Source of the DNA: Cyclobacteriaceae bacterium
Lineage (GTDB): Bacteria > Bacteroidota > Bacteroidia > Cytophagales > Cyclobacteriaceae
Reading direction: 5' to 3'
NCBI GenBank assembly: GCA_016787605.1
Contig: JAEUUE010000100.1
Span: 1-51,927 of the forward strand
Length of the DNA: 51,927 nt
Shown: piece after piece, positions 1 through 51,927 of the stretch
How positions within the stretch are numbered: position 1 is the first letter of the stretch
Layout: every line of letters begins with the position of its first letter
Program-made: the position numbers and the translations under genes
Notes under the pieces: model-generated
Databases searched by the model: none
Seen by the model: only the letters and a program-made list of their open reading frames with translations
What the model was told of the DNA's origin: nothing

Positions 1-816
1 TATGACAACGATCCGATCAGCCGAATCGAAGGCATTGTAAACGGCAGTACAAACTACATCCTGACGAAGGTGGCTGAAAAGGGGCTTTCGTTTGCCGATG
101 CCTTGAAGGAGGCGCAAGCCAATGGATTTGCCGAGTCAGACCCCCGTCTTGACGTGCAGGGCTATGATGCGTCGTTCAAGCTCTCCATTCTTCTCACGCA
201 CGCCTTCGGCCTGAGGGTGAAGCCAGAGCAAATTGTCCGCGTCGGTATCGACCGGCTTTCGGACCATGACCTTGCCTTTGCGCGATCTCACGGCTACCGG
301 ATCAAGCTGGTCGCCGGCGGTTACCGGCAAGGAAGCGAAGTGTATGCCTGGGTAGCCCCGAAGTTGATTCCGCCGGGAGATCCTCTGTTCGGGATCAAGG
401 ACGCGTTCAATGCGGTTCGGGTGGAAGGCCTTTTTGCGGAAGAGCAGCTTTTTATAGGAAAGGGAGCGGGGGGCAACCCCACGGGCTCGGCGGTGCTATC
501 TGACGTGTCGGCGCTGCGTTACAATTACCGGTATGAGTTCAGGAAGTCGGCGACAGTGCATCGGCTGGCCTACTCCTGTCAGGCCGTGGTTTCGGTCCGC
601 GTGGGGTGCCTGCCGGGAACCCGGATTTCGCCCCTGGATTTCGTTCAGTTCCAGGGGGGTGTTCGAACGAAGGATTGGCACCAGCTGGAGGGTGATATTT
701 CCCTGGAAGTCTTCGCCGAATGGTCCTCCCGGAACGACATAAGCCTTGTCTTGTCCCCGGGGGCCTTGGCCCGCCCCTGGAAGCCGGTTAAACAGAATGA
801 ACTGGAGGCCGCCTAG
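1..816 (+). CDS. Homoserine dehydrogenase, C-terminal part (5' end outside window)
   Basis: The reading frame is open from base 1 and ends at a TAG at 814-816, so the N-terminal NAD(P)-binding half lies outside the window. The first codons give the family signature GIVNGSTNYIL (bases about 34-66), the hallmark of homoserine dehydrogenase, which reduces aspartate semialdehyde to homoserine for threonine and methionine synthesis in the cytoplasm. ESDPRLDVQGYDASFKLSIL and GKGAGGNPTGSAVLSDV are further family blocks (substrate domain and its end). About 95 residues follow the last catalytic-domain block and do not look like an ACT domain; such a tail is seen by me as a Bacteroidota-type extension, which is inference. 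No aspartokinase domain is visible, but the missing N-terminus could carry one. The next gene, nqrF, is functionally unrelated and has its own promoter. Confidence 0.9.
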   Translation, partial: YDNDPISRIEGIVNGSTNYILTKVAEKGLSFADALKEAQANGFAESDPRLDVQGYDASFKLSILLTHAFGLRVKPEQIVRVGIDRLSDHDLAFARSHGYRIKLVAGGYRQGSEVYAWVAPKLIPPGDPLFGIKDAFNAVRVEGLFAEEQLFIGKGAGGNPTGSAVLSDVSALRYNYRYEFRKSATVHRLAYSCQAVVSVRVGCLPGTRISPLDFVQFQGGVRTKDWHQLEGDISLEVFAEWSSRNDISLVLSPGALARPWKPVKQNELEAA

Positions 817-862
817 AGGGGGTTTTTCATTGGAGAAAGCACTGATTTTAAGCCTCCGTCAA

Positions 863-870
863 TATATTTG
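863..870 (+). promoter_or_regulatory. Predicted -7 promoter box of nqrF
   Basis: TATATTTG at 863-870 is an exact match to the Bacteroidota -7 consensus TAnnTTTG and lies 21 bases before the nqrF ATG, after the stop of the preceding gene. No clear TTG element is found at the usual -33 distance. It suggests that nqrF is transcribed on its own. Confidence 0.45.
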
Positions 871-891
871 TGGTCTTAAATTCAGAACGGC

Positions 892-2190
892 ATGCTCCCC
901 ATCGTTTCCACGTCCATTATCGCCTTTACGCTGGTCATTCTCCTTCTGGTGATCCTCCTGTTATACGCCCAGAAAAAACTGGTACAGTCGGGTCCCGTGA
1001 AGATCAGCATCAACGGCGAGAAAGTCCTGACGGTATCCGCCGGAAGTTCGCTGCTGTCCACGCTGGCCAACGAGAAGATTTTTCTTCCTTCGGCATGTGG
1101 AGGCGGTGGCACCTGCGCCATGTGCAAATGTGTGGTGGAGGCAGGAGGTGGAGACGTGTTGCCTACTGAGCTGGGGCACCTTTCCCGCCAGGAGCGGAAA
1201 GAGAATGTCCGGCTGGGTTGCCAGGTGAAAGTTAAGCAGGACCTCACCATCCGTATCCCGGAGGAGATCTTTGGAATCAAGAAGTGGGAGTGCGAAGTGG
1301 TATCCAACTACAACGTATCCACCTTTATCAAGGAGTTTGTGGTCAAATTGCCTCCCGGCGAAACCCTGAAATTCGAAGCGGGCGGTTACATCCAAATTGA
1401 CGTGCCGCCGATCACCGTTGACTACAAGACCATGGACATTGCCCCGCATCCTGACCTCGGTCACAAGCCGGATGTGTTCAAGTCCGACTGGGATAAGTTC
1501 AAGTTGTGGGATCTGAAAATGAAGAACGAGGAGCCGATCTTCAGGGCCTACTCCATGGCCAATCACCCGGCCGAAGGAAATATCGTTATGCTCAACATCC
1601 GCGTGGCTACGCCGCCCTGGGATCGTCAGAACAATAAGTGGATGGATGTAAACCCAGGCATTTGCTCTTCGTACATCTTTTCGCGCAAGCCGGGAGATAA
1701 AGTGACTATTTCAGGTCCTTACGGTGAGTTCCACATTAACCCTACCCAGCGCGAGATGATCTATATCGGCGGAGGCGCCGGTATGGCCCCGCTTCGTGCA
1801 CAGATCTTTCACCTGTTCCATACCGAGAAAACCAAGCGCAAAGTTTCCTATTGGTACGGGGGCCGCTCCAAGAAAGAGCTCTTCTATACGGAACACTTCC
1901 GGAACATTGAAAAAGACTTTCCGAATTTCAAGTTTTACATCGGGCTCTCTGAGCCGCTTCCGGAAGATAACTGGAAGATCAAGCAGAGCCTGGATGATGC
2001 GTCTGGCGACGGCTATGTCGGCTTCATTCACAAATGCCTCTTCGATAACTACCTGAAGAACCATGATGCCCCTGAGGACGTGGAGTTTTACCTCTGCGGG
2101 CCCCCGATGATGAACGCGGCCGTGCTTAAAATGCTGGATGAAATGGGTATCCCCAAAGAGAATATCCGCTTTGACGACTTTGGCGGGTAA
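892..2190 (+). CDS. nqrF: Na+-translocating NADH:quinone reductase subunit F
   Basis: 432 aa, full length for NqrF, the NADH-oxidising subunit of the sodium-pumping respiratory Na+-NQR complex. Residues 2-27 form one N-terminal membrane helix. A plant-type 2Fe-2S domain follows with Cys69, Cys75, Cys78 ([12 protein letters not shown]) and Cys110 (LGC). The FAD-binding motif RAYSMAN is at 218-224, the NADH-binding glycine motif GGGAGMAP at 293-300 and CGPPMM at 402-407. The protein delivers electrons from NADH through FAD and the Fe-S centre to the other Nqr subunits. In most genomes nqrA-F form one operon with nqrE directly upstream; here the upstream gene is homoserine dehydrogenase, so nqrF is separated from the rest. 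It has its own promoter box and is followed by a strong terminator, which makes it a single-gene unit. The phenol-hydroxylase-type reductases that share these domains lack the N-terminal helix. Confidence 0.96.
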
Positions 2191-2212
2191 TTCTCCGCTG
2201 GACCGCTACTCA

Positions 2213-2245
2213 AAAACCTTCCGGGGCCCGTCCGGAAGGTTTTTT
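2213..2245 (+). terminator. Rho-independent terminator after nqrF
   Basis: A 12-bp perfect stem (2213-2224 pairing with 2232-2243: AAAACCTTCCGG / CCGGAAGGTTTT) with a 7-base loop ends in a run of six T (2240-2245). It starts 22 bases after the nqrF stop codon. Confidence 0.9.
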
Positions 2246-2258
2246 AGTTCATAAGGGT

Positions 2259-2266
2259 TAGCTTTG
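2259..2266 (+). promoter_or_regulatory. Predicted -7 box of the arginase-fold gene
   Basis: TAGCTTTG at 2259-2266 matches TAnnTTTG exactly and sits 14 bases before the ATG at 2281, just past the nqrF terminator. The implied leader is very short. No -33 TTG is visible. Confidence 0.35.
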
Positions 2267-2280
2267 GTAAACCATATGCC

Positions 2281-3435
2281 ATGGATCTTACCTTGTTCTT
2301 CTCCCCGGTAGAGGAATCCATTTACTCGTCGACCACGCCCGTCACCTCATTCTTTCACAACATCCGGGCCTATACGGAGAAGATGCCCGACTATGCCGGG
2401 GCTCACCTGGCTTTAATCGGCGTCAATGAGACGCGTGGGGCAGGGCATCATCCGGGCACGCTAAACGCCCCGGACGAAATCCGCCGAAAACTCTATGAGT
2501 TGAAAAAGGGCTCCGGCTCTTACCGGATCGTCGACCTGGGAAACCTGAATCCGGGGGTTGACCTGGAGGAAACCTACGTAAGGCTGAGCGAGGTGTGCCG
2601 CATCCTTTTGGAGAAGAATATCCTTCCGGTCATCCTGGGCGGAACGCAGGACCTCGACTATGGCCAATATTGCGCGTATGAAACGTTCGAAAAACTGGTC
2701 AGCCTGCTCAATGTGGACGCGTTCCTCGATCTCGAGGACAAGCATGGCGTAGCCGCGGACCGGCGACATTTGCACCGCATCCTTCTTCATGAGCCCAACT
2801 ATCTCCTGAGCTACACCCACCTGGCCTACCAGACGTACCTGATCGACCCGGCTTCCATCGGGGTGTTGGAAAAATTGTATTTCGAAGCCTTTCGCGTCGG
2901 GCAAATGCGCACGAAGCTCTCTGAAATGGAGCCGGCCATCCGGCAGGCCGATATGCTCTCCTTCGATATTTCGGCCATTCGCTCTTCCGATGCGCCGGGG
3001 TGCGACCGGGCTCAGCCCTTTGGATTGATGGGGGAAGATGCCTGCCAGATCGCCTGGTATGCCGGGATGAATGAAAAGCTCAGCTCCATCGGGATCTATG
3101 GATACAGCCCGGCGATGGACGACGCGCATCGCAAGACGGCATCGGTGATCGCGACCATGGTCTGGTATTTCATTGAGGGGTATTACCACCGCAAGAATGA
3201 ACAGGATTTCCGGAGCAACGACTTCACCAAGTTTACTGTTTCGATGCCGGGCGATCCGGATACGCTCGTCTTCTACAAGAGCCGTTTTACCGAGCGCTGG
3301 TGGATGGAGATACCGGGGTCCGGAAAATCGGCCTACAGTCGCCCCAGCATTGTGCCCTGCAGCTATACCGACTACCAGACGGCCACGGCCGGGGAACTCC
3401 CGGATCGGTTCATTACGGCGCTGGGTAAACTTTAG
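2281..3435 (+). CDS. Arginase/formimidoylglutamase-fold protein with degenerate metal site
   Basis: 384 aa. The ureohydrolase (arginase, agmatinase, formimidoylglutamase) fold is recognisable from LALIGVNETRGAGHHPGT (residues 43-60), PVILGGTQD (116-124), NVDAFLDLED (144-153) and SFDISAIRSSDAPG (227-240). Compared with the canonical Mn-binding motifs GGDH, DAHxD and SxDxD, the ligands read: His to Gln (GGTQD), Asp146 kept, His to Phe148, Asp150 kept, Asp229 kept, Asp to Ser231. Three of six classical ligands are thus lost and a normal binuclear Mn centre is unlikely. The gene is probably not a working arginase; it may bind a ligand or use other chemistry. Bacteroidota genomes commonly carry such a protein labelled formimidoylglutamase. 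It has no signal peptide. Its stop codon overlaps that of the convergent psd gene (3432-3435). Confidence 0.8.
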   Translation: MDLTLFFSPVEESIYSSTTPVTSFFHNIRAYTEKMPDYAGAHLALIGVNETRGAGHHPGTLNAPDEIRRKLYELKKGSGSYRIVDLGNLNPGVDLEETYVRLSEVCRILLEKNILPVILGGTQDLDYGQYCAYETFEKLVSLLNVDAFLDLEDKHGVAADRRHLHRILLHEPNYLLSYTHLAYQTYLIDPASIGVLEKLYFEAFRVGQMRTKLSEMEPAIRQADMLSFDISAIRSSDAPGCDRAQPFGLMGEDACQIAWYAGMNEKLSSIGIYGYSPAMDDAHRKTASVIATMVWYFIEGYYHRKNEQDFRSNDFTKFTVSMPGDPDTLVFYKSRFTERWWMEIPGSGKSAYSRPSIVPCSYTDYQTATAGELPDRFITALGKL

Positions 3436-4091
3436 GGGAGTACGGCGATAACCGTCCGGCCGCCTTTCGTCACGTCGCCGACCTTTACGGTCACGTTAGT
3501 ACCCTGAGGCAGGAAGATATCCACCCGGGAACCAAATTTGATGAATCCGAACTCATCACCCTGACCGAGGACATCGCCCTCTTTGATATACCATTTGATC
3601 CGGCGCGCCAGCGCCCCGGCGATCTGCCGGAAGAGAATTTCTGTCCCATTCGCCATGCGCACGGCAATGGAGGTGCGCTCATTCTCCGTGCTGGACTTCG
3701 GGTGCCAGGCCACCAGGTATTTTCCGGGGTGATACTTGAAATAGCTGATTTGTCCGCCGGCCGGCATTCGGTTTACGTGAACATTGAATGGCGACATGAA
3801 AATGGAGACCTGGATCCTCCGTCCCTTGAGGTATTCAGGTTCATCAGCCTCTTCGATCACCACCACCTTGCCGTCGGCCGGCGCTAGAATTTGCTTTTCG
3901 TCCCTCTTCACCTCAAAAACCGGGTTACGGAAGAATTGGAGGATCAGGACATAAATGACCAGGCTTATCCCGACCGCAATTTGCAGCATCAGTTCTTGCC
4001 CGGGCATCAGGTAACTGAGAAGCCAGTTGAGCCCGAAGAGAACCACTAACAAAACGAACAAGAGCGTTCGGCCTTCTTTGTGAATTGTCAT
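3432..4091 (-). CDS. psd: Phosphatidylserine decarboxylase proenzyme (short type)
   Basis: 219 aa with the ATG at 4091 (an upstream in-frame TTG at 4139 would add 16 residues running into a hairpin and is not preferred). Two hydrophobic N-terminal segments (about residues 10-55) are followed by the compact Psd domain: LAPADGKVVVIEE, SIFMSPFNVHVNRMPAGG, the HPGKYLVAWHPKSSTENER block and IKFGSRVDIFLP. The Gly-Ser bond in FGSR is where the proenzyme cleaves itself and forms the pyruvoyl group from Ser. The enzyme converts phosphatidylserine to phosphatidylethanolamine at the inner membrane. Length and motif fit the short archaeal/Bacteroidota class rather than the long E. coli type. CdsA, an earlier step in the same pathway, is two genes away on the same strand, with glutamate dehydrogenase between them. 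Confidence 0.93.
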   Translation of the reverse strand: MTIHKEGRTLLFVLLVVLFGLNWLLSYLMPGQELMLQIAVGISLVIYVLILQFFRNPVFEVKRDEKQILAPADGKVVVIEEADEPEYLKGRRIQVSIFMSPFNVHVNRMPAGGQISYFKYHPGKYLVAWHPKSSTENERTSIAVRMANGTEILFRQIAGALARRIKWYIKEGDVLGQGDEFGFIKFGSRVDIFLPQGTNVTVKVGDVTKGGRTVIAVLP

Positions 4092-4111
4092 GAGATCAAG
4101 GTATAAATGAA

Positions 4112-4137
4112 GAGGGCAAGTCCGAAAACTTGCCCTC
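4112..4137 (-). terminator. Hairpin between glutamate dehydrogenase and psd
   Basis: A 9-bp perfect inverted repeat (GAGGGCAAG at 4112-4120, CTTGCCCTC at 4129-4137) with an 8-base loop lies between the stop of the glutamate dehydrogenase gene (4187) and the psd start (4091). Read on the minus strand the stem is followed only by TTCATTTA, so the T-tract is weak. It may be a terminator or an attenuator in front of psd. Confidence 0.5.
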
Positions 4138-4186
4138 AAAGGTATCAGAAAGATTCCGGTTCGGCCAGAGCGGAACGGAATTCCGG

Positions 4187-5461
4187 TCAGTATCCGCCGC
4201 GGTACTTGTACGTTTTGGCCACTTTGTCGATGGCGACCATGTAGGCGGCAATGCGCATGGACACTTTGTATTCCGTGGCTACGCGGTACACATTGTCAAA
4301 CGCGTCCTTCATGATCCGGTCGCTGCGCCGGTTGACACGCTCGGCGGTCCACTTGTAACCAAGTCGGTTTTGCACCCACTCGAAGTAAGATACGGTCACC
4401 CCGCCGGCATTGGCCAGGATGTCGGGCACCACACTGATGCCCTTCTCGTAGATAATGCTGTCGGCTTTGCTGGAGGTGGGTCCATTGGCGCCTTCCACGA
4501 TCAGTTTAGCCTGGATTTTCTTGGCATTGCTGACCGTGATCACGTCTTCGGTAGCTGCGGGCACCAGCACATCAACCGGAAGGGTGAGGATCTCACCGCC
4601 GGCGATCTTCTGGGCCTCGGTGAAGCCATCCAGCATGCCCTTGTTGGCATCGCGGTACTGCACGGCCTTGTCGATATCAATGCCGTTTTCGTTGTAGTAG
4701 GCACCGGAGAGGTCGCTGATGGCTACCACTTTCAGGCCGCGTTCGGCGAGCAGGCGGGCGGCCCACATGCCCACGTTGCCAAAGCCCTGGACAGCGCACG
4801 TAGCGTTGTACGGGTTGATTTTCAGTTTGCCCATGGCGGCCAGCGTAGTTACCATTACACCGCGGCCGGTAGCCTCGGTACGGCCCAGTGAGCCGCCGAG
4901 TACGATCGGTTTTCCGGTGACAACGGCGTTGACGGTCATGCCGCGCGTGCGGGAGTATTCGTCCATGAGCCAAGCCATTTCACGGGGACCCGTTCCCATG
5001 TCAGGGGCGGGGATGTCTTTATCGGCGCCAAAAATATCCACCATCGCCAGCGTGTAGGCACGCATGAGTCGTTCGATTTCCCCGGCCGACATTTCGCGCG
5101 GGTTGCAGTTGACGCCTCCTTTTGCACCTCCATACGGGATATCAACTACCGCGCACTTCCAGGTCATCCAGGCGGCGAGGGCCTTCACTTCATCCAGGTT
5201 GACGTGCGTGTCGAAACGAATACCGCCTTTAGAAGGACCCAGGATCGTTGAGTGGATTACCCGGTAGCCCTCAAAGACGCGGATAGTGCCGTCATCCATG
5301 GTGACCGGCAGCGAAACAATGACTTGCCTCGCCGGCACTTTCAATACATTGTAGATCTGTTCTTCCAGGCCCAGCAATTGCGAGGCGGTCTGGAAGCGGG
5401 ACATCATCGCCTCAAACGGATTCTCTTTATCCAGTAGCGGGGCGGGTTCGATATAGGCCAT
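4187..5461 (-). CDS. gdhA: Glutamate dehydrogenase (Glu/Leu/Phe/Val dehydrogenase family)
   Basis: 424 aa, the usual length of hexameric glutamate dehydrogenases of the small type. The substrate domain has GYRVIHSTILGPSKGGIRF (66-83) and the catalytic motif PYGGAKGGV with Lys114; Lys102 (WKCAVV) is the second conserved lysine and Asp154 lies in PAPDMGTG. The Rossmann nucleotide domain has QGFGNVG at 225-231, and NAGGVTVSYFEWVQN is the C-terminal family block. It interconverts glutamate and 2-oxoglutarate plus ammonia in the cytoplasm. Cofactor preference (NAD or NADP) cannot be decided confidently by eye. A promoter box lies 78 bases upstream, and a hairpin follows the gene. The best alternative would be a leucine or phenylalanine dehydrogenase, which are shorter, so glutamate is favoured. 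Confidence 0.92.
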   Translation of the reverse strand: MAYIEPAPLLDKENPFEAMMSRFQTASQLLGLEEQIYNVLKVPARQVIVSLPVTMDDGTIRVFEGYRVIHSTILGPSKGGIRFDTHVNLDEVKALAAWMTWKCAVVDIPYGGAKGGVNCNPREMSAGEIERLMRAYTLAMVDIFGADKDIPAPDMGTGPREMAWLMDEYSRTRGMTVNAVVTGKPIVLGGSLGRTEATGRGVMVTTLAAMGKLKINPYNATCAVQGFGNVGMWAARLLAERGLKVVAISDLSGAYYNENGIDIDKAVQYRDANKGMLDGFTEAQKIAGGEILTLPVDVLVPAATEDVITVSNAKKIQAKLIVEGANGPTSSKADSIIYEKGISVVPDILANAGGVTVSYFEWVQNRLGYKWTAERVNRRSDRIMKDAFDNVYRVATEYKVSMRIAAYMVAIDKVAKTYKYRGGY

Positions 5462-5538
5462 GGTATGAAAATTAGTGTGGATGTTTCCGGGTTTGCCCGA
5501 TTCCTTGTCGTCATTTCGGAGCAGCTCGAAAACGGTTG

Positions 5539-5546
5539 CAAAGATA
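5539..5546 (-). promoter_or_regulatory. Predicted -7 box of the glutamate dehydrogenase gene
   Basis: On the minus strand bases 5546-5539 read TATCTTTG, an exact TAnnTTTG match, 78 bases before the ATG at 5461. There is no good -33 TTG. If correct, the transcript has a leader of about 70 bases. Confidence 0.45.
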
Positions 5547-5584
5547 TAGAATTAAGTCATTTCCTTACGGTTTGGGAGGCTTTG

Positions 5585-5637
5585 CCGTCGGCGGAACAAA
5601 CCCGTTCCCTTGGGGTAAAATCCCCAATATCCGACGG
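5585..5637. other. Potential three-way-junction RNA structure between cdsA and glutamate dehydrogenase gene
   Basis: Three nested inverted repeats fit one compact fold: an outer 7-bp stem (CCGTCGG 5585-5591 with CCGACGG 5631-5637) enclosing two hairpins, GGAAC/GTTCC (5593-5597, 5604-5608, 6-base loop) and TTGGGG/CCCCAA (5610-5615, 5622-5627, 6-base loop). Only 1, 1 and 3 bases link the helices. The element lies in the 240-base intergenic space, 65 bases past the cdsA stop on the minus strand and upstream of the predicted gdh promoter. No known RNA family is recognised. It could be the cdsA 3' end, a small RNA, or chance. Confidence 0.35.
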
Positions 5638-5701
5638 ATTTTGGAGGGATAGCGATAGAATGGTTTGACGGACAGGCCGGTTAGCCAGGGTCTGCAGCCG
5701 G

Positions 5702-6547
5702 TCAGAATATTTCGAGAAAGGCGACGATGAACGGTGCGGAAATGAGGAGGCCGTCAAACCGATCGAGGAAACCGCCATGACCCGGCAGCGCGGTGCCGGA
5801 ATCCTTGATCTCAATGCTGCGCTTCAGCAGGGATTCAATGAGATCGCCATAGGTGCCGCCGACAACGATGATGCCCCCAATGACCATCCATTGCCAGGAT
5901 CGTATGGTTGGTTCATGCCCGATGTAGCTGAAGAAATAAGGCAACCCATACGCGAAAAGCAGGGCGAGTGCGGCGCCGCCGATCACGCCTTCCCACGATT
6001 TCTTGGGGGATATCCGCTCGAAGAGTTTGCGCCTCCCAAAGAGCGTGCCCGCAAAATAAGCCCCGGTGTCGCTTGCCCAGAGAATGAACAGACAGCCGAA
6101 GATGATCTGGTAGTCGTATTGATTGTTTTCAAAAGTGGCAATGTTCAGCAACGCAAAGGGAACGGCTACATAGAACACCCCCAGGAACGTGTACGCAATG
6201 TTGGTGAAGGGCTTGCGTTCAAATTTCTTGTACAGCTTGATCATGTACACGCAGGAGACCAACGGAAAAATGACGAAGTAGTAGCGGTAAGAAATTAGGT
6301 TGGCTTCAATGAGGAACGAAAGGGAAAAAACGACCAGGCCGCTGATGGTGCCGAACGATTTTTGAACGATCATGCCGTCCAGGCCTGCCAGCGCGTAAAA
6401 TTCACGGAGGGTGAGCAGGCAAATCAGGAAGAAAACGGCGAAGTAGGTCCAGGGTCCATACAAGATGCAGGACACTACCACGGCCGCCCCGATGAGTGCG
6501 GTGATGAGCCGTTGCGTGAGGTTACTGTACTGCTGGAGGGGTTTCAC
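5702..6547 (-). CDS. cdsA: Phosphatidate cytidylyltransferase
   Basis: 281 aa from a GTG at 6547, which overlaps the end of the upstream CPBP protease gene by 26 bases. A longer frame to 6658 exists but runs through that gene without hydrophobic or family-like sequence. Multiple membrane helices are followed by the CDP-alcohol signature: SPKKSWEGVIGG and, near the C-terminus (about residues 248-266), KDSGTALPGHGGFLDRFDG. The enzyme makes CDP-diacylglycerol from phosphatidic acid and CTP at the inner membrane, the precursor of phosphatidylserine and hence of the Psd substrate two genes downstream. The overlap suggests translational coupling with the protease gene. Confidence 0.93.
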   Translation of the reverse strand: MKPLQQYSNLTQRLITALIGAAVVVSCILYGPWTYFAVFFLICLLTLREFYALAGLDGMIVQKSFGTISGLVVFSLSFLIEANLISYRYYFVIFPLVSCVYMIKLYKKFERKPFTNIAYTFLGVFYVAVPFALLNIATFENNQYDYQIIFGCLFILWASDTGAYFAGTLFGRRKLFERISPKKSWEGVIGGAALALLFAYGLPYFFSYIGHEPTIRSWQWMVIGGIIVVGGTYGDLIESLLKRSIEIKDSGTALPGHGGFLDRFDGLLISAPFIVAFLEIF

Positions 6548-7460
6548 TTGACGCGTCCGGGGGTAGAAGATTTTTCCTGCAATAATACAGTAATCCGGCC
6601 ATGAGCAATAAGGCAGCCGCCACATAAGGCCAGGGTGCGCTCTCTGTACTCTCCACATCCAGCGAATGAACCTTCAGCTGCATGAGGTAAATGGCCACGA
6701 CCTGGATGCCGTTGTTGAGGAAATGAAGGAGAATGGGAATCCAGAGATTGCCGGACCAGTAATAGACGTAACCCATTACCGCCCCCAGGATCAACCGGGG
6801 GAAGAATCCGAAGAACTGCATGTGGAAGGCCGAGAAGAATGCAGCCGACAGCCAGATGGCGACATGGGGGTTGCCGAAGGCGCGGCGGAATTCGTTTTGA
6901 ATCAAACCGCGAAACACCAACTCCTCACCCAGGGCCGGGACAACGGCGATAACGACGAAAGCCAGCAGGAAGGATAACGGTGTTAGGTTGGCCAGGAAGG
7001 CCTTGACCAGTACGGCGGCCTGGTCTTCGAATTGGCGCAGGAATTCTCCCAGTGCCCCTGTCCAGGAAGGAAGTTGAACATGGGCGTTCCATTCCGCAAT
7101 CGGGGAGATGCTGACGCCCAGGGCAATGACCAGTGCGCCGAGAATCAACACCCACGGGAGCGAAGGAAACCCGCCAAAGAACTTTGCCAATGTCCGGTGC
7201 TCAAAGGCCCGGAGGTAATACCAGGGGATCAGCACGAGTCCCACCAACGAGGCAACTCCCTGGGCCAACAACATGATGTTGCGGATATCGGGGTGATTCA
7301 GCGGATCGGACAGTGCCTCGAGCAGGTTGCCCTGGTACAAAATCGAAATGATGAGCATAGCCACCACGTTTCCCATGACGATGTACCCGAAGATGACCAT
7401 GGCCAGGATCCGCAAAATGGAAACGGAGGCTGGGCGGTCAGAAACAAGGGAAGGGCTCAT
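6522..7460 (-). CDS. CPBP (CAAX/Abi) family intramembrane metalloprotease
   Basis: 312 aa, about eight predicted membrane helices. The three family motifs are complete: EELVFRG (Glu179, Glu180, Arg184), FSAFH (His213) and HFLNN (His246, Asn249/250), which form the glutamate/histidine metal site within the membrane. Bacterial members process or protect membrane peptides, but substrates are rarely known. It overlaps the start of cdsA on the same strand, so the two are probably one transcript. It is divergent from dusB with 67 bases between the start codons. Confidence 0.9.
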   Translation of the reverse strand: MSPSLVSDRPASVSILRILAMVIFGYIVMGNVVAMLIISILYQGNLLEALSDPLNHPDIRNIMLLAQGVASLVGLVLIPWYYLRAFEHRTLAKFFGGFPSLPWVLILGALVIALGVSISPIAEWNAHVQLPSWTGALGEFLRQFEDQAAVLVKAFLANLTPLSFLLAFVVIAVVPALGEELVFRGLIQNEFRRAFGNPHVAIWLSAAFFSAFHMQFFGFFPRLILGAVMGYVYYWSGNLWIPILLHFLNNGIQVVAIYLMQLKVHSLDVESTESAPWPYVAAALLLMAGLLYYCRKNLLPPDASSETPPAVQ

Positions 7461-7475
7461 GTGTGGCCTTTTGGC

Positions 7476-7483
7476 TATTTTTG
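7476..7483 (+). promoter_or_regulatory. Possible -7 box of dusB, next to a small palindrome
   Basis: TATTTTTG at 7476-7483 matches TAnnTTTG and lies 44 bases before the dusB ATG. Directly after it is the inverted repeat CGCCA-AATA-TGGCG (7484-7497), which could bind a regulator between the divergent genes. No -33 element is seen. Confidence 0.3.
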
Positions 7484-7527
7484 CGCCAAATATGGCGAAA
7501 TCTTCACGTTAAGTACTCGCCGCCACG

Positions 7528-8523
7528 ATGGTAAAGATTGGTGATATATCCTTGGGTGAATTTCCGCTCCTCCTGGCGCCGATGGAGGATGTGAGCGATC
7601 CGCCTTTCCGTGCGGTGTGCAAAGCCGGTGGCGCCGATCTCATGTACACGGAGTTTATCTCCTCAGAAGGCCTGATCCGCCAGGCGGCGAAGAGCCGTCA
7701 GAAGCTGGATATTTTTGAATACGAGCGACCCATCGGGATTCAGCTGTTTGGGGGCGACATTGGTAATATGGTGGGCTCCGCCGAAATCGCCGCTTCCGTG
7801 AACCCCGACCTTATTGATATCAACTATGGCTGCCCGGTGAAGGCCGTCGCTTGCCGGGGTGCCGGCGCGGCGCTTTTGCAGGACATCCCCAAGATGGTGA
7901 AGATGACCGAATCCATCGTGAAGAGCACCCGCCTGCCGGTAACGGTGAAGACGCGCCTGGGCTGGGACGACCGGACCAAGAACATCACCGAGGTGGCGGA
8001 AAGGCTCCAGGACATCGGCATCAAAGCGCTCACAATACACGGAAGAACCCGCGTGCAGATGTACAAAGGCGAAGCCGACTGGACGCTTATTGGTGAAGTG
8101 AAGAATAATCCCCGCATTCAAATCCCCATCTTCGGCAACGGCGACATCGACTCACCGCAAAAGGCAGTGGAGTACAAGAACCGTTACGGAGTGGATGGCA
8201 TTATGATCGGGCGCGCGGTGATCGGCGCCCCGTGGGTCTTCCGTGAGATCAAGCATTATATGCAAACCGGGGTCCTTCTCCCGCCGCCGGATATTGCCGA
8301 GCGGGTACGGGTATGCCGCGAGCATGTGGAGTTCTCCATCCGCTGGAAAGGCGACCGGCTTGGGGTTTTTGAAATGCGGAGACATTACGCCAATTATTTT
8401 CGCAGCCTGCCCGACTTCAAGCCCTACCGGACCCGATTGGTGGAAGCCAATACGGCCGGCGAAGTATATAGCATCCTGGACGAGATCGGCGAGGTGTTCT
8501 CCCAGGCTACTGCGCTGGCATGA
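7528..8523 (+). CDS. dusB: tRNA-dihydrouridine synthase B
   Basis: 331 aa TIM-barrel flavoenzyme that reduces specific uridines in the tRNA D-loop using NADPH. Motifs: LLLAPMEDVSDPPFR (14-28, FMN and substrate site), INYGCPVKAVACRGAGAALL (98-117) with the proton-donor Cys102, VKTRLGWDD, IHGRTRVQMYKGEADW and GNGDIDSP, then IGRAVIGAPWVF for FMN phosphate binding. These match the DusB branch. The frame has no signal peptide or extra domain. It is divergent from the CPBP protease gene; the next gene, an EamA permease, starts 34 bases after it. Confidence 0.94.
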   Translation: MVKIGDISLGEFPLLLAPMEDVSDPPFRAVCKAGGADLMYTEFISSEGLIRQAAKSRQKLDIFEYERPIGIQLFGGDIGNMVGSAEIAASVNPDLIDINYGCPVKAVACRGAGAALLQDIPKMVKMTESIVKSTRLPVTVKTRLGWDDRTKNITEVAERLQDIGIKALTIHGRTRVQMYKGEADWTLIGEVKNNPRIQIPIFGNGDIDSPQKAVEYKNRYGVDGIMIGRAVIGAPWVFREIKHYMQTGVLLPPPDIAERVRVCREHVEFSIRWKGDRLGVFEMRRHYANYFRSLPDFKPYRTRLVEANTAGEVYSILDEIGEVFSQATALA

Positions 8524-8557
8524 ACGTTAACTAGAGCGGCTTACTACCTTCCTTACT

Positions 8558-9451
8558 TTGGAAAACAAGAATAACCCGTCTTTTCCCATTCTGCTGCTGG
8601 CCGTACTCTCACTCATCTGGGGTACGTCGTTCATCCTGATGAAGAAAGGGCTGGTGGCGCTCACCCCGGTGGAAGTGGCGGCCCTTCGAATCACGGTCGC
8701 CGGCATCCTGGTTTTCCCTATTGCCGTGGTGAAATGGAAGGAAGTAAAGCGGGAGCAGGTAGGCAAACTCCTGATCTCCGGTCTGCTCGGGGTTTTTATT
8801 CCTGCCTTTTTGTTCACCACCGCCCAAAAGCACATCGACAGTTCGGTGGCCGGAATCCTCAATACGCTTTCCCCCCTGTGGACGCTCATCATGGGCGTAC
8901 TCTTTTACAAGCAGATTTTCCGCCGCCCCGCCATCCTCGGTATCCTCGTCGGGCTGGCGGGAACGGTATTGCTGATGTTATCCCGTAGCGGCGGATCGGT
9001 CATCGGGTTCAACGCCTATGGCTTGCTCATTGTATTGGCGTGTGCCTTTTACGGCACGAACCTGAATTTTGTCAAATTCAACATCACCCAGCTGGGATCG
9101 CTGGCGATCACCAGCGTGTCCATCGCACTCATCGGGCCACTCGGCGCACTGGTGCTCTTCGGCATGACCGACTTTGTGCAGCATCTCCAGACAGTACCGG
9201 GTGCCTGGACAGCCGCCGGTTATGTGGCCTTGCTTGCCTTGATGAGCACGGCCATCGCCGGGTTGATCTTTAATAAACTTGTCCGTATCACCACGCCGAT
9301 ATATGCCAGCATGGTTACGTACATCATGCCGCTGGTATCCGTCATGTGGGGCGTGTTGGATGGCGAACATCTTTATGCCGGCCACTTTATCGGGATGGCG
9401 GCCATCCTGGGCGGCGTGTACCTGGCCAACCGCAGGACGATGAATGAATGA
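8558..9451 (+). CDS. EamA/DMT-superfamily permease
   Basis: 297 aa with ten predicted membrane helices in two EamA repeats; the first contains SLIWGTSFILMKKGL (17-31) and SSVAGILNTLSPLWTLIMG, the second STAIAGLIFNKLVRITTP. Members export amino acids, nucleobases or other metabolites; the substrate is unknown here. The only usable start in this frame after an in-frame stop at 8528 is TTG 8558, and the next Met is inside helix one, so TTG is chosen. It overlaps the following FAD oxidoreductase by 4 bases (ATGA), so the two are co-translated. Confidence 0.87.
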   Translation: MENKNNPSFPILLLAVLSLIWGTSFILMKKGLVALTPVEVAALRITVAGILVFPIAVVKWKEVKREQVGKLLISGLLGVFIPAFLFTTAQKHIDSSVAGILNTLSPLWTLIMGVLFYKQIFRRPAILGILVGLAGTVLLMLSRSGGSVIGFNAYGLLIVLACAFYGTNLNFVKFNITQLGSLAITSVSIALIGPLGALVLFGMTDFVQHLQTVPGAWTAAGYVALLALMSTAIAGLIFNKLVRITTPIYASMVTYIMPLVSVMWGVLDGEHLYAGHFIGMAAILGGVYLANRRTMNE

Positions 9452-10512
9452 CTCACCGCACCGACTATATTATAGTTGGCCAGGGCCTGGCCGGTTCTTC
9501 CCTCGCTTTTGAACTTCTCCAGAGAGGCAAGAGTGTCGTTGTGTATGATGAACCGATGAAGAATCGGGCGTCGGTCATTTCAGCGGGCATCTGCAATCCC
9601 ATTACCGGCAAGGTAATGACCACGACGTATGCCGCCCATCTTCTTTTTCCCTTTCTTCATCAGTGGTATGCCGGTGCAGAGCGGATCATCGGGAGAAAAT
9701 TCTTCCACCCGATGCCCCTTTACCGTCCATTTCTTTCGCAGCAAGAACTTGAGCAGTGGAAAATGAAGGCTTTGCAGGAGCCTGTCAGGATGTTTATCAG
9801 GAAAATTCATGAGACCAGCTCGGCCGGAGAGATGCTCAATGATCCATGGGGTGGGCTGGAACTTGACCTGGCCGGTTACCTGGATGTAAAGGGGTGGGTT
9901 GACGCCGTCCGCAGTCTTCTCAGGGATCGGGGAATGTACCGGGAGCAATCCTTTGATGAGGGTGAAGTGAGAGTTACCGAGGAGGTTTGTTATCAGGATG
10001 TCAGGGCCAGCCGCATCATCTTTTGTCATGGACTTGCGGCCCGCCAAAGCCCATGGTTTGGCTACCTGCCCATCCGGCCCTTGAAGGGGGAGACTCTGAC
10101 GGTGCGGCTGGCGCTGCCCGCCGGGAGGATCATCAGTCGGGGGGTTTACGTGGTGCCGGCGAAAACTCCCGGTGAGTTTGTCATCGGATCGACCTACCAG
10201 CATGAACCGTTTCCGGCGGGGAATTCCCCCGAAGGAAAGGCCCTGCTGATGGAGCGCCTTGCCGCTGTCGTAAGGGTGGCTGCAGAACCCATTCACCAAG
10301 ATTGGGGTATCCGGCCCACCGTGACCGACCGGCGGCCGTTGATGGGAGGCCACCCTCGCGAAGAAAGGGTTGTTATTTTCAATGGCCTGGGCACGAAAGG
10401 TGTGAGCCTGGCTCCCTATTTTGCATCCCGATTGGCCGATTGGATGGAGGGGATCAACGCGTTGCCGGACGAGGTCAATATTTCAAGGTTCAAACCGTTA
10501 TATTCGAACTGA
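9448..10512 (+). CDS. FAD-dependent oxidoreductase, DAO (glycine/D-amino acid oxidase) fold
   Basis: 354 aa. An N-terminal dinucleotide-binding motif, IIVGQGLAGSSLAFELL (residues 8-24), is followed by the acidic end of strand two (VVVYDEP). A DAO-type substrate domain contains IRPLKGETL and near the C-terminus GIRPTVTDRRPLMGGHP and FNGLGTKGVSLAP, the FAD-contacting loop of this family. It probably oxidises an amino acid or amine with FAD. It resembles the oxidoreductase half of MnmC, but a tRNA role is unproven and the methyltransferase half is absent. Its ATG overlaps the stop of the EamA gene. It ends 11 bases before the next gene. Confidence 0.82.
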   Translation: MTHRTDYIIVGQGLAGSSLAFELLQRGKSVVVYDEPMKNRASVISAGICNPITGKVMTTTYAAHLLFPFLHQWYAGAERIIGRKFFHPMPLYRPFLSQQELEQWKMKALQEPVRMFIRKIHETSSAGEMLNDPWGGLELDLAGYLDVKGWVDAVRSLLRDRGMYREQSFDEGEVRVTEEVCYQDVRASRIIFCHGLAARQSPWFGYLPIRPLKGETLTVRLALPAGRIISRGVYVVPAKTPGEFVIGSTYQHEPFPAGNSPEGKALLMERLAAVVRVAAEPIHQDWGIRPTVTDRRPLMGGHPREERVVIFNGLGTKGVSLAPYFASRLADWMEGINALPDEVNISRFKPLYSN

Positions 10513-10523
10513 CTGTGTTGAAG

Positions 10524-13500
10524 ATGCGATTCGGGTTGTGCGTACGGTTTTTCTCCGTCTTTGCGGGGATTTTGCTGCTTGCACTTTCCGCCCGGGCGCA
10601 GATGGCGAATGAGTCGTTTGGAAGGAACCGGGTTCAATACCGGACCTTCGAATGGCAGTATATCAGCTCCGATAATTTCGATGTCTATTATTATGGGGAC
10701 CGCCGGCGTGTAGCCACCGAGGCGACCCAGTACCTGGAGTCGGAGTTCGACCGGATCACGGATCTGATCGGGTATCCCCCTTACCTCAAGACCAAAGTAT
10801 TCCTCTACAACTCGGTAACGGACATGCACCAAAGCAATATGGGCATGCTCGGCAAGCAGTACCGGGTGGGCGGGGAAACGGAATTCATCAAACCCTACGT
10901 TGAGATCGCGCACCCGGGGACCCTCGAAGGATTCAAGGAGGAGCTTATCCTCAAAGTCACCGACCTCATGATCCATGAGATGATGTTTGGAGGAAGCCTG
11001 AAAGACATGTTTCAGAGTTCGGTCCTGATGAACCTCCCGGAATGGTTCATCTATGGTGTGTCTGCATATGCGGCGCGCGGCTGGGACGCAGAAATGGATG
11101 ATTATGCCCGGCAGTTTGTACAAAGCAAGCAGGTGAATAAGGCTTTTCGCTTGACGGGCGCTGAGGCTTCGCTCATCGGGCAGTCGATCTGGAATTATGT
11201 GGTGGAGAAGTATGGCAAGGCCAGCGTGGCCAACATCCTCAACTACACGCGGGTAATCCGTAATGAGCAAAAGAGCATCTACATCACGCTGGGTATACCG
11301 TTCAAGCAGCTCGTTGCAGATTGGAAGCGCTACTATGGCGAAGATCAGCAGCGTATCAGCGCCAGTTACGTGCCGGCTTCCGATTCACTGCGGCTCATTC
11401 CCAGACACCGCAAGACGATCGTCTACACCACCATGAAGATCAGCCCGGATGGCAGAAATATAGCCTATGCGGAGAATGACCGGGGCAAGTATACCGTGAT
11501 TGTCAAATCGCTTGAAACGGGCAAAGAGACGACCATCCTGACGGACGGCAACAAGGTGTTCAGGCAAACCGTCGACACCAGCCTTCCGCTGGTGAGTTGG
11601 GCTGACGGTCACACGCTGGGTGTGATCGGTACGCGGTATGGTCAGCATATCTTCTGGCTGTATGACCTGACTACCCGGAGCAAGATTCCGCGAACCCTTA
11701 ACCGGTTCACCAACATACGCAGTCTTAATTTTTCCGATAACGGAAGACTCGCCGTGATCAGCGCCGATCTCGACGGCCAAAATGACCTTTACCTGATCAG
11801 CTCGCGACGAGACCTTACCCGGCGCCTGACCAACGACTTGTTCGATGACTTTGATCCGATTTTTGTCCCAAAGACGAATACGCTTGTCTTCAGCTCCAAC
11901 CGCACTACCGATACGGTGAACACGGTCCGACGGGACTTTGCAAAAGCAGCGTCCAATTATAATCTCTTCGTTTACAACCTGGACACGACGACGAATGTGG
12001 TTACCCGGATCACTAACACCCTCAGCCGTGACTATTCCCCCAAGGCGGTAGATGAGAACAACATCTATTACCTCAGCGATCAGCGGGGCATCATTAACCT
12101 GTTCCGCTTCAACCGGCAAACGGGGGTTTACGCCCAGGTCACCAATTTTCAGTCCAGCATTAAGTCCTTCGATCTTCATCCAGAGTCGGGAGTCTTTGCG
12201 GCCGTCATGGTCAACCGGACACGGGAAGACATCTTCGTTTATCAGCCCTTCAACCTGGAGCGGCAAATCTTCACCCCGGCTACCCGCCGGAAAGAGACCC
12301 AGCAGGTGCGAAACCTGACCGAACGGCGCAAGCGCGAAGTGAAGCAGGGGGTGACCCTGAAGGAACTCATCAATGAGCGCTTACAGCAAAAGCGTGACAC
12401 CGTTCCCCCGAAGCCAAAGCCGGACACCCTCAGTCGTCCTGCCGTGGATACGATCAGGCCTATCCCGCGTACCAGCCCCCGCGATTCTCTCACCAAGGAT
12501 TCGCTGGCGGTGAAGAAGGTGCCGGCGGAAATCAACGTCGACGACTACACGTTTGAAGAAGCGGCCGTCAAGCGGGATACCGTGGTGAAGCCCGTAACGC
12601 CACCCAAGAAGGAGCCTGATGTCAATACCGACGACTACCGTTTCGAAGATGAGGCGCTGAAGACGCAGAAGCCGGGGGAGACTTTTCTCAGCCGCTATAT
12701 GAAAGCCAAGGAGGGCAACCGGATTACGGGGCCATTCCCGTATCAGCCCAAATTCAGTTATGAAAATTTCACCACGGATTTTGTCATCGACCCGCTCCGG
12801 GGCTTCAGCATCCGGCTGGAGACGCAGATGAATGATATTCTTGAAAACTTCCGGATACACGGCGGGATCCAGACGGCTTTTGATTGGAAGAGCGGCGATG
12901 TATTCGGTGAATTCCATTACCTGAAGCACCGCGTCGACTTCAGCGTCCGGTACGACCGCAAAGTAATTTTCTGGTCCCAGGCCGAAGAGTCGGGCACCAG
13001 CACCAACGTTCAGCGCCAGAAGTACTCTTGGCAAAAACTGGAAATCGGCGCTTCGCTTCCGCTTACAGTACGTACCCGGGTATCGCTCAAGCCTTTCGTC
13101 GGCTATACATTCTACGAAGACCTCGGACCCGATCAACGCATTGTGTCTCCCCCCGCGTTTCGTCCCTCCAAGAGTCAATGGTATGCCGGCGGGCGCGCCG
13201 AATTCGTATTTGATAATTCGCTCAACAGCGGGCTCAATCTCATGGAGGGAACGCGGGCCAAGCTGGCCCTGGTGCACTATGAGGGACTTGGAAACAAGAA
13301 TGCAAGCTTCTCCCAGGTTTATGTCGACGTCCGTCACTATCAGAAGATTTATCGCGAGATCGTCCTGGCCGTCCGCGGGTATGCCGGCAATTTCTTTGGC
13401 AATGCGCCCAAACAGTATGTGCTGGGCGGAGTGGACAACTGGTTCGGGAACTCCACCAACTACGAAGGGGTAAAGAACCCGCTCTATGTGAAATCGGGCT

Positions 13501-13931
13501 ACAATGAAAACCTGGTGTTCACGGAGTTTGCCACGACGCTCCGAGGATTTGACTATGCCACTCTTTATGGCACGAGCGTAGCCATGTTTAACGCGGAATT
13601 GCGCATGCCGCTGGTCCGGGCACTGGGTGGCGGCTCCACGTCGAGCGGTTTCCTGAGGCATATGCAGCTCACGGCGTTCTATGATATCGGAACCAGTTGG
13701 ACGGGTGCTCCCCCCATCAACTCCGAGAACAGCCTCCGCACGGTCGAAGTAAAGTCCGGGCCTTTCACGATAGACCTCAAACAATACCTGAATCCCTGGC
13801 TCTACAGCTATGGACTCGGGTTCCGATCCATGATTCTCGGTTATTACCTCAAATTCGATTATGCGTGGCCGGTGGAGAACTTCAAGGTGAAAGATCCCCG
13901 GATCATGGTTTCCGTGGGGTTAGACTTCTAA
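10524..13931 (+). CDS. Large secreted protein: degenerate MA-clan peptidase + PD40 propeller + predicted C-terminal outer-membrane barrel
   Basis: 1,135 aa from ATG 10524; an upstream extension of the open frame overlaps the previous gene and is rejected because a signal peptide (cleavage near SARA-QM, residues 22-27) starts at this Met. Residues about 45-280 resemble gluzincin metallopeptidases (LMIHEMMF, LPEWFIYG), but the second His of HExxH is Phe155 and the WxxEG Glu is Tyr177, so it should not bind catalytic zinc. About 290-590 is a TolB/PD40-like propeller with repeats such as ISPDGRNIAYA and NLNFSDNGRLAVISAD-type blades. A charged, proline-rich linker (about 590-740) holds two copies of a DDYxFE motif. 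The remaining part is rich in alternating beta strands and ends in VSVGLDF, a typical barrel C-terminus. Function is unknown; surface or periplasmic binding is inferred. Confidence 0.8.
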   Translation: MRFGLCVRFFSVFAGILLLALSARAQMANESFGRNRVQYRTFEWQYISSDNFDVYYYGDRRRVATEATQYLESEFDRITDLIGYPPYLKTKVFLYNSVTDMHQSNMGMLGKQYRVGGETEFIKPYVEIAHPGTLEGFKEELILKVTDLMIHEMMFGGSLKDMFQSSVLMNLPEWFIYGVSAYAARGWDAEMDDYARQFVQSKQVNKAFRLTGAEASLIGQSIWNYVVEKYGKASVANILNYTRVIRNEQKSIYITLGIPFKQLVADWKRYYGEDQQRISASYVPASDSLRLIPRHRKTIVYTTMKISPDGRNIAYAENDRGKYTVIVKSLETGKETTILTDGNKVFRQTVDTSLPLVSWADGHTLGVIGTRYGQHIFWLYDLTTRSKIPRTLNRFTNIRSLNFSDNGRLAVISADLDGQNDLYLISSRRDLTRRLTNDLFDDFDPIFVPKTNTLVFSSNRTTDTVNTVRRDFAKAASNYNLFVYNLDTTTNVVTRITNTLSRDYSPKAVDENNIYYLSDQRGIINLFRFNRQTGVYAQVTNFQSSIKSFDLHPESGVFAAVMVNRTREDIFVYQPFNLERQIFTPATRRKETQQVRNLTERRKREVKQGVTLKELINERLQQKRDTVPPKPKPDTLSRPAVDTIRPIPRTSPRDSLTKDSLAVKKVPAEINVDDYTFEEAAVKRDTVVKPVTPPKKEPDVNTDDYRFEDEALKTQKPGETFLSRYMKAKEGNRITGPFPYQPKFSYENFTTDFVIDPLRGFSIRLETQMNDILENFRIHGGIQTAFDWKSGDVFGEFHYLKHRVDFSVRYDRKVIFWSQAEESGTSTNVQRQKYSWQKLEIGASLPLTVRTRVSLKPFVGYTFYEDLGPDQRIVSPPAFRPSKSQWYAGGRAEFVFDNSLNSGLNLMEGTRAKLALVHYEGLGNKNASFSQVYVDVRHYQKIYREIVLAVRGYAGNFFGNAPKQYVLGGVDNWFGNSTNYEGVKNPLYVKSGYNENLVFTEFATTLRGFDYATLYGTSVAMFNAELRMPLVRALGGGSTSSGFLRHMQLTAFYDIGTSWTGAPPINSENSLRTVEVKSGPFTIDLKQYLNPWLYSYGLGFRSMILGYYLKFDYAWPVENFKVKDPRIMVSVGLDF

Positions 13932-13971
13932 GCGCTGTCGTTCCGTATCTTGCGCAAAATTCCCGCTGTAT

Positions 13972-14841
13972 ATGCTGCGTTCCATGACTGGCTTCGGGCA
14001 GGCCATCGGCGTGGTTGGCGAAGGGTCCATCCATGTCGAAGTAAAGTCGCTCAATTCCAAGTTTCTTGATCTCAACCTGAAGCTCCCGGCGGCGCTATCC
14101 GAAAAGGATATGGAAATACGCAACCTGATTCAGGATCGACTTGAGCGGGGCAAGATTTCCGCCACCATCACCCTGGACCGGCACCTGGCCGGAGCGCAAC
14201 CCGCCCGTTACCACGAAGAGCGTTTCATCGCCCACTACCTGGAGTTGAAGAAACTGGCGGACCGGGTGGTGGCACCCTATGACACCCTGTTTGAGTTGGC
14301 GTTACGCTCACCCGAAGTGTCCCTGGAGGAGGGAAAGGCTTCCCCGGAAATCCTGGAAAAACTGATGGATACGCTTACGGCCGCGCTGGCTCACTGCAAC
14401 AAGTTTCGCGAGGACGAAGGCCGGGTACTGGCCGGCAAGCTGGGCGGATACATTGACCAGATTGAACAAGGGCTGAACAGGATCGAGTCGCTGGACACCG
14501 GGCGCGTGGACAAAATACGAAAGCGGCTTCGTGACCAGGTGACCGACTTCTTTGGCGAGGAGGGTTTTGACAAGAACCGCCTGGAGCAGGAGTTGATCTT
14601 CTATGTGGAAAAACTTGATATCCATGAAGAACGGGTACGATTGCGCGCGCACCTTTCCTACTTCCGTGAAAGCATGAAGAGCGCATCCGGAGGCAAGAAG
14701 CTGGGATTCATCTCCCAGGAAATCGGCCGCGAAATTAATACCATCGGTTCCAAGGCCAATGACGCCGCCATGCAGCGCGAGGTGGTGGGAATGAAGGAAG
14801 AACTGGAAAAGATCAAGGAACAGTTGAACAATGTTCTTTAA
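13972..14841 (+). CDS. yicC: YicC/YloC family endoribonuclease
   Basis: 289 aa. The N-terminus LRSMTGFGQA is the family hallmark, followed by IHVEVKSLNSKFLDLNLKLP (21-40), and the C-terminal DUF1732 region has IHEERVRLRAHLSYF and GKKLGFISQEIGREINTIGSKAND. YicC proteins are cytoplasmic RNA endonucleases that affect small RNA and mRNA decay in E. coli. In many bacteria gmk follows yicC; here the neighbour is instead a small secreted protein whose ATG lies inside the yicC end (11-base overlap). A second in-frame Met at 13984 is possible, but the first preserves the usual MxRSMTGFG start. Confidence 0.93.
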   Translation: MLRSMTGFGQAIGVVGEGSIHVEVKSLNSKFLDLNLKLPAALSEKDMEIRNLIQDRLERGKISATITLDRHLAGAQPARYHEERFIAHYLELKKLADRVVAPYDTLFELALRSPEVSLEEGKASPEILEKLMDTLTAALAHCNKFREDEGRVLAGKLGGYIDQIEQGLNRIESLDTGRVDKIRKRLRDQVTDFFGEEGFDKNRLEQELIFYVEKLDIHEERVRLRAHLSYFRESMKSASGGKKLGFISQEIGREINTIGSKANDAAMQREVVGMKEELEKIKEQLNNVL

Positions 14842-15538
14842 CCGACGGTTACAGGCGTTGCTGATCGCCACCGGGTTCCTCCTGGCGGCGATGGTCACCG
14901 CCGTGGGACAAACCAAATCCTTCAGCCGAACTTCCGATGAATTAATCGGCCTGTGGTCGGGAGAAGGCGAGATGATTGAGTTCCGCAGCGACGGAAAATG
15001 CCGGTATGCGGATGAATTATACCCTTATGCGCTCTCGCAGGGCTTCCTGGTTATCGATACACCGGGAGGATCAGTAACGTTCGCCTATGTGATTAAGTCC
15101 GGGCAACTGGTGCTCACGGCAAACGGACAGCAGTCGGTGTATACCAAGGTGACCGGCGCCCGACAGGTCAAACCGTCGTACAAGGATTTGCGGAATCCCG
15201 CCGACCTGGTGGGCCAATGGTGTTATTTAAAAAGTTCAACGGGCTCGTATTCCGGCCGTTGCATCACACTTCGTGCCGATGGCACTTATTTGTATGTGGA
15301 GGAAGGATCCAGAAGTGTTCAAACCGAGGAGCTGACCGGCGGTACTTCGGCGCAAGCCTCAGATTCCGGCACCTGGTACGTAGAGGGGGACAGGTTGTAC
15401 TATACTTCGGCGAAAGAAGGACCCGGCTCCTACCGGCTGGAACGACGGAATCATCCGGTGAACAGCCAGGATCCGATGATTGTGCTTGATGATGAGCCTT
15501 TTGTGACTACGGTACGACGTGCCCCCTGGAAGAACTGA
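14831..15538 (+). CDS. Secreted hypothetical protein with two lipocalin-like repeats
   Basis: 235 aa, function not recognised. A signal peptide covers residues 1-27 (hydrophobic LLIATGFLLAAMVTAVGQ). Two similar beta-rich modules follow, each starting with a LIGLW / LVGQW motif (about residues 38 and 125) and continuing with a phrase of the type FRSDGKCRY / LRADGTYLY, a pattern typical of lipocalin-like single-domain proteins in Bacteroidota that report strand-turn-strand units. Cysteines are few (Cys57, and two in the second module). It probably resides in the periplasm or on the outer membrane. Translation is likely coupled to yicC through the 11-base overlap. Confidence 0.7.
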   Translation: MFFNRRLQALLIATGFLLAAMVTAVGQTKSFSRTSDELIGLWSGEGEMIEFRSDGKCRYADELYPYALSQGFLVIDTPGGSVTFAYVIKSGQLVLTANGQQSVYTKVTGARQVKPSYKDLRNPADLVGQWCYLKSSTGSYSGRCITLRADGTYLYVEEGSRSVQTEELTGGTSAQASDSGTWYVEGDRLYYTSAKEGPGSYRLERRNHPVNSQDPMIVLDDEPFVTTVRRAPWKN

Positions 15539-15586
15539 TATTCCCGGAATTCGTACATTTAGTATCTCCAACCAATCACGATAACC

Positions 15587-16729
15587 ATGAGCACATCCAT
15601 TTCCCGCAGGGCGTGGTTTAAGTCCGCCCTCACCGCCGGAGCGGCCATGCCGCTGGGCCTTTCTCTCGTTCAGGAGTTGATGGCCGCACCCGCAAGCCGT
15701 GCAGAGGTCGAATTCCTGTCGTCGCTGAATGGGAAATTGGTGCGTCTCGGATCCAATGAAAACCCTTACGGGCCATCCTCAAAGGCCCGCGAGGCCATCC
15801 AGCGGTCCATTGGAGAGGGGAACCGTTATGCTTTCGATCAGAGCCAGGAACTCAAGGAAATAATTGCCGCGCACGAGGGAGTGACCCCCGATCATATTTT
15901 CATGGCCGCCGGGAGCGGGGAAGTACTGGCCATTACGGGCATGACCGTTGGTCTGGAGGGTGGTTCGGTGTTGTCGGCCTATCCGACCTTTACCATGCTG
16001 ATGAACTTTGCCCAGAAGTTCAAGGCCCGCTGGGATAAGATTGACCTCGACAAGAACATGGCGCATGACCTGGAGGCCATGGCCGCCGCCGTGAAGCCGG
16101 ATACGAGGATTGTTTTTGTGGTGAACCCGAACAATCCGACGGGTACGGTGGTCGACCATTCGCGACTGAAGAACTTTTGCATCGAGATGGCAAAAAAGAC
16201 GACCGTATTTGCCGATGAAGCTTACCTCGAGTTCCTCGAGCCGGCCCAGCAGCAATCCATGGTGGAGTTGGTGAAGCAAGGGCACAATGTCATTGTCTCT
16301 CGCACGTTCTCAAAAATCTATGGGTTGGCAGGCCTTCGGATCGGGTATGCTGTCGCCAAGCCTGACCTGATCAAGAAACTGGAAGACAAACAACTGGGGA
16401 CTATCCTCAACCAGGCTGCGCTTGCCGCGGCAAAAGCCAGCCTTGGCGACCAGGAATTCATGTCCTACACCCGAAAGTTGAACGCGGAAGCGCGTGCCTA
16501 CTTTACTGACTACCTGGATCGCAAGAAATGGTTCTACGGCAAATCGTTCACCAACGTGGTGCTCTTCCCCGCGCCGAAGAGTGGTAAAATGATCCTGGAG
16601 GAAACCATGAAGCGTGGCTACCAGATCCGGGTCTGGGATTACCAGGCCAAGGAATGGTGCCGGGTGAGTATTGGCACGCTGGACGAAATGAAGTCGTTCG
16701 TTAAGGTATTTGACGAGATCGTCTCCTGA
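15587..16729 (+). CDS. Tat-exported class I/II aminotransferase (HisC-like)
   Basis: 380 aa PLP enzyme of the histidinol-phosphate aminotransferase type. An N-terminal twin-arginine signal (SRRAWFK at 6-12, then a hydrophobic stretch ending near AAPA, residue 36) indicates export in folded form to the periplasm. Catalytic elements are complete: SNENPYGPS (56-64), NPNNPTGTV (180-188), DEAYLEF (210-216), Schiff-base Lys243 in SRTFSKIYGLAGLRIGY and Arg251. Cytoplasmic HisC makes histidine; an exported homologue must act on a different, extracytoplasmic amine or keto acid, or be a pyridoxal enzyme for an exported product. No histidine biosynthesis genes are nearby. It is convergent with the Nramp gene, with 8 bases between stop codons. 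Confidence 0.88.
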   Translation: MSTSISRRAWFKSALTAGAAMPLGLSLVQELMAAPASRAEVEFLSSLNGKLVRLGSNENPYGPSSKAREAIQRSIGEGNRYAFDQSQELKEIIAAHEGVTPDHIFMAAGSGEVLAITGMTVGLEGGSVLSAYPTFTMLMNFAQKFKARWDKIDLDKNMAHDLEAMAAAVKPDTRIVFVVNPNNPTGTVVDHSRLKNFCIEMAKKTTVFADEAYLEFLEPAQQQSMVELVKQGHNVIVSRTFSKIYGLAGLRIGYAVAKPDLIKKLEDKQLGTILNQAALAAAKASLGDQEFMSYTRKLNAEARAYFTDYLDRKKWFYGKSFTNVVLFPAPKSGKMILEETMKRGYQIRVWDYQAKEWCRVSIGTLDEMKSFVKVFDEIVS

Positions 16730-16737
16730 TCAAACAG

Positions 16738-18003
16738 CTACGACCTGTGCCGGAATACCCGGAAGACCAGCGTGCCAGTGAACAGGAAAGTGATCGCCAT
16801 TATTACTGGGTAGTGCCCCTGGGGCGCATCCAGCCAGGAGGAAACTGACTTGTCGATGCTGTGTAAGCCCAGGACCATGACGCAGGCGAAGATCAGCAGA
16901 AGAACCACATTATAATAGACAGAGGGACGATGTTCACGGTTGATGAGTCCTTCGTCGTTGATCAGCAATATCAGGAAGGCGGTAAGCAGGGGTAACACCA
17001 GTCCATTCAATGCCTGGACGAGCAGAATAACGGGAATGGGTTTTAGTCCGCTCATCCCGACCAGGAACCCGGTTAGCAGAACCACTGCCCACGTCCACCG
17101 CTGCGCCGCTTTTCCCCACCCGAATACCGTGGAAGCAATCATGGAAGCGGCATAGGGTGAAGTGATTGCCGACGAGAAACCGGCTGCAAATAATCCTGTC
17201 CCCAGGGCCCATGCGCCGACCGGCCCCAGCGCCGCATGAAGGGCATCCGATAACTCACGGAAATCACGGAAGGAACTTACTGACGTGCCGGCCACCAGGA
17301 TAAAGGCCGTGATCAAACCACCGATGATGACCGAGATGGTCAATCCTACACGCATGAGGGGAACCGTCTGACCTTTGCTGACACCGGAGCCCAGGAAAAC
17401 ATTGTAGGGAACAATCGTGGTGCCGACCAACCCCAAGGCCAGCAGTTCTGATCCTGGCGGTATGCGGGGAACCAGCGAAGACCTGACCACTTCCGTGAAT
17501 TCGGGAGGGCGGTTGAATGCCAGTGCGGCAAACGCCACGCCCATGATGGCCACGAGAAACGTCATGAGCCAGCCGATGGTCTGCCGGCGATCCGTCCAAA
17601 GGATAAGGGCAACCACCAAAGCCAGGAGTGGCGTCAAAGTGAAAATGGTTGCGGACGTCATCAGTTGAAGGCCGGAGACGGCTCCAACAATATTGCCCGC
17701 CTGGTAGGCCGCGCACCCCAGGATGACTGGTCCTCCAAGGAAGAAGTTGAGCCAGGCCCCTTTGCGTTCTCCGTAACGTTGGATCATGGCCTTGCCCATC
17801 GGCAAGCCGCTGACAATGGCCAGTCGCGCGGACACTTCCTGGAGCACAATGCAGGCGATGGTGGAGAAGACGACGGCCCAGAGTAAGTCTAGCTTGAAAA
17901 GTGCGCCGGCCGAGGCAGCGGTCGTGACTGTTCCTGGACCGATGAATGCCGCTGAAATGACGGACCAAAGGAGAACGGAAGAGAGTCTGTTGTTTGCGGT
18001 CAC
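16738..18003 (-). CDS. Nramp-family transporter lacking the canonical DPGN/MPH metal motifs
   Basis: 421 aa, about eleven membrane helices. The Nramp fold is recognised from TM1 (FIGPGTVTTAASAGA, residues 20-34) and TM6 (GLVGTTIVPYNVFLGSG, 191-207). In classical Mn/Fe Nramp proteins TM1 reads DPGN and TM6 reads MPHN, with Asp, Asn and Met as metal ligands. Here the aligned residues are GPGT (Gly22, Thr25) and VPYN (Val198, Tyr200), so the soft-metal site is gone, as in Nramp-related carriers that move other substrates. It may transport Mg2+ or a different solute; this is inference. The N-terminus is short. The start codon lies 18 bases from the first possible start of the divergent adhesin gene, so their promoters must overlap coding sequence. 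Confidence 0.85.
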   Translation of the reverse strand: MTANNRLSSVLLWSVISAAFIGPGTVTTAASAGALFKLDLLWAVVFSTIACIVLQEVSARLAIVSGLPMGKAMIQRYGERKGAWLNFFLGGPVILGCAAYQAGNIVGAVSGLQLMTSATIFTLTPLLALVVALILWTDRRQTIGWLMTFLVAIMGVAFAALAFNRPPEFTEVVRSSLVPRIPPGSELLALGLVGTTIVPYNVFLGSGVSKGQTVPLMRVGLTISVIIGGLITAFILVAGTSVSSFRDFRELSDALHAALGPVGAWALGTGLFAAGFSSAITSPYAASMIASTVFGWGKAAQRWTWAVVLLTGFLVGMSGLKPIPVILLVQALNGLVLPLLTAFLILLINDEGLINREHRPSVYYNVVLLLIFACVMVLGLHSIDKSVSSWLDAPQGHYPVIMAITFLFTGTLVFRVFRHRS

Positions 18004-18021
18004 GTCTCGGACAATAGCGGT

Positions 18022-21000
18022 ATGGACTGTAATTCCCTAAATTTACAGATGTTTTTGGCTGTATTTGCGTTGAAAATCAGGGGAGGGCATGCTTGGCTGG
18101 CATGGTTTGCCCTCGCCTTGGGGCTGATTTTGGTGCCCCAGGGTCTGTTGGCACAACGCGGTAAGATCATCAAGTCTGCCACCACCCCGGTGCTCGATCC
18201 CAACGGCGACACCTTTGTATCGCAGTCGACTCTCGGGTTCTCCAATGATGGCTATAATGTCGATGAGTTCGAACTGAAGATGTTCGGTATCCCCATCGTG
18301 GGGTCCGGTGATTCATTGGCCGACAACCAGGCGGGAGCCAAGTGCGGAATTACCGACATCACCGTGGATAGCCGGGGTTACGGGGTATACGGCGTCATCG
18401 ACAACAACGACAACCTCATCTTTAGGTTTCGCCTCGGAACGGATAACCCCAGCGTGGAAGCCTATACGATACTTATTGACACCGATGGTAAGATGGGTCC
18501 GGATGATCCTAATTCAACACCAGACAACCCCGGCTTTGAAATCGACATTACGCTCATCAAGAATCGAAACCAGGGGGTATCCATTTTTAACATCGATGGC
18601 ATTGAAAGTTGTCCCACCCCGTTGCGGAGCTACGGCTTTGACACTCACTTTCAGATCGCCGTGGCCGATGTAGTGAGCTGCGGCAATCCCGACTACTTCT
18701 ACGACTATTACGTCCCGTTCTCGGCGTTGCAGCAATTATTTGGCATCACTAAGGATACGGAGCTGCGCTTTGCCGCGGTCACCAACACTTCGGCCACCTG
18801 CGCCATGGCGGGCAAGATTTCCGATGTAGCCGGAGTGATCGACACCAAGTACAATGGATGCAACACTTGTGCCTTTCTGGATTTGACTTCCAACCAATGC
18901 CCTACCAGCCTGAACAACCTGTGTTTTACCTGTGGCGGTTTTCAGGTCGGCGTGACCCCCAAGCCGACGCTCAACCTCCCGGTGAAAGCCGGACAGAGCT
19001 TTGTTTCAGGCATGCTGAAGGATCCTGATGGAACCCCGCTCGTGGGGGCCAGCATCTTTATCCAGGTTTTTAATTCTGCGGACGTGTTGGTAGATCGGGA
19101 CACCGTACCCACCGACGGCAGCGGTTCGTGGCTTTCCACTTTTTCCTACATCCTGAATCCTGGTGACTCGATCACAGCCCGGGCCCGCGCGGTTGACCGC
19201 TGTTCTTCCGCAGGCTTGGGCTCACAAGCGAGCTTCACCATCGTGGTGGTCAATGTTCCGCCTACGCTGACCGGAGTGATCACTGCGGCGACCTACACGG
19301 AAAATGACCCGGCGCTTCCCCTGCAACCTTCTTTGGTCATCACGGATCCGGACAACCTGGTACTCGAAGGAGCCACTGTTTCCATAACTTCAAACTTTCA
19401 GTCTGGCCAGGATTTGCTCTTGTTTGCGCCGACCGCTGGAATTACCGGGGTGTTCAATTCTACCACCGGAGTACTGACCTTCACCGGCACCGCTACCCTG
19501 GCCGCCTACCAAACTCTACTGAGAAGTGTTTCGTATCAGAATACCAGCGATAACCCATCCGGCTTGACTCGTATGATTCAGGTACAGGTTTTCGATGGCC
19601 TGGATCCCAGCAACGCCCTGAATCGGTCGATCAATGTCGTACCGGTAAATGATCCCCCGGTTGTTTCCGGTTCCCCGGCCCAGGTACAGTACACCAGCGG
19701 GTCGCTCGTTCTGGACAATACCCTTACGGTGAGCGATGCCGACAACCTGGTGATTACGGGAGGATCGGTGGCCATCACCAACAACTTTATCCAGGCGGAG
19801 GACCAGTTGAACTTTACGAATCAGCTGGGGATTGCAGGCTCATATTCGGCCGCTACCGGTGTTCTTACGCTTACGGGGACCACCTCCTTGGCCAACTATG
19901 AAGCAGCGCTTCGGACCGTAACCTATTCGAGCACGGTACTGACGCCTAGCCTGGTAACGAGACGCGTTTCGTTTGTGGTGTCGGATGGACTGGCCAACAG
20001 CTCGCCGTTTCACAAGTTTGTCGGTATAACCCCGGTCAACTATCCCCCCATATTTGTGGATGGGTCAAATAATCCCATCACCACGATCTCGTTGGTTACC
20101 CCCGAAGATGTACCGCTCAGTACCTGCATCACCGTCTTTGATGTAAACAGCGACCCGGTGACCATCAGTGGAATCAGCCTGGTGTCGGGAAGCGGAACCT
20201 TTACGCTGACCGGCCCGCTCTGCTTCGCCTATGTTCCGGGATCCAATTTCAATGGGGTAACGACAGCCACGATTACCATTTGCGATCCGCACAATGCCTG
20301 CGCCACGGCCACGCTGGAAATCACCGTGACTCCCGTAAACGATGCGCCGGTGATCACCGGGTCGCCGGCGGTGATTCATTACCCGGGTTCTGCCGTTCCC
20401 GTCGATAATACTCTGCAGGTCACCGATGCCGACCATGCAACGCTGACGGGCGCCACTTCGGTCATTGATGGCAACTTTGTTTCCGCCGAGGATGTGCTGG
20501 TTTTTGTCAATCAGTCTGGAATTACAGGAAGTTATAATGCAGGCACCGGGCAGTTGACTCTGACAGGCAATGCCACCCTCGCCGCCTATTCTACGGCATT
20601 GCAGAGCATCACGTACTCCAACGCCTTCCAATCTTCGTTGTTGACTCGCCGCATCTCTTTTGTGGTGACCGACGGTACGGATTCCAGTTTGCCCTTCCGC
20701 AAATTCATTGAGTTCGCCGGGAATGTGAATCGGCCACCCTTCCTGGTGGACGGGTCGAACAACCCGGTATCCGAACTCTCCTTTCAAACCGATGAGGATA
20801 CTCCCGTTACAGGCTGCCTGACCGTGGTGGATCCCGATGGCGACCCAGTATCACTTACGTCTATTACTCTGGTGTCCGGCTCCGGAAATTTTGTACTCAC
20901 GGGAGGACTATGTTTCCAATTCACACCCGCTCCGAACTTTTCCGGCCAGGCTTCCGCCACCGTGACGATCTGCGATTCGAACAATGCCTGTGCCAATGGT

Positions 21001-22902
21001 ACAGTGCTGGTTACCGTAAACCCGGTCAATGACCCGCCTGTAATCACAGGATCTTCCGGGTTGGTGGTCTACACCAGTACCCCTGTGTCCGTGGATGATG
21101 CGGTGTCGGTATCCGACGCCGATCATGCCCAACTCGCATCTGCATCGGTCGCCATTAGCCTGAACTACCAGGCCGGCAAGGATGTACTTTCGTTCACGCC
21201 GCAGGGTGGCATAACCGGATCGTTTGACGCCGGCACCGGAATCCTATCCCTGGCGGGTTCAGCCTCCCTGGCCGATTATACACAGGTACTTCGCAGCATC
21301 ACGTTCTCCAACTCAGACCAGTTTCCCTCTACGCTCACGCGGCAGCTGAGCTTTTTGGCAAACGACGGGGTGGCAAACAGCCAGCCGTTCATTCGGTTTA
21401 TTGATGTACTGCAAGTAAATGTCGGCCCCCGTCTGACCGATGGCACCAACCCGGTAGATACTCTTTATTACACCATCCAGGAAGACACGCCGCTATCCAC
21501 TTGTGTGAATGCCACAGATCCCAACGGCGACCAGGTTTCCATTGCCAGCCTGGATATCCTGTCGGGCACCGGCACCTTTACCCTCGATGGAGGTCTTTGT
21601 TTTACGTTTGTTCCTGGATTAAACTCCGTATCCAGGGTGACGGCGAAGATTACGGCCTGCGATGGAGCCACCAACAGCCTTTGTGTAATCGGGGGTCTTG
21701 TCATCACGATCCAGCCGGTCAATGATCCGCCCGAAATCACCATCAACACCATCCGGGTAAACGCTGATGAAACGACAGAGATTTGTCTGACAGTGACGGA
21801 TGTGGAAAATGACGGTGTGTTCTACAGCCATGGCGTTTCGCTCACCGGGAACTCGACGCTGGACAACGGTTCTTCCTCCACCGACCTCTGTTTCCTGTAT
21901 ACCCCGAATACGGGATTCGAGGGTATTGACCAGATTGACATCACCGTGTGCGAAACGAATTCCCCAACTCTTTGCACCACGAAGACCATACCGGTGGAGG
22001 TGAAGTACCCCAACCGCCCTCCCCAGACGATTGTGAACGGTGTTCCCGGGGCAACGATCAGCCTGACCACACCGGAAGATCAGCCGCTGGTATTCTGTTT
22101 TGAGTCGGTTGACCCGGATGGCGACGATGTCACCCTGTTCGAGGTGCAAAACGTGATAGGCGGCGGCCGGTTGGAGACTTACCAGAATATTGAATTCTGC
22201 TTCACCTTTACGCCCGAGAAAGATTTCAACGGGCTGGCCACCTGGACGATCATCGTTTGCGATGATCAGGATCCCAGTTTGTGCGGCACGTTAACAGCCA
22301 ACATCCAGGTCACTCCCCAGAACGATGCTCCGATTGCAGTGACCGACACCCTCTCGGTGCTCCGTCACACGGTGTCAAAGTTCAACATATTGGCCAATGA
22401 TTATGACATCGAGGGCGGTTCCATCCTGCTGACGTTACAACCCAAGTTGCAGGCAAAGCATGGCCAGGCCGTGTTGTCATCGGATGGATTTGTCACGTAT
22501 ACCTCGGATCGTTACTACCGCGGAATGGATTCCCTGGTTTATGAAATCTGCGACGACGGCTCACCGGTAGGTTGCAGCCAGGCGACAGTTCTCATCCAGA
22601 TTTCAGACCTGCCCCTGAGGATTTACGAAGGGGTTTCGCCCAACGGCGACGGCATCAACGATTACTGGAGAATGGATGGTATAGACTATTATCCTGAAAA
22701 CTCTGTGCGTGTATTTGACCGGTACAATAACCTGGTCTATGAAATGAGCAACTACAACAACGAAGATCGCGTGTGGCGCGGCGAGGCCAACCGGGGGATC
22801 ACGCGGGGCAAGTTGCCGGATGGCGTGTACTTCTACAGCATCTACATATCGAAGGATATTCCGAGTTTGAGTGGGTTTGTAGTGTTGAAAATGGAGAAAT
22901 GA
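18022..22902 (+). CDS. Giant modular surface adhesin with T9SS type B (CHU_C) sorting domain
   Basis: 1,626 aa from ATG 18022; ATG 18049 (nine residues shorter) is equally plausible. A long signal peptide ends near LLAQ (residue 45). Residues about 46-320 form a Cys-containing N-terminal domain with calcium-like loops (DTDGKMGPDDPN). A carboxypeptidase-regulatory-like Ig domain follows (about 325-408). From 409 on come two kinds of cadherin/Ig-like modules: A (about 130 aa, with a TGVLTLTG-type motif, no Cys) and B (about 100 aa, with EDxPL and four Cys). The order is A-A-B-A-B-A-B-B-B, then a Big_9-like module. The end (from about 1530; GVSPNGDGINDYW) is the CHU_C domain that targets proteins for T9SS secretion and surface attachment. 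It starts an operon with PorP/SprF-like and OmpA-like genes. A sticky role in gliding, adhesion or cell contact is inferred. Confidence 0.92.
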   Translation: MDCNSLNLQMFLAVFALKIRGGHAWLAWFALALGLILVPQGLLAQRGKIIKSATTPVLDPNGDTFVSQSTLGFSNDGYNVDEFELKMFGIPIVGSGDSLADNQAGAKCGITDITVDSRGYGVYGVIDNNDNLIFRFRLGTDNPSVEAYTILIDTDGKMGPDDPNSTPDNPGFEIDITLIKNRNQGVSIFNIDGIESCPTPLRSYGFDTHFQIAVADVVSCGNPDYFYDYYVPFSALQQLFGITKDTELRFAAVTNTSATCAMAGKISDVAGVIDTKYNGCNTCAFLDLTSNQCPTSLNNLCFTCGGFQVGVTPKPTLNLPVKAGQSFVSGMLKDPDGTPLVGASIFIQVFNSADVLVDRDTVPTDGSGSWLSTFSYILNPGDSITARARAVDRCSSAGLGSQASFTIVVVNVPPTLTGVITAATYTENDPALPLQPSLVITDPDNLVLEGATVSITSNFQSGQDLLLFAPTAGITGVFNSTTGVLTFTGTATLAAYQTLLRSVSYQNTSDNPSGLTRMIQVQVFDGLDPSNALNRSINVVPVNDPPVVSGSPAQVQYTSGSLVLDNTLTVSDADNLVITGGSVAITNNFIQAEDQLNFTNQLGIAGSYSAATGVLTLTGTTSLANYEAALRTVTYSSTVLTPSLVTRRVSFVVSDGLANSSPFHKFVGITPVNYPPIFVDGSNNPITTISLVTPEDVPLSTCITVFDVNSDPVTISGISLVSGSGTFTLTGPLCFAYVPGSNFNGVTTATITICDPHNACATATLEITVTPVNDAPVITGSPAVIHYPGSAVPVDNTLQVTDADHATLTGATSVIDGNFVSAEDVLVFVNQSGITGSYNAGTGQLTLTGNATLAAYSTALQSITYSNAFQSSLLTRRISFVVTDGTDSSLPFRKFIEFAGNVNRPPFLVDGSNNPVSELSFQTDEDTPVTGCLTVVDPDGDPVSLTSITLVSGSGNFVLTGGLCFQFTPAPNFSGQASATVTICDSNNACANGTVLVTVNPVNDPPVITGSSGLVVYTSTPVSVDDAVSVSDADHAQLASASVAISLNYQAGKDVLSFTPQGGITGSFDAGTGILSLAGSASLADYTQVLRSITFSNSDQFPSTLTRQLSFLANDGVANSQPFIRFIDVLQVNVGPRLTDGTNPVDTLYYTIQEDTPLSTCVNATDPNGDQVSIASLDILSGTGTFTLDGGLCFTFVPGLNSVSRVTAKITACDGATNSLCVIGGLVITIQPVNDPPEITINTIRVNADETTEICLTVTDVENDGVFYSHGVSLTGNSTLDNGSSSTDLCFLYTPNTGFEGIDQIDITVCETNSPTLCTTKTIPVEVKYPNRPPQTIVNGVPGATISLTTPEDQPLVFCFESVDPDGDDVTLFEVQNVIGGGRLETYQNIEFCFTFTPEKDFNGLATWTIIVCDDQDPSLCGTLTANIQVTPQNDAPIAVTDTLSVLRHTVSKFNILANDYDIEGGSILLTLQPKLQAKHGQAVLSSDGFVTYTSDRYYRGMDSLVYEICDDGSPVGCSQATVLIQISDLPLRIYEGVSPNGDGINDYWRMDGIDYYPENSVRVFDRYNNLVYEMSNYNNEDRVWRGEANRGITRGKLPDGVYFYSIYISKDIPSLSGFVVLKMEK
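19249..22602 (+). repeat. Adhesin module array with three 690-base A+B super-repeats
   Basis: Modules begin at the VNxPP-type linkers: A1 19249, A2 19645, B1 20035, A3 20335, B2 20725, A4 21025, B3 21415, B4 21718, B5 22006, final module 22318. A modules measure 390 bases (A1 396), B modules 288-312. The A2B1, A3B2 and A4B3 pairs start at 19645, 20335 and 21025, exactly 690 bases (230 residues) apart, and the third is 693. DNA of the copies differs at many sites, so the duplications are old but kept length. Confidence 0.9.
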
Positions 22903-23813
22903 AGAGGCCCGGTTTCATATTCGGAAGCTTGCTGCTGCTTCTGGCCACGGCATCATGGGGCCAGCAGGAAGCGACCTATGCCCAGTATATGTTCAATGGC
23001 TTGGCTATTAACCCCGCCTATGCCGGCCAGCATCGGGCCCTGAGCGTGAATGTGCTCTCGCGTTTTCAGAATGTGGGTCTTCCCGGTGCTCCGACCACGC
23101 AGTCGCTGGCCGTGCATTCCCCGCTGATGAACCAGCGATTCGCCGTCGGGGCCTTGTTTGTACATGATAAGATTGGCGTAATCAGCCAGACGCAGTTCAG
23201 CGGAATCTACGCATACAGAATCCCCGTGTCTCTTCGGGGCACCCTCTCCTTTGGTATTCAAGCGGGATTGAGCCGCTATGCGGCACAGTACTCCGCCCTC
23301 GATATCTATCAGTCGGACCCGGCCTTCAGCCAGGATATCAACGAAACCCGGCCGAACATCGGTACCGGGATCTTCCTGGATCATACCGACTGGTATGTGG
23401 GGTTGAGCGCTCCGCACATGCTCAATAACGTTTTTACCCGTGACAGTGATCTCATGACGATTCACCAGCCCTTCCCGGTCATCCTCACTGGCGGGGTCGT
23501 CTTTCCGATCAGCCGGGCCATTCATTTCAAACCCAATACGCTCATTAAGCTGGTGGATGGCCGCCTTGTGGAGATTGATATCAATGCCAACTTCCTGTTC
23601 GACGAAGTGATCTGGGCGGGCATTTCCTACCACTCTTCACAATCCCTGAGCTTCCTGGTTGATCTCCAGGTCACCGATCAGCTCAGGCTGGGCTATTCCT
23701 ATTCGGCAGCGTTCGGTGAAATCAAGACGGTTCAAATTGGTTCCCACGAAGTCTTTCTGGGATACGTATTCAAGTTCAACAGCAAGGGGATTGTTTCGCC
23801 CCGCTACTTCTGA
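22899..23813 (+). CDS. PorP/SprF family outer-membrane protein
   Basis: 304 aa from ATG 22899, overlapping the adhesin stop by four bases (ATGA); a longer frame without signal peptide is not preferred. Signal peptide residues 1-22 (ATASWGQQ) and the family start EATYAQYMFNGLAINPAYAGQ are followed by a beta-barrel with RYAAQYSALDIYQSDPAF and a C-terminus ending in Phe. In Bacteroidota, PorP/SprF proteins are encoded next to CHU_C (type B) T9SS substrates and are needed for their secretion or surface anchoring (SprF for SprB in Flavobacterium johnsoniae is known). This copy should serve the adhesin upstream. Confidence 0.92.
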   Translation: MKRPGFIFGSLLLLLATASWGQQEATYAQYMFNGLAINPAYAGQHRALSVNVLSRFQNVGLPGAPTTQSLAVHSPLMNQRFAVGALFVHDKIGVISQTQFSGIYAYRIPVSLRGTLSFGIQAGLSRYAAQYSALDIYQSDPAFSQDINETRPNIGTGIFLDHTDWYVGLSAPHMLNNVFTRDSDLMTIHQPFPVILTGGVVFPISRAIHFKPNTLIKLVDGRLVEIDINANFLFDEVIWAGISYHSSQSLSFLVDLQVTDQLRLGYSYSAAFGEIKTVQIGSHEVFLGYVFKFNSKGIVSPRYF

Positions 23814-26002
23814 TGCGCCAGGTTATCATCATCTTCTTTTGGTGGGTGGGGTTCACGCAGGCCTGGAGTCAAAGCACCAACATCTCTGGCCTTTTTCAGA
23901 ATCCCTTCAACAAGGCGGAAAGAATGTACATGCAACAGGGGTACCGCCACGCGATCAACCTGTATCGGATTGTGCTGGACCGCAACCCCGATCATCGCCT
24001 GGCCAAAGCCCGCGTGGCCGACTGCTATTACCGGATGGGGCAGTTTGAAGAAGCTAACCGCTGGTGCCGCATGCTAATAAGCGAAGGCCAACCTACTGCC
24101 GATGAATTCTACCACTGGGCCCAGGTGCTGAGTGCCCTGGAGCGGTATGACTCCGCGTACCAGGCCTATGCCAAGGCGCTGGCCCTGGACAGTACCGAAT
24201 GCAGGGCAAAAACAAAGATGCAATTCATTGAAAGAATGGAGTTCTACCGGAAGGACCCGGCTTCCTATGCAATGAACCGTCAGTGGTATAATTCCCCGGT
24301 ATCGGATTTCTCCCCGCGTCATTTTGGCGAAGGCATTGTCTTTGTTTCTTCCCGCGACCGGGAGGCATTTATCAAGCGCACGCCTTGGGACGGCCTCAGC
24401 GAACAAGAGGGCCTCTTGAATGCCTTTTACGTGGGCTCCTCCTACGATTCTTCAAAGTCGCTCGACGACCAAGTAAGCCTGTTTTATAGCCGCTCACTCA
24501 ACTCACCCTACCATGATGGCCCTGTAACCTTCTATCAGAACGGAACCCGTATTGCGTACACGCGCAACCTGGTTGAAGACGGCAAGCCGGTCAAGGATGA
24601 GTGGGGACGGGTGAATCTTGAGCTTTATTTTGCCACGCTGGGCGACAACCGCAGCCTGACCCGCCTCGAAAAGTATCCCTACAACAGCCGTTCCTATTCG
24701 ATTGCCCATCCCTGGATTTCGGAAGATGGCTCTGTGCTGTACTTCTCATCCAATATGCCCGGAGGCAAAGGCGGTGCGGACCTCTATGTGAGTTACTATC
24801 GGGAAGGTCAATGGACAAAACCGGAAAACCTGGGCGACGGCATCAATAGCCGCGGTGATGAATTCTCCCCTTATTGGTGGAACGATCAGCTCTTCTTCTC
24901 GTCGGATGGATTCGGGGGCTTCGGCGGCCTGGACAATTTCGTGGCGTCGCGCACCGGTGACGTGTTTGGCAGCCCGGAAAACCTGGGCTACCCCTTAAAC
25001 TCTTCCCACGATGATTTCGGTCTGATCATCGATGGCGCCGGAAGGGAGGGTTATTTTGCCTCCAATCGCCTGGATCGCAACGATGATATCTACAAGTTTC
25101 ACCTGAGGAAAGTAACCGTCGTCGGTCACGTCCGTGAAATGCGATCCAACCAGGCCGTGCCCCTGGCCGGGGTGAGCCTCCGCGAAAATGGACAATCAGA
25201 ACCTGTTCAAATTATCACGGATGAGCGCGGCAACTTCCGTGTCGAACTCGAAGTAGAGAAGGACTATCATGTGATCGCCTCCAAAGAGGGCTACGCTACG
25301 CTGGGCGAGCAGGTGCTCCAGTTGGGGCAGGCCTCGATTGTAGCCGATACCCTGGACGTCACCCTCTGGAAGCATGCCTTGTTTGCCCGCGGAGTGGTTT
25401 ACAGCGATGAACTCCAGCAAAAGCTTCCCGGGGCCACCGTCTATCTCCATAACCTGAAGACGGGCACCGTGGATAGCATTAAGACCGGGGAGCAGGCTGC
25501 CTACCACTTTCTTGTTCTGCCCAACATGCAGTACCGGATCAGCGCCCGTTATCCCGGATACCTGGAGCGGGGCTTCAACTTGAATACCCATAATCTCTTC
25601 GAGGGCGATCTCCTCAATGACTTTTTGCTGGAAGAAGTGTACCTGGATAAGATGACCGTTTTCTTCGGCTATGATCAGTGGATTCTGCGGCCGGAGTTTG
25701 AAAGGGAACTGAATCGCATTATCCGGAGTTTACAAAAGAACAAAACGGCTACGGTCTATATCGGCGCTCATGCCGACACGCAGGGTACCCGAGAATACAA
25801 CAAGAACCTCTCGGACAAGCGCGCCAATGCGGTGGTCCAATTCCTGAAGAACAAAGGGATTGTCTCTTCTCGGATTCAAGCCTTCGGGTTCGGTGAGGAG
25901 TTGATCCTCAATCTCTGCAGCGACGGCGTGGATTGCTCCGACGAAGAGCATTCCAGGAACCGCCGTGCGGAAATAAAGGTTCAGACCGCGGAGATGCGAT
26001 AA
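23813..26002 (+). CDS. PorE-like TPR/PD40/OmpA-domain protein
   Basis: 729 aa, starting on the last base of the PorP/SprF gene (ATG 23813). Signal peptide to about residue 19. TPR-like helices (about 30-140, MYMQQGYRHAINLYRIVLDRNPDH-type) are followed by a WD40-like PD40 propeller (about 165-440; repeats such as SEDGSVLYFSSNMPGGKGG), a carboxypeptidase-regulatory-like domain (about 445-530, VPLAGVSLRENGQ) plus a second such domain, and a C-terminal OmpA peptidoglycan-binding domain (about 615-722, with AHADTQGTREYNKNLSDKRA). The order matches PorE, the P. gingivalis peptidoglycan anchor of the T9SS. Here it lies in an operon with a type B substrate and a PorP/SprF protein and probably links them to the cell wall. 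Confidence 0.9.
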   Translation: MRQVIIIFFWWVGFTQAWSQSTNISGLFQNPFNKAERMYMQQGYRHAINLYRIVLDRNPDHRLAKARVADCYYRMGQFEEANRWCRMLISEGQPTADEFYHWAQVLSALERYDSAYQAYAKALALDSTECRAKTKMQFIERMEFYRKDPASYAMNRQWYNSPVSDFSPRHFGEGIVFVSSRDREAFIKRTPWDGLSEQEGLLNAFYVGSSYDSSKSLDDQVSLFYSRSLNSPYHDGPVTFYQNGTRIAYTRNLVEDGKPVKDEWGRVNLELYFATLGDNRSLTRLEKYPYNSRSYSIAHPWISEDGSVLYFSSNMPGGKGGADLYVSYYREGQWTKPENLGDGINSRGDEFSPYWWNDQLFFSSDGFGGFGGLDNFVASRTGDVFGSPENLGYPLNSSHDDFGLIIDGAGREGYFASNRLDRNDDIYKFHLRKVTVVGHVREMRSNQAVPLAGVSLRENGQSEPVQIITDERGNFRVELEVEKDYHVIASKEGYATLGEQVLQLGQASIVADTLDVTLWKHALFARGVVYSDELQQKLPGATVYLHNLKTGTVDSIKTGEQAAYHFLVLPNMQYRISARYPGYLERGFNLNTHNLFEGDLLNDFLLEEVYLDKMTVFFGYDQWILRPEFERELNRIIRSLQKNKTATVYIGAHADTQGTREYNKNLSDKRANAVVQFLKNKGIVSSRIQAFGFGEELILNLCSDGVDCSDEEHSRNRRAEIKVQTAEMR

Positions 26003-26007
26003 GCCTC

Positions 26008-28584
26008 CTACCGGGCTGCCTCGCTGCGAATAAACCCTCCGTAGAAAATCGCGTTGAGCAACATCTTGTTGGTGCCGAACCAATACGCCCGGAAGGCGAG
26101 GTCTTCGGTAAACCCGATCACGCGCCCACGACCCATCGCCAAAATACCGGCTCCGGAAGTGTTCTTGAACCTGGGGTAGTTTCTTTTGGACATGTACCCG
26201 CTCAGCATCGGCGAGTTCCCGTAAATGACCGGGTTAGCATAGGGACCTTTGGCCTTCTCCATGAAAAGGTTGTTCGATTTGAACATCGGAATCCGGGGAG
26301 AATAATAGCCGTACAGCAAGGGATGGGTCAGATCAACTTCCGCCTCCACGATGGCACCGCTTGTCTCCTGGGCGCGAACCGCATCCTGGATTTCGCCGTA
26401 GGGCCTTGGTCCGCTTTCCTTCTTGGTATCTCCGTCGGTAAGCGGCCGCATGTCAAATTTGCCCAGCCCGGCGGAAGTGAACCAGTTGAGTGCCTGTTCA
26501 AATCCAATCACCACTCCGCCGTTCTGTATCCAGGTCTTGAGTTTTTCCCTGGCAGGCTCGCTGATGCTGTTGTACGATCCGGCAGGAAAGATGATGGTGG
26601 TATAACGGTTCAGGTTTGCGGTATTGAATACGGCTACTGGCAGACAGGTGATGGGGATATTGAAGCGCTGATCCAGGAGATGCCAGATTTCACCGGCATC
26701 GGTGGGAGATACGCCGCTAAACCCGGATCCGCCGTCGACCAGGAGGGCGATGCTGGGCTTGGACAATACCTGGAAGGAACTGCTGCCCAGGCTTACGCCC
26801 CGGTAGTCGAGGCCGGTTTGAAAGCTGTACATGTCGATGCCGTCTTTCTCGGCGATTTCGCGAAGGAAGACTTCTATTTGCTCCGGCGCCTTATCCTGGT
26901 TGTCCAGGGGAACCAGGATGGACCCCGCCTCAAATCGCTTCCCGGAAGCATGGTAGAAGGGCTCCGTCGCTACTTTGACCCTGATTCCGTGGCTCACCAG
27001 GCGATACAAGGCGCGAGGAGAGTAGTACCCGTAGGTTTCAAAAGCGAAGGCATACCGGGTTTTTTCACCGATAAACTTGCCGACAGGCACGATGGCTTCC
27101 TGTACCTTGGCACCCAGACCCGGGGCTGTCTTCAATTCCTCGTAGTCGAGGCCAAAGGCCAGTGGAAGGGTCCAGCTGCTGATGTCATAAAAGATGCTGT
27201 CCTTGAATTGCGTCATCTTCCCGAACATGCCCTTGATGAGGCGGTATTTCGGCTGGTTTAACGGAACTACATAGCTGGACTCGGCCGGGTAGGCTTTGCC
27301 GTTGATCGTGGAGGTACCTGCCGCGGCATACACATCCACCTGGTGCCGAAGGAGAATGTCAAGCAAGTGATACGTTCTGGATCTGTCGCGCGAGGTAAAG
27401 AGATAACCCTTCACCGGATCCTTGGCGGCTTCGGCCAGGGCACTTTTGTAGAAGTCGCGCTGGTAGTTCAGCAAGTCCTCACGCAGTTCGTTGACGGCTT
27501 TCAGCGAGCTGAGCATAGTGACAAAATGATTGCGGATGGTGAACGGGAAGGTGAGGATTCCGTTGACGCTCTCCTGGGCATGACCGCGGGAACTGGCTTG
27601 CTCGAAGAGGATGCCGATGGCTCCTTCGACATCCGGGTAGGTCGACCCCTTGCCATAGTAGAAGTCATCATATCCCTCTTGCGTAAAGTACAGGGACCCG
27701 ATCTGGTCCAGGGCCTTGGCGTGATACTCGCCCATCTTCCGGGTAAGTTCCTGGTTTCGCTCGGGCGTGATGGGATTAACCCGGGAAGGTTCACCCGGCA
27801 TGAAGAAGAAGGTTGCGTTGGTCCCTTGCTCGTGGTGGTCGGTGAGTACATTCGGCTTCCACCGCTGAAACTGGGTGATGCGGGCCTGCGACTCAGGCAA
27901 CTGGGCGACCAGCCAATCGCGGTTCAGGTCAAACCAGTAGTGGTTGAAGCGGCCACCCGGCCAGGCTTCGTTGTGTTCCATATCATTGGGATCGGGAGAA
28001 ATGAGTTTACTCTTGCGTGAGTTAGCCCAGGAGGCAAAGCGGGTAAGGCCATCCGGGTTGAAGCTGGGGTCAAAAAGGATGATGGTGTTCTGCAGGAAGC
28101 TTTCGATTTCCTGCCCTTGTGCAGCCGCCAGGTAGTAGGCCATCACCAGGCCGGCGTTGGCGCCGCTGGGTTCGTTGCCGTGGATACTGCAACCCAGGTA
28201 AAAGACGGAGGGCATTTTCCGGGTATCCAGCTGGGCCGAAGCGGCCGGATCAGACAGTTGCACGTGCTGTTTCCTGATGCTCTCGATGTTTTGGTGGTTT
28301 TGGGGCGAAGTGATGGTGAGCAGCAGCAGCGGCCTGGCCTCGTAGGTTTGCCCGGTCACCTCAAGGGTGATACGATCCGAGGCCTTGTCGAGGGCCATCA
28401 TATAGTTGACCAATCGGTCGTGGCTGATGTGCCACTCGCCGACCTCATGACCGATGACCGAGGCGGGGGTGGGAATGGCCGGGTTGAACCGGACACCATC
28501 GGGGAGATAATAGCTGAGATCAACCTGGGCCGTCGCGGAAAATACGACGAACAAAAGGGCAATACTGAAGGGCTTGCGGGTCAT
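26008..28584 (-). CDS. M14 family zinc carboxypeptidase, secreted
   Basis: 858 aa from ATG 28584; a start at 28626 adds 14 residues ahead of the signal peptide. Signal peptide residues 1-20 (SIALLFVVFSATAQ). The M14 site is complete: SIHGNEPSG with His135 and Glu138, substrate residues FDLNRDW (Asn221, Arg222), third ligand in TDHHEQG (His250/251), and the catalytic Glu328 in GILFEQASSRG. After the peptidase domain, about residues 615-760 resemble a GATase1-like fold (IALLVDGGSG, TTIIFPAGSY, WIQNGGVVIGFEQ), a known combination in Bacteroidota. It trims C-terminal residues of peptides outside the cytoplasm. It is convergent with the OmpA gene (5 bases) and divergent from the TonB receptor gene. 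Confidence 0.93.
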   Translation of the reverse strand: MTRKPFSIALLFVVFSATAQVDLSYYLPDGVRFNPAIPTPASVIGHEVGEWHISHDRLVNYMMALDKASDRITLEVTGQTYEARPLLLLTITSPQNHQNIESIRKQHVQLSDPAASAQLDTRKMPSVFYLGCSIHGNEPSGANAGLVMAYYLAAAQGQEIESFLQNTIILFDPSFNPDGLTRFASWANSRKSKLISPDPNDMEHNEAWPGGRFNHYWFDLNRDWLVAQLPESQARITQFQRWKPNVLTDHHEQGTNATFFFMPGEPSRVNPITPERNQELTRKMGEYHAKALDQIGSLYFTQEGYDDFYYGKGSTYPDVEGAIGILFEQASSRGHAQESVNGILTFPFTIRNHFVTMLSSLKAVNELREDLLNYQRDFYKSALAEAAKDPVKGYLFTSRDRSRTYHLLDILLRHQVDVYAAAGTSTINGKAYPAESSYVVPLNQPKYRLIKGMFGKMTQFKDSIFYDISSWTLPLAFGLDYEELKTAPGLGAKVQEAIVPVGKFIGEKTRYAFAFETYGYYSPRALYRLVSHGIRVKVATEPFYHASGKRFEAGSILVPLDNQDKAPEQIEVFLREIAEKDGIDMYSFQTGLDYRGVSLGSSSFQVLSKPSIALLVDGGSGFSGVSPTDAGEIWHLLDQRFNIPITCLPVAVFNTANLNRYTTIIFPAGSYNSISEPAREKLKTWIQNGGVVIGFEQALNWFTSAGLGKFDMRPLTDGDTKKESGPRPYGEIQDAVRAQETSGAIVEAEVDLTHPLLYGYYSPRIPMFKSNNLFMEKAKGPYANPVIYGNSPMLSGYMSKRNYPRFKNTSGAGILAMGRGRVIGFTEDLAFRAYWFGTNKMLLNAIFYGGFIRSEAAR

Positions 28585-28656
28585 TTGCTTGAAGTAATAG
28601 TTGAATACAACGTTACCATTCTCCAATCATTCAATCAAGAAACTTCTACATCAGGG

Positions 28657-28667
28657 TCACGCCGTGA
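28657..28667. promoter_or_regulatory. Palindrome in the divergent M14/TonB-receptor intergenic region
   Basis: The 191-base region between two divergent start codons holds an 11-base palindrome TCACG-C-CGTGA (28657-28667) and, nearby, the inverted repeat ATGTTA (28674-28679) with TAACAT (28692-28697). They could be operators for either gene; this is inference from symmetry and position. Confidence 0.25.
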
Positions 28668-28735
28668 ATGGTTATGTTAATGATTTGTTTGTAACATTTA
28701 ACGGGGCGGTAAAGCGGCTGTGACAGGAAAAACAA

Positions 28736-28743
28736 TAGTTTTG
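28736..28743 (+). promoter_or_regulatory. Predicted -7 box of the TonB-receptor operon
   Basis: TAGTTTTG at 28736-28743 matches TAnnTTTG and lies 32 bases before the ATG of the TonB-dependent receptor gene (28776). A good -33 TTG is not seen. Confidence 0.4.
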
Positions 28744-28775
28744 TTGGGTCAAAAAATCACCTAATCCCCAATCCT

Positions 28776-31700
28776 ATGAGGAGAATTCTACAGTTCCTGG
28801 TTGTCATCCTACTGGCAACCCCGCTGGGTGTTGCCGCGCAGGGGGTAACCACAGCGAGCCTAACCGGCATCATCAAAGACAAGACGGGAGAAGTCATTCC
28901 CGGTGCCAACATTGTTGTCACGCACATGCCTTCCGGGACCACCTATGGGGCGGCATCCCGCGTCGATGGTTACTACAACATTGAAGGGATGCGGGTAGGC
29001 GGTCCCTACACCATCAAGGTATCCTTCGTAGGATACAAGGAGCAGGTTCAGGAGGAAGTTTATCTCGAGCTGGGACAAACGCTCATTTTGAACTATGACC
29101 TGATCTCCGAGGCCACCGAACTCCAGGCGATTGTGATCACCGGGGTTCAGGATGCGATCCTGAACTCGGAGAAAATCGGCGCTTCGTCCAACTTCAGCAA
29201 CCGCTCAATCACCCGGCTGCCGTCCATCGGGCGCGACTTCCGTGATATCACCCGGTTGACCCCCCAGGCTGGAGGCGGCAACTTCACGTTCGGGGGACGC
29301 AGCAACCTCTACAACAACCTGACGATTGACGGGGCGACCATGAACAACGTGTTCGGGTTGAACCCCCTCCCGGGAGGACAGTCTTCGGTGACACCCTTCA
29401 GCATGGATGCTATCCAGGAGATGACCGTTTCATTATCGCCTTTCGATGTCCGTCAGGGCAACTTCACCGGAGCGGGCATCAGCGCGATTACACGGAGCGG
29501 TACCAACGAGCTCAGTGGTTCGGCCTACTATTTCTTCAGGTCGCAGAGCTTCGTGGGCACTCAAATTGACGGCGTGGAAGCACCTGTGCCCAACTTTGAT
29601 TTCAAGAACTACGGCTTCCGCCTCGGTGGCCCGATCATCAAGGACAAGCTCTTCTACTTCGTGAACGTGGAGTTCGAGCAGCGTGCCGACCCGGCCTATA
29701 CGTTCCCGGTTCGCAAGACCGGCGAGCCGATTTCCAGCACCAACACACAGGCCACGGATGATTTCGACCCTGCAACCGGTCTGGCCGGCTTAAGGGACTT
29801 CCTGATCACGAACTACAACTACGACCCTGGCGTTTACAAGGACCTTACCCGGGCCACGGAAAGCAAGCGCTATGTCATGCGCCTGGATTACAACATCAAC
29901 CAGAACCACAAGCTGACTATTCGAGGTAACATCACGAACGCGTTTCTGGACCAGTTCCCCAGTGGCTCCGGGGGTTTTACCGGCGGCCCGACCGGCGGAC
30001 GGGGTAACTCCAACAACGTGCTTTCGTTCTCCTCTTCCTTCTACCGGATCAATAACAACCAATATTCAGGTACGGCTGAGTTGAACTCCGTTTTCGGCGG
30101 AGGAAAGTTCTCCAACAACCTGGTGGTGGGCTACACCGCCCTTCGCGATTTCCGTCAGAATGCGGGAGGACTTGATGTGCCCAGCATCGCTACGGTAGAC
30201 ATTCTCGGTCCCAACGGACAGACGATGACCACGTTCGGTCCGGACCCGTTCACCAAGAATAACAAGCTGGACCAGGATGTGATTCAGTTCAATGACAACT
30301 TCACCATCTACCTGAAGGACCACACGGTTTCGCTGGGTACGGCCAACGAGTACTACAGCTTCAACAACGTGTTTACCCAGGTGGTTAACGGCAACTACCG
30401 GTATAACAGCCTGGCTGACTTCTACGCGGATGCGGATCCGGGAACGACCGCCTCCCAGCGTCCGGCCAACTATAACATCCAGTATGTTGCAGTAGCCGGT
30501 GGTCCGGATGCCACGGCCGCTAAGTGGTCGGCGCTTCAGCTTGGCTTCTACGCCCAGGATGTGTACAAGGGAATTAAGAACCTGACCTTGACGGGCGGTG
30601 TTCGCGTGGATATTCCCGTGTACCTCTCGGACCTGCCGAGAAACAATTATGTCAACTCTATCGACTTCAACGGTGAAAAGCTTCGCGTTGGCGGATGGCC
30701 TGAGACCCGGCCGCTCATCTCTCCCCGTATAGGCTTCAACTGGGATGTGAACGGAGACCGTTCCACCCAGGTGCGCGGAGGAACCGGCGTGCTCACCGGT
30801 CGTATCCCGTTTGTATGGCTTTCCAACGCCGTGAGCAACAACGGTCTGTATTTCGGACAGTTTGCCTCCACGAACGTGCCCTTCGATCTGACGGGTGATG
30901 GATTCCCTTATAACTTCCAAACGAGCCCTTACGTAGCCCCGGAGAAGGATTATTCTGACCTGGTAAACGGAAACCCGACGTTGGTCACCAACCCGCTCAA
31001 CCGCAACTATGGCAGATCCTCCATCGTGCCTGCCGTGAACACGGTATCCAAGAACTTCAAGTTCCCCCAAGTGTGGCGCACCAGCCTGGCGGTTGACCAG
31101 AAGTTGCCTGGCGGTATCGTAGGAACCATGGAGTTCATCTATACCAAGGACATCAATGCGGTACTGATCCGCGATGCTAACCTCCGCCCTGCGGTGGCTA
31201 CCGTGGCCGGTGACGGACGTCCGCTGTACGGGGCGTCTGGCGCTGACCGCCAGATTTACGGCAACGACCGGCGCTTGTCGGGAGAAGTCGGCCAGGCCCT
31301 CGTGTTGGACAACACGGACGAGGGTCATCAGTGGAGCATTACGGCGCAATTCCGCAAGAATTTCTCCCGTGACTTTACGTTGATGGCTGCCTATACCTAC
31401 ACCGACGCCCGCGAAATCAACAACCAGGGTGGATCCACGGCCGGTGGTGCCTTCTCATCACAAACTAACGTGCTGGGACCCAACCTCTCGGGCACTTCGT
31501 ATGCCTTTGCGCTCACCCCGCATCGTATTGTGGCCTACGGTTCCTATCACTTCGAGTACATGAAGCGCTTCGGAACCACCATTGGTCTCACCTATGAGGG
31601 ACGTACCGGGTTCAATTACTCGTATGTCTACAGCGGCGACATGAACAGCGACGGCGTAAATGGTAACGATTTGCTGTACGTACCCAGGAACAAGAGCGAG

Positions 31701-32207
31701 ATTGTGCTGGCCTCAAGCAATGCCAACGATCCCCGCACCCTGGATGAAATCTGGAATCAGCTGGACAACTACATCAAGCAGGACTCCTACCTGAACGCCA
31801 ACCGCGGCAAGTATGTGGCCCGTAACGGCGCCTTCGCCCCCTGGGTGGATCGCCTCAACCTGAGCGTCCTGCAGGACTTCTATTTTGATGTCAAAGGCAA
31901 GCGTCATACCCTGCAGCTTTCGGCGAACATCGAAAACGTGCTGAACTTCCTGAATTCGAGCTGGGGACTTACCCAGACGCCTTCCCGCACCCAGCTGATT
32001 CGCTTCCTGGGTTACGAAACGCCCCATACCGCCGGATCGATTGCATCTCCCACCAACGGGGGAACGCCCTGGGCTGCAACCACGGGTCGCCCTATTTACG
32101 CGTTTGACCTGAATGCAGACGGAACCCCGCTGCGGTCTACCTACAACTTTGATACGTCGGCGAGCGCTCGCTGGCAGTTGCAGCTTGGTGTACGTTACAT
32201 CTTCTAA
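28776..32207 (+). CDS. TonB-dependent receptor, Oar-like, with carboxypeptidase-regulatory domain
   Basis: 1,143 aa. A signal peptide ends near VAAQ (residues 18-21). A carboxypeptidase-regulatory-like domain follows (about 26-112: GIIKDKTGEVIPGANIVV, then FVGYKEQ), then a plug domain (about 118-240, with QAIVITGV, PSIGRDFRDITRLTPQ, GGRSNLYNNLTIDG) and a large outer-membrane barrel ending in LGVRYIF, a C-terminal aromatic barrel signal. The plug sequences match the Oar (OmpA-related) branch of Bacteroidota receptors, not the SusC branch; no SusD gene follows. It probably imports a substrate or exports/assembles material across the outer membrane, using TonB energy. The downstream lipoproteins suggest a surface complex. 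Confidence 0.91.
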   Translation: MRRILQFLVVILLATPLGVAAQGVTTASLTGIIKDKTGEVIPGANIVVTHMPSGTTYGAASRVDGYYNIEGMRVGGPYTIKVSFVGYKEQVQEEVYLELGQTLILNYDLISEATELQAIVITGVQDAILNSEKIGASSNFSNRSITRLPSIGRDFRDITRLTPQAGGGNFTFGGRSNLYNNLTIDGATMNNVFGLNPLPGGQSSVTPFSMDAIQEMTVSLSPFDVRQGNFTGAGISAITRSGTNELSGSAYYFFRSQSFVGTQIDGVEAPVPNFDFKNYGFRLGGPIIKDKLFYFVNVEFEQRADPAYTFPVRKTGEPISSTNTQATDDFDPATGLAGLRDFLITNYNYDPGVYKDLTRATESKRYVMRLDYNINQNHKLTIRGNITNAFLDQFPSGSGGFTGGPTGGRGNSNNVLSFSSSFYRINNNQYSGTAELNSVFGGGKFSNNLVVGYTALRDFRQNAGGLDVPSIATVDILGPNGQTMTTFGPDPFTKNNKLDQDVIQFNDNFTIYLKDHTVSLGTANEYYSFNNVFTQVVNGNYRYNSLADFYADADPGTTASQRPANYNIQYVAVAGGPDATAAKWSALQLGFYAQDVYKGIKNLTLTGGVRVDIPVYLSDLPRNNYVNSIDFNGEKLRVGGWPETRPLISPRIGFNWDVNGDRSTQVRGGTGVLTGRIPFVWLSNAVSNNGLYFGQFASTNVPFDLTGDGFPYNFQTSPYVAPEKDYSDLVNGNPTLVTNPLNRNYGRSSIVPAVNTVSKNFKFPQVWRTSLAVDQKLPGGIVGTMEFIYTKDINAVLIRDANLRPAVATVAGDGRPLYGASGADRQIYGNDRRLSGEVGQALVLDNTDEGHQWSITAQFRKNFSRDFTLMAAYTYTDAREINNQGGSTAGGAFSSQTNVLGPNLSGTSYAFALTPHRIVAYGSYHFEYMKRFGTTIGLTYEGRTGFNYSYVYSGDMNSDGVNGNDLLYVPRNKSEIVLASSNANDPRTLDEIWNQLDNYIKQDSYLNANRGKYVARNGAFAPWVDRLNLSVLQDFYFDVKGKRHTLQLSANIENVLNFLNSSWGLTQTPSRTQLIRFLGYETPHTAGSIASPTNGGTPWAATTGRPIYAFDLNADGTPLRSTYNFDTSASARWQLQLGVRYIF

Positions 32208-32228
32208 CCATCCCCAAAACTGACTCCA

Positions 32229-33368
32229 ATGAAAACGATCAATAAATCACTACTGACTACCGCGGGGATTCTGTTGGGACTGCTTAGCTGCAGTGAACCC
32301 GAATTGCCTACGCCAAATACCTTCTCCTCCGGGGCCACTTACAAGGCCACCTTTAGTTTTGCCAACGCCACTGTAGACGCCCCTTCCCTTGATTTCTACG
32401 TCAATGGAGTTAAGCTGGGATCGGCGACTCCCGGAGGCGGCTCTTCCCTGGTGACAACCGTTCAGATCCCGACCCCCGGTATTTCCGGCGGCGTGACTGC
32501 CAATACCGCGATTCGTGCCAGGGCAACCAGCGGAACCATCGGCGGCAAGCTGGGGTCCGCGGACCTGATTTTCCGGGCGACGAACAACGGAACGGGCATT
32601 TTCGCGGCTGTCAACAATGCGAACTATACCGTCATTGCGGTCGATAGCATCAACCGTCCTGTTCCCGTTCGCTTGAACCGTCAGACGGCTACTATCGCGT
32701 TTGCGGATGTGACCTACTGGAACCCCAATACGCAATCGATGATTACCGCCAGCCGACGCGACTCCCTCAACCCGGTTAACTGCCCGGCCTGTCTCAACTG
32801 GGATGGCGCTGCGCAGAATCCCTCGACGGCCACGGAGTACGCCAACCTGGTTACGGTTGGACTCGTTCCGCTGGGCCTGACCGATCCGGGCGGTGTCCGG
32901 TTCTATGTGACTACCGATGCGCCGCTGACCTTTAACGCCGGTAACGTGGCCACAAACGCGGGTATCCGGTTCATCAACGCGGTGGCCAATGCCAACGGAA
33001 TTTCTGCGGCGCCTAATGCCAACGGAACTTTTGGCGGGCCCGCCATCCACGCTCGTCTTCGACCATCCGCAGGCCCTAATATCACGCTCGCCTCTGGTAC
33101 CAGCAGCGTGGTAAGTGTGGCCGGCGGCTTTAGCCCTACGGTAGGATCCCGAACCGCTGGCAATCTGGCCTTCACTTCCCAGACAATTGCCACGGCCGGA
33201 ACGCCTACGGTCTATACCCTGGAAGTCGCTACTGATGCAGGGTATACCAACATCCTGTACAGCACTTCGGTCAGCTTCCTGCCCGGAAAGAACTACACGG
33301 TGTTCGTTCGCGGTATGGCCGGCGCTACGGGCACCAAGGCCATCACCCATGGTGTGATCACCCACTAA
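32229..33368 (+). CDS. DUF4397-like lipoprotein
   Basis: 379 aa. A lipoprotein signal ends in LLGLLSC with Cys21 as the lipidation site. The N-terminal module (FANATVDAPSLDFYVNGVKLGS, about residues 45-66) follows the DUF4397 pattern of a short beta domain with a VNGxxLGS turn; the second half has a similar block (AGIRFINAVANANG, about 243-256). A Cys pair lies in NPVNCPACLNW. The protein is rich in Ala, Thr and Asn with few charged residues, as in secreted surface proteins. It begins 21 bases after the TonB-receptor stop and lies in the same operon; function is unknown, outer-membrane location inferred. Confidence 0.78.
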   Translation: MKTINKSLLTTAGILLGLLSCSEPELPTPNTFSSGATYKATFSFANATVDAPSLDFYVNGVKLGSATPGGGSSLVTTVQIPTPGISGGVTANTAIRARATSGTIGGKLGSADLIFRATNNGTGIFAAVNNANYTVIAVDSINRPVPVRLNRQTATIAFADVTYWNPNTQSMITASRRDSLNPVNCPACLNWDGAAQNPSTATEYANLVTVGLVPLGLTDPGGVRFYVTTDAPLTFNAGNVATNAGIRFINAVANANGISAAPNANGTFGGPAIHARLRPSAGPNITLASGTSSVVSVAGGFSPTVGSRTAGNLAFTSQTIATAGTPTVYTLEVATDAGYTNILYSTSVSFLPGKNYTVFVRGMAGATGTKAITHGVITH

Positions 33369-33393
33369 TCATTCACTCTAATTGACAACGACT

Positions 33394-34566
33394 ATGAAAA
33401 CACTGAATATAACCCGCAGGATGCTGTTGGTGGGGGTATTTGCGCTTGCCTTGGGCAGTTGCAAGGATGACTTCGAAAGCCCCGCTACTCCTACCGGCAA
33501 GCCTATCGCTGATGTCATGGCTGCCGATGCCAATTTTACGCTGTGGACAGCGGTAACGAAGCGTGTTGGAATCTACACGGCTCTCGCGAATAATAACTCC
33601 GGGCTCGTGACGATTTTTGCGCCTTCCGATCCGGCGATGACCACCTACCTGGCCACGACCTACGCGGCCCAGTTGCCCCTGCCGATCACGGAAGCCAGTC
33701 TCCTGACGTTCATCGACGGCCTGTCTTCGACAAGCAACCCGACGCTGGCATCGTTTACCAGTACGCTGGTGCCGGTACTCAACTATCACATGGTAAGTTC
33801 CAAGATCATGTCCAGCATGATTACGGGTACGCAGACGTTCGCCACCCTCAATGGCGCGCGCTTGTCGGTATCCAAGATGGGATCTACAGTGGTGCTCAAT
33901 GGCAACAGCGCCACCAACGGAGCCACGGTAACCAATGTGGACCTCTCGGGTTCCAATGGAGTTGCCCACACGATAGACCGCGTGATGGCCGTCGTGGGAA
34001 CGGCCACCGTCCTTACACCGCTAGGCTTGTCGATCAGCTACTCGACCAACCCGCCCACGGTGACCGGGGGAACGTCTTCCGACGCGAACGATTCGGACTT
34101 TGATTTGCTGGCCGCGCTGATCCGGTACACCGGCACCACGCCAACTATCCTGCCGAATGCTTCGCCTCTTCCGGATTTCACCATCTTCCAGGCCAACGAC
34201 GGGCTGATCCGTGCATACATGGCCTCGATCGATGGCACCCTGACCACGGAGGCGCTTTGCTACACGTATATTTCCACGCTCACCGCAAGCAGCACTACCA
34301 GTCCGACGCTGGCGGACCTGACCACGCTCGTCCAGTATCATGTGCTGGCCGGCCGCTACCTGGCCCAGGATATCACGGACGGACAGCAGCTCCAGACGCT
34401 GGTCACCACGGGCAAGATTACGGCTAGTGTCGCCCCCGGCCCTCCTACGGTAATCACCCTGCAGGATGCGAATAATGCGGTGACCAACCCGGTCATTACG
34501 AGCTCTAATATCCTCACGAACAGTGGAGTGCTTCACACCATCAACGGTGTGTTGAGGCCGAACTGA
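33394..34566 (+). CDS. Fasciclin (FAS1) domain lipoprotein
   Basis: 390 aa from ATG 33394 (an in-frame TTG at 33382 is less likely). The lipoprotein signal ends in LALGSC (Cys23). Two FAS1 domains are visible: residues about 36-205 (SGLVTIFAPSDPAM, LNYHMVSSK, then AHTIDRVM) and about 225-390 (DFTIFQANDGLIRAYM, LVQYHVLAGRYL, then LHTINGVL). These phrases are the H1 and H2 landmarks of fasciclin, an adhesion fold. It is the last gene of the TonB-receptor operon, 25 bases after the DUF4397-like gene, and ends before a strong terminator. A surface adhesion or matrix-binding role is inferred. Confidence 0.9.
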   Translation: MKTLNITRRMLLVGVFALALGSCKDDFESPATPTGKPIADVMAADANFTLWTAVTKRVGIYTALANNNSGLVTIFAPSDPAMTTYLATTYAAQLPLPITEASLLTFIDGLSSTSNPTLASFTSTLVPVLNYHMVSSKIMSSMITGTQTFATLNGARLSVSKMGSTVVLNGNSATNGATVTNVDLSGSNGVAHTIDRVMAVVGTATVLTPLGLSISYSTNPPTVTGGTSSDANDSDFDLLAALIRYTGTTPTILPNASPLPDFTIFQANDGLIRAYMASIDGTLTTEALCYTYISTLTASSTTSPTLADLTTLVQYHVLAGRYLAQDITDGQQLQTLVTTGKITASVAPGPPTVITLQDANNAVTNPVITSSNILTNSGVLHTINGVLRPN

Positions 34567-34587
34567 TTCAGGATTAGGTACCTGTAC

Positions 34588-34613
34588 AAAAGAGGCTCCC
34601 GGGAGCCTCTTTT
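34588..34613 (+). terminator. Terminator of the TonB-receptor operon
   Basis: A perfect 13-bp inverted repeat without spacer (AAAAGAGGCTCCC 34588-34600 / GGGAGCCTCTTTT 34601-34613) lies 21 bases after the fasciclin gene stop, with T-rich sequence behind it. Confidence 0.9.
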
Positions 34614-34643
34614 GTTATTTGGGGGATTTCCGTATTTTGAGTT

Positions 34644-36080
34644 ATGGCAGGAACAGTCCCGGTTCGCGTTTTGCTGCTTATTGCCATGCTGCTCACCGGC
34701 TGTCGCTGGAATACCGGTCAATCCAACTTTACAGAGAGCCCCGAGGTAAGCATCGACCTGGATCAAATCCGGGAGCGGGGATTCCTGCAGGCGATCGTCG
34801 ACAACAATTCGATCAGCTATTTCATTTACCGGGGCCAACCGATGGGGTATGAGTACGAGCTCCTTCAAAGCCTGGCCCGTCAACTGAATGTAGAGTTGAA
34901 AATCAAGGTGCTCAGCGGGATCGAGCGGGCGATCGATCTGCTGAACCGGGGTGAGGCCGACCTGATCGCGTTTCCCCTGACCATCACCCGCGAGCGGACG
35001 GAATACCTGGCTTTTACCGATGCCCAATTTACCACTTGCCAGGTGTTGGTGCAGCGGAAGCCTGCAAACTGGCGCCGCATGCCCCCGGCGCGGGTTGAGC
35101 GGATGCTGGTGCGTGATCCGGTCGCCCTTATCGGGAGGAAGGTTCACGTCATGAATGAATCCTCTTTCAAGGAGCGCCTGGAGCACTTGTCCCAGGAGAT
35201 CGGAGGCGACATTGAAATTGTCGAAGATAGCGCCACCGCGGAGACAGAATCCCTGATTACCAGGGTCGCTAAGGGAGAAATCGAGTTTACTGTAACCGAT
35301 CAGACGCTGGGGATGGTCAACGCCATTTATTACCCTGATCTTGATGTAAGTACCGTCCTGAGCCTGCCGCAGCAGATTTCCTGGGCGGTGCGCAAGAACT
35401 CCCCCGGGCTTCAAACGGCCATCAATGGCTGGCTGGCTGCGCAGAAGGAGAGCGGCCGATTCAAGATCGTGTATGACAAGTACTTCAATAACCCCCGTTC
35501 GTCGCAGATCCGAATGACGAGCGCCTATTCGTCACTGGGAGGCAATAAACTCAGCCCGTATGACGAGGAGATCAAACGGGAGGCACGCAACCTGGGATGG
35601 GATTGGCGTCTCCTGGCTTCCGTGATTTACCAGGAGTCGAATTTCCGACCCAATGCAGAGTCATGGGCGGGGGCAGTAGGCCTGATGCAATTGATGCCGG
35701 CAACAGCCATCGAATTTGGAGCCGTCGACCGCACGAACCCCCACCAAAGCCTGCGCGCCGGCGTGCGCTACCTGAAGTACCTCGACAAGCTTTGGTCCAA
35801 ATACGTGCGCGACCCGAATGAGCGCATCAAGTACGTACTGGCCTCCTACAATGCAGGCCTCTCGCATATCCTCGATGCCCGTAACCTGGCCAAGAAATAC
35901 AGTAAAGATCCCAACCGGTGGGAGGACGTGGAGTCATTCCTTCGCCAGAAGTCCAACCCCAAGTATTATCGAGACCCGGTGGCGGTAGCGGGCTATTGCA
36001 AGTGCGAGGAGCCGGTCAATTATGTCCGCGATATCCTGGCTCGTTTTGAGGAATACAAGATCCTTATCGAAGAGGTTTGA
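34644..36080 (+). CDS. mltF: MltF-like membrane-bound lytic transglycosylase
   Basis: 478 aa lipoprotein (LLTGC, Cys20). Residues about 45-285 form a family-3 solute-binding domain (IVDNNSISYFIYRGQPMGYEY; NRGEADLIAFPLTITRERTEY), and about 305-440 the SLT transglycosylase domain with catalytic Glu331 in YQESNF, GAVGLMQLMPATA, and SYNAGLSHI. The architecture is that of E. coli MltF, which cleaves the glycan strands of peptidoglycan with formation of anhydro-muramic ends and binds muropeptides through its first domain. It lies in the periplasm at the outer membrane. It is convergent with kmo; the last 17 bases of both coding regions overlap (36064-36080). Confidence 0.92.
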   Translation: MAGTVPVRVLLLIAMLLTGCRWNTGQSNFTESPEVSIDLDQIRERGFLQAIVDNNSISYFIYRGQPMGYEYELLQSLARQLNVELKIKVLSGIERAIDLLNRGEADLIAFPLTITRERTEYLAFTDAQFTTCQVLVQRKPANWRRMPPARVERMLVRDPVALIGRKVHVMNESSFKERLEHLSQEIGGDIEIVEDSATAETESLITRVAKGEIEFTVTDQTLGMVNAIYYPDLDVSTVLSLPQQISWAVRKNSPGLQTAINGWLAAQKESGRFKIVYDKYFNNPRSSQIRMTSAYSSLGGNKLSPYDEEIKREARNLGWDWRLLASVIYQESNFRPNAESWAGAVGLMQLMPATAIEFGAVDRTNPHQSLRAGVRYLKYLDKLWSKYVRDPNERIKYVLASYNAGLSHILDARNLAKKYSKDPNRWEDVESFLRQKSNPKYYRDPVAVAGYCKCEEPVNYVRDILARFEEYKILIEEV

Positions 36081-37410
36081 GTTGCCCTACGATCTCGGCG
36101 AAGTTCAGGGATTCCCACCGTTCGGCGATGTGAGGCGTCTCCATCACCTTGTCCATAATCACCTTTTGACGGCGGCCCATTTCGAGGGCTTCTGAGTACC
36201 GAATCTCTTCGTGAAATGTGACCATGGAATACAGCGGAATCCACCGGGTGGGGTAGAGTTCATGGAGCCGGGCTTCAATCTTCTTCCGAAGAAGAAAGTC
36301 GGGGTCAGCCACCAGGTCCCGCATCTCTACAAAATTATCGAGGGCCAATTGGGCGATGGCGTCCGCATCGGCCTTGCGCAATTGTTGATATTCCGGAGCG
36401 GCCTTGCTCCAGTCGTCCTGGTGCTTATCGAGCAATTGGTTGAGCACCGCACAGTCCTCAAAGCCGGCATTCATCCCCTGGCCATAAAAGGGGACAATAC
36501 CGTGGGCCGCATCGCCGATGAGCAGGGTGCTGTTTTTCACCCAGGGGGTGCACCGGATAGTCACCAGCGAGGACGTGGGATTATCCCGGAAATCTTCCAG
36601 GAGGGAGGGCATCTGCTCCGTCGCATCCGGAAAAGTCTTGCGGAAGAAAGCCATCACCTCTTCGTCGGTATTCAGTTGCTGAAAGGATTGCGGGCCTTCA
36701 AAAGGGAAGAACAGGGTTACCGTAAAGGTCGCATCCGGGTTGGGCAAGGCAATCAGCATGAAGCTTTCCCGCGGCCAAATGTGCAGCGCCTCTTTCTCCA
36801 GCCTGAACTCGCCGTTGTCTCCCGGGGGAATCCTCAATTCTTTATATCCGTGTTCGATGAAATGCTGGGAGTATTCGAAGCGGTCCGTTATTTGCAAAGC
36901 CGCACGGATGGCACTGTAGGCTCCGTCGGCGCCAATGATAAGGTCGGACTGATGGTGGCGTGTGTCGTGCTGGTACTCGAAGGTAATCTCGGTCTTCTCC
37001 AGGTTGACTTCGATACAGCGATGCTCAAAGAAGAAGTTGACGCCCTGCTTTTCGGCCTCGTCCATCAGGAACATGTTCAACCCGCTGCGGGAAATCGAAT
37101 TGATGAATTGCCCGCTGGTGCCGTAAGGCTGATAGGTCAGCTTCCCCTGCAGGTCGTGCATCAGCCGGCCACGCATGGGAACCGAGTGCCTCTTCATTTC
37201 AGCGGCCAGGCCAACTTCTTCCAGGGCCCTGATGCCCCGGTTACTCAGGGCCAGGTTGATCGAACGGCCCCCGCCGAGAAAACTCTTGCGCATGTCGAAT
37301 CTCCGTTCATACACGCTGACCTTGTACCCGCGCTTCGCCAGGTAGATGGACAGCAGGGAGCCCACAAGGCCCGCACCAACGATGGTGATAGTGGTAGGTC
37401 TTTTCTTCAT
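36064..37410 (-). CDS. kmo: Kynurenine 3-monooxygenase
   Basis: 448 aa, right length for bacterial Kmo. An N-terminal FAD motif (ITIVGAGLVGSLLSIYLAKR, residues 8-27) is followed by the arginine-rich GGGRSINLALSNRG (about 46-59), the Kmo signature, and by LLIGDAAHGIVPFYGQGMNA for FAD phosphate and substrate contact. The NADPH-dependent flavoprotein adds a hydroxyl to L-kynurenine, giving 3-hydroxykynurenine. Kmo is usually fixed to membranes by its C-terminus in eukaryotes; none is obvious here. It is the last gene of a minus-strand series haaO - DinB-like - kynU - kmo; 69 bases separate it from kynU, enough for a weak own promoter. Its 3' end overlaps mltF. Confidence 0.95.
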   Translation of the reverse strand: MKKRPTTITIVGAGLVGSLLSIYLAKRGYKVSVYERRFDMRKSFLGGGRSINLALSNRGIRALEEVGLAAEMKRHSVPMRGRLMHDLQGKLTYQPYGTSGQFINSISRSGLNMFLMDEAEKQGVNFFFEHRCIEVNLEKTEITFEYQHDTRHHQSDLIIGADGAYSAIRAALQITDRFEYSQHFIEHGYKELRIPPGDNGEFRLEKEALHIWPRESFMLIALPNPDATFTVTLFFPFEGPQSFQQLNTDEEVMAFFRKTFPDATEQMPSLLEDFRDNPTSSLVTIRCTPWVKNSTLLIGDAAHGIVPFYGQGMNAGFEDCAVLNQLLDKHQDDWSKAAPEYQQLRKADADAIAQLALDNFVEMRDLVADPDFLLRKKIEARLHELYPTRWIPLYSMVTFHEEIRYSEALEMGRRQKVIMDKVMETPHIAERWESLNFAEIVGQLKPLR

Positions 37411-37479
37411 TTCGGCAGGATCTGGTGATTCAAATTGGACACGGGGCCCATCGAAACATATGACTAAAATCAGGCGATG

Positions 37480-38745
37480 CTATAGCGATTCAGCAAGGAG
37501 GGTGGCGAATCGATGGACGTCCTCAAAGGTATTGTAGAGCGGCACCGGCGCGACACGGATCACGTCAGGCTCCCTCCAGTCGGCAATTACGCCACGACGG
37601 GTGAGGGCGTCAAACACCCGTTTTCCGCGTTGATGATTCATGAGGATGGAGAGCTGGCAACCCCGCGCGGAAGCATCGCGCGGCGTGATCACGGTATAAT
37701 GCTTGCCCCCGGGATCTATTTCATCCAGGAGAAAGGAGAGGTAACCGGTAAGCTGAACGCTTTTCCGCCGTAGCGCGGGCATTCCTACCTCCGAAAAGAT
37801 TTCCAGCGACGCAAGATGGGCCGCTCCGGTAAGAATCGGAAAGTTGGACAGTTGCCAACCGTCAACCCCGGGCATGGCGATAAAACCTTTCTTCATTTTG
37901 AACCGATCGCGTTCATAATGACCCCACCAGCCGGCCATCCGGGGCAGGTTTCCATCAGCATGGCGCTCATGCACAAAGGCTCCTGCCACGCTTCCCGGCC
38001 CCGAATTCAGGTACTTGTAGCTGCACCACACGGCAAAGTCCACCTCATCGCGGTGCAGCGCCAGCGGGACATTTCCGACCGCGTGTGCGAGATCAAAGCC
38101 TGCCATGGCGCCGGCTGCATGGGCCGCCGAGGTAATGGCCTTCAGGTCAAAGAACTGTCCGGAGTAGTACTGCACGCCGCCAAACAGGACCAGCGCCAGT
38201 TGGCCGGCTTCATCGCTGATCGCCTGCAGAATATCGGAAGTGCGGAGATAATGTTCGCCATTACGGGGTGACAGTTCCACGAGCGCATCCTCGGGATGGA
38301 TTCCGTGCAGCCTCAGCTGTGATTCTACGGCGTATTGGTCCGAGGAGAAAGCCCCGGCCTCCGTGATAATCTTGAATCGCTTCTTGTCGGGCCGGTAGAA
38401 GGTCGTCAGCATGAGGTGCAGGTTTACCGTCAGCTGATTCATGGCCACGACTTCCGAGGGTTTAGCCCCCACCAGTTTAGCCAGCGGCTTCTTGGTGAAG
38501 TGATGGTAATAGAGCCATGGCCTGCGGCCATGAAGGTGCCCCTCTACGCCGAGTTTCGCCCAATCCTCCAATTCTTCCAGCAGGAAGCGCCGGGTCCGTC
38601 GCGGCTCCAGGCCGAGGGAGTTTCCGCACAGGTAGATGGAGGGTTTCCCGTTGACTACCGGGATATGAAATTCCTTACGGTATTTTTTCAGCGGATCCTT
38701 TTGATCCAGGCGTCGGGCAAAGGAAAGCGAGTTCTCGTAGTTCAT
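37480..38745 (-). CDS. kynU: Kynureninase
   Basis: 421 aa, the typical size. PLP-enzyme of the class V fold: YLCGNSLGLEPR (38-49), SSDQYA (134-139), FDLAHAVGNVPL (217-228), the Schiff-base Lys244 in CSYKYLNSGPG, and the following GWWGH block. It cleaves 3-hydroxykynurenine to 3-hydroxyanthranilate and alanine (and kynurenine to anthranilate). It starts 9 bases after the DinB-like gene and is followed by kmo, so the three form one unit with haaO at the 5' end. No kynurenine formamidase or tryptophan 2,3-dioxygenase gene is in the window. Confidence 0.96.
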   Translation of the reverse strand: MNYENSLSFARRLDQKDPLKKYRKEFHIPVVNGKPSIYLCGNSLGLEPRRTRRFLLEELEDWAKLGVEGHLHGRRPWLYYHHFTKKPLAKLVGAKPSEVVAMNQLTVNLHLMLTTFYRPDKKRFKIITEAGAFSSDQYAVESQLRLHGIHPEDALVELSPRNGEHYLRTSDILQAISDEAGQLALVLFGGVQYYSGQFFDLKAITSAAHAAGAMAGFDLAHAVGNVPLALHRDEVDFAVWCSYKYLNSGPGSVAGAFVHERHADGNLPRMAGWWGHYERDRFKMKKGFIAMPGVDGWQLSNFPILTGAAHLASLEIFSEVGMPALRRKSVQLTGYLSFLLDEIDPGGKHYTVITPRDASARGCQLSILMNHQRGKRVFDALTRRGVIADWREPDVIRVAPVPLYNTFEDVHRFATLLAESL

Positions 38746-38754
38746 GCGGGGAAA

Positions 38755-39276
38755 TCAGGCAGGCGAATGAGTGGCTTCTATGGAATGTTGATGGTGCTTG
38801 GCATGGTAGGCCGTAAAGTAGAGCATCTCGCGCAATGTAAGTTTGCCTAGCAGGGGATGGGGAAGGATCAACGTATCGAGCTCTGACTCGGTGAATCGAT
38901 CGATGCGACGACGGAGCTGGTCGACTGTGCGGCCAAGGCGACGATAGACGCGGTCCAGGTTTCGCGGAATACCGGGTATGAAGGGGTTGGAGGCTCTTCC
39001 GCCGGCAGTCAGCTTGGCCTGGTACCTGGCCACCAACTCATCAAATGTTCGGCTGGGTCGGTTGGAACGGCCGAAAATCAGGGGGAGCAGAAACTTCGGC
39101 AGGGTGAAAGCCAGGGTCACCGGTCTGACACTCTTGACCAGGTGCTCCGCTTGTTGTGCCGGGCTCCATTTGCCGGGCGCCGCCATGTGTGCCTGCACAT
39201 CCGGCATCCGGCGCATAACGGCCAGGAAAGAAGCGTAGTTCTCGACGAGGAGGTTTTGAATTTCCGGTTTGGTCAT
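38755..39276 (-). CDS. DinB-like four-helix protein in the kynurenine operon
   Basis: 173 aa from ATG 39276, one base after the haaO stop (an in-frame start at 39285 would overlap haaO). The DinB fold is suggested by four helices and the three-histidine pattern: WSPAQQAEH with His45 and, near the C-terminus, TAYHAKHHQHS with His158 and His162 (spacing H-x3-H). DinB-superfamily proteins use such a His3 site to bind a divalent metal; some are thiol-dependent isomerases or transferases (maleylpyruvate isomerase relatives), others have no known reaction. Its place between haaO and kynU hints at a role in kynurenine metabolism or in detoxifying an unstable intermediate; unproven. Confidence 0.78.
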   Translation of the reverse strand: MTKPEIQNLLVENYASFLAVMRRMPDVQAHMAAPGKWSPAQQAEHLVKSVRPVTLAFTLPKFLLPLIFGRSNRPSRTFDELVARYQAKLTAGGRASNPFIPGIPRNLDRVYRRLGRTVDQLRRRIDRFTESELDTLILPHPLLGKLTLREMLYFTAYHAKHHQHSIEATHSPA

Positions 39277-39277
39277 A

Positions 39278-39805
39278 CTAAACAAACCGCGGGTCGGCTT
39301 CCATCACGGCGCCGCACTTTTTGCAGGTACGCATCTCCAGGGAACCATAAAACTCCCGGAAGCGCGGGAGAAAGTCGGTTTCAATGTTGTTCAGGTGAAA
39401 CTTGTACTCGTGCAGCTTGTTGTTGCACTTCTCGCAGAACCACATGAGCCCGTCATCTTCGGTGGACTGACGTTTGCATTCGATCACCAGCCCGATAGAG
39501 TTCGGCGTGCGGATCGGAGAGTGCGGCACCCGCCCCGGAAGAAGGAACATATCACCTTCGCTGAGGGGGATTTCCACGGCTTTGTCGTCCTCCTGTATTC
39601 TCACGGTAATGTTGCCTTCGAGCTGGTAATACAATTCTTCAGTTTCGTTGTAATGATAATCCTTCCGGGCGTTGGGTCCGGCTACGATCATCACGATGTA
39701 GTCACCCGCGTCGGCGTAGAGGTTCTTGTTGCCCACCGGAGGTTTAAGCAAATGACGGTTTTCTTCAATCCATTTCTTCAAATTGAACGGTCTGCGAATG
39801 GCCAT
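39278..39805 (-). CDS. 3-Hydroxyanthranilate 3,4-dioxygenase
   Basis: 175 aa cupin. Fe(II) ligands match the bacterial enzyme positions: His51, Glu57 and His95 (DYHYNETEELYY and GRVPHSP), and substrate residues Arg47, Arg99 and Glu110. The C-terminal extension holds a rubredoxin-like four-cysteine site (Cys124, Cys127, Cys161, Cys164) known from bacterial HAO. The dioxygenase opens 3-hydroxyanthranilate to 2-amino-3-carboxymuconate semialdehyde (ACMS), which either closes on its own to quinolinate (NAD precursor) or is decarboxylated for full degradation. It is the first gene of the minus-strand unit and is divergent from the SDR gene with 56 bases between start codons. Gene names used elsewhere are haaO or nbaC. 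Confidence 0.96.
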   Translation of the reverse strand: MAIRRPFNLKKWIEENRHLLKPPVGNKNLYADAGDYIVMIVAGPNARKDYHYNETEELYYQLEGNITVRIQEDDKAVEIPLSEGDMFLLPGRVPHSPIRTPNSIGLVIECKRQSTEDDGLMWFCEKCNNKLHEYKFHLNNIETDFLPRFREFYGSLEMRTCKKCGAVMEADPRFV

Positions 39806-39861
39806 ACGGACTGCTGCTTTAGGTATGTAAATCTAACCCTTTTCAGTCTATCTTTATCACC
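39806..39861. promoter_or_regulatory. Divergent promoter region of the kynurenine locus
   Basis: The 56 bases between haaO (minus) and the SDR gene (plus) must hold both promoters. Near-matches to TAnnTTTG, each ending in A instead of G, are TATCTTTA (39849-39856, plus) and TAGATTTA on the minus strand. Shared control of both arms is likely from this layout, but no operator is identified. Confidence 0.35.
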
Positions 39862-40647
39862 ATGGAACTCAGTCTGGCAGGCAAACGGGCCGTGGTTTGC
39901 GGGAGCACCCAGGGCATCGGAAAGGCATCCGCGATCGAATTGGCAGCCTTGGGCGCCAGCATTACGCTGGTGTCCCGAGACAAGGTAAAGCTCAAGGAAA
40001 CCCTGAAGGAACTTCCCGTGACCAAGGGCCAGGCGCACGATACGCTGGTGGCCGACTTCAACTACCCGGAGCGGCTCCAGTCAGCGATGGAAAAGTTCAC
40101 CTCTACGCACCCCGCGCATATCCTGGTCAACAATACCGGCGGGCCTCCCGCGGGTCCGGCTTTCTCGGCGTCGCTGGATGAATTTACCAAGGCGTTTGCT
40201 AACCACCTGCTTTGTAACCAGGTATTGGTCCAGGCCCTGGTGCCGGGAATGAAGAAGGAGAAGTACGGCCGGATCATCAACATCATCTCGACGTCTGTGA
40301 AAATTCCGATCCGGGGACTCGGCGTGTCCAATACCATCCGGGGGGCGGTGGCCAACTGGTCAAAGACGCTGGCCACGGAGTTGGGCGCCTTCGGCATTAC
40401 TGTGAACAATGTGTTGCCTGGCGCTTCCATGACCGGGCGTCTCGAAGCCATTATTCGTGACCGTGCCACCAAGCAGAAGAAGACACTCGATCAGGTGAGG
40501 GAAGAGATGGTCAGCGAGATTCCCGCAGGCCGGATTTCAAGTCCTGCGGAAGTTGCCGCGGCGGTGGCCTTCCTTGCCAGCCCGGCCGCAAGCTATATCA
40601 ACGGAATCAACCTTCCCGTGGATGGCGGGCGAACAGGTTGTCTTTGA
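39862..40647 (+). CDS. SDR-family protein without the YxxxK catalytic pair
   Basis: 261 aa Rossmann protein of the short-chain dehydrogenase fold: nucleotide motif CGSTQGIGKA (13-22), NNTGGPPAGP (90-99), Ser143, and end motif INGINLPVDGGRTG. The expected YxxxK is replaced by Ser156 and Arg160 (SNTIR), and the NAD motif departs from GxxxGxG only slightly. This is the profile of BKR-like atypical SDRs, which lack a perfect catalytic tetrad; normal ketoreductase activity is doubtful. It lies first in a plus-strand operon with an aldehyde dehydrogenase (9 bases on) and the PnuC-kinase fusion, and is divergent from haaO. A role in kynurenine breakdown is inferred from position only. Confidence 0.86.
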   Translation: MELSLAGKRAVVCGSTQGIGKASAIELAALGASITLVSRDKVKLKETLKELPVTKGQAHDTLVADFNYPERLQSAMEKFTSTHPAHILVNNTGGPPAGPAFSASLDEFTKAFANHLLCNQVLVQALVPGMKKEKYGRIINIISTSVKIPIRGLGVSNTIRGAVANWSKTLATELGAFGITVNNVLPGASMTGRLEAIIRDRATKQKKTLDQVREEMVSEIPAGRISSPAEVAAAVAFLASPAASYINGINLPVDGGRTGCL

Positions 40648-40656
40648 ATCCTTCCC

Positions 40657-42099
40657 ATGGAAAAGATTGCAAACTATATCAACGGCCAATGGCTGGCCCC
40701 GACTTCCGGAAAGTACCTGGATAACATCAACCCCGCAACCGGCGAGGTGTACAGCCTTATCCCGGATTCCGATGCATCGGATGTTCAATTGGCGGTGGAC
40801 GCAGCGCGAGCTGCTTTCCCGGGCTGGTCCACGTTGCTGGCGGAAAAAAGACATGCCGTACTGGCCCGTCTTGCCGATCTGATTGACCGGGATGCCGATG
40901 CGCTGGCAATGGCCGAATGCATCGACCAGGGAAAGCCGGTTAAGTTGGCCAAAAACATGGACATCTACCGGGCGGCGGCCAACATCCGGTTCTATGCGAC
41001 GGCATCCATGCATGTGGCCTCCGAGGCGCATGCTACCGGTGCGGAGGCGATCAACTACACTCTTCGAACACCCGTCGGCGTGGCGGGTTGTATTTCTCCC
41101 TGGAACCTTCCGCTCTACCTGTTTACCTGGAAAATTGCCCCGGCCCTGGCGGTCGGATGCACCGTAGTGGCAAAACCCTCGGAGCTAACCCCCATGACGG
41201 CCTACCTGTTTACCAGGCTCTGCAGGGAAGCCGGGCTTCCGGACGGGGTGCTCAATGTTGTCCAGGGACTGGGCCCCAAGGTGGGTCAGGCCATCGTGGA
41301 TCATCCCGATATACCGGCGATCTCTTTTACAGGTGGCACCGTTACGGGGAAGAAGATCATGTCCAGCGCGGGACCCATGCTGAAGAAGCTCAGCCTCGAG
41401 CTCGGCGGCAAGAACCCGAACATTGTTTTTGCCGACGCGGACTTCGACAACGCCGTGGCCACCTCGATCAGCAGTTCGTTCACCAACCAGGGGGAAATCT
41501 GCCTGTGTGGCTCACGCATTTTCGTGGAGCGAGCGTTGTTTGACCGGTTCGTAAAAGCGTTCGTGGAGAAGACCAAAGAATTGGTGGTCGGCGACCCGTT
41601 GGATGAAAAGACCCGCATCGGTGCGCTGGTCTCCGAAGGCCACATGAATAAAGTATTGTCGTACATCGAACTGGCCAGGAAAGAAGGAGGCACCTTGCTC
41701 ACCGGGGGCAAGAGAGTAACGGTTCCCGGTCGATGCGCCAATGGATTTTTTATCGAGCCTACCGTGGTGGTGGGGCTTCCCCAGGAATGCCGAACCAACC
41801 AGGAAGAGATTTTCGGCCCCGTTGTGACGATCATGCCGTTTGATACGGAGGATGAAGTGATCGGCCTGGCCAATGCGACAACGTACGGCCTCTCCGCTAC
41901 GGTCTGGACTACTCACCTGACGCGCGCACATCGCGTGGCCGCCCGGCTGAAGAGCGGCATTATTTGGATCAACTGCTGGCTCTACCGCGACCTCCGCACC
42001 CCGTTCGGCGGGATGAAACAGTCTGGGGTAGGTCGTGAAGGAGGCTGGGAAGCCATGCGGTTTTTCACTGAGGCAAAAAACGTCTGCGTCCGCCTGTAG
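40657..42099 (+). CDS. Aldehyde dehydrogenase, 2-aminomuconate 6-semialdehyde dehydrogenase-like
   Basis: 480 aa NAD-dependent ALDH. Catalytic residues are Asn150 (SPWNLPLY), Glu248 (LSLELGGKNP) and Cys282 (NQGEICLCGSR); the cofactor region has FTGGTVTGKKI (224-234). The end block CWLYRDLRTPFGGMKQSGVG, with Arg in RDLRTPFGG, is typical of the 2-aminomuconate / 2-hydroxymuconate semialdehyde dehydrogenase branch (human ALDH8A1, bacterial AmnC/DmpC). Next to kynurenine genes the likely reaction is 2-aminomuconate semialdehyde to 2-aminomuconate. Its substrate comes from ACMS decarboxylation, but no decarboxylase gene is in the window. It is the middle gene of the SDR - ALDH - PnuC/kinase operon (9 and 6 bases spacing). 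Confidence 0.88.
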   Translation: MEKIANYINGQWLAPTSGKYLDNINPATGEVYSLIPDSDASDVQLAVDAARAAFPGWSTLLAEKRHAVLARLADLIDRDADALAMAECIDQGKPVKLAKNMDIYRAAANIRFYATASMHVASEAHATGAEAINYTLRTPVGVAGCISPWNLPLYLFTWKIAPALAVGCTVVAKPSELTPMTAYLFTRLCREAGLPDGVLNVVQGLGPKVGQAIVDHPDIPAISFTGGTVTGKKIMSSAGPMLKKLSLELGGKNPNIVFADADFDNAVATSISSSFTNQGEICLCGSRIFVERALFDRFVKAFVEKTKELVVGDPLDEKTRIGALVSEGHMNKVLSYIELARKEGGTLLTGGKRVTVPGRCANGFFIEPTVVVGLPQECRTNQEEIFGPVVTIMPFDTEDEVIGLANATTYGLSATVWTTHLTRAHRVAARLKSGIIWINCWLYRDLRTPFGGMKQSGVGREGGWEAMRFFTEAKNVCVRL

Positions 42100-42105
42100 G
42101 ATCTG

Positions 42106-43272
42106 ATGTTTTTCTTCGACCACGAAAGCATTTTTTTCACGCTCTGGGGATACCCCATGAGCTACCTCGAATTCTTCGGGACGCTGGCCGGCGGGGTGGC
42201 CGTATGGCTTTCCGCCCGGGGGAATATCTGGAGCTGGTCCATCGGGATTGTCAACGTGGTCCTTTTCTTCTTTCTCTTTTACCAGGTACAGTTGTACCCC
42301 GACATGTTCCTGCAGGTATTCTTCTTTGTCACCAACCTGCTGGGCTGGTGGCGATGGGCCCATCCAAAGCCTGGCGAGGAGAACCGGAGAAAGGAGCTTC
42401 GGGCCAGCTGGATGGGATTTCAACCCACGTTTGTTTTGCTCCTGGTGACCCTTGCGGCCACGGCTGCATTCGGATATTTTGCCAGCAGCCTGCATGAATT
42501 GTCTCCGGCATTTTTTCCCTTGCCAAGCGCATTCCCCTACGCCGATTCTTTTGTGCTGACAATAAGTATCGCGGCCACTTACCTGATGGTCCAAAAGAAA
42601 GTAGAATGCTGGGCGGCGTGGATTTTGGCGGATGTGGTCGCGACTTACCTCTATTTTTCCAAGAGCATTTTGTTTGTGGGTGTCGAATACCTGGTGTTTT
42701 GCCTGATCGCCGCGTACGGCCTTTGGCAGTGGAGCAGGGAAGCCAGGTCGTCCAGAGTCAGGCTGATTTGCCTGTATGGCCCCGAAAGTACCGGCAAGTC
42801 TACGCTGGCCCGCAAGTTGGCCGAGCGCTACCAGACGGTCTATGTTCCGGAGGTGGCCCGCGAAATGATCGATTCAAACCGGTTTACGACGGAGGACATT
42901 GTTCGTATCGGGCGGGAGCAGACAGCCCGGGTGCTGGAATTGGCGAAGAAAGCAAACCGCGTTCTCTTCTGCGACACGGACGTGATTACTACGGCCATCT
43001 ACAGTGATGTATATCTCCACGAGATTCCCGGCGAACTGGAAGATCTTGAAAGAGCGATCCGCTATGATCAGTATTTCCTCTTCGACGTCGATGTCCCCTG
43101 GGTAGCCGACGGCCTGCGCGACCTGGACAGCAGGAGGGAGGAAATGTTTGCCCGGTTTAGAGTTGAGCTGGAGCGGAGAAAAATCCCCTATGTCCTGGTT
43201 TCTGGTTCGTACGAAGCACGGGAGCGAGCGATTGTATCGGTCGTCGACAAGCTGCTTATGCAGAAATCGTGA
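42106..43272 (+). CDS. PnuC transporter fused to a NadR-type ribosylnicotinamide kinase domain
   Basis: 388 aa, one uninterrupted frame. Residues about 18-210 are PnuC: several helices with the core WSWSIGIVNVVLFFFLFYQ (42-60), LYPDMFLQVFFFVTNLLGWW (63-82) and, in the second half, ECWAAWILADVVATYLYF (167-184). Residues about 217-385 are the NadR kinase domain: Walker A GPESTGKST (225-233), YVPEVAREMID (246-256) and FCDTD near residue 285-292. PnuC moves nicotinamide riboside by facilitated diffusion, and the NadR kinase phosphorylates it to NMN, so the fusion should couple uptake to trapping at the inner membrane. The NMN adenylyltransferase part of NadR is absent. It sits 6 bases behind the ALDH gene. 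The last 17 bases overlap the convergent MFS gene. Confidence 0.92.
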   Translation: MFFFDHESIFFTLWGYPMSYLEFFGTLAGGVAVWLSARGNIWSWSIGIVNVVLFFFLFYQVQLYPDMFLQVFFFVTNLLGWWRWAHPKPGEENRRKELRASWMGFQPTFVLLLVTLAATAAFGYFASSLHELSPAFFPLPSAFPYADSFVLTISIAATYLMVQKKVECWAAWILADVVATYLYFSKSILFVGVEYLVFCLIAAYGLWQWSREARSSRVRLICLYGPESTGKSTLARKLAERYQTVYVPEVAREMIDSNRFTTEDIVRIGREQTARVLELAKKANRVLFCDTDVITTAIYSDVYLHEIPGELEDLERAIRYDQYFLFDVDVPWVADGLRDLDSRREEMFARFRVELERRKIPYVLVSGSYEARERAIVSVVDKLLMQKS

Positions 43273-44539
43273 CAGGGCCTCTTCCGGCCCGGTGGCCTTT
43301 CCGGGCAAAATAGAAGATGTAGATGTAGCAGGGGAGTACAATCCAGAAGAAGGCAGCGGGAGGCCCCAGGCTGGGTGCAAGCCGGGCGTAGATCTGCGGA
43401 ATGATGGCGCCGCCCGCGATTCCCATAATCAGCAACGCGGAGCCGATCTTCGTAAAGGAACCCAGCCCGTCGATCGCCAGGGGAAAAATCGCGGGCCACA
43501 TCAGGGCGTTGGCAAAGCCCAGCAACGCGATAAACACAATGGAGAGGTAGCCGTCGGTCACATAGGCCAGGCCGCTGAAGAGCGCGCCGACGATCGCGGA
43601 GATGGCCAGTGCCTTCTCCTGGCTGATCCATTTCGGTATGGTGAAAATCCCCAGGATGTAGCCCGCCACCATAGACCACAAGGTGTAGGAGGTGAAGTTT
43701 TTGGCTTCATCGAGGCTGATGCCGATGGCTTTTCCATAAATGCTGATCACATCGCCGGCCATTACCTCAACGCCCACATAGACGAAGATACAGAGAGCAC
43801 CCAGGAGGGTGTGGGGAAACTGAAAGATGCTTGTCTTCCCCAGGTGCATGCCGCCTTTGTCTTCCGATCCCGGATCGATCTCAGGCAACTTGGAATACCG
43901 AATCATCACGGCCAGCAGGACCAGCACGGCCGCCATGACGCCATAGGGCAGGATGACCCGCTGGGACAGTTCCTGCAGCAACTGTGTGCGCACGACCGTG
44001 TCGGTAGCCGACTGGATCTGTTGTTCAATGGCGCTGGCATCACTCAACACAATGGCCCCGAGAATCAGCGGGCTGATGGCTCCTGCCACTTTATTGCAGA
44101 TGCCCATGATACTGATCCGGCTGGCTGCGCTCTCAATGGGTCCGATTACCGAGATGTAAGGGTTGGAGGCGGTCTGCAGGAGCGAGAGGCCCATGCCCTG
44201 CACGAAGAGGCCGGTAAGAAATAAGGTGAAGTCCCTGCCCATCGCCGCCGGGATGAACAGCAGGGCGCCTCCGGCCATCACGGCGAGGCCGAGGGACATG
44301 CCGTTCTTGAAGCCTGTTTTTCCCAGGATCATTGAGGAGGGGATCGCCAGGAAGAAATAGGCCATGTAAAAGGCAAAAGTCACCAGCAGGGCCTGGGCAT
44401 CGGTGTGCAGGTCGCAGGCCAGCTTCAGGAACGGGATCAGCGTACCATTGAGCCAGGTGACAAATCCGAAGATGAAGAACAAGGCGCCGATCACGACAAT
44501 CGACATCGTGTAATTGGCAGAGCGGGGAGCATTGGACAT
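43256..44539 (-). CDS. FucP/GluP-type sugar MFS transporter
   Basis: 427 aa with twelve predicted membrane helices. TM1-TM2 read IGALFFIFGFVTWLNGTLIPF (17-37) and ALLVTFAFYMAYFFLAIPS (50-68), typical of the fucose:H+ / glucose-galactose symporters of this branch; SLLQTASNPYISVIGP (139-154) and FANALMWPAIFPLAIDGLG (about 345-363) are later family blocks. It probably imports a hexose or amino sugar with a proton or sodium. It is divergent from the nucleotidyltransferase and kinase genes (76 bases apart), which would process such a sugar. Its 3' end overlaps the PnuC-kinase gene on the other strand by 17 bases. Confidence 0.92.
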   Translation of the reverse strand: MSNAPRSANYTMSIVVIGALFFIFGFVTWLNGTLIPFLKLACDLHTDAQALLVTFAFYMAYFFLAIPSSMILGKTGFKNGMSLGLAVMAGGALLFIPAAMGRDFTLFLTGLFVQGMGLSLLQTASNPYISVIGPIESAASRISIMGICNKVAGAISPLILGAIVLSDASAIEQQIQSATDTVVRTQLLQELSQRVILPYGVMAAVLVLLAVMIRYSKLPEIDPGSEDKGGMHLGKTSIFQFPHTLLGALCIFVYVGVEVMAGDVISIYGKAIGISLDEAKNFTSYTLWSMVAGYILGIFTIPKWISQEKALAISAIVGALFSGLAYVTDGYLSIVFIALLGFANALMWPAIFPLAIDGLGSFTKIGSALLIMGIAGGAIIPQIYARLAPSLGPPAAFFWIVLPCYIYIFYFARKGHRAGRGPVTISA

Positions 44540-44615
44540 GATGCTAAAGTATGGATAAAGTGGATTGAATGTGTATTTTTAAGGGTACATCCTTTGACAC
44601 TAATTCTTACCTGCG

Positions 44616-45527
44616 ATGAATAACAAGAAGACCCTCTCCCTGCTCGTCATGGCGGCCGGCATGGGAAGCCGCTATGGAGGCATTAAACAGATTGATGGCT
44701 TCGGTCCCAACGGGGAGACCATTATGGATTATTCCCTCTATGATGCGTTGCGTGCAGGGTTTGGCCAGATTGTTTTCGTTGTGCGCCAGGAAATTCTCGA
44801 GACCGTCAAAGAGATGTTCCTGCCCAAGCTGAAGGGCAAAGCCGACGTTCATTTTGTGATCCAGTCGTTGGACAAGTTTGTGCCTGACCGGGTAGGCCCG
44901 GTGGACCGCAAGAAGCCGTGGGGAACTACCCATGCCATGCTGTGCGGCAAGGAAGTCATCCAGGGTCCCTTTGCCGTCATCAATGCCGATGATTTTTACG
45001 GACGCGATGCCTTTGCTTCGTTAGCGAAGTTCTTCCAGACTTCGGCACCCGATGAGCATGCCATGGTGGGTTACACGCTGAAAAATGTGTTGTCTGACCA
45101 TGGCAGCGTGTCACGCGGCGTGGCGGAAGAGCGGGATGCTGAGGGTTACCTCAAGGTTCTCAACGAACTGGCCAAGATTGTCAAGCGCGACGGAAAGATC
45201 TACTCCCAGGAGAACACCGGGGAGCGACTGTTGGATCCCATGTTACCCGTATCCATGAATTGCTGGGGCTTTGGACCAAGTGTGTTTCCGTTGGCGGAAG
45301 AGATGTTCCGCGAGTTCGTGGATCACAATATCGGCCACCCATCGGCGGAATTCTATATCGCCCTTTTAGTCAACGAGATGATCCGTCGGAAGAAAGGCAG
45401 GGTACGCATCGTTGATGGGGGCACAACCTGGTTTGGTGTTACATACAAGGAGGATAAAGACGAAGTCTCCGGCAAGATCCGGCAGCTGGTGAAGGACGGA
45501 GTGTATCCGGAGAAGCTTTGGGGCTAA
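44616..45527 (+). CDS. Nucleotidyltransferase (sugar-1-phosphate NTP_transferase fold)
   Basis: 303 aa. The N-terminal nucleotide-binding motif is LSLLVMAAGMGSRYGGIKQ (7-25), a version of the AAGxGxR...K motif of sugar-1-phosphate nucleotidyltransferases, and the metal-binding aspartates are in NADDFYG (Asp125, Asp126). GFGPNGETIMDYSLYDALRAG replaces the usual PKPxxPxxxxP stretch, a variant common in Bacteroidota. It should activate a sugar-1-phosphate with UTP or another NTP. The APH-fold kinase gene begins 24 bases downstream, and the MFS transporter is divergent; a salvage pathway of uptake, anomeric phosphorylation and nucleotide activation is inferred. Confidence 0.85.
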   Translation: MNNKKTLSLLVMAAGMGSRYGGIKQIDGFGPNGETIMDYSLYDALRAGFGQIVFVVRQEILETVKEMFLPKLKGKADVHFVIQSLDKFVPDRVGPVDRKKPWGTTHAMLCGKEVIQGPFAVINADDFYGRDAFASLAKFFQTSAPDEHAMVGYTLKNVLSDHGSVSRGVAEERDAEGYLKVLNELAKIVKRDGKIYSQENTGERLLDPMLPVSMNCWGFGPSVFPLAEEMFREFVDHNIGHPSAEFYIALLVNEMIRRKKGRVRIVDGGTTWFGVTYKEDKDEVSGKIRQLVKDGVYPEKLWG

Positions 45528-45551
45528 TCCTGCGCGGCCAGCTCCTGATTC

Positions 45552-46580
45552 ATGGCGGAGGTTGCTCAAATCCTGCAGCGGTACCATCTCGATTCCGCCC
45601 ACTTCAAGGTGGAGCGTATCGGTTCCGGGCACATACACGCCACCTATAAACTGACCGGACCCCGCAGCTATGTGCTTCAGCGGGTCAACAAGAATGTTTT
45701 TACACAGCCGGAACTGATTGCCTCCAATCTGCGCCGGGCCGCCGACTACCTGAAATGGAATTCCCCGGATTACCTGTTCCCCACGGTGATCCCCTCAGCG
45801 GGCGGGAAAGAGATGGAGTACGACGAGGAGGGTTTCCCCTGGCGATTGTTCCCCTACATCGACAATACGATTACCATAGATAGTGTCTCCTCAGCCGACC
45901 AGGCGACGCAGGCAGCCATGGCCTTTGGCAGACTCAGCCGTTTGCTGGATAAGGCGGACGTCAGCTCCTTTCACCCGACGATCCCAAGGTTCCACGACTT
46001 GGCGTTGCGAAAAGTGCAGTTTGAAGAAGCATTGACTGGAGCGGGCGACCGTGCACAGCCTGCCGCCCAAGCCATCGAATCAGCCAAGAGGTTCTTCCCC
46101 CTGGTGGATGAGTATGAGGCGCTGATCCGGTCGGGTTCCCTCAAGGAGCGCATCGTGCACAATGACACGAAAATCAACAATGTGCTGTTTGACCGGACCA
46201 CCGGCAAAACCGTCGCGGTAATCGATCTGGACACGCTGATGCCGGGTTACTTCATTTACGACCTCGGTGACATGGTTCGCACGTTCGTATGCCCGGTCAG
46301 CGAAGAGGAACAGGATTTCTCCCGCATCGCATTCCGGAAGGAGATTTATGAGGCCCTTGTGGAGGGATACCTGTCGGAGATGGGTCCGGTGATGACGGAA
46401 GGTGAAAAGGCGAGTCTTTCGTTTGCCGGGAGAATGATGACCTACATCATGGCACTTCGCTTCCTGGCGGACTACCTGCGGGGCAATACGTACTATCACA
46501 TTACCTATCCCGAACAGAACCTGGTACGGGCGGGAAATCAGCTACGATTACTGGAAATACTGAGCGAGAACCTGGGGTAA
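45552..46580 (+). CDS. APH-fold sugar kinase (NahK/AmgK-like)
   Basis: 342 aa. The aminoglycoside-phosphotransferase fold is visible from IGSGHIHATYKL (23-34), a P-loop-like nucleotide region, the catalytic HNDTKINNVLFD (203-214, Asp205, Asn209/210) and the metal-binding DLDTL (225-229). Relatives phosphorylate the anomeric hydroxyl of sugars: NahK acts on N-acetylhexosamines and AmgK on N-acetylmuramic acid or N-acetylglucosamine. Position directly behind the sugar-1-phosphate nucleotidyltransferase, as in amgK-murU pairs, supports an anomeric sugar kinase. It is convergent with lipA (2 bases between stop codons). No substrate can be assigned from sequence alone. Confidence 0.85.
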   Translation: MAEVAQILQRYHLDSAHFKVERIGSGHIHATYKLTGPRSYVLQRVNKNVFTQPELIASNLRRAADYLKWNSPDYLFPTVIPSAGGKEMEYDEEGFPWRLFPYIDNTITIDSVSSADQATQAAMAFGRLSRLLDKADVSSFHPTIPRFHDLALRKVQFEEALTGAGDRAQPAAQAIESAKRFFPLVDEYEALIRSGSLKERIVHNDTKINNVLFDRTTGKTVAVIDLDTLMPGYFIYDLGDMVRTFVCPVSEEEQDFSRIAFRKEIYEALVEGYLSEMGPVMTEGEKASLSFAGRMMTYIMALRFLADYLRGNTYYHITYPEQNLVRAGNQLRLLEILSENLG

Positions 46581-46582
46581 GT

Positions 46583-47470
46583 TCAGTCGATCGGAACGTT
46601 GACGTGGCGTTCGGCATGGTAGGAGGAGCGGACCAACGGTCCCGACTCAACATACCTGAGCCCTCGTTTCAATCCCTCCTCTTTGTACATCTCGAATACC
46701 TCGGGATGAATGAACTCAGCCACTTCGAGGTGCATCTTCGTAGGTTGGAGGTACTGCCCCAGGGTAAGAATGAGCAGGCCGTTGGCGACAAGGTCGTCCA
46801 TTGCCTTGAACACTTCTTCTTTGGTTTCCCCTACGCCCAGCATGATGCCGCTCTTCGTGCGTTTGCCGGCCTCACGCGTTCTCCGGATTTGCTCCAGGCT
46901 GCGCTCGTACTTCGCCTGGGGACGCACCCGGCGGTACATCCGCTCCACCGTTTCCAGGTTATGGCTGACCACTTCCTGGCCGCCTTCGATCATGCGATAG
47001 AGCGCTTCCCAGTTGCCTTTGGTGTCGGGTATCAGCGTTTCAATGGTCGTCTGCGGGCACTCCCGTTTGGTTTGTACGACGGTTTGGTACCAGATCTCGG
47101 CTCCGCGATCCTTCAGTTCATCACGGTTCACCGAGGTGATCACGGCGTGCTTCACCTTCATGAGGCGAATGGCCTCAGCCACACGACGCGGTTCGTCGGT
47201 ATCATATTCCGTGGGGCGCCCGGTGGCTACGGCACAAAAGGTGCAGCTGCGGGTGCATACATTCCCAAGGATCATGAAGGTGGCGGTTCCTGCGCCCCAG
47301 CATTCACCCATGTTCGGGCAGTTACCGCTCTCGCAGATGGTGTGAAGCTTGTGGGTATCCACCAGCCGCCGCACGTGAGCATATTCCGGGCCCACGGGGA
47401 GTTTAACCCGCAACCAATTGGGTTTGCGTTTGCGGGTCTCGTCGGCCGGAAGCACAGGGAGCTCGATCAC
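46583..47470 (-). CDS. lipA: Lipoyl synthase
   Basis: 295 aa radical SAM enzyme. The auxiliary 4Fe-4S cluster ligands are Cys46, Cys51 and Cys57 ([12 protein letters not shown]), the SAM cluster Cys72, Cys76 and Cys79 (CTRSCTFC), and the C-terminal ligand is in RSSYHAERH (about 281-289). It inserts two sulfurs into the octanoyl group on the lipoyl domains of GcvH and 2-oxoacid dehydrogenases, using its auxiliary cluster as sulfur source. The gene begins 29 bases after gcvH, its substrate-carrier gene, on the same strand, which is an apt pairing. Confidence 0.97.
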
Positions 47471-47499
47471 AACAACACGGGTTTATGCAATAAAACAAC

Positions 47500-47880
47500 T
47501 TATTTGCCGATAAGTTCCTTGTACTGGTCGGCGGTAAGCAGACCGTTGACATCGGCAGGATTCTTCAGTTGAACCTTTACCATCCAGCCATCACCGTAGG
47601 GATCAGCATTCACCTTTTCCGGGCTCCCGTCAAGGATGCTGTTCACCTCCAGTACTTTTCCCGCTACGGGCATGTACAGGTCGCTGACCGTCTTGACGGC
47701 TTCTACCGTGCCGAAGACTTCATGCTCCGCGACGTCTTTGCCTACCGTGGAGATGTCGATGTAAACGATGTCGCCCAGTTCGCTCTGTGCGAAATCCGTA
47801 ATTCCGATGGTGGCCGTTGTGCCCTGTACGCGAATCCATTCGTGATCTTTGGTGTACTTGAGGTCTGCGGGAATGTTCAT
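47500..47880 (-). CDS. gcvH: Glycine cleavage system H protein
   Basis: 126 aa from ATG 47880 (upstream in-frame extension to 47946 lacks family sequence). The lipoyl-attachment site is Lys63 in [24 protein letters not shown] at the start and [11 protein letters not shown] near the end are the other family blocks. GcvH carries the aminomethyl group between the P, T and L proteins of glycine cleavage. It sits between sprA and lipA: sprA followed by gcvH is a recurring arrangement in Bacteroidota, though the two have no known functional link. A promoter can be placed in the 96-base gap to sprA. Confidence 0.97.
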
Positions 47881-47909
47881 AAGGCTTTGCGTTAGATAGT
47901 AAGAAGGCG

Positions 47910-47940
47910 TAAAAATAGCCGGAAAAACCTTACCCCAAAA
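47910..47940 (-). promoter_or_regulatory. Candidate promoter of gcvH-lipA
   Basis: On the minus strand a -33-like TTTTG (47940-47936) is followed after 18 bases by TATTTTTA (47917-47910), one base from TAnnTTTG; the ATG is 29 bases further. Both elements and spacing fit the Bacteroidota primary sigma factor. Confidence 0.4.
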
Positions 47941-47976
47941 GGGCACAGCGTGCGGGATCGGTGGGATCGGCCGGGG

Positions 47977-50900
47977 CTATTGCGACAGGTTGAAGAGAAT
48001 CTTGAAGCCTATCCGGGTGGTGGACCGGGGATAGGAGTTGGAAACCAGCGGTTCGTTGACGTTGCTGTCCACGTAAAACTGGACGTTCAGCTTGCTGTTT
48101 ACCGTATAGCTCACGTTGGGACGCACCTGGATATTGATGTTTCCGTTGGTGATGGTGCTGACCTCGTCGATCTTTCGCTGGATGGTCTGGTTATTGGTGA
48201 CGCTGATGTTCAGCCTGAAGTTGATTTCGTTCTTCAGCGTGACGGTGCGGCCCTGGCTCTTCCAGGGCATCTTCATGTTGTTTTTGATGTAGCCCACCTC
48301 CACCGACACGTCCTTCGCCGTGACTTCCGTGATTTGTGCATTGGACACGTTTAACGAAAGATCGCGCTTCGTTTTGTATTCGATGCGGGCGGTCAGCTTG
48401 CTTTTTGTCCTAACGCTGATGCCGACCAAGGGCTGAAATTGCTCCGACAACATCACCTGGCTGATGACATACACCGGGATGAGTTCACCCTGGCTGTTGC
48501 GGGCTGAGGCGTAGACACCGTTGTTGTAGTCTTCCAGGGGTATGTTGTTGGTCACATTGGTGTACTCGAGTGAGTTGGTAAAGTTGGCTACCGAATAGGT
48601 GGAGGAGTAGGCGTGAGAGATGCTGATGCTCTGGAAGGCATTTTTCAGCGCATTGATCTTGGTAAGCCCGGTGTAGTCGAGGCGCCAGTTGGGCAGCGGG
48701 GTAGATGGGAAGGGTGTCAGGCTTACCTTGTTCGGGTCTTTGCCCGTGTAGGCGGCAAGGAACGCAGGAATCAGTACGTCCTGCGATTTCTTTTCGTAAC
48801 CATTGCCGGTGACCGCGGAGAAACGTTGCTGAATGACGGCGATGTTCTGTTCAAACTGCTTGAACACCGTGGAGGAAAGGCTTTCATTATTTTCGAACGA
48901 AGTACCGATGGCGATGGTCGATATGCGGTAACTCCCGGTCCGGCTCGGGCTCAGTTCGACATAGTCATCCAGGGCAGGGTCGTACCGGAAGATCTCCTGG
49001 AACGAGGAGGACGTACTTTTCTTGACATCAAGCTGAATTTTCAGGTCAGGGGTGAGTTCCAGCGAAGTACGGAGGCCGAGATCACGGGTGTCTGTCTGTG
49101 CAAAGGGGGCGGTGAGGTTGGTGGCCTTCGTAAGCCAGCCTTTTTCCGCCGCTTTGAAGCGAATGTTGGGATCCTGGCTGCCGAGAATGAATCCCCATCC
49201 CGGCGCATCCAGGGTATTGTCCTGTCCCAGCACGTCAGGCGTCCCTGTGAATCCCGTCAGGATGGTACCCTGGTTGATGTTATACGTGCCCGTAATCGAG
49301 CGCATGGACATCAGGAGTCGAAGAAAACCGTTGACCAAGGCATAATTGGGCGGCTGTTTGACGGTGTCTGGCTTGGTCTTGGCTTTTTCAACAGGAGTCG
49401 GCGGTCGCTTGGGCGTGTTGATCTTCTTCAGGTAACCCACTTTGTTGTAGAGCTTGAGCAAATCCAGCCGTCCGTTGAAGCCCTGGTCCCGGTTGTTCTG
49501 AATGGTGTTCCCGAGTTTAAGGGTATCGACGGTTTCAATGGGGCCGGCTCTCCAGAAATAACCAACGTTATAGCGGTACTCGAGGCCCACCCAATCGGTC
49601 GCAGGAATTTTGTCGAAGGGCACAGTATAATTGGCGGTGAGGGTCTGCTCGAAATTCTTTTTCCGCCCAAATTTCTTCAGGTTGGTATTGATGGAGTCCT
49701 GGTACTCTTCTGCCGTGATGTACCGCCCCAGTTTTTGGGAATAGCCCCCGGCGGGATCAACGTCCGGCTCGTCAATGATGGCGTTCACCCGCGCGCTGTA
49801 GTCGAGTGTCAGCGACTTCGATAGGTTCCAATGCACGTTGTAGAACCGGTTGAACAGGAAGAACTTCTGGATGTTCGGCGGTGTGCTGGATGGGTTCTCC
49901 ACCGAATTCCGGTATACAATCTTACTGAAAGACCGGTCCAGTTCGCCGCGTACGGAGATGGTCGACGGTACCGGGTTAAAATTGAAATCCTTGATCAGGG
50001 CCAGCCACTTCGATTTCCAGCTGGTCTTGGCAAAAGGCTCGAAAGCCTTTACCGTAGGGCTGTATTGCCAGGCCACGGCGCCTTTGATGTTGCGCTGGGT
50101 GTTCTCCAGCAGGTTGAAATTGGTCCGCGTGGCCTCACTGTAGGCGTAGGTAAAACTGAAGTTCTCTATATCATACACCCGGCTCGGTGCATCCTTCTTC
50201 ACTTTGGTCTTCCTGACGTTGGTGAAGTTTATACTTCGTCGGATGGCGTTGTCCTGGATAATGGCCAGGTAGTTGTCCCGTTGCTCTGGCGTAGAAAAAG
50301 ATTTTTCCATGGCCGAGATTCGCATGTCGGGGTTCGCCGGATCGAAATTGGGATCAATGGTTGTCTTCTCATAGCTGACAAACATTGGAATCTTCAGCCC
50401 GGTGTTGCGGGGAAGCAGCATGTCGATCATGAGGTTGGCGGAGATGTCGAACGAGGTAGTGGTTCCCCGGGCCCGCTCGGAGATTTTTGACTGGACGCCC
50501 CCGAAACCGTAGGTAGTATGGCGCACGGAAGTCGAGACATTGCCCAGGTCGGCCAGTTTGGCGTTAAGCACGCCGTTGACGGCCCAACCTGCCGTCCGGT
50601 CAAAGTCGGTGAGCCGCATTTCGTTGGCCCACATGCACACGGTCAGGGGCTTCTTGTCGTCCCGGGGGTTGATGATACCGATCATCATCATTTTCACCTG
50701 GCTCAGGTCGGGTCGCCCGAAAATCCGAATGCCATGCTTCCCGATGGGTTTGGGGCCGGCCAGCGGGTAGAGTTGCCCCAACGGGTATTGTTCCCGGTCA
50801 CGTGCCGCTTTCAAGGCATAGAGTTCGTTCAATTCGAGGTCAATCTGGTTATCCTCCGGCCACACCACGTTCGGGTCGGGGTTGTTCCCGTTGGGTGTGA

Positions 50901-51927
50901 TCTTCAGGGGAATCTGGATTTCGTAATAGTTCTGGTCGAAGTCCGTTCCTAGCCGGAGAAACCCGGTGAGTTGGTCGTCCTGGAGGTTTTGGCCGTGGGC
51001 GGAAAGGAACATCTTGATCCGGCCATAGTTGAAGAAGTCGAAGCTGACATTCTTGTAGATGGCCCGCGCATCGCCGTCTTCCAGGTTATTGACGCACATC
51101 TGAACGGCCTGCTCGTTGAGCCGACGCTGGATGGTAGAGGTGACGTCGCGGTCGCGTGCCAGCGGGGGTACGTACGCCGGCTTTTCCGCATTGCCCTTGC
51201 CGTTTTCTTCCACGTTCACGACCGATACGGAAAAGTTGTCCAGGTTTGGCTCAAGTTCTTCGCTGAACTGCGATTGCGTCAGCTTCGCGGTATACCGGCG
51301 CCACCGGTTGCCGACAGCCCTGAAGTTGGAAAAGCGCAGTACGACGGGCTCCTTGAAGCCGGTGAGAATCATGCGTGCATAGCGGATGGACTTGAACCCG
51401 TTGATGGCGCCGTACTTGTCTTCAAACTGGCGTATGGGAATCCGGATGAGGTACCAGGTCACATCGGCATAGCCTTCCGGGGTGATCTTATCCACGACAT
51501 ATTTCTGTCCGACGTCCAGTTGGCCGGGCTTCAGATCAAGATTGAAGATGTAGTACTCCTCCAGTTCACTGAGTGTATTGTCCTGGTTCAGGTCTTCGTT
51601 TTCCGGGATGTTGGAGCCCGACTGCGCAAAGGGCTGACTTCCATCCAGGATCGGGGAGTTGTTCTCCAACCCGTTGATTTGCTTGTAGCGCTCCAGGATC
51701 TTGGCGTTTTTGGCATCGAGATCGGATCCAAGGAAATACTTGAAGTCATCGGCCGAAGGATCCTGCAGGACGATCGGTTGGGCGGAGCCGTTTACCAGGT
51801 TGATGAAATCCTGGAAGTACTGCTGTTCCTTGCTGTTGCCCACCCCGTCCAGTCCGACATCCTGGTTGACCCGCGCGTTGGGGTCGTTATTGAAGGCGTT
51901 GTTCAGGTACTGCTGGGTGGTGACGGC
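47977..51927 (-). CDS. sprA: SprA (Sov), T9SS outer-membrane translocon, C-terminal part
   Basis: 1,316 residues of a protein that continues past the right edge; no start codon is in the window (the frame is open at 51927). Recognised by SprA blocks such as NQDVGLDGVGNSKEQQYF at the left end of the translated part, DLDAKNAKILERYKQINGLE, and GKHGIRIFGRPDLSQVKMM. Nearly all of it is long beta strands, and it ends in TRIGFKILFNLSQ. SprA forms a 36-strand barrel that is the outer-membrane channel of the type IX secretion system, needed for gliding and for secretion of proteins such as the CHU_C adhesin in this window. Full-length SprA is about 2,400 residues, so roughly half is missing. Confidence 0.95.
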   Translation of the reverse strand, partial: AVTTQQYLNNAFNNDPNARVNQDVGLDGVGNSKEQQYFQDFINLVNGSAQPIVLQDPSADDFKYFLGSDLDAKNAKILERYKQINGLENNSPILDGSQPFAQSGSNIPENEDLNQDNTLSELEEYYIFNLDLKPGQLDVGQKYVVDKITPEGYADVTWYLIRIPIRQFEDKYGAINGFKSIRYARMILTGFKEPVVLRFSNFRAVGNRWRRYTAKLTQSQFSEELEPNLDNFSVSVVNVEENGKGNAEKPAYVPPLARDRDVTSTIQRRLNEQAVQMCVNNLEDGDARAIYKNVSFDFFNYGRIKMFLSAHGQNLQDDQLTGFLRLGTDFDQNYYEIQIPLKITPNGNNPDPNVVWPEDNQIDLELNELYALKAARDREQYPLGQLYPLAGPKPIGKHGIRIFGRPDLSQVKMMMIGIINPRDDKKPLTVCMWANEMRLTDFDRTAGWAVNGVLNAKLADLGNVSTSVRHTTYGFGGVQSKISERARGTTTSFDISANLMIDMLLPRNTGLKIPMFVSYEKTTIDPNFDPANPDMRISAMEKSFSTPEQRDNYLAIIQDNAIRRSINFTNVRKTKVKKDAPSRVYDIENFSFTYAYSEATRTNFNLLENTQRNIKGAVAWQYSPTVKAFEPFAKTSWKSKWLALIKDFNFNPVPSTISVRGELDRSFSKIVYRNSVENPSSTPPNIQKFFLFNRFYNVHWNLSKSLTLDYSARVNAIIDEPDVDPAGGYSQKLGRYITAEEYQDSINTNLKKFGRKKNFEQTLTANYTVPFDKIPATDWVGLEYRYNVGYFWRAGPIETVDTLKLGNTIQNNRDQGFNGRLDLLKLYNKVGYLKKINTPKRPPTPVEKAKTKPDTVKQPPNYALVNGFLRLLMSMRSITGTYNINQGTILTGFTGTPDVLGQDNTLDAPGWGFILGSQDPNIRFKAAEKGWLTKATNLTAPFAQTDTRDLGLRTSLELTPDLKIQLDVKKSTSSSFQEIFRYDPALDDYVELSPSRTGSYRISTIAIGTSFENNESLSSTVFKQFEQNIAVIQQRFSAVTGNGYEKKSQDVLIPAFLAAYTGKDPNKVSLTPFPSTPLPNWRLDYTGLTKINALKNAFQSISISHAYSSTYSVANFTNSLEYTNVTNNIPLEDYNNGVYASARNSQGELIPVYVISQVMLSEQFQPLVGISVRTKSKLTARIEYKTKRDLSLNVSNAQITEVTAKDVSVEVGYIKNNMKMPWKSQGRTVTLKNEINFRLNISVTNNQTIQRKIDEVSTITNGNINIQVRPNVSYTVNSKLNVQFYVDSNVNEPLVSNSYPRSTTRIGFKILFNLSQ

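Follow-up and report, generated by a model that had tools for sequence, protein, structure and literature searches.

A stop-free PnuC–ribosylnicotinamide kinase fusion gene beside kynurenine genes in a Cyclobacteriaceae genome: a candidate membrane-tethered uptake-and-trap enzyme for nicotinamide riboside

The window, by which we mean the whole 51,927-nucleotide stretch of DNA that was analysed, carries kynurenine genes on the reverse strand and, diverging from them, a forward run of three genes whose last member joins a PnuC channel to a kinase. The features are as follows.

36064..37410, reverse strand: kmo, kynurenine 3-monooxygenase (PDB matches)
37480..38745, reverse strand: kynU, kynureninase (TIGR01814, 451 bits, cut-off 246)
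38755..39285, reverse strand: DinB-like gene (DinB_2/DUF1569, Pfam) between kynU and haaO
39278..39805, reverse strand: haaO, 3-hydroxyanthranilate 3,4-dioxygenase (NF009763, 263.8 bits, cut-off 220)
39806..39861: divergent gap of 56 bases from the haaO start to the SDR start
39862..40647, forward strand: SDR-family oxidoreductase, first gene of the run (PF13561/PF00106)
40657..42099, forward strand: ALDH, probably 2-aminomuconate 6-semialdehyde dehydrogenase (AMSDH; PDB matches)
42106..43272, forward strand: PnuC::ribosylnicotinamide-kinase fusion gene, 388 aa (single frame; Pfam/NCBIfam; AF2 model)
42106..42738, forward strand: PnuC domain, residues 1-211
42739..42759, forward strand: junction, residues 212-218 (residues 212-215 closing the last membrane helix, then a 3-residue link)
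42760..43269, forward strand: NadR-type ribosylnicotinamide kinase domain, residues 219-388

In the forward run, a 9-base gap separates SDR from ALDH and a 6-base gap separates ALDH from the fusion. The initial annotation had placed the fusion third in a tight run, 6 bases behind ALDH, and the coordinates agree; it had also described this run as facing kmo, kynU and haaO, whereas the starts in fact diverge, 56 bases apart. Its proposal of one transcript for NAD salvage and tryptophan breakdown stands in part: the SDR and AMSDH-like ALDH genes could join the fusion on one message but, since kmo, kynU and haaO lie on the opposite strand, these genes could not. With a simple pattern, no promoter of the TAnnTTTG type, the pattern of Bacteroidota, was found in the 56-base gap, and no tRNA was found in the window. 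The kmo assignment is based on PDB matches at E ≤ 1e-30, all ten of which were KMO (best 1.3e-106). The ALDH is probably AMSDH, as judged from the seven best of its 172 PDB matches at E ≤ 1e-60, all AMSDH (best 8e-143); on TIGR03216, the model of a related enzyme, it scored 589 bits, under the cut-off of 693.

ORF analysis of the window showed that positions 42106-43272 form a single open frame of 388 codons, and neither a stop nor a frameshift interrupts this frame between the two domains in the assembly. The fusion ORF is genuine: PnuC runs stop-free into a NadR-type kinase. Pfam and NCBIfam bore out the earlier description of channel and kinase as one 388-residue protein that lacks the adenylyltransferase. 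The NMN_transporter family (PF04973) matched residues 19-211 over its full length (model positions 1-175 of 175; E = 1.3e-49; 169 bits, cut-off 27.3), and the PnuC model TIGR01528 scored 106.3 bits, above its cut-off of 42.45. In the second half, AAA_28 (PF13521) matched residues 221-372 with E = 2.3e-38. The NadR model TIGR01526 reached 101.8 bits (cut-off 341) and covered model positions 150-323 of 325, which is its kinase end only; neither Pfam nor NCBIfam reported a CTP_transf_like/NMNAT domain or a DNA-binding domain in the fusion. Since the TIGR01526 match is partial and far under its cut-off, and the channel fills the remaining chain, the second half represents a NadR-type kinase and the protein is no NadR. 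The Walker A motif GPESTGKS (residues 225-232, positions 42778-42801) is intact in the kinase domain, as are DTD at residues 290-292 and DGLRD at residues 335-339. In a PDB sequence search the kinase half matched NadR (8x7f, 1lw7, 6gye and others) and the channel half matched PnuC (4qtn).

The AF2 model of the fusion (pLDDT 93.2, pTM 0.81) consists of seven membrane helices (residues 20-37, 42-60, 64-85, 105-132, 144-162, 167-185 and 189-215), a link of three residues (216-218) and the kinase. Its PnuC part has the fold of 4qtn, and the match to 4qtn spans model residues 10-219 only. For the structure alignment, 50 of 140 related rows were taken in even steps, 10 for the channel and 40 for the kinase, and aligned with MAFFT. 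Lysine and arginine are distributed unevenly, with 11 on the three inner loops and the channel's C-terminal end versus one on the N-terminus and the three outer loops, and this skew to the inner side indicates that the kinase should be cytosolic.

A search for other fusions and their operon neighbours had been suggested by the initial annotation; it turned up no further fusion among the matches listed or the loci examined, and the operon neighbours were conserved. All 62 genomes of the genus matched, and among the matches listed only the host genome itself gave a stop-free match over residues 1-388. The searches of the family (180 of 196 genomes matching), the phylum (158 of 395) and, at E ≤ 1e-30, the order (86 of 390) revealed no second stop-free fusion among the matches listed. 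A search of genome contigs, whose collection may omit records very close to the host genome, gave 46 loci, and an ORF check of loci L003-L104 plus 66 further loci found no single frame of PnuC plus kinase. Among the matches listed, ten genomes showed a single match across both domains, the two being separated by one stop (G025 and G098 in the family; G507 in the phylum; G904, G740, G790, G714, G809, G761 and G963 in the order). In 30 of 721 matching phage records and 20 of 39 matching plasmid records, the places that cover both domains were split in two or three pieces; wherever such two-domain pieces are named, they are separate features. The one-frame form appears to be specific to this species, and the relatives examined use separate genes. 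Several candidate fusions were rejected. G025 and G507 proved to have adjacent genes when their DNA was read, the long open frames in G017 (572 aa), G173 (604 aa), G631 (412 aa) and G460 (413 aa) correspond to two genes with a stop between, and an unannotated phage place turned out to be two genes on inspection.

A tree was built from 94 distinct channel sequences of at least 50% identity, with the window included, and its rows were labelled by what stands after pnuC. This was an NMNAT-kinase in 53 rows, a kinase-only gene in 25, a distant kinase without detected NMNAT in seven and nothing near in eight, while the window was the only fused row. The window row was sister to L060, which has a kinase-only neighbour (support 97, starred), and the two fell inside a starred group of eight of which the other six rows were NMNAT-kinase. 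The tree requires at least 15 changes between NMNAT-kinase and kinase-only, their direction not being inferred; the count comes from a quick tree with 31 of 91 inner branches weak and leaves out the seven 'gap' and eight 'none' rows, L068 being 'gap' by 2 bases. The NMNAT-kinase protein is NadR-like, that of L064 scoring 190.6 bits on TIGR01526, under the cut-off of 341. Probably, the lineage started from pnuC plus an NMNAT-kinase gene, the NMNAT half was lost repeatedly, including in the ancestor of the window and L060, and the fusion came afterwards, in which case the adenylyltransferase domain would already have been gone when channel and kinase were joined.

The surroundings of pnuC were compared in 39 loci whose channel is 50% identical or more; in 33 of these the upstream sequence extended over 6 kb or more (8 kb requested). 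Upstream of pnuC in these 33 loci, ALDH was present in 25, SDR in 23, haaO in 21, kynU in 17 and kmo in 13, the far genes often lying beyond the end of the fetched stretch. The linkage to kynurenine genes that had been noted in the window is thus conserved, and the counts delineate a block of kmo-kynU-(DinB)-haaO and, divergently, SDR-ALDH-pnuC-kinase, sometimes opened by inserts. The gene with DinB_2/DUF1569 between kynU and haaO is also found in some relatives. An ALDH of at least 60% identity was not near pnuC in eight of the 33 loci (five Spirosoma, Niabella, Chitinophagaceae and a Flammeovirgaceae MAG), and the channel-kinase pair is therefore not dependent on that locus of kynurenine genes. 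In two relatives, SDR and ALDH are separated by inserted genes for one or two PD40/OmpA-type surface proteins (L065:3435-5519 and L067:1423-5563, the pair in L067 being putative), and the interval from ALDH to pnuC holds a formylglycine-generating-enzyme-like gene of opposite orientation (L065:7040-8017, reverse; L067:7034-7948, reverse, by eye). Downstream of the fusion, positions 43256-47470 hold a gluP-type MFS transporter, a nucleotidyltransferase, an APH-type kinase and a lipA-like gene (by eye); the transporter gene is convergent and overlaps the last 17 bases of the fusion. This downstream order is repeated in several relatives, and the nucleotidyltransferase was found in 21 of the 33 loci.

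The gene content of the host genome was examined for routes to NAD. NadA gave no match in this genome, which is 98.87% complete so that a gap is possible; the same search finds NadA in 12 of 14 control genomes. Across 60 genomes of the genus, NadA showed a scattered distribution, being present in eight and not found in 52, with NadC in 59 and TDO in 53. None of six close relatives yielded NadA, only two of them reaching 90% completeness with contamination of 5% or less; five are also within the 60-genome set and the sixth, that of L060, is probably G213, since the stretches agree. TDO, KMO, kynureninase, HaaO and NadC were all found in the host, with NadC at C149 and TDO at C176, the TDO match, which lies in a frame of 341 aa, covering model positions 15-137 of 346 with 86.5 bits (cut-off 34.9). 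As NadA was not found while TDO and NadC were, the kynurenine genes are probably the host's de novo route to NAD. ACMSD is encoded at C115 (8.7e-124 for its best PDB match; NCBIfam gave no family at 1e-5), which makes ACMS a real branch point: through ACMSD and AMSDH it can be burnt, or it can cyclise to quinolinate, from which NadC leads on to NAD. The point made by the initial annotation, that quinolinate is a possible product of ACMS, gains strength from these findings, and a shared NAD locus is plausible; this locus might, as the annotation proposed, balance de novo and salvage NAD supply. Four cytidylyltransferase-like matches in the host correspond to NadD, CoaD, an HldE-type domain and RibF, and no NMNAT partner of the NadR or NadM type was found among them; since PF01467 detects the NadR-type NMNAT weakly (L064, 22.6 bits versus a cut-off of 21), a diverged NMNAT encoded elsewhere in the host could have escaped detection. 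A PncC-domain protein is encoded at C61. The host also has a stand-alone second NadR-type kinase (G000:C107:40479-40997, L002; 33% identity), which adjoins an MFS-transporter-like gene (by eye).

Our preferred reading, to which we give a probability of roughly 0.7, is that a lineage-specific fusion produced a membrane-tethered enzyme for uptake and trapping of nicotinamide riboside (NR) within a locus for NAD precursors. The PnuC domain would admit NR by facilitated diffusion, and the kinase, held at the cytosolic face by the 3-residue link, would convert it to NMN, which cannot leave the cell and would thereby be trapped. NMN would then be finished elsewhere, either by NadD directly or by PncC deamidation followed by NadD (and NadE). 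That the fusion adjoins the kynurenine genes would be explained by both supplying the NAD pool in a cell that has no aspartate (NadA) route. The chemistry could also be as proposed while the kynurenine neighbourhood merely reflects inherited gene order with no shared role in NAD supply. We regard this as possible but doubtful: the block does continue into sugar-transporter, nucleotidyltransferase and lipA genes that have no NAD link, pnuC-kinase pairs occur without kynurenine genes, for example in Spirosoma, and unrelated genes split SDR from ALDH and ALDH from pnuC in the two relatives examined at the level of single genes, but the genus-wide pattern of rare NadA with near-universal NadC and frequent TDO, and the gap of only 6 bases between ALDH and the fusion, speak for a common role.

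The membrane-tethered uptake-and-trap reading also depends on NR being the substrate. Pnu proteins for other substrates exist, the kinase fold is common to thymidylate and deoxynucleoside kinases according to the structure comparison, and the genome has the second kinase-only homologue at C107, all of which would suit a deoxynucleoside- or thiamine-type Pnu protein that handles another nucleoside or vitamin. Such a substrate is nevertheless improbable, since the channel exceeds the cut-off of the NR transporter model TIGR01528 and the kinase domain is closest to NadR in both sequence and fold, with solved NadR relatives that include 8x7f, 1lw7 and 6gyf. The tree links the kinase to NMN as well: of its 94 rows, counting the window, 53 have the kinase joined to a NadR-type NMNAT domain. 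No family of Rfam attained its threshold anywhere in the window, hence no thiamine or other riboswitch.

The junction in relatives suggests how two genes could have become one. An ATGA four-base overlap of the pnuC stop and the kinase start was present in eight of 12 printed loci, or seven of 11 different sequences, as L014 and L096 agree; the remaining printed junctions had short gaps or a different overlap. The nearest relative, L060, has 73% identity in the channel and the ATGA overlap, and its stretch agrees with that of L032. The pnuC stop and kinase start of the relatives fall at about residues 212-218 of the fusion. When L060 and the window were aligned by eye between a shared GAA-GCC and a shared GTC, L060 had about 14 extra bases, and these contain both its pnuC stop and its kinase ATG. 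In the window, the kinase frame is free of ATG, GTG and TTG over the 28 codons from after codon 197 to Walker A at residue 225. A small deletion in an overlapping pnuC-kinase pair probably removed stop and start together and created the fusion. That overlapping genes were instead joined in silico, by a base missed or added near 42730-42764, is very unlikely: the relatives do carry two genes, mostly with a four-base overlap in a different frame, a second fused copy was found nowhere among the matches listed or loci examined, and the fusion rests on one assembly of 191 contigs, but a difference of about 14 bases with stop and ATG both gone is unlike a single-base error, which would not yield the fusion frame, a split gene would require an error within about 35 bases plus a GTG or TTG start in another frame (42723, 42729), and the genome is 98.87% complete with 0.06% contamination.

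The closest known systems share the parts but not the arrangement. Neisseria mucosa PnuC (PDB 4qtn) is an NR channel, and in the fusion the last helix of the PnuC domain continues into the kinase. Compared with NadR (Haemophilus influenzae 1lw7, Lactococcus lactis 6gye/6gyf, and 8x7f), the fusion has no reported NMNAT or DNA-binding domain, and its kinase is instead tethered to the membrane through PnuC. The accessible text of PMC7221760 describes pnuC-nadR operons in Clostridium thermocellum and Nostoc punctiforme with trapping by NadR, and that of PMC12735969 such an operon in Streptococcus sobrinus; these have the same functions in adjacent genes but make two proteins, whereas the fusion makes one. 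The Cyclobacteriaceae pairs of pnuC with a kinase-only or NMNAT-kinase gene (L060, L064 and others) have channels of about 53-73% identity to that of the fusion, and many stand in the same SDR/ALDH/kynurenine locus, their genes being separate in the loci examined. For the kynurenine side, PMC6593275, in the portion available, lists an NAD variant P2 with Tdo, Kmo, Kyn, Had, NadC, NadD/NadM and NadE in 12 gut genomes, as well as PnuX for riboflavin. The host likewise has TDO, KMO, KynU, HaaO, NadC and NadD, with NadA not found, but differs in having AMSDH at the locus and ACMSD elsewhere, which open a second fate for ACMS, that of being burnt. No description of a PnuC-kinase fusion was found in the open-licence literature searched, outside which most subscription papers lie, nor in the accessible portions of PMC7221760, PMC4217691, PMC6593275, PMC7176098, PMC7749635 (where neither 'fus' nor NadR occurs) and PMC12735969.

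Whether NadR traps NR in contact with PnuC or at a distance is an open question according to the available part of PMC7221760, which states that a direct NadR-PnuC interaction had been proposed but lacks experimental evidence. In a natural one-chain version the stoichiometry and geometry are fixed, and the possibility of purifying, cutting and mutating it brings the contact question within reach of experiment. As a speculative extension, which we hold to be unlikely, the 3-residue link might place the kinase at the channel's inner mouth for a hand-over of substrate, that is, a one-chain vectorial phosphorylation of vitamin B3 resembling group translocation; if true, this would be direct natural evidence for a channel and a NadR-type kinase working in contact. 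Furthermore, the adjacency of NR salvage to kynurenine genes in many Cyclobacteriaceae, where NadA was often not found, provides a lead on how NAD supply is set. The weight of the finding is limited in that both parts are well known and only a single genome was found to have the fusion. Neighbouring genes that encode successive steps often become fused.

Other rearrangements of the kinase were observed beside pnuC in relatives. In L043, L047 and L090 the kinase occupies two frames instead of one, owing to either sequencing error or decay. In G464, a NadR-type kinase beside pnuC is fused to DUF4301 (L147:3185-5440; 751 aa; DUF4301 E = 1.4e-202), and in other loci of family f7, such as L117, L126 and L130, the kinase frames beside pnuC are about as long, which suggests a fusion to DUF4301 there too; DUF4301 may act on the same pathway as the NadR-type kinase and pnuC. 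Finally, a 498-aa frame beside pnuC in G323 (L139:2163-3659) combines the kinase (AAA_28) with an aldose 1-epimerase domain.
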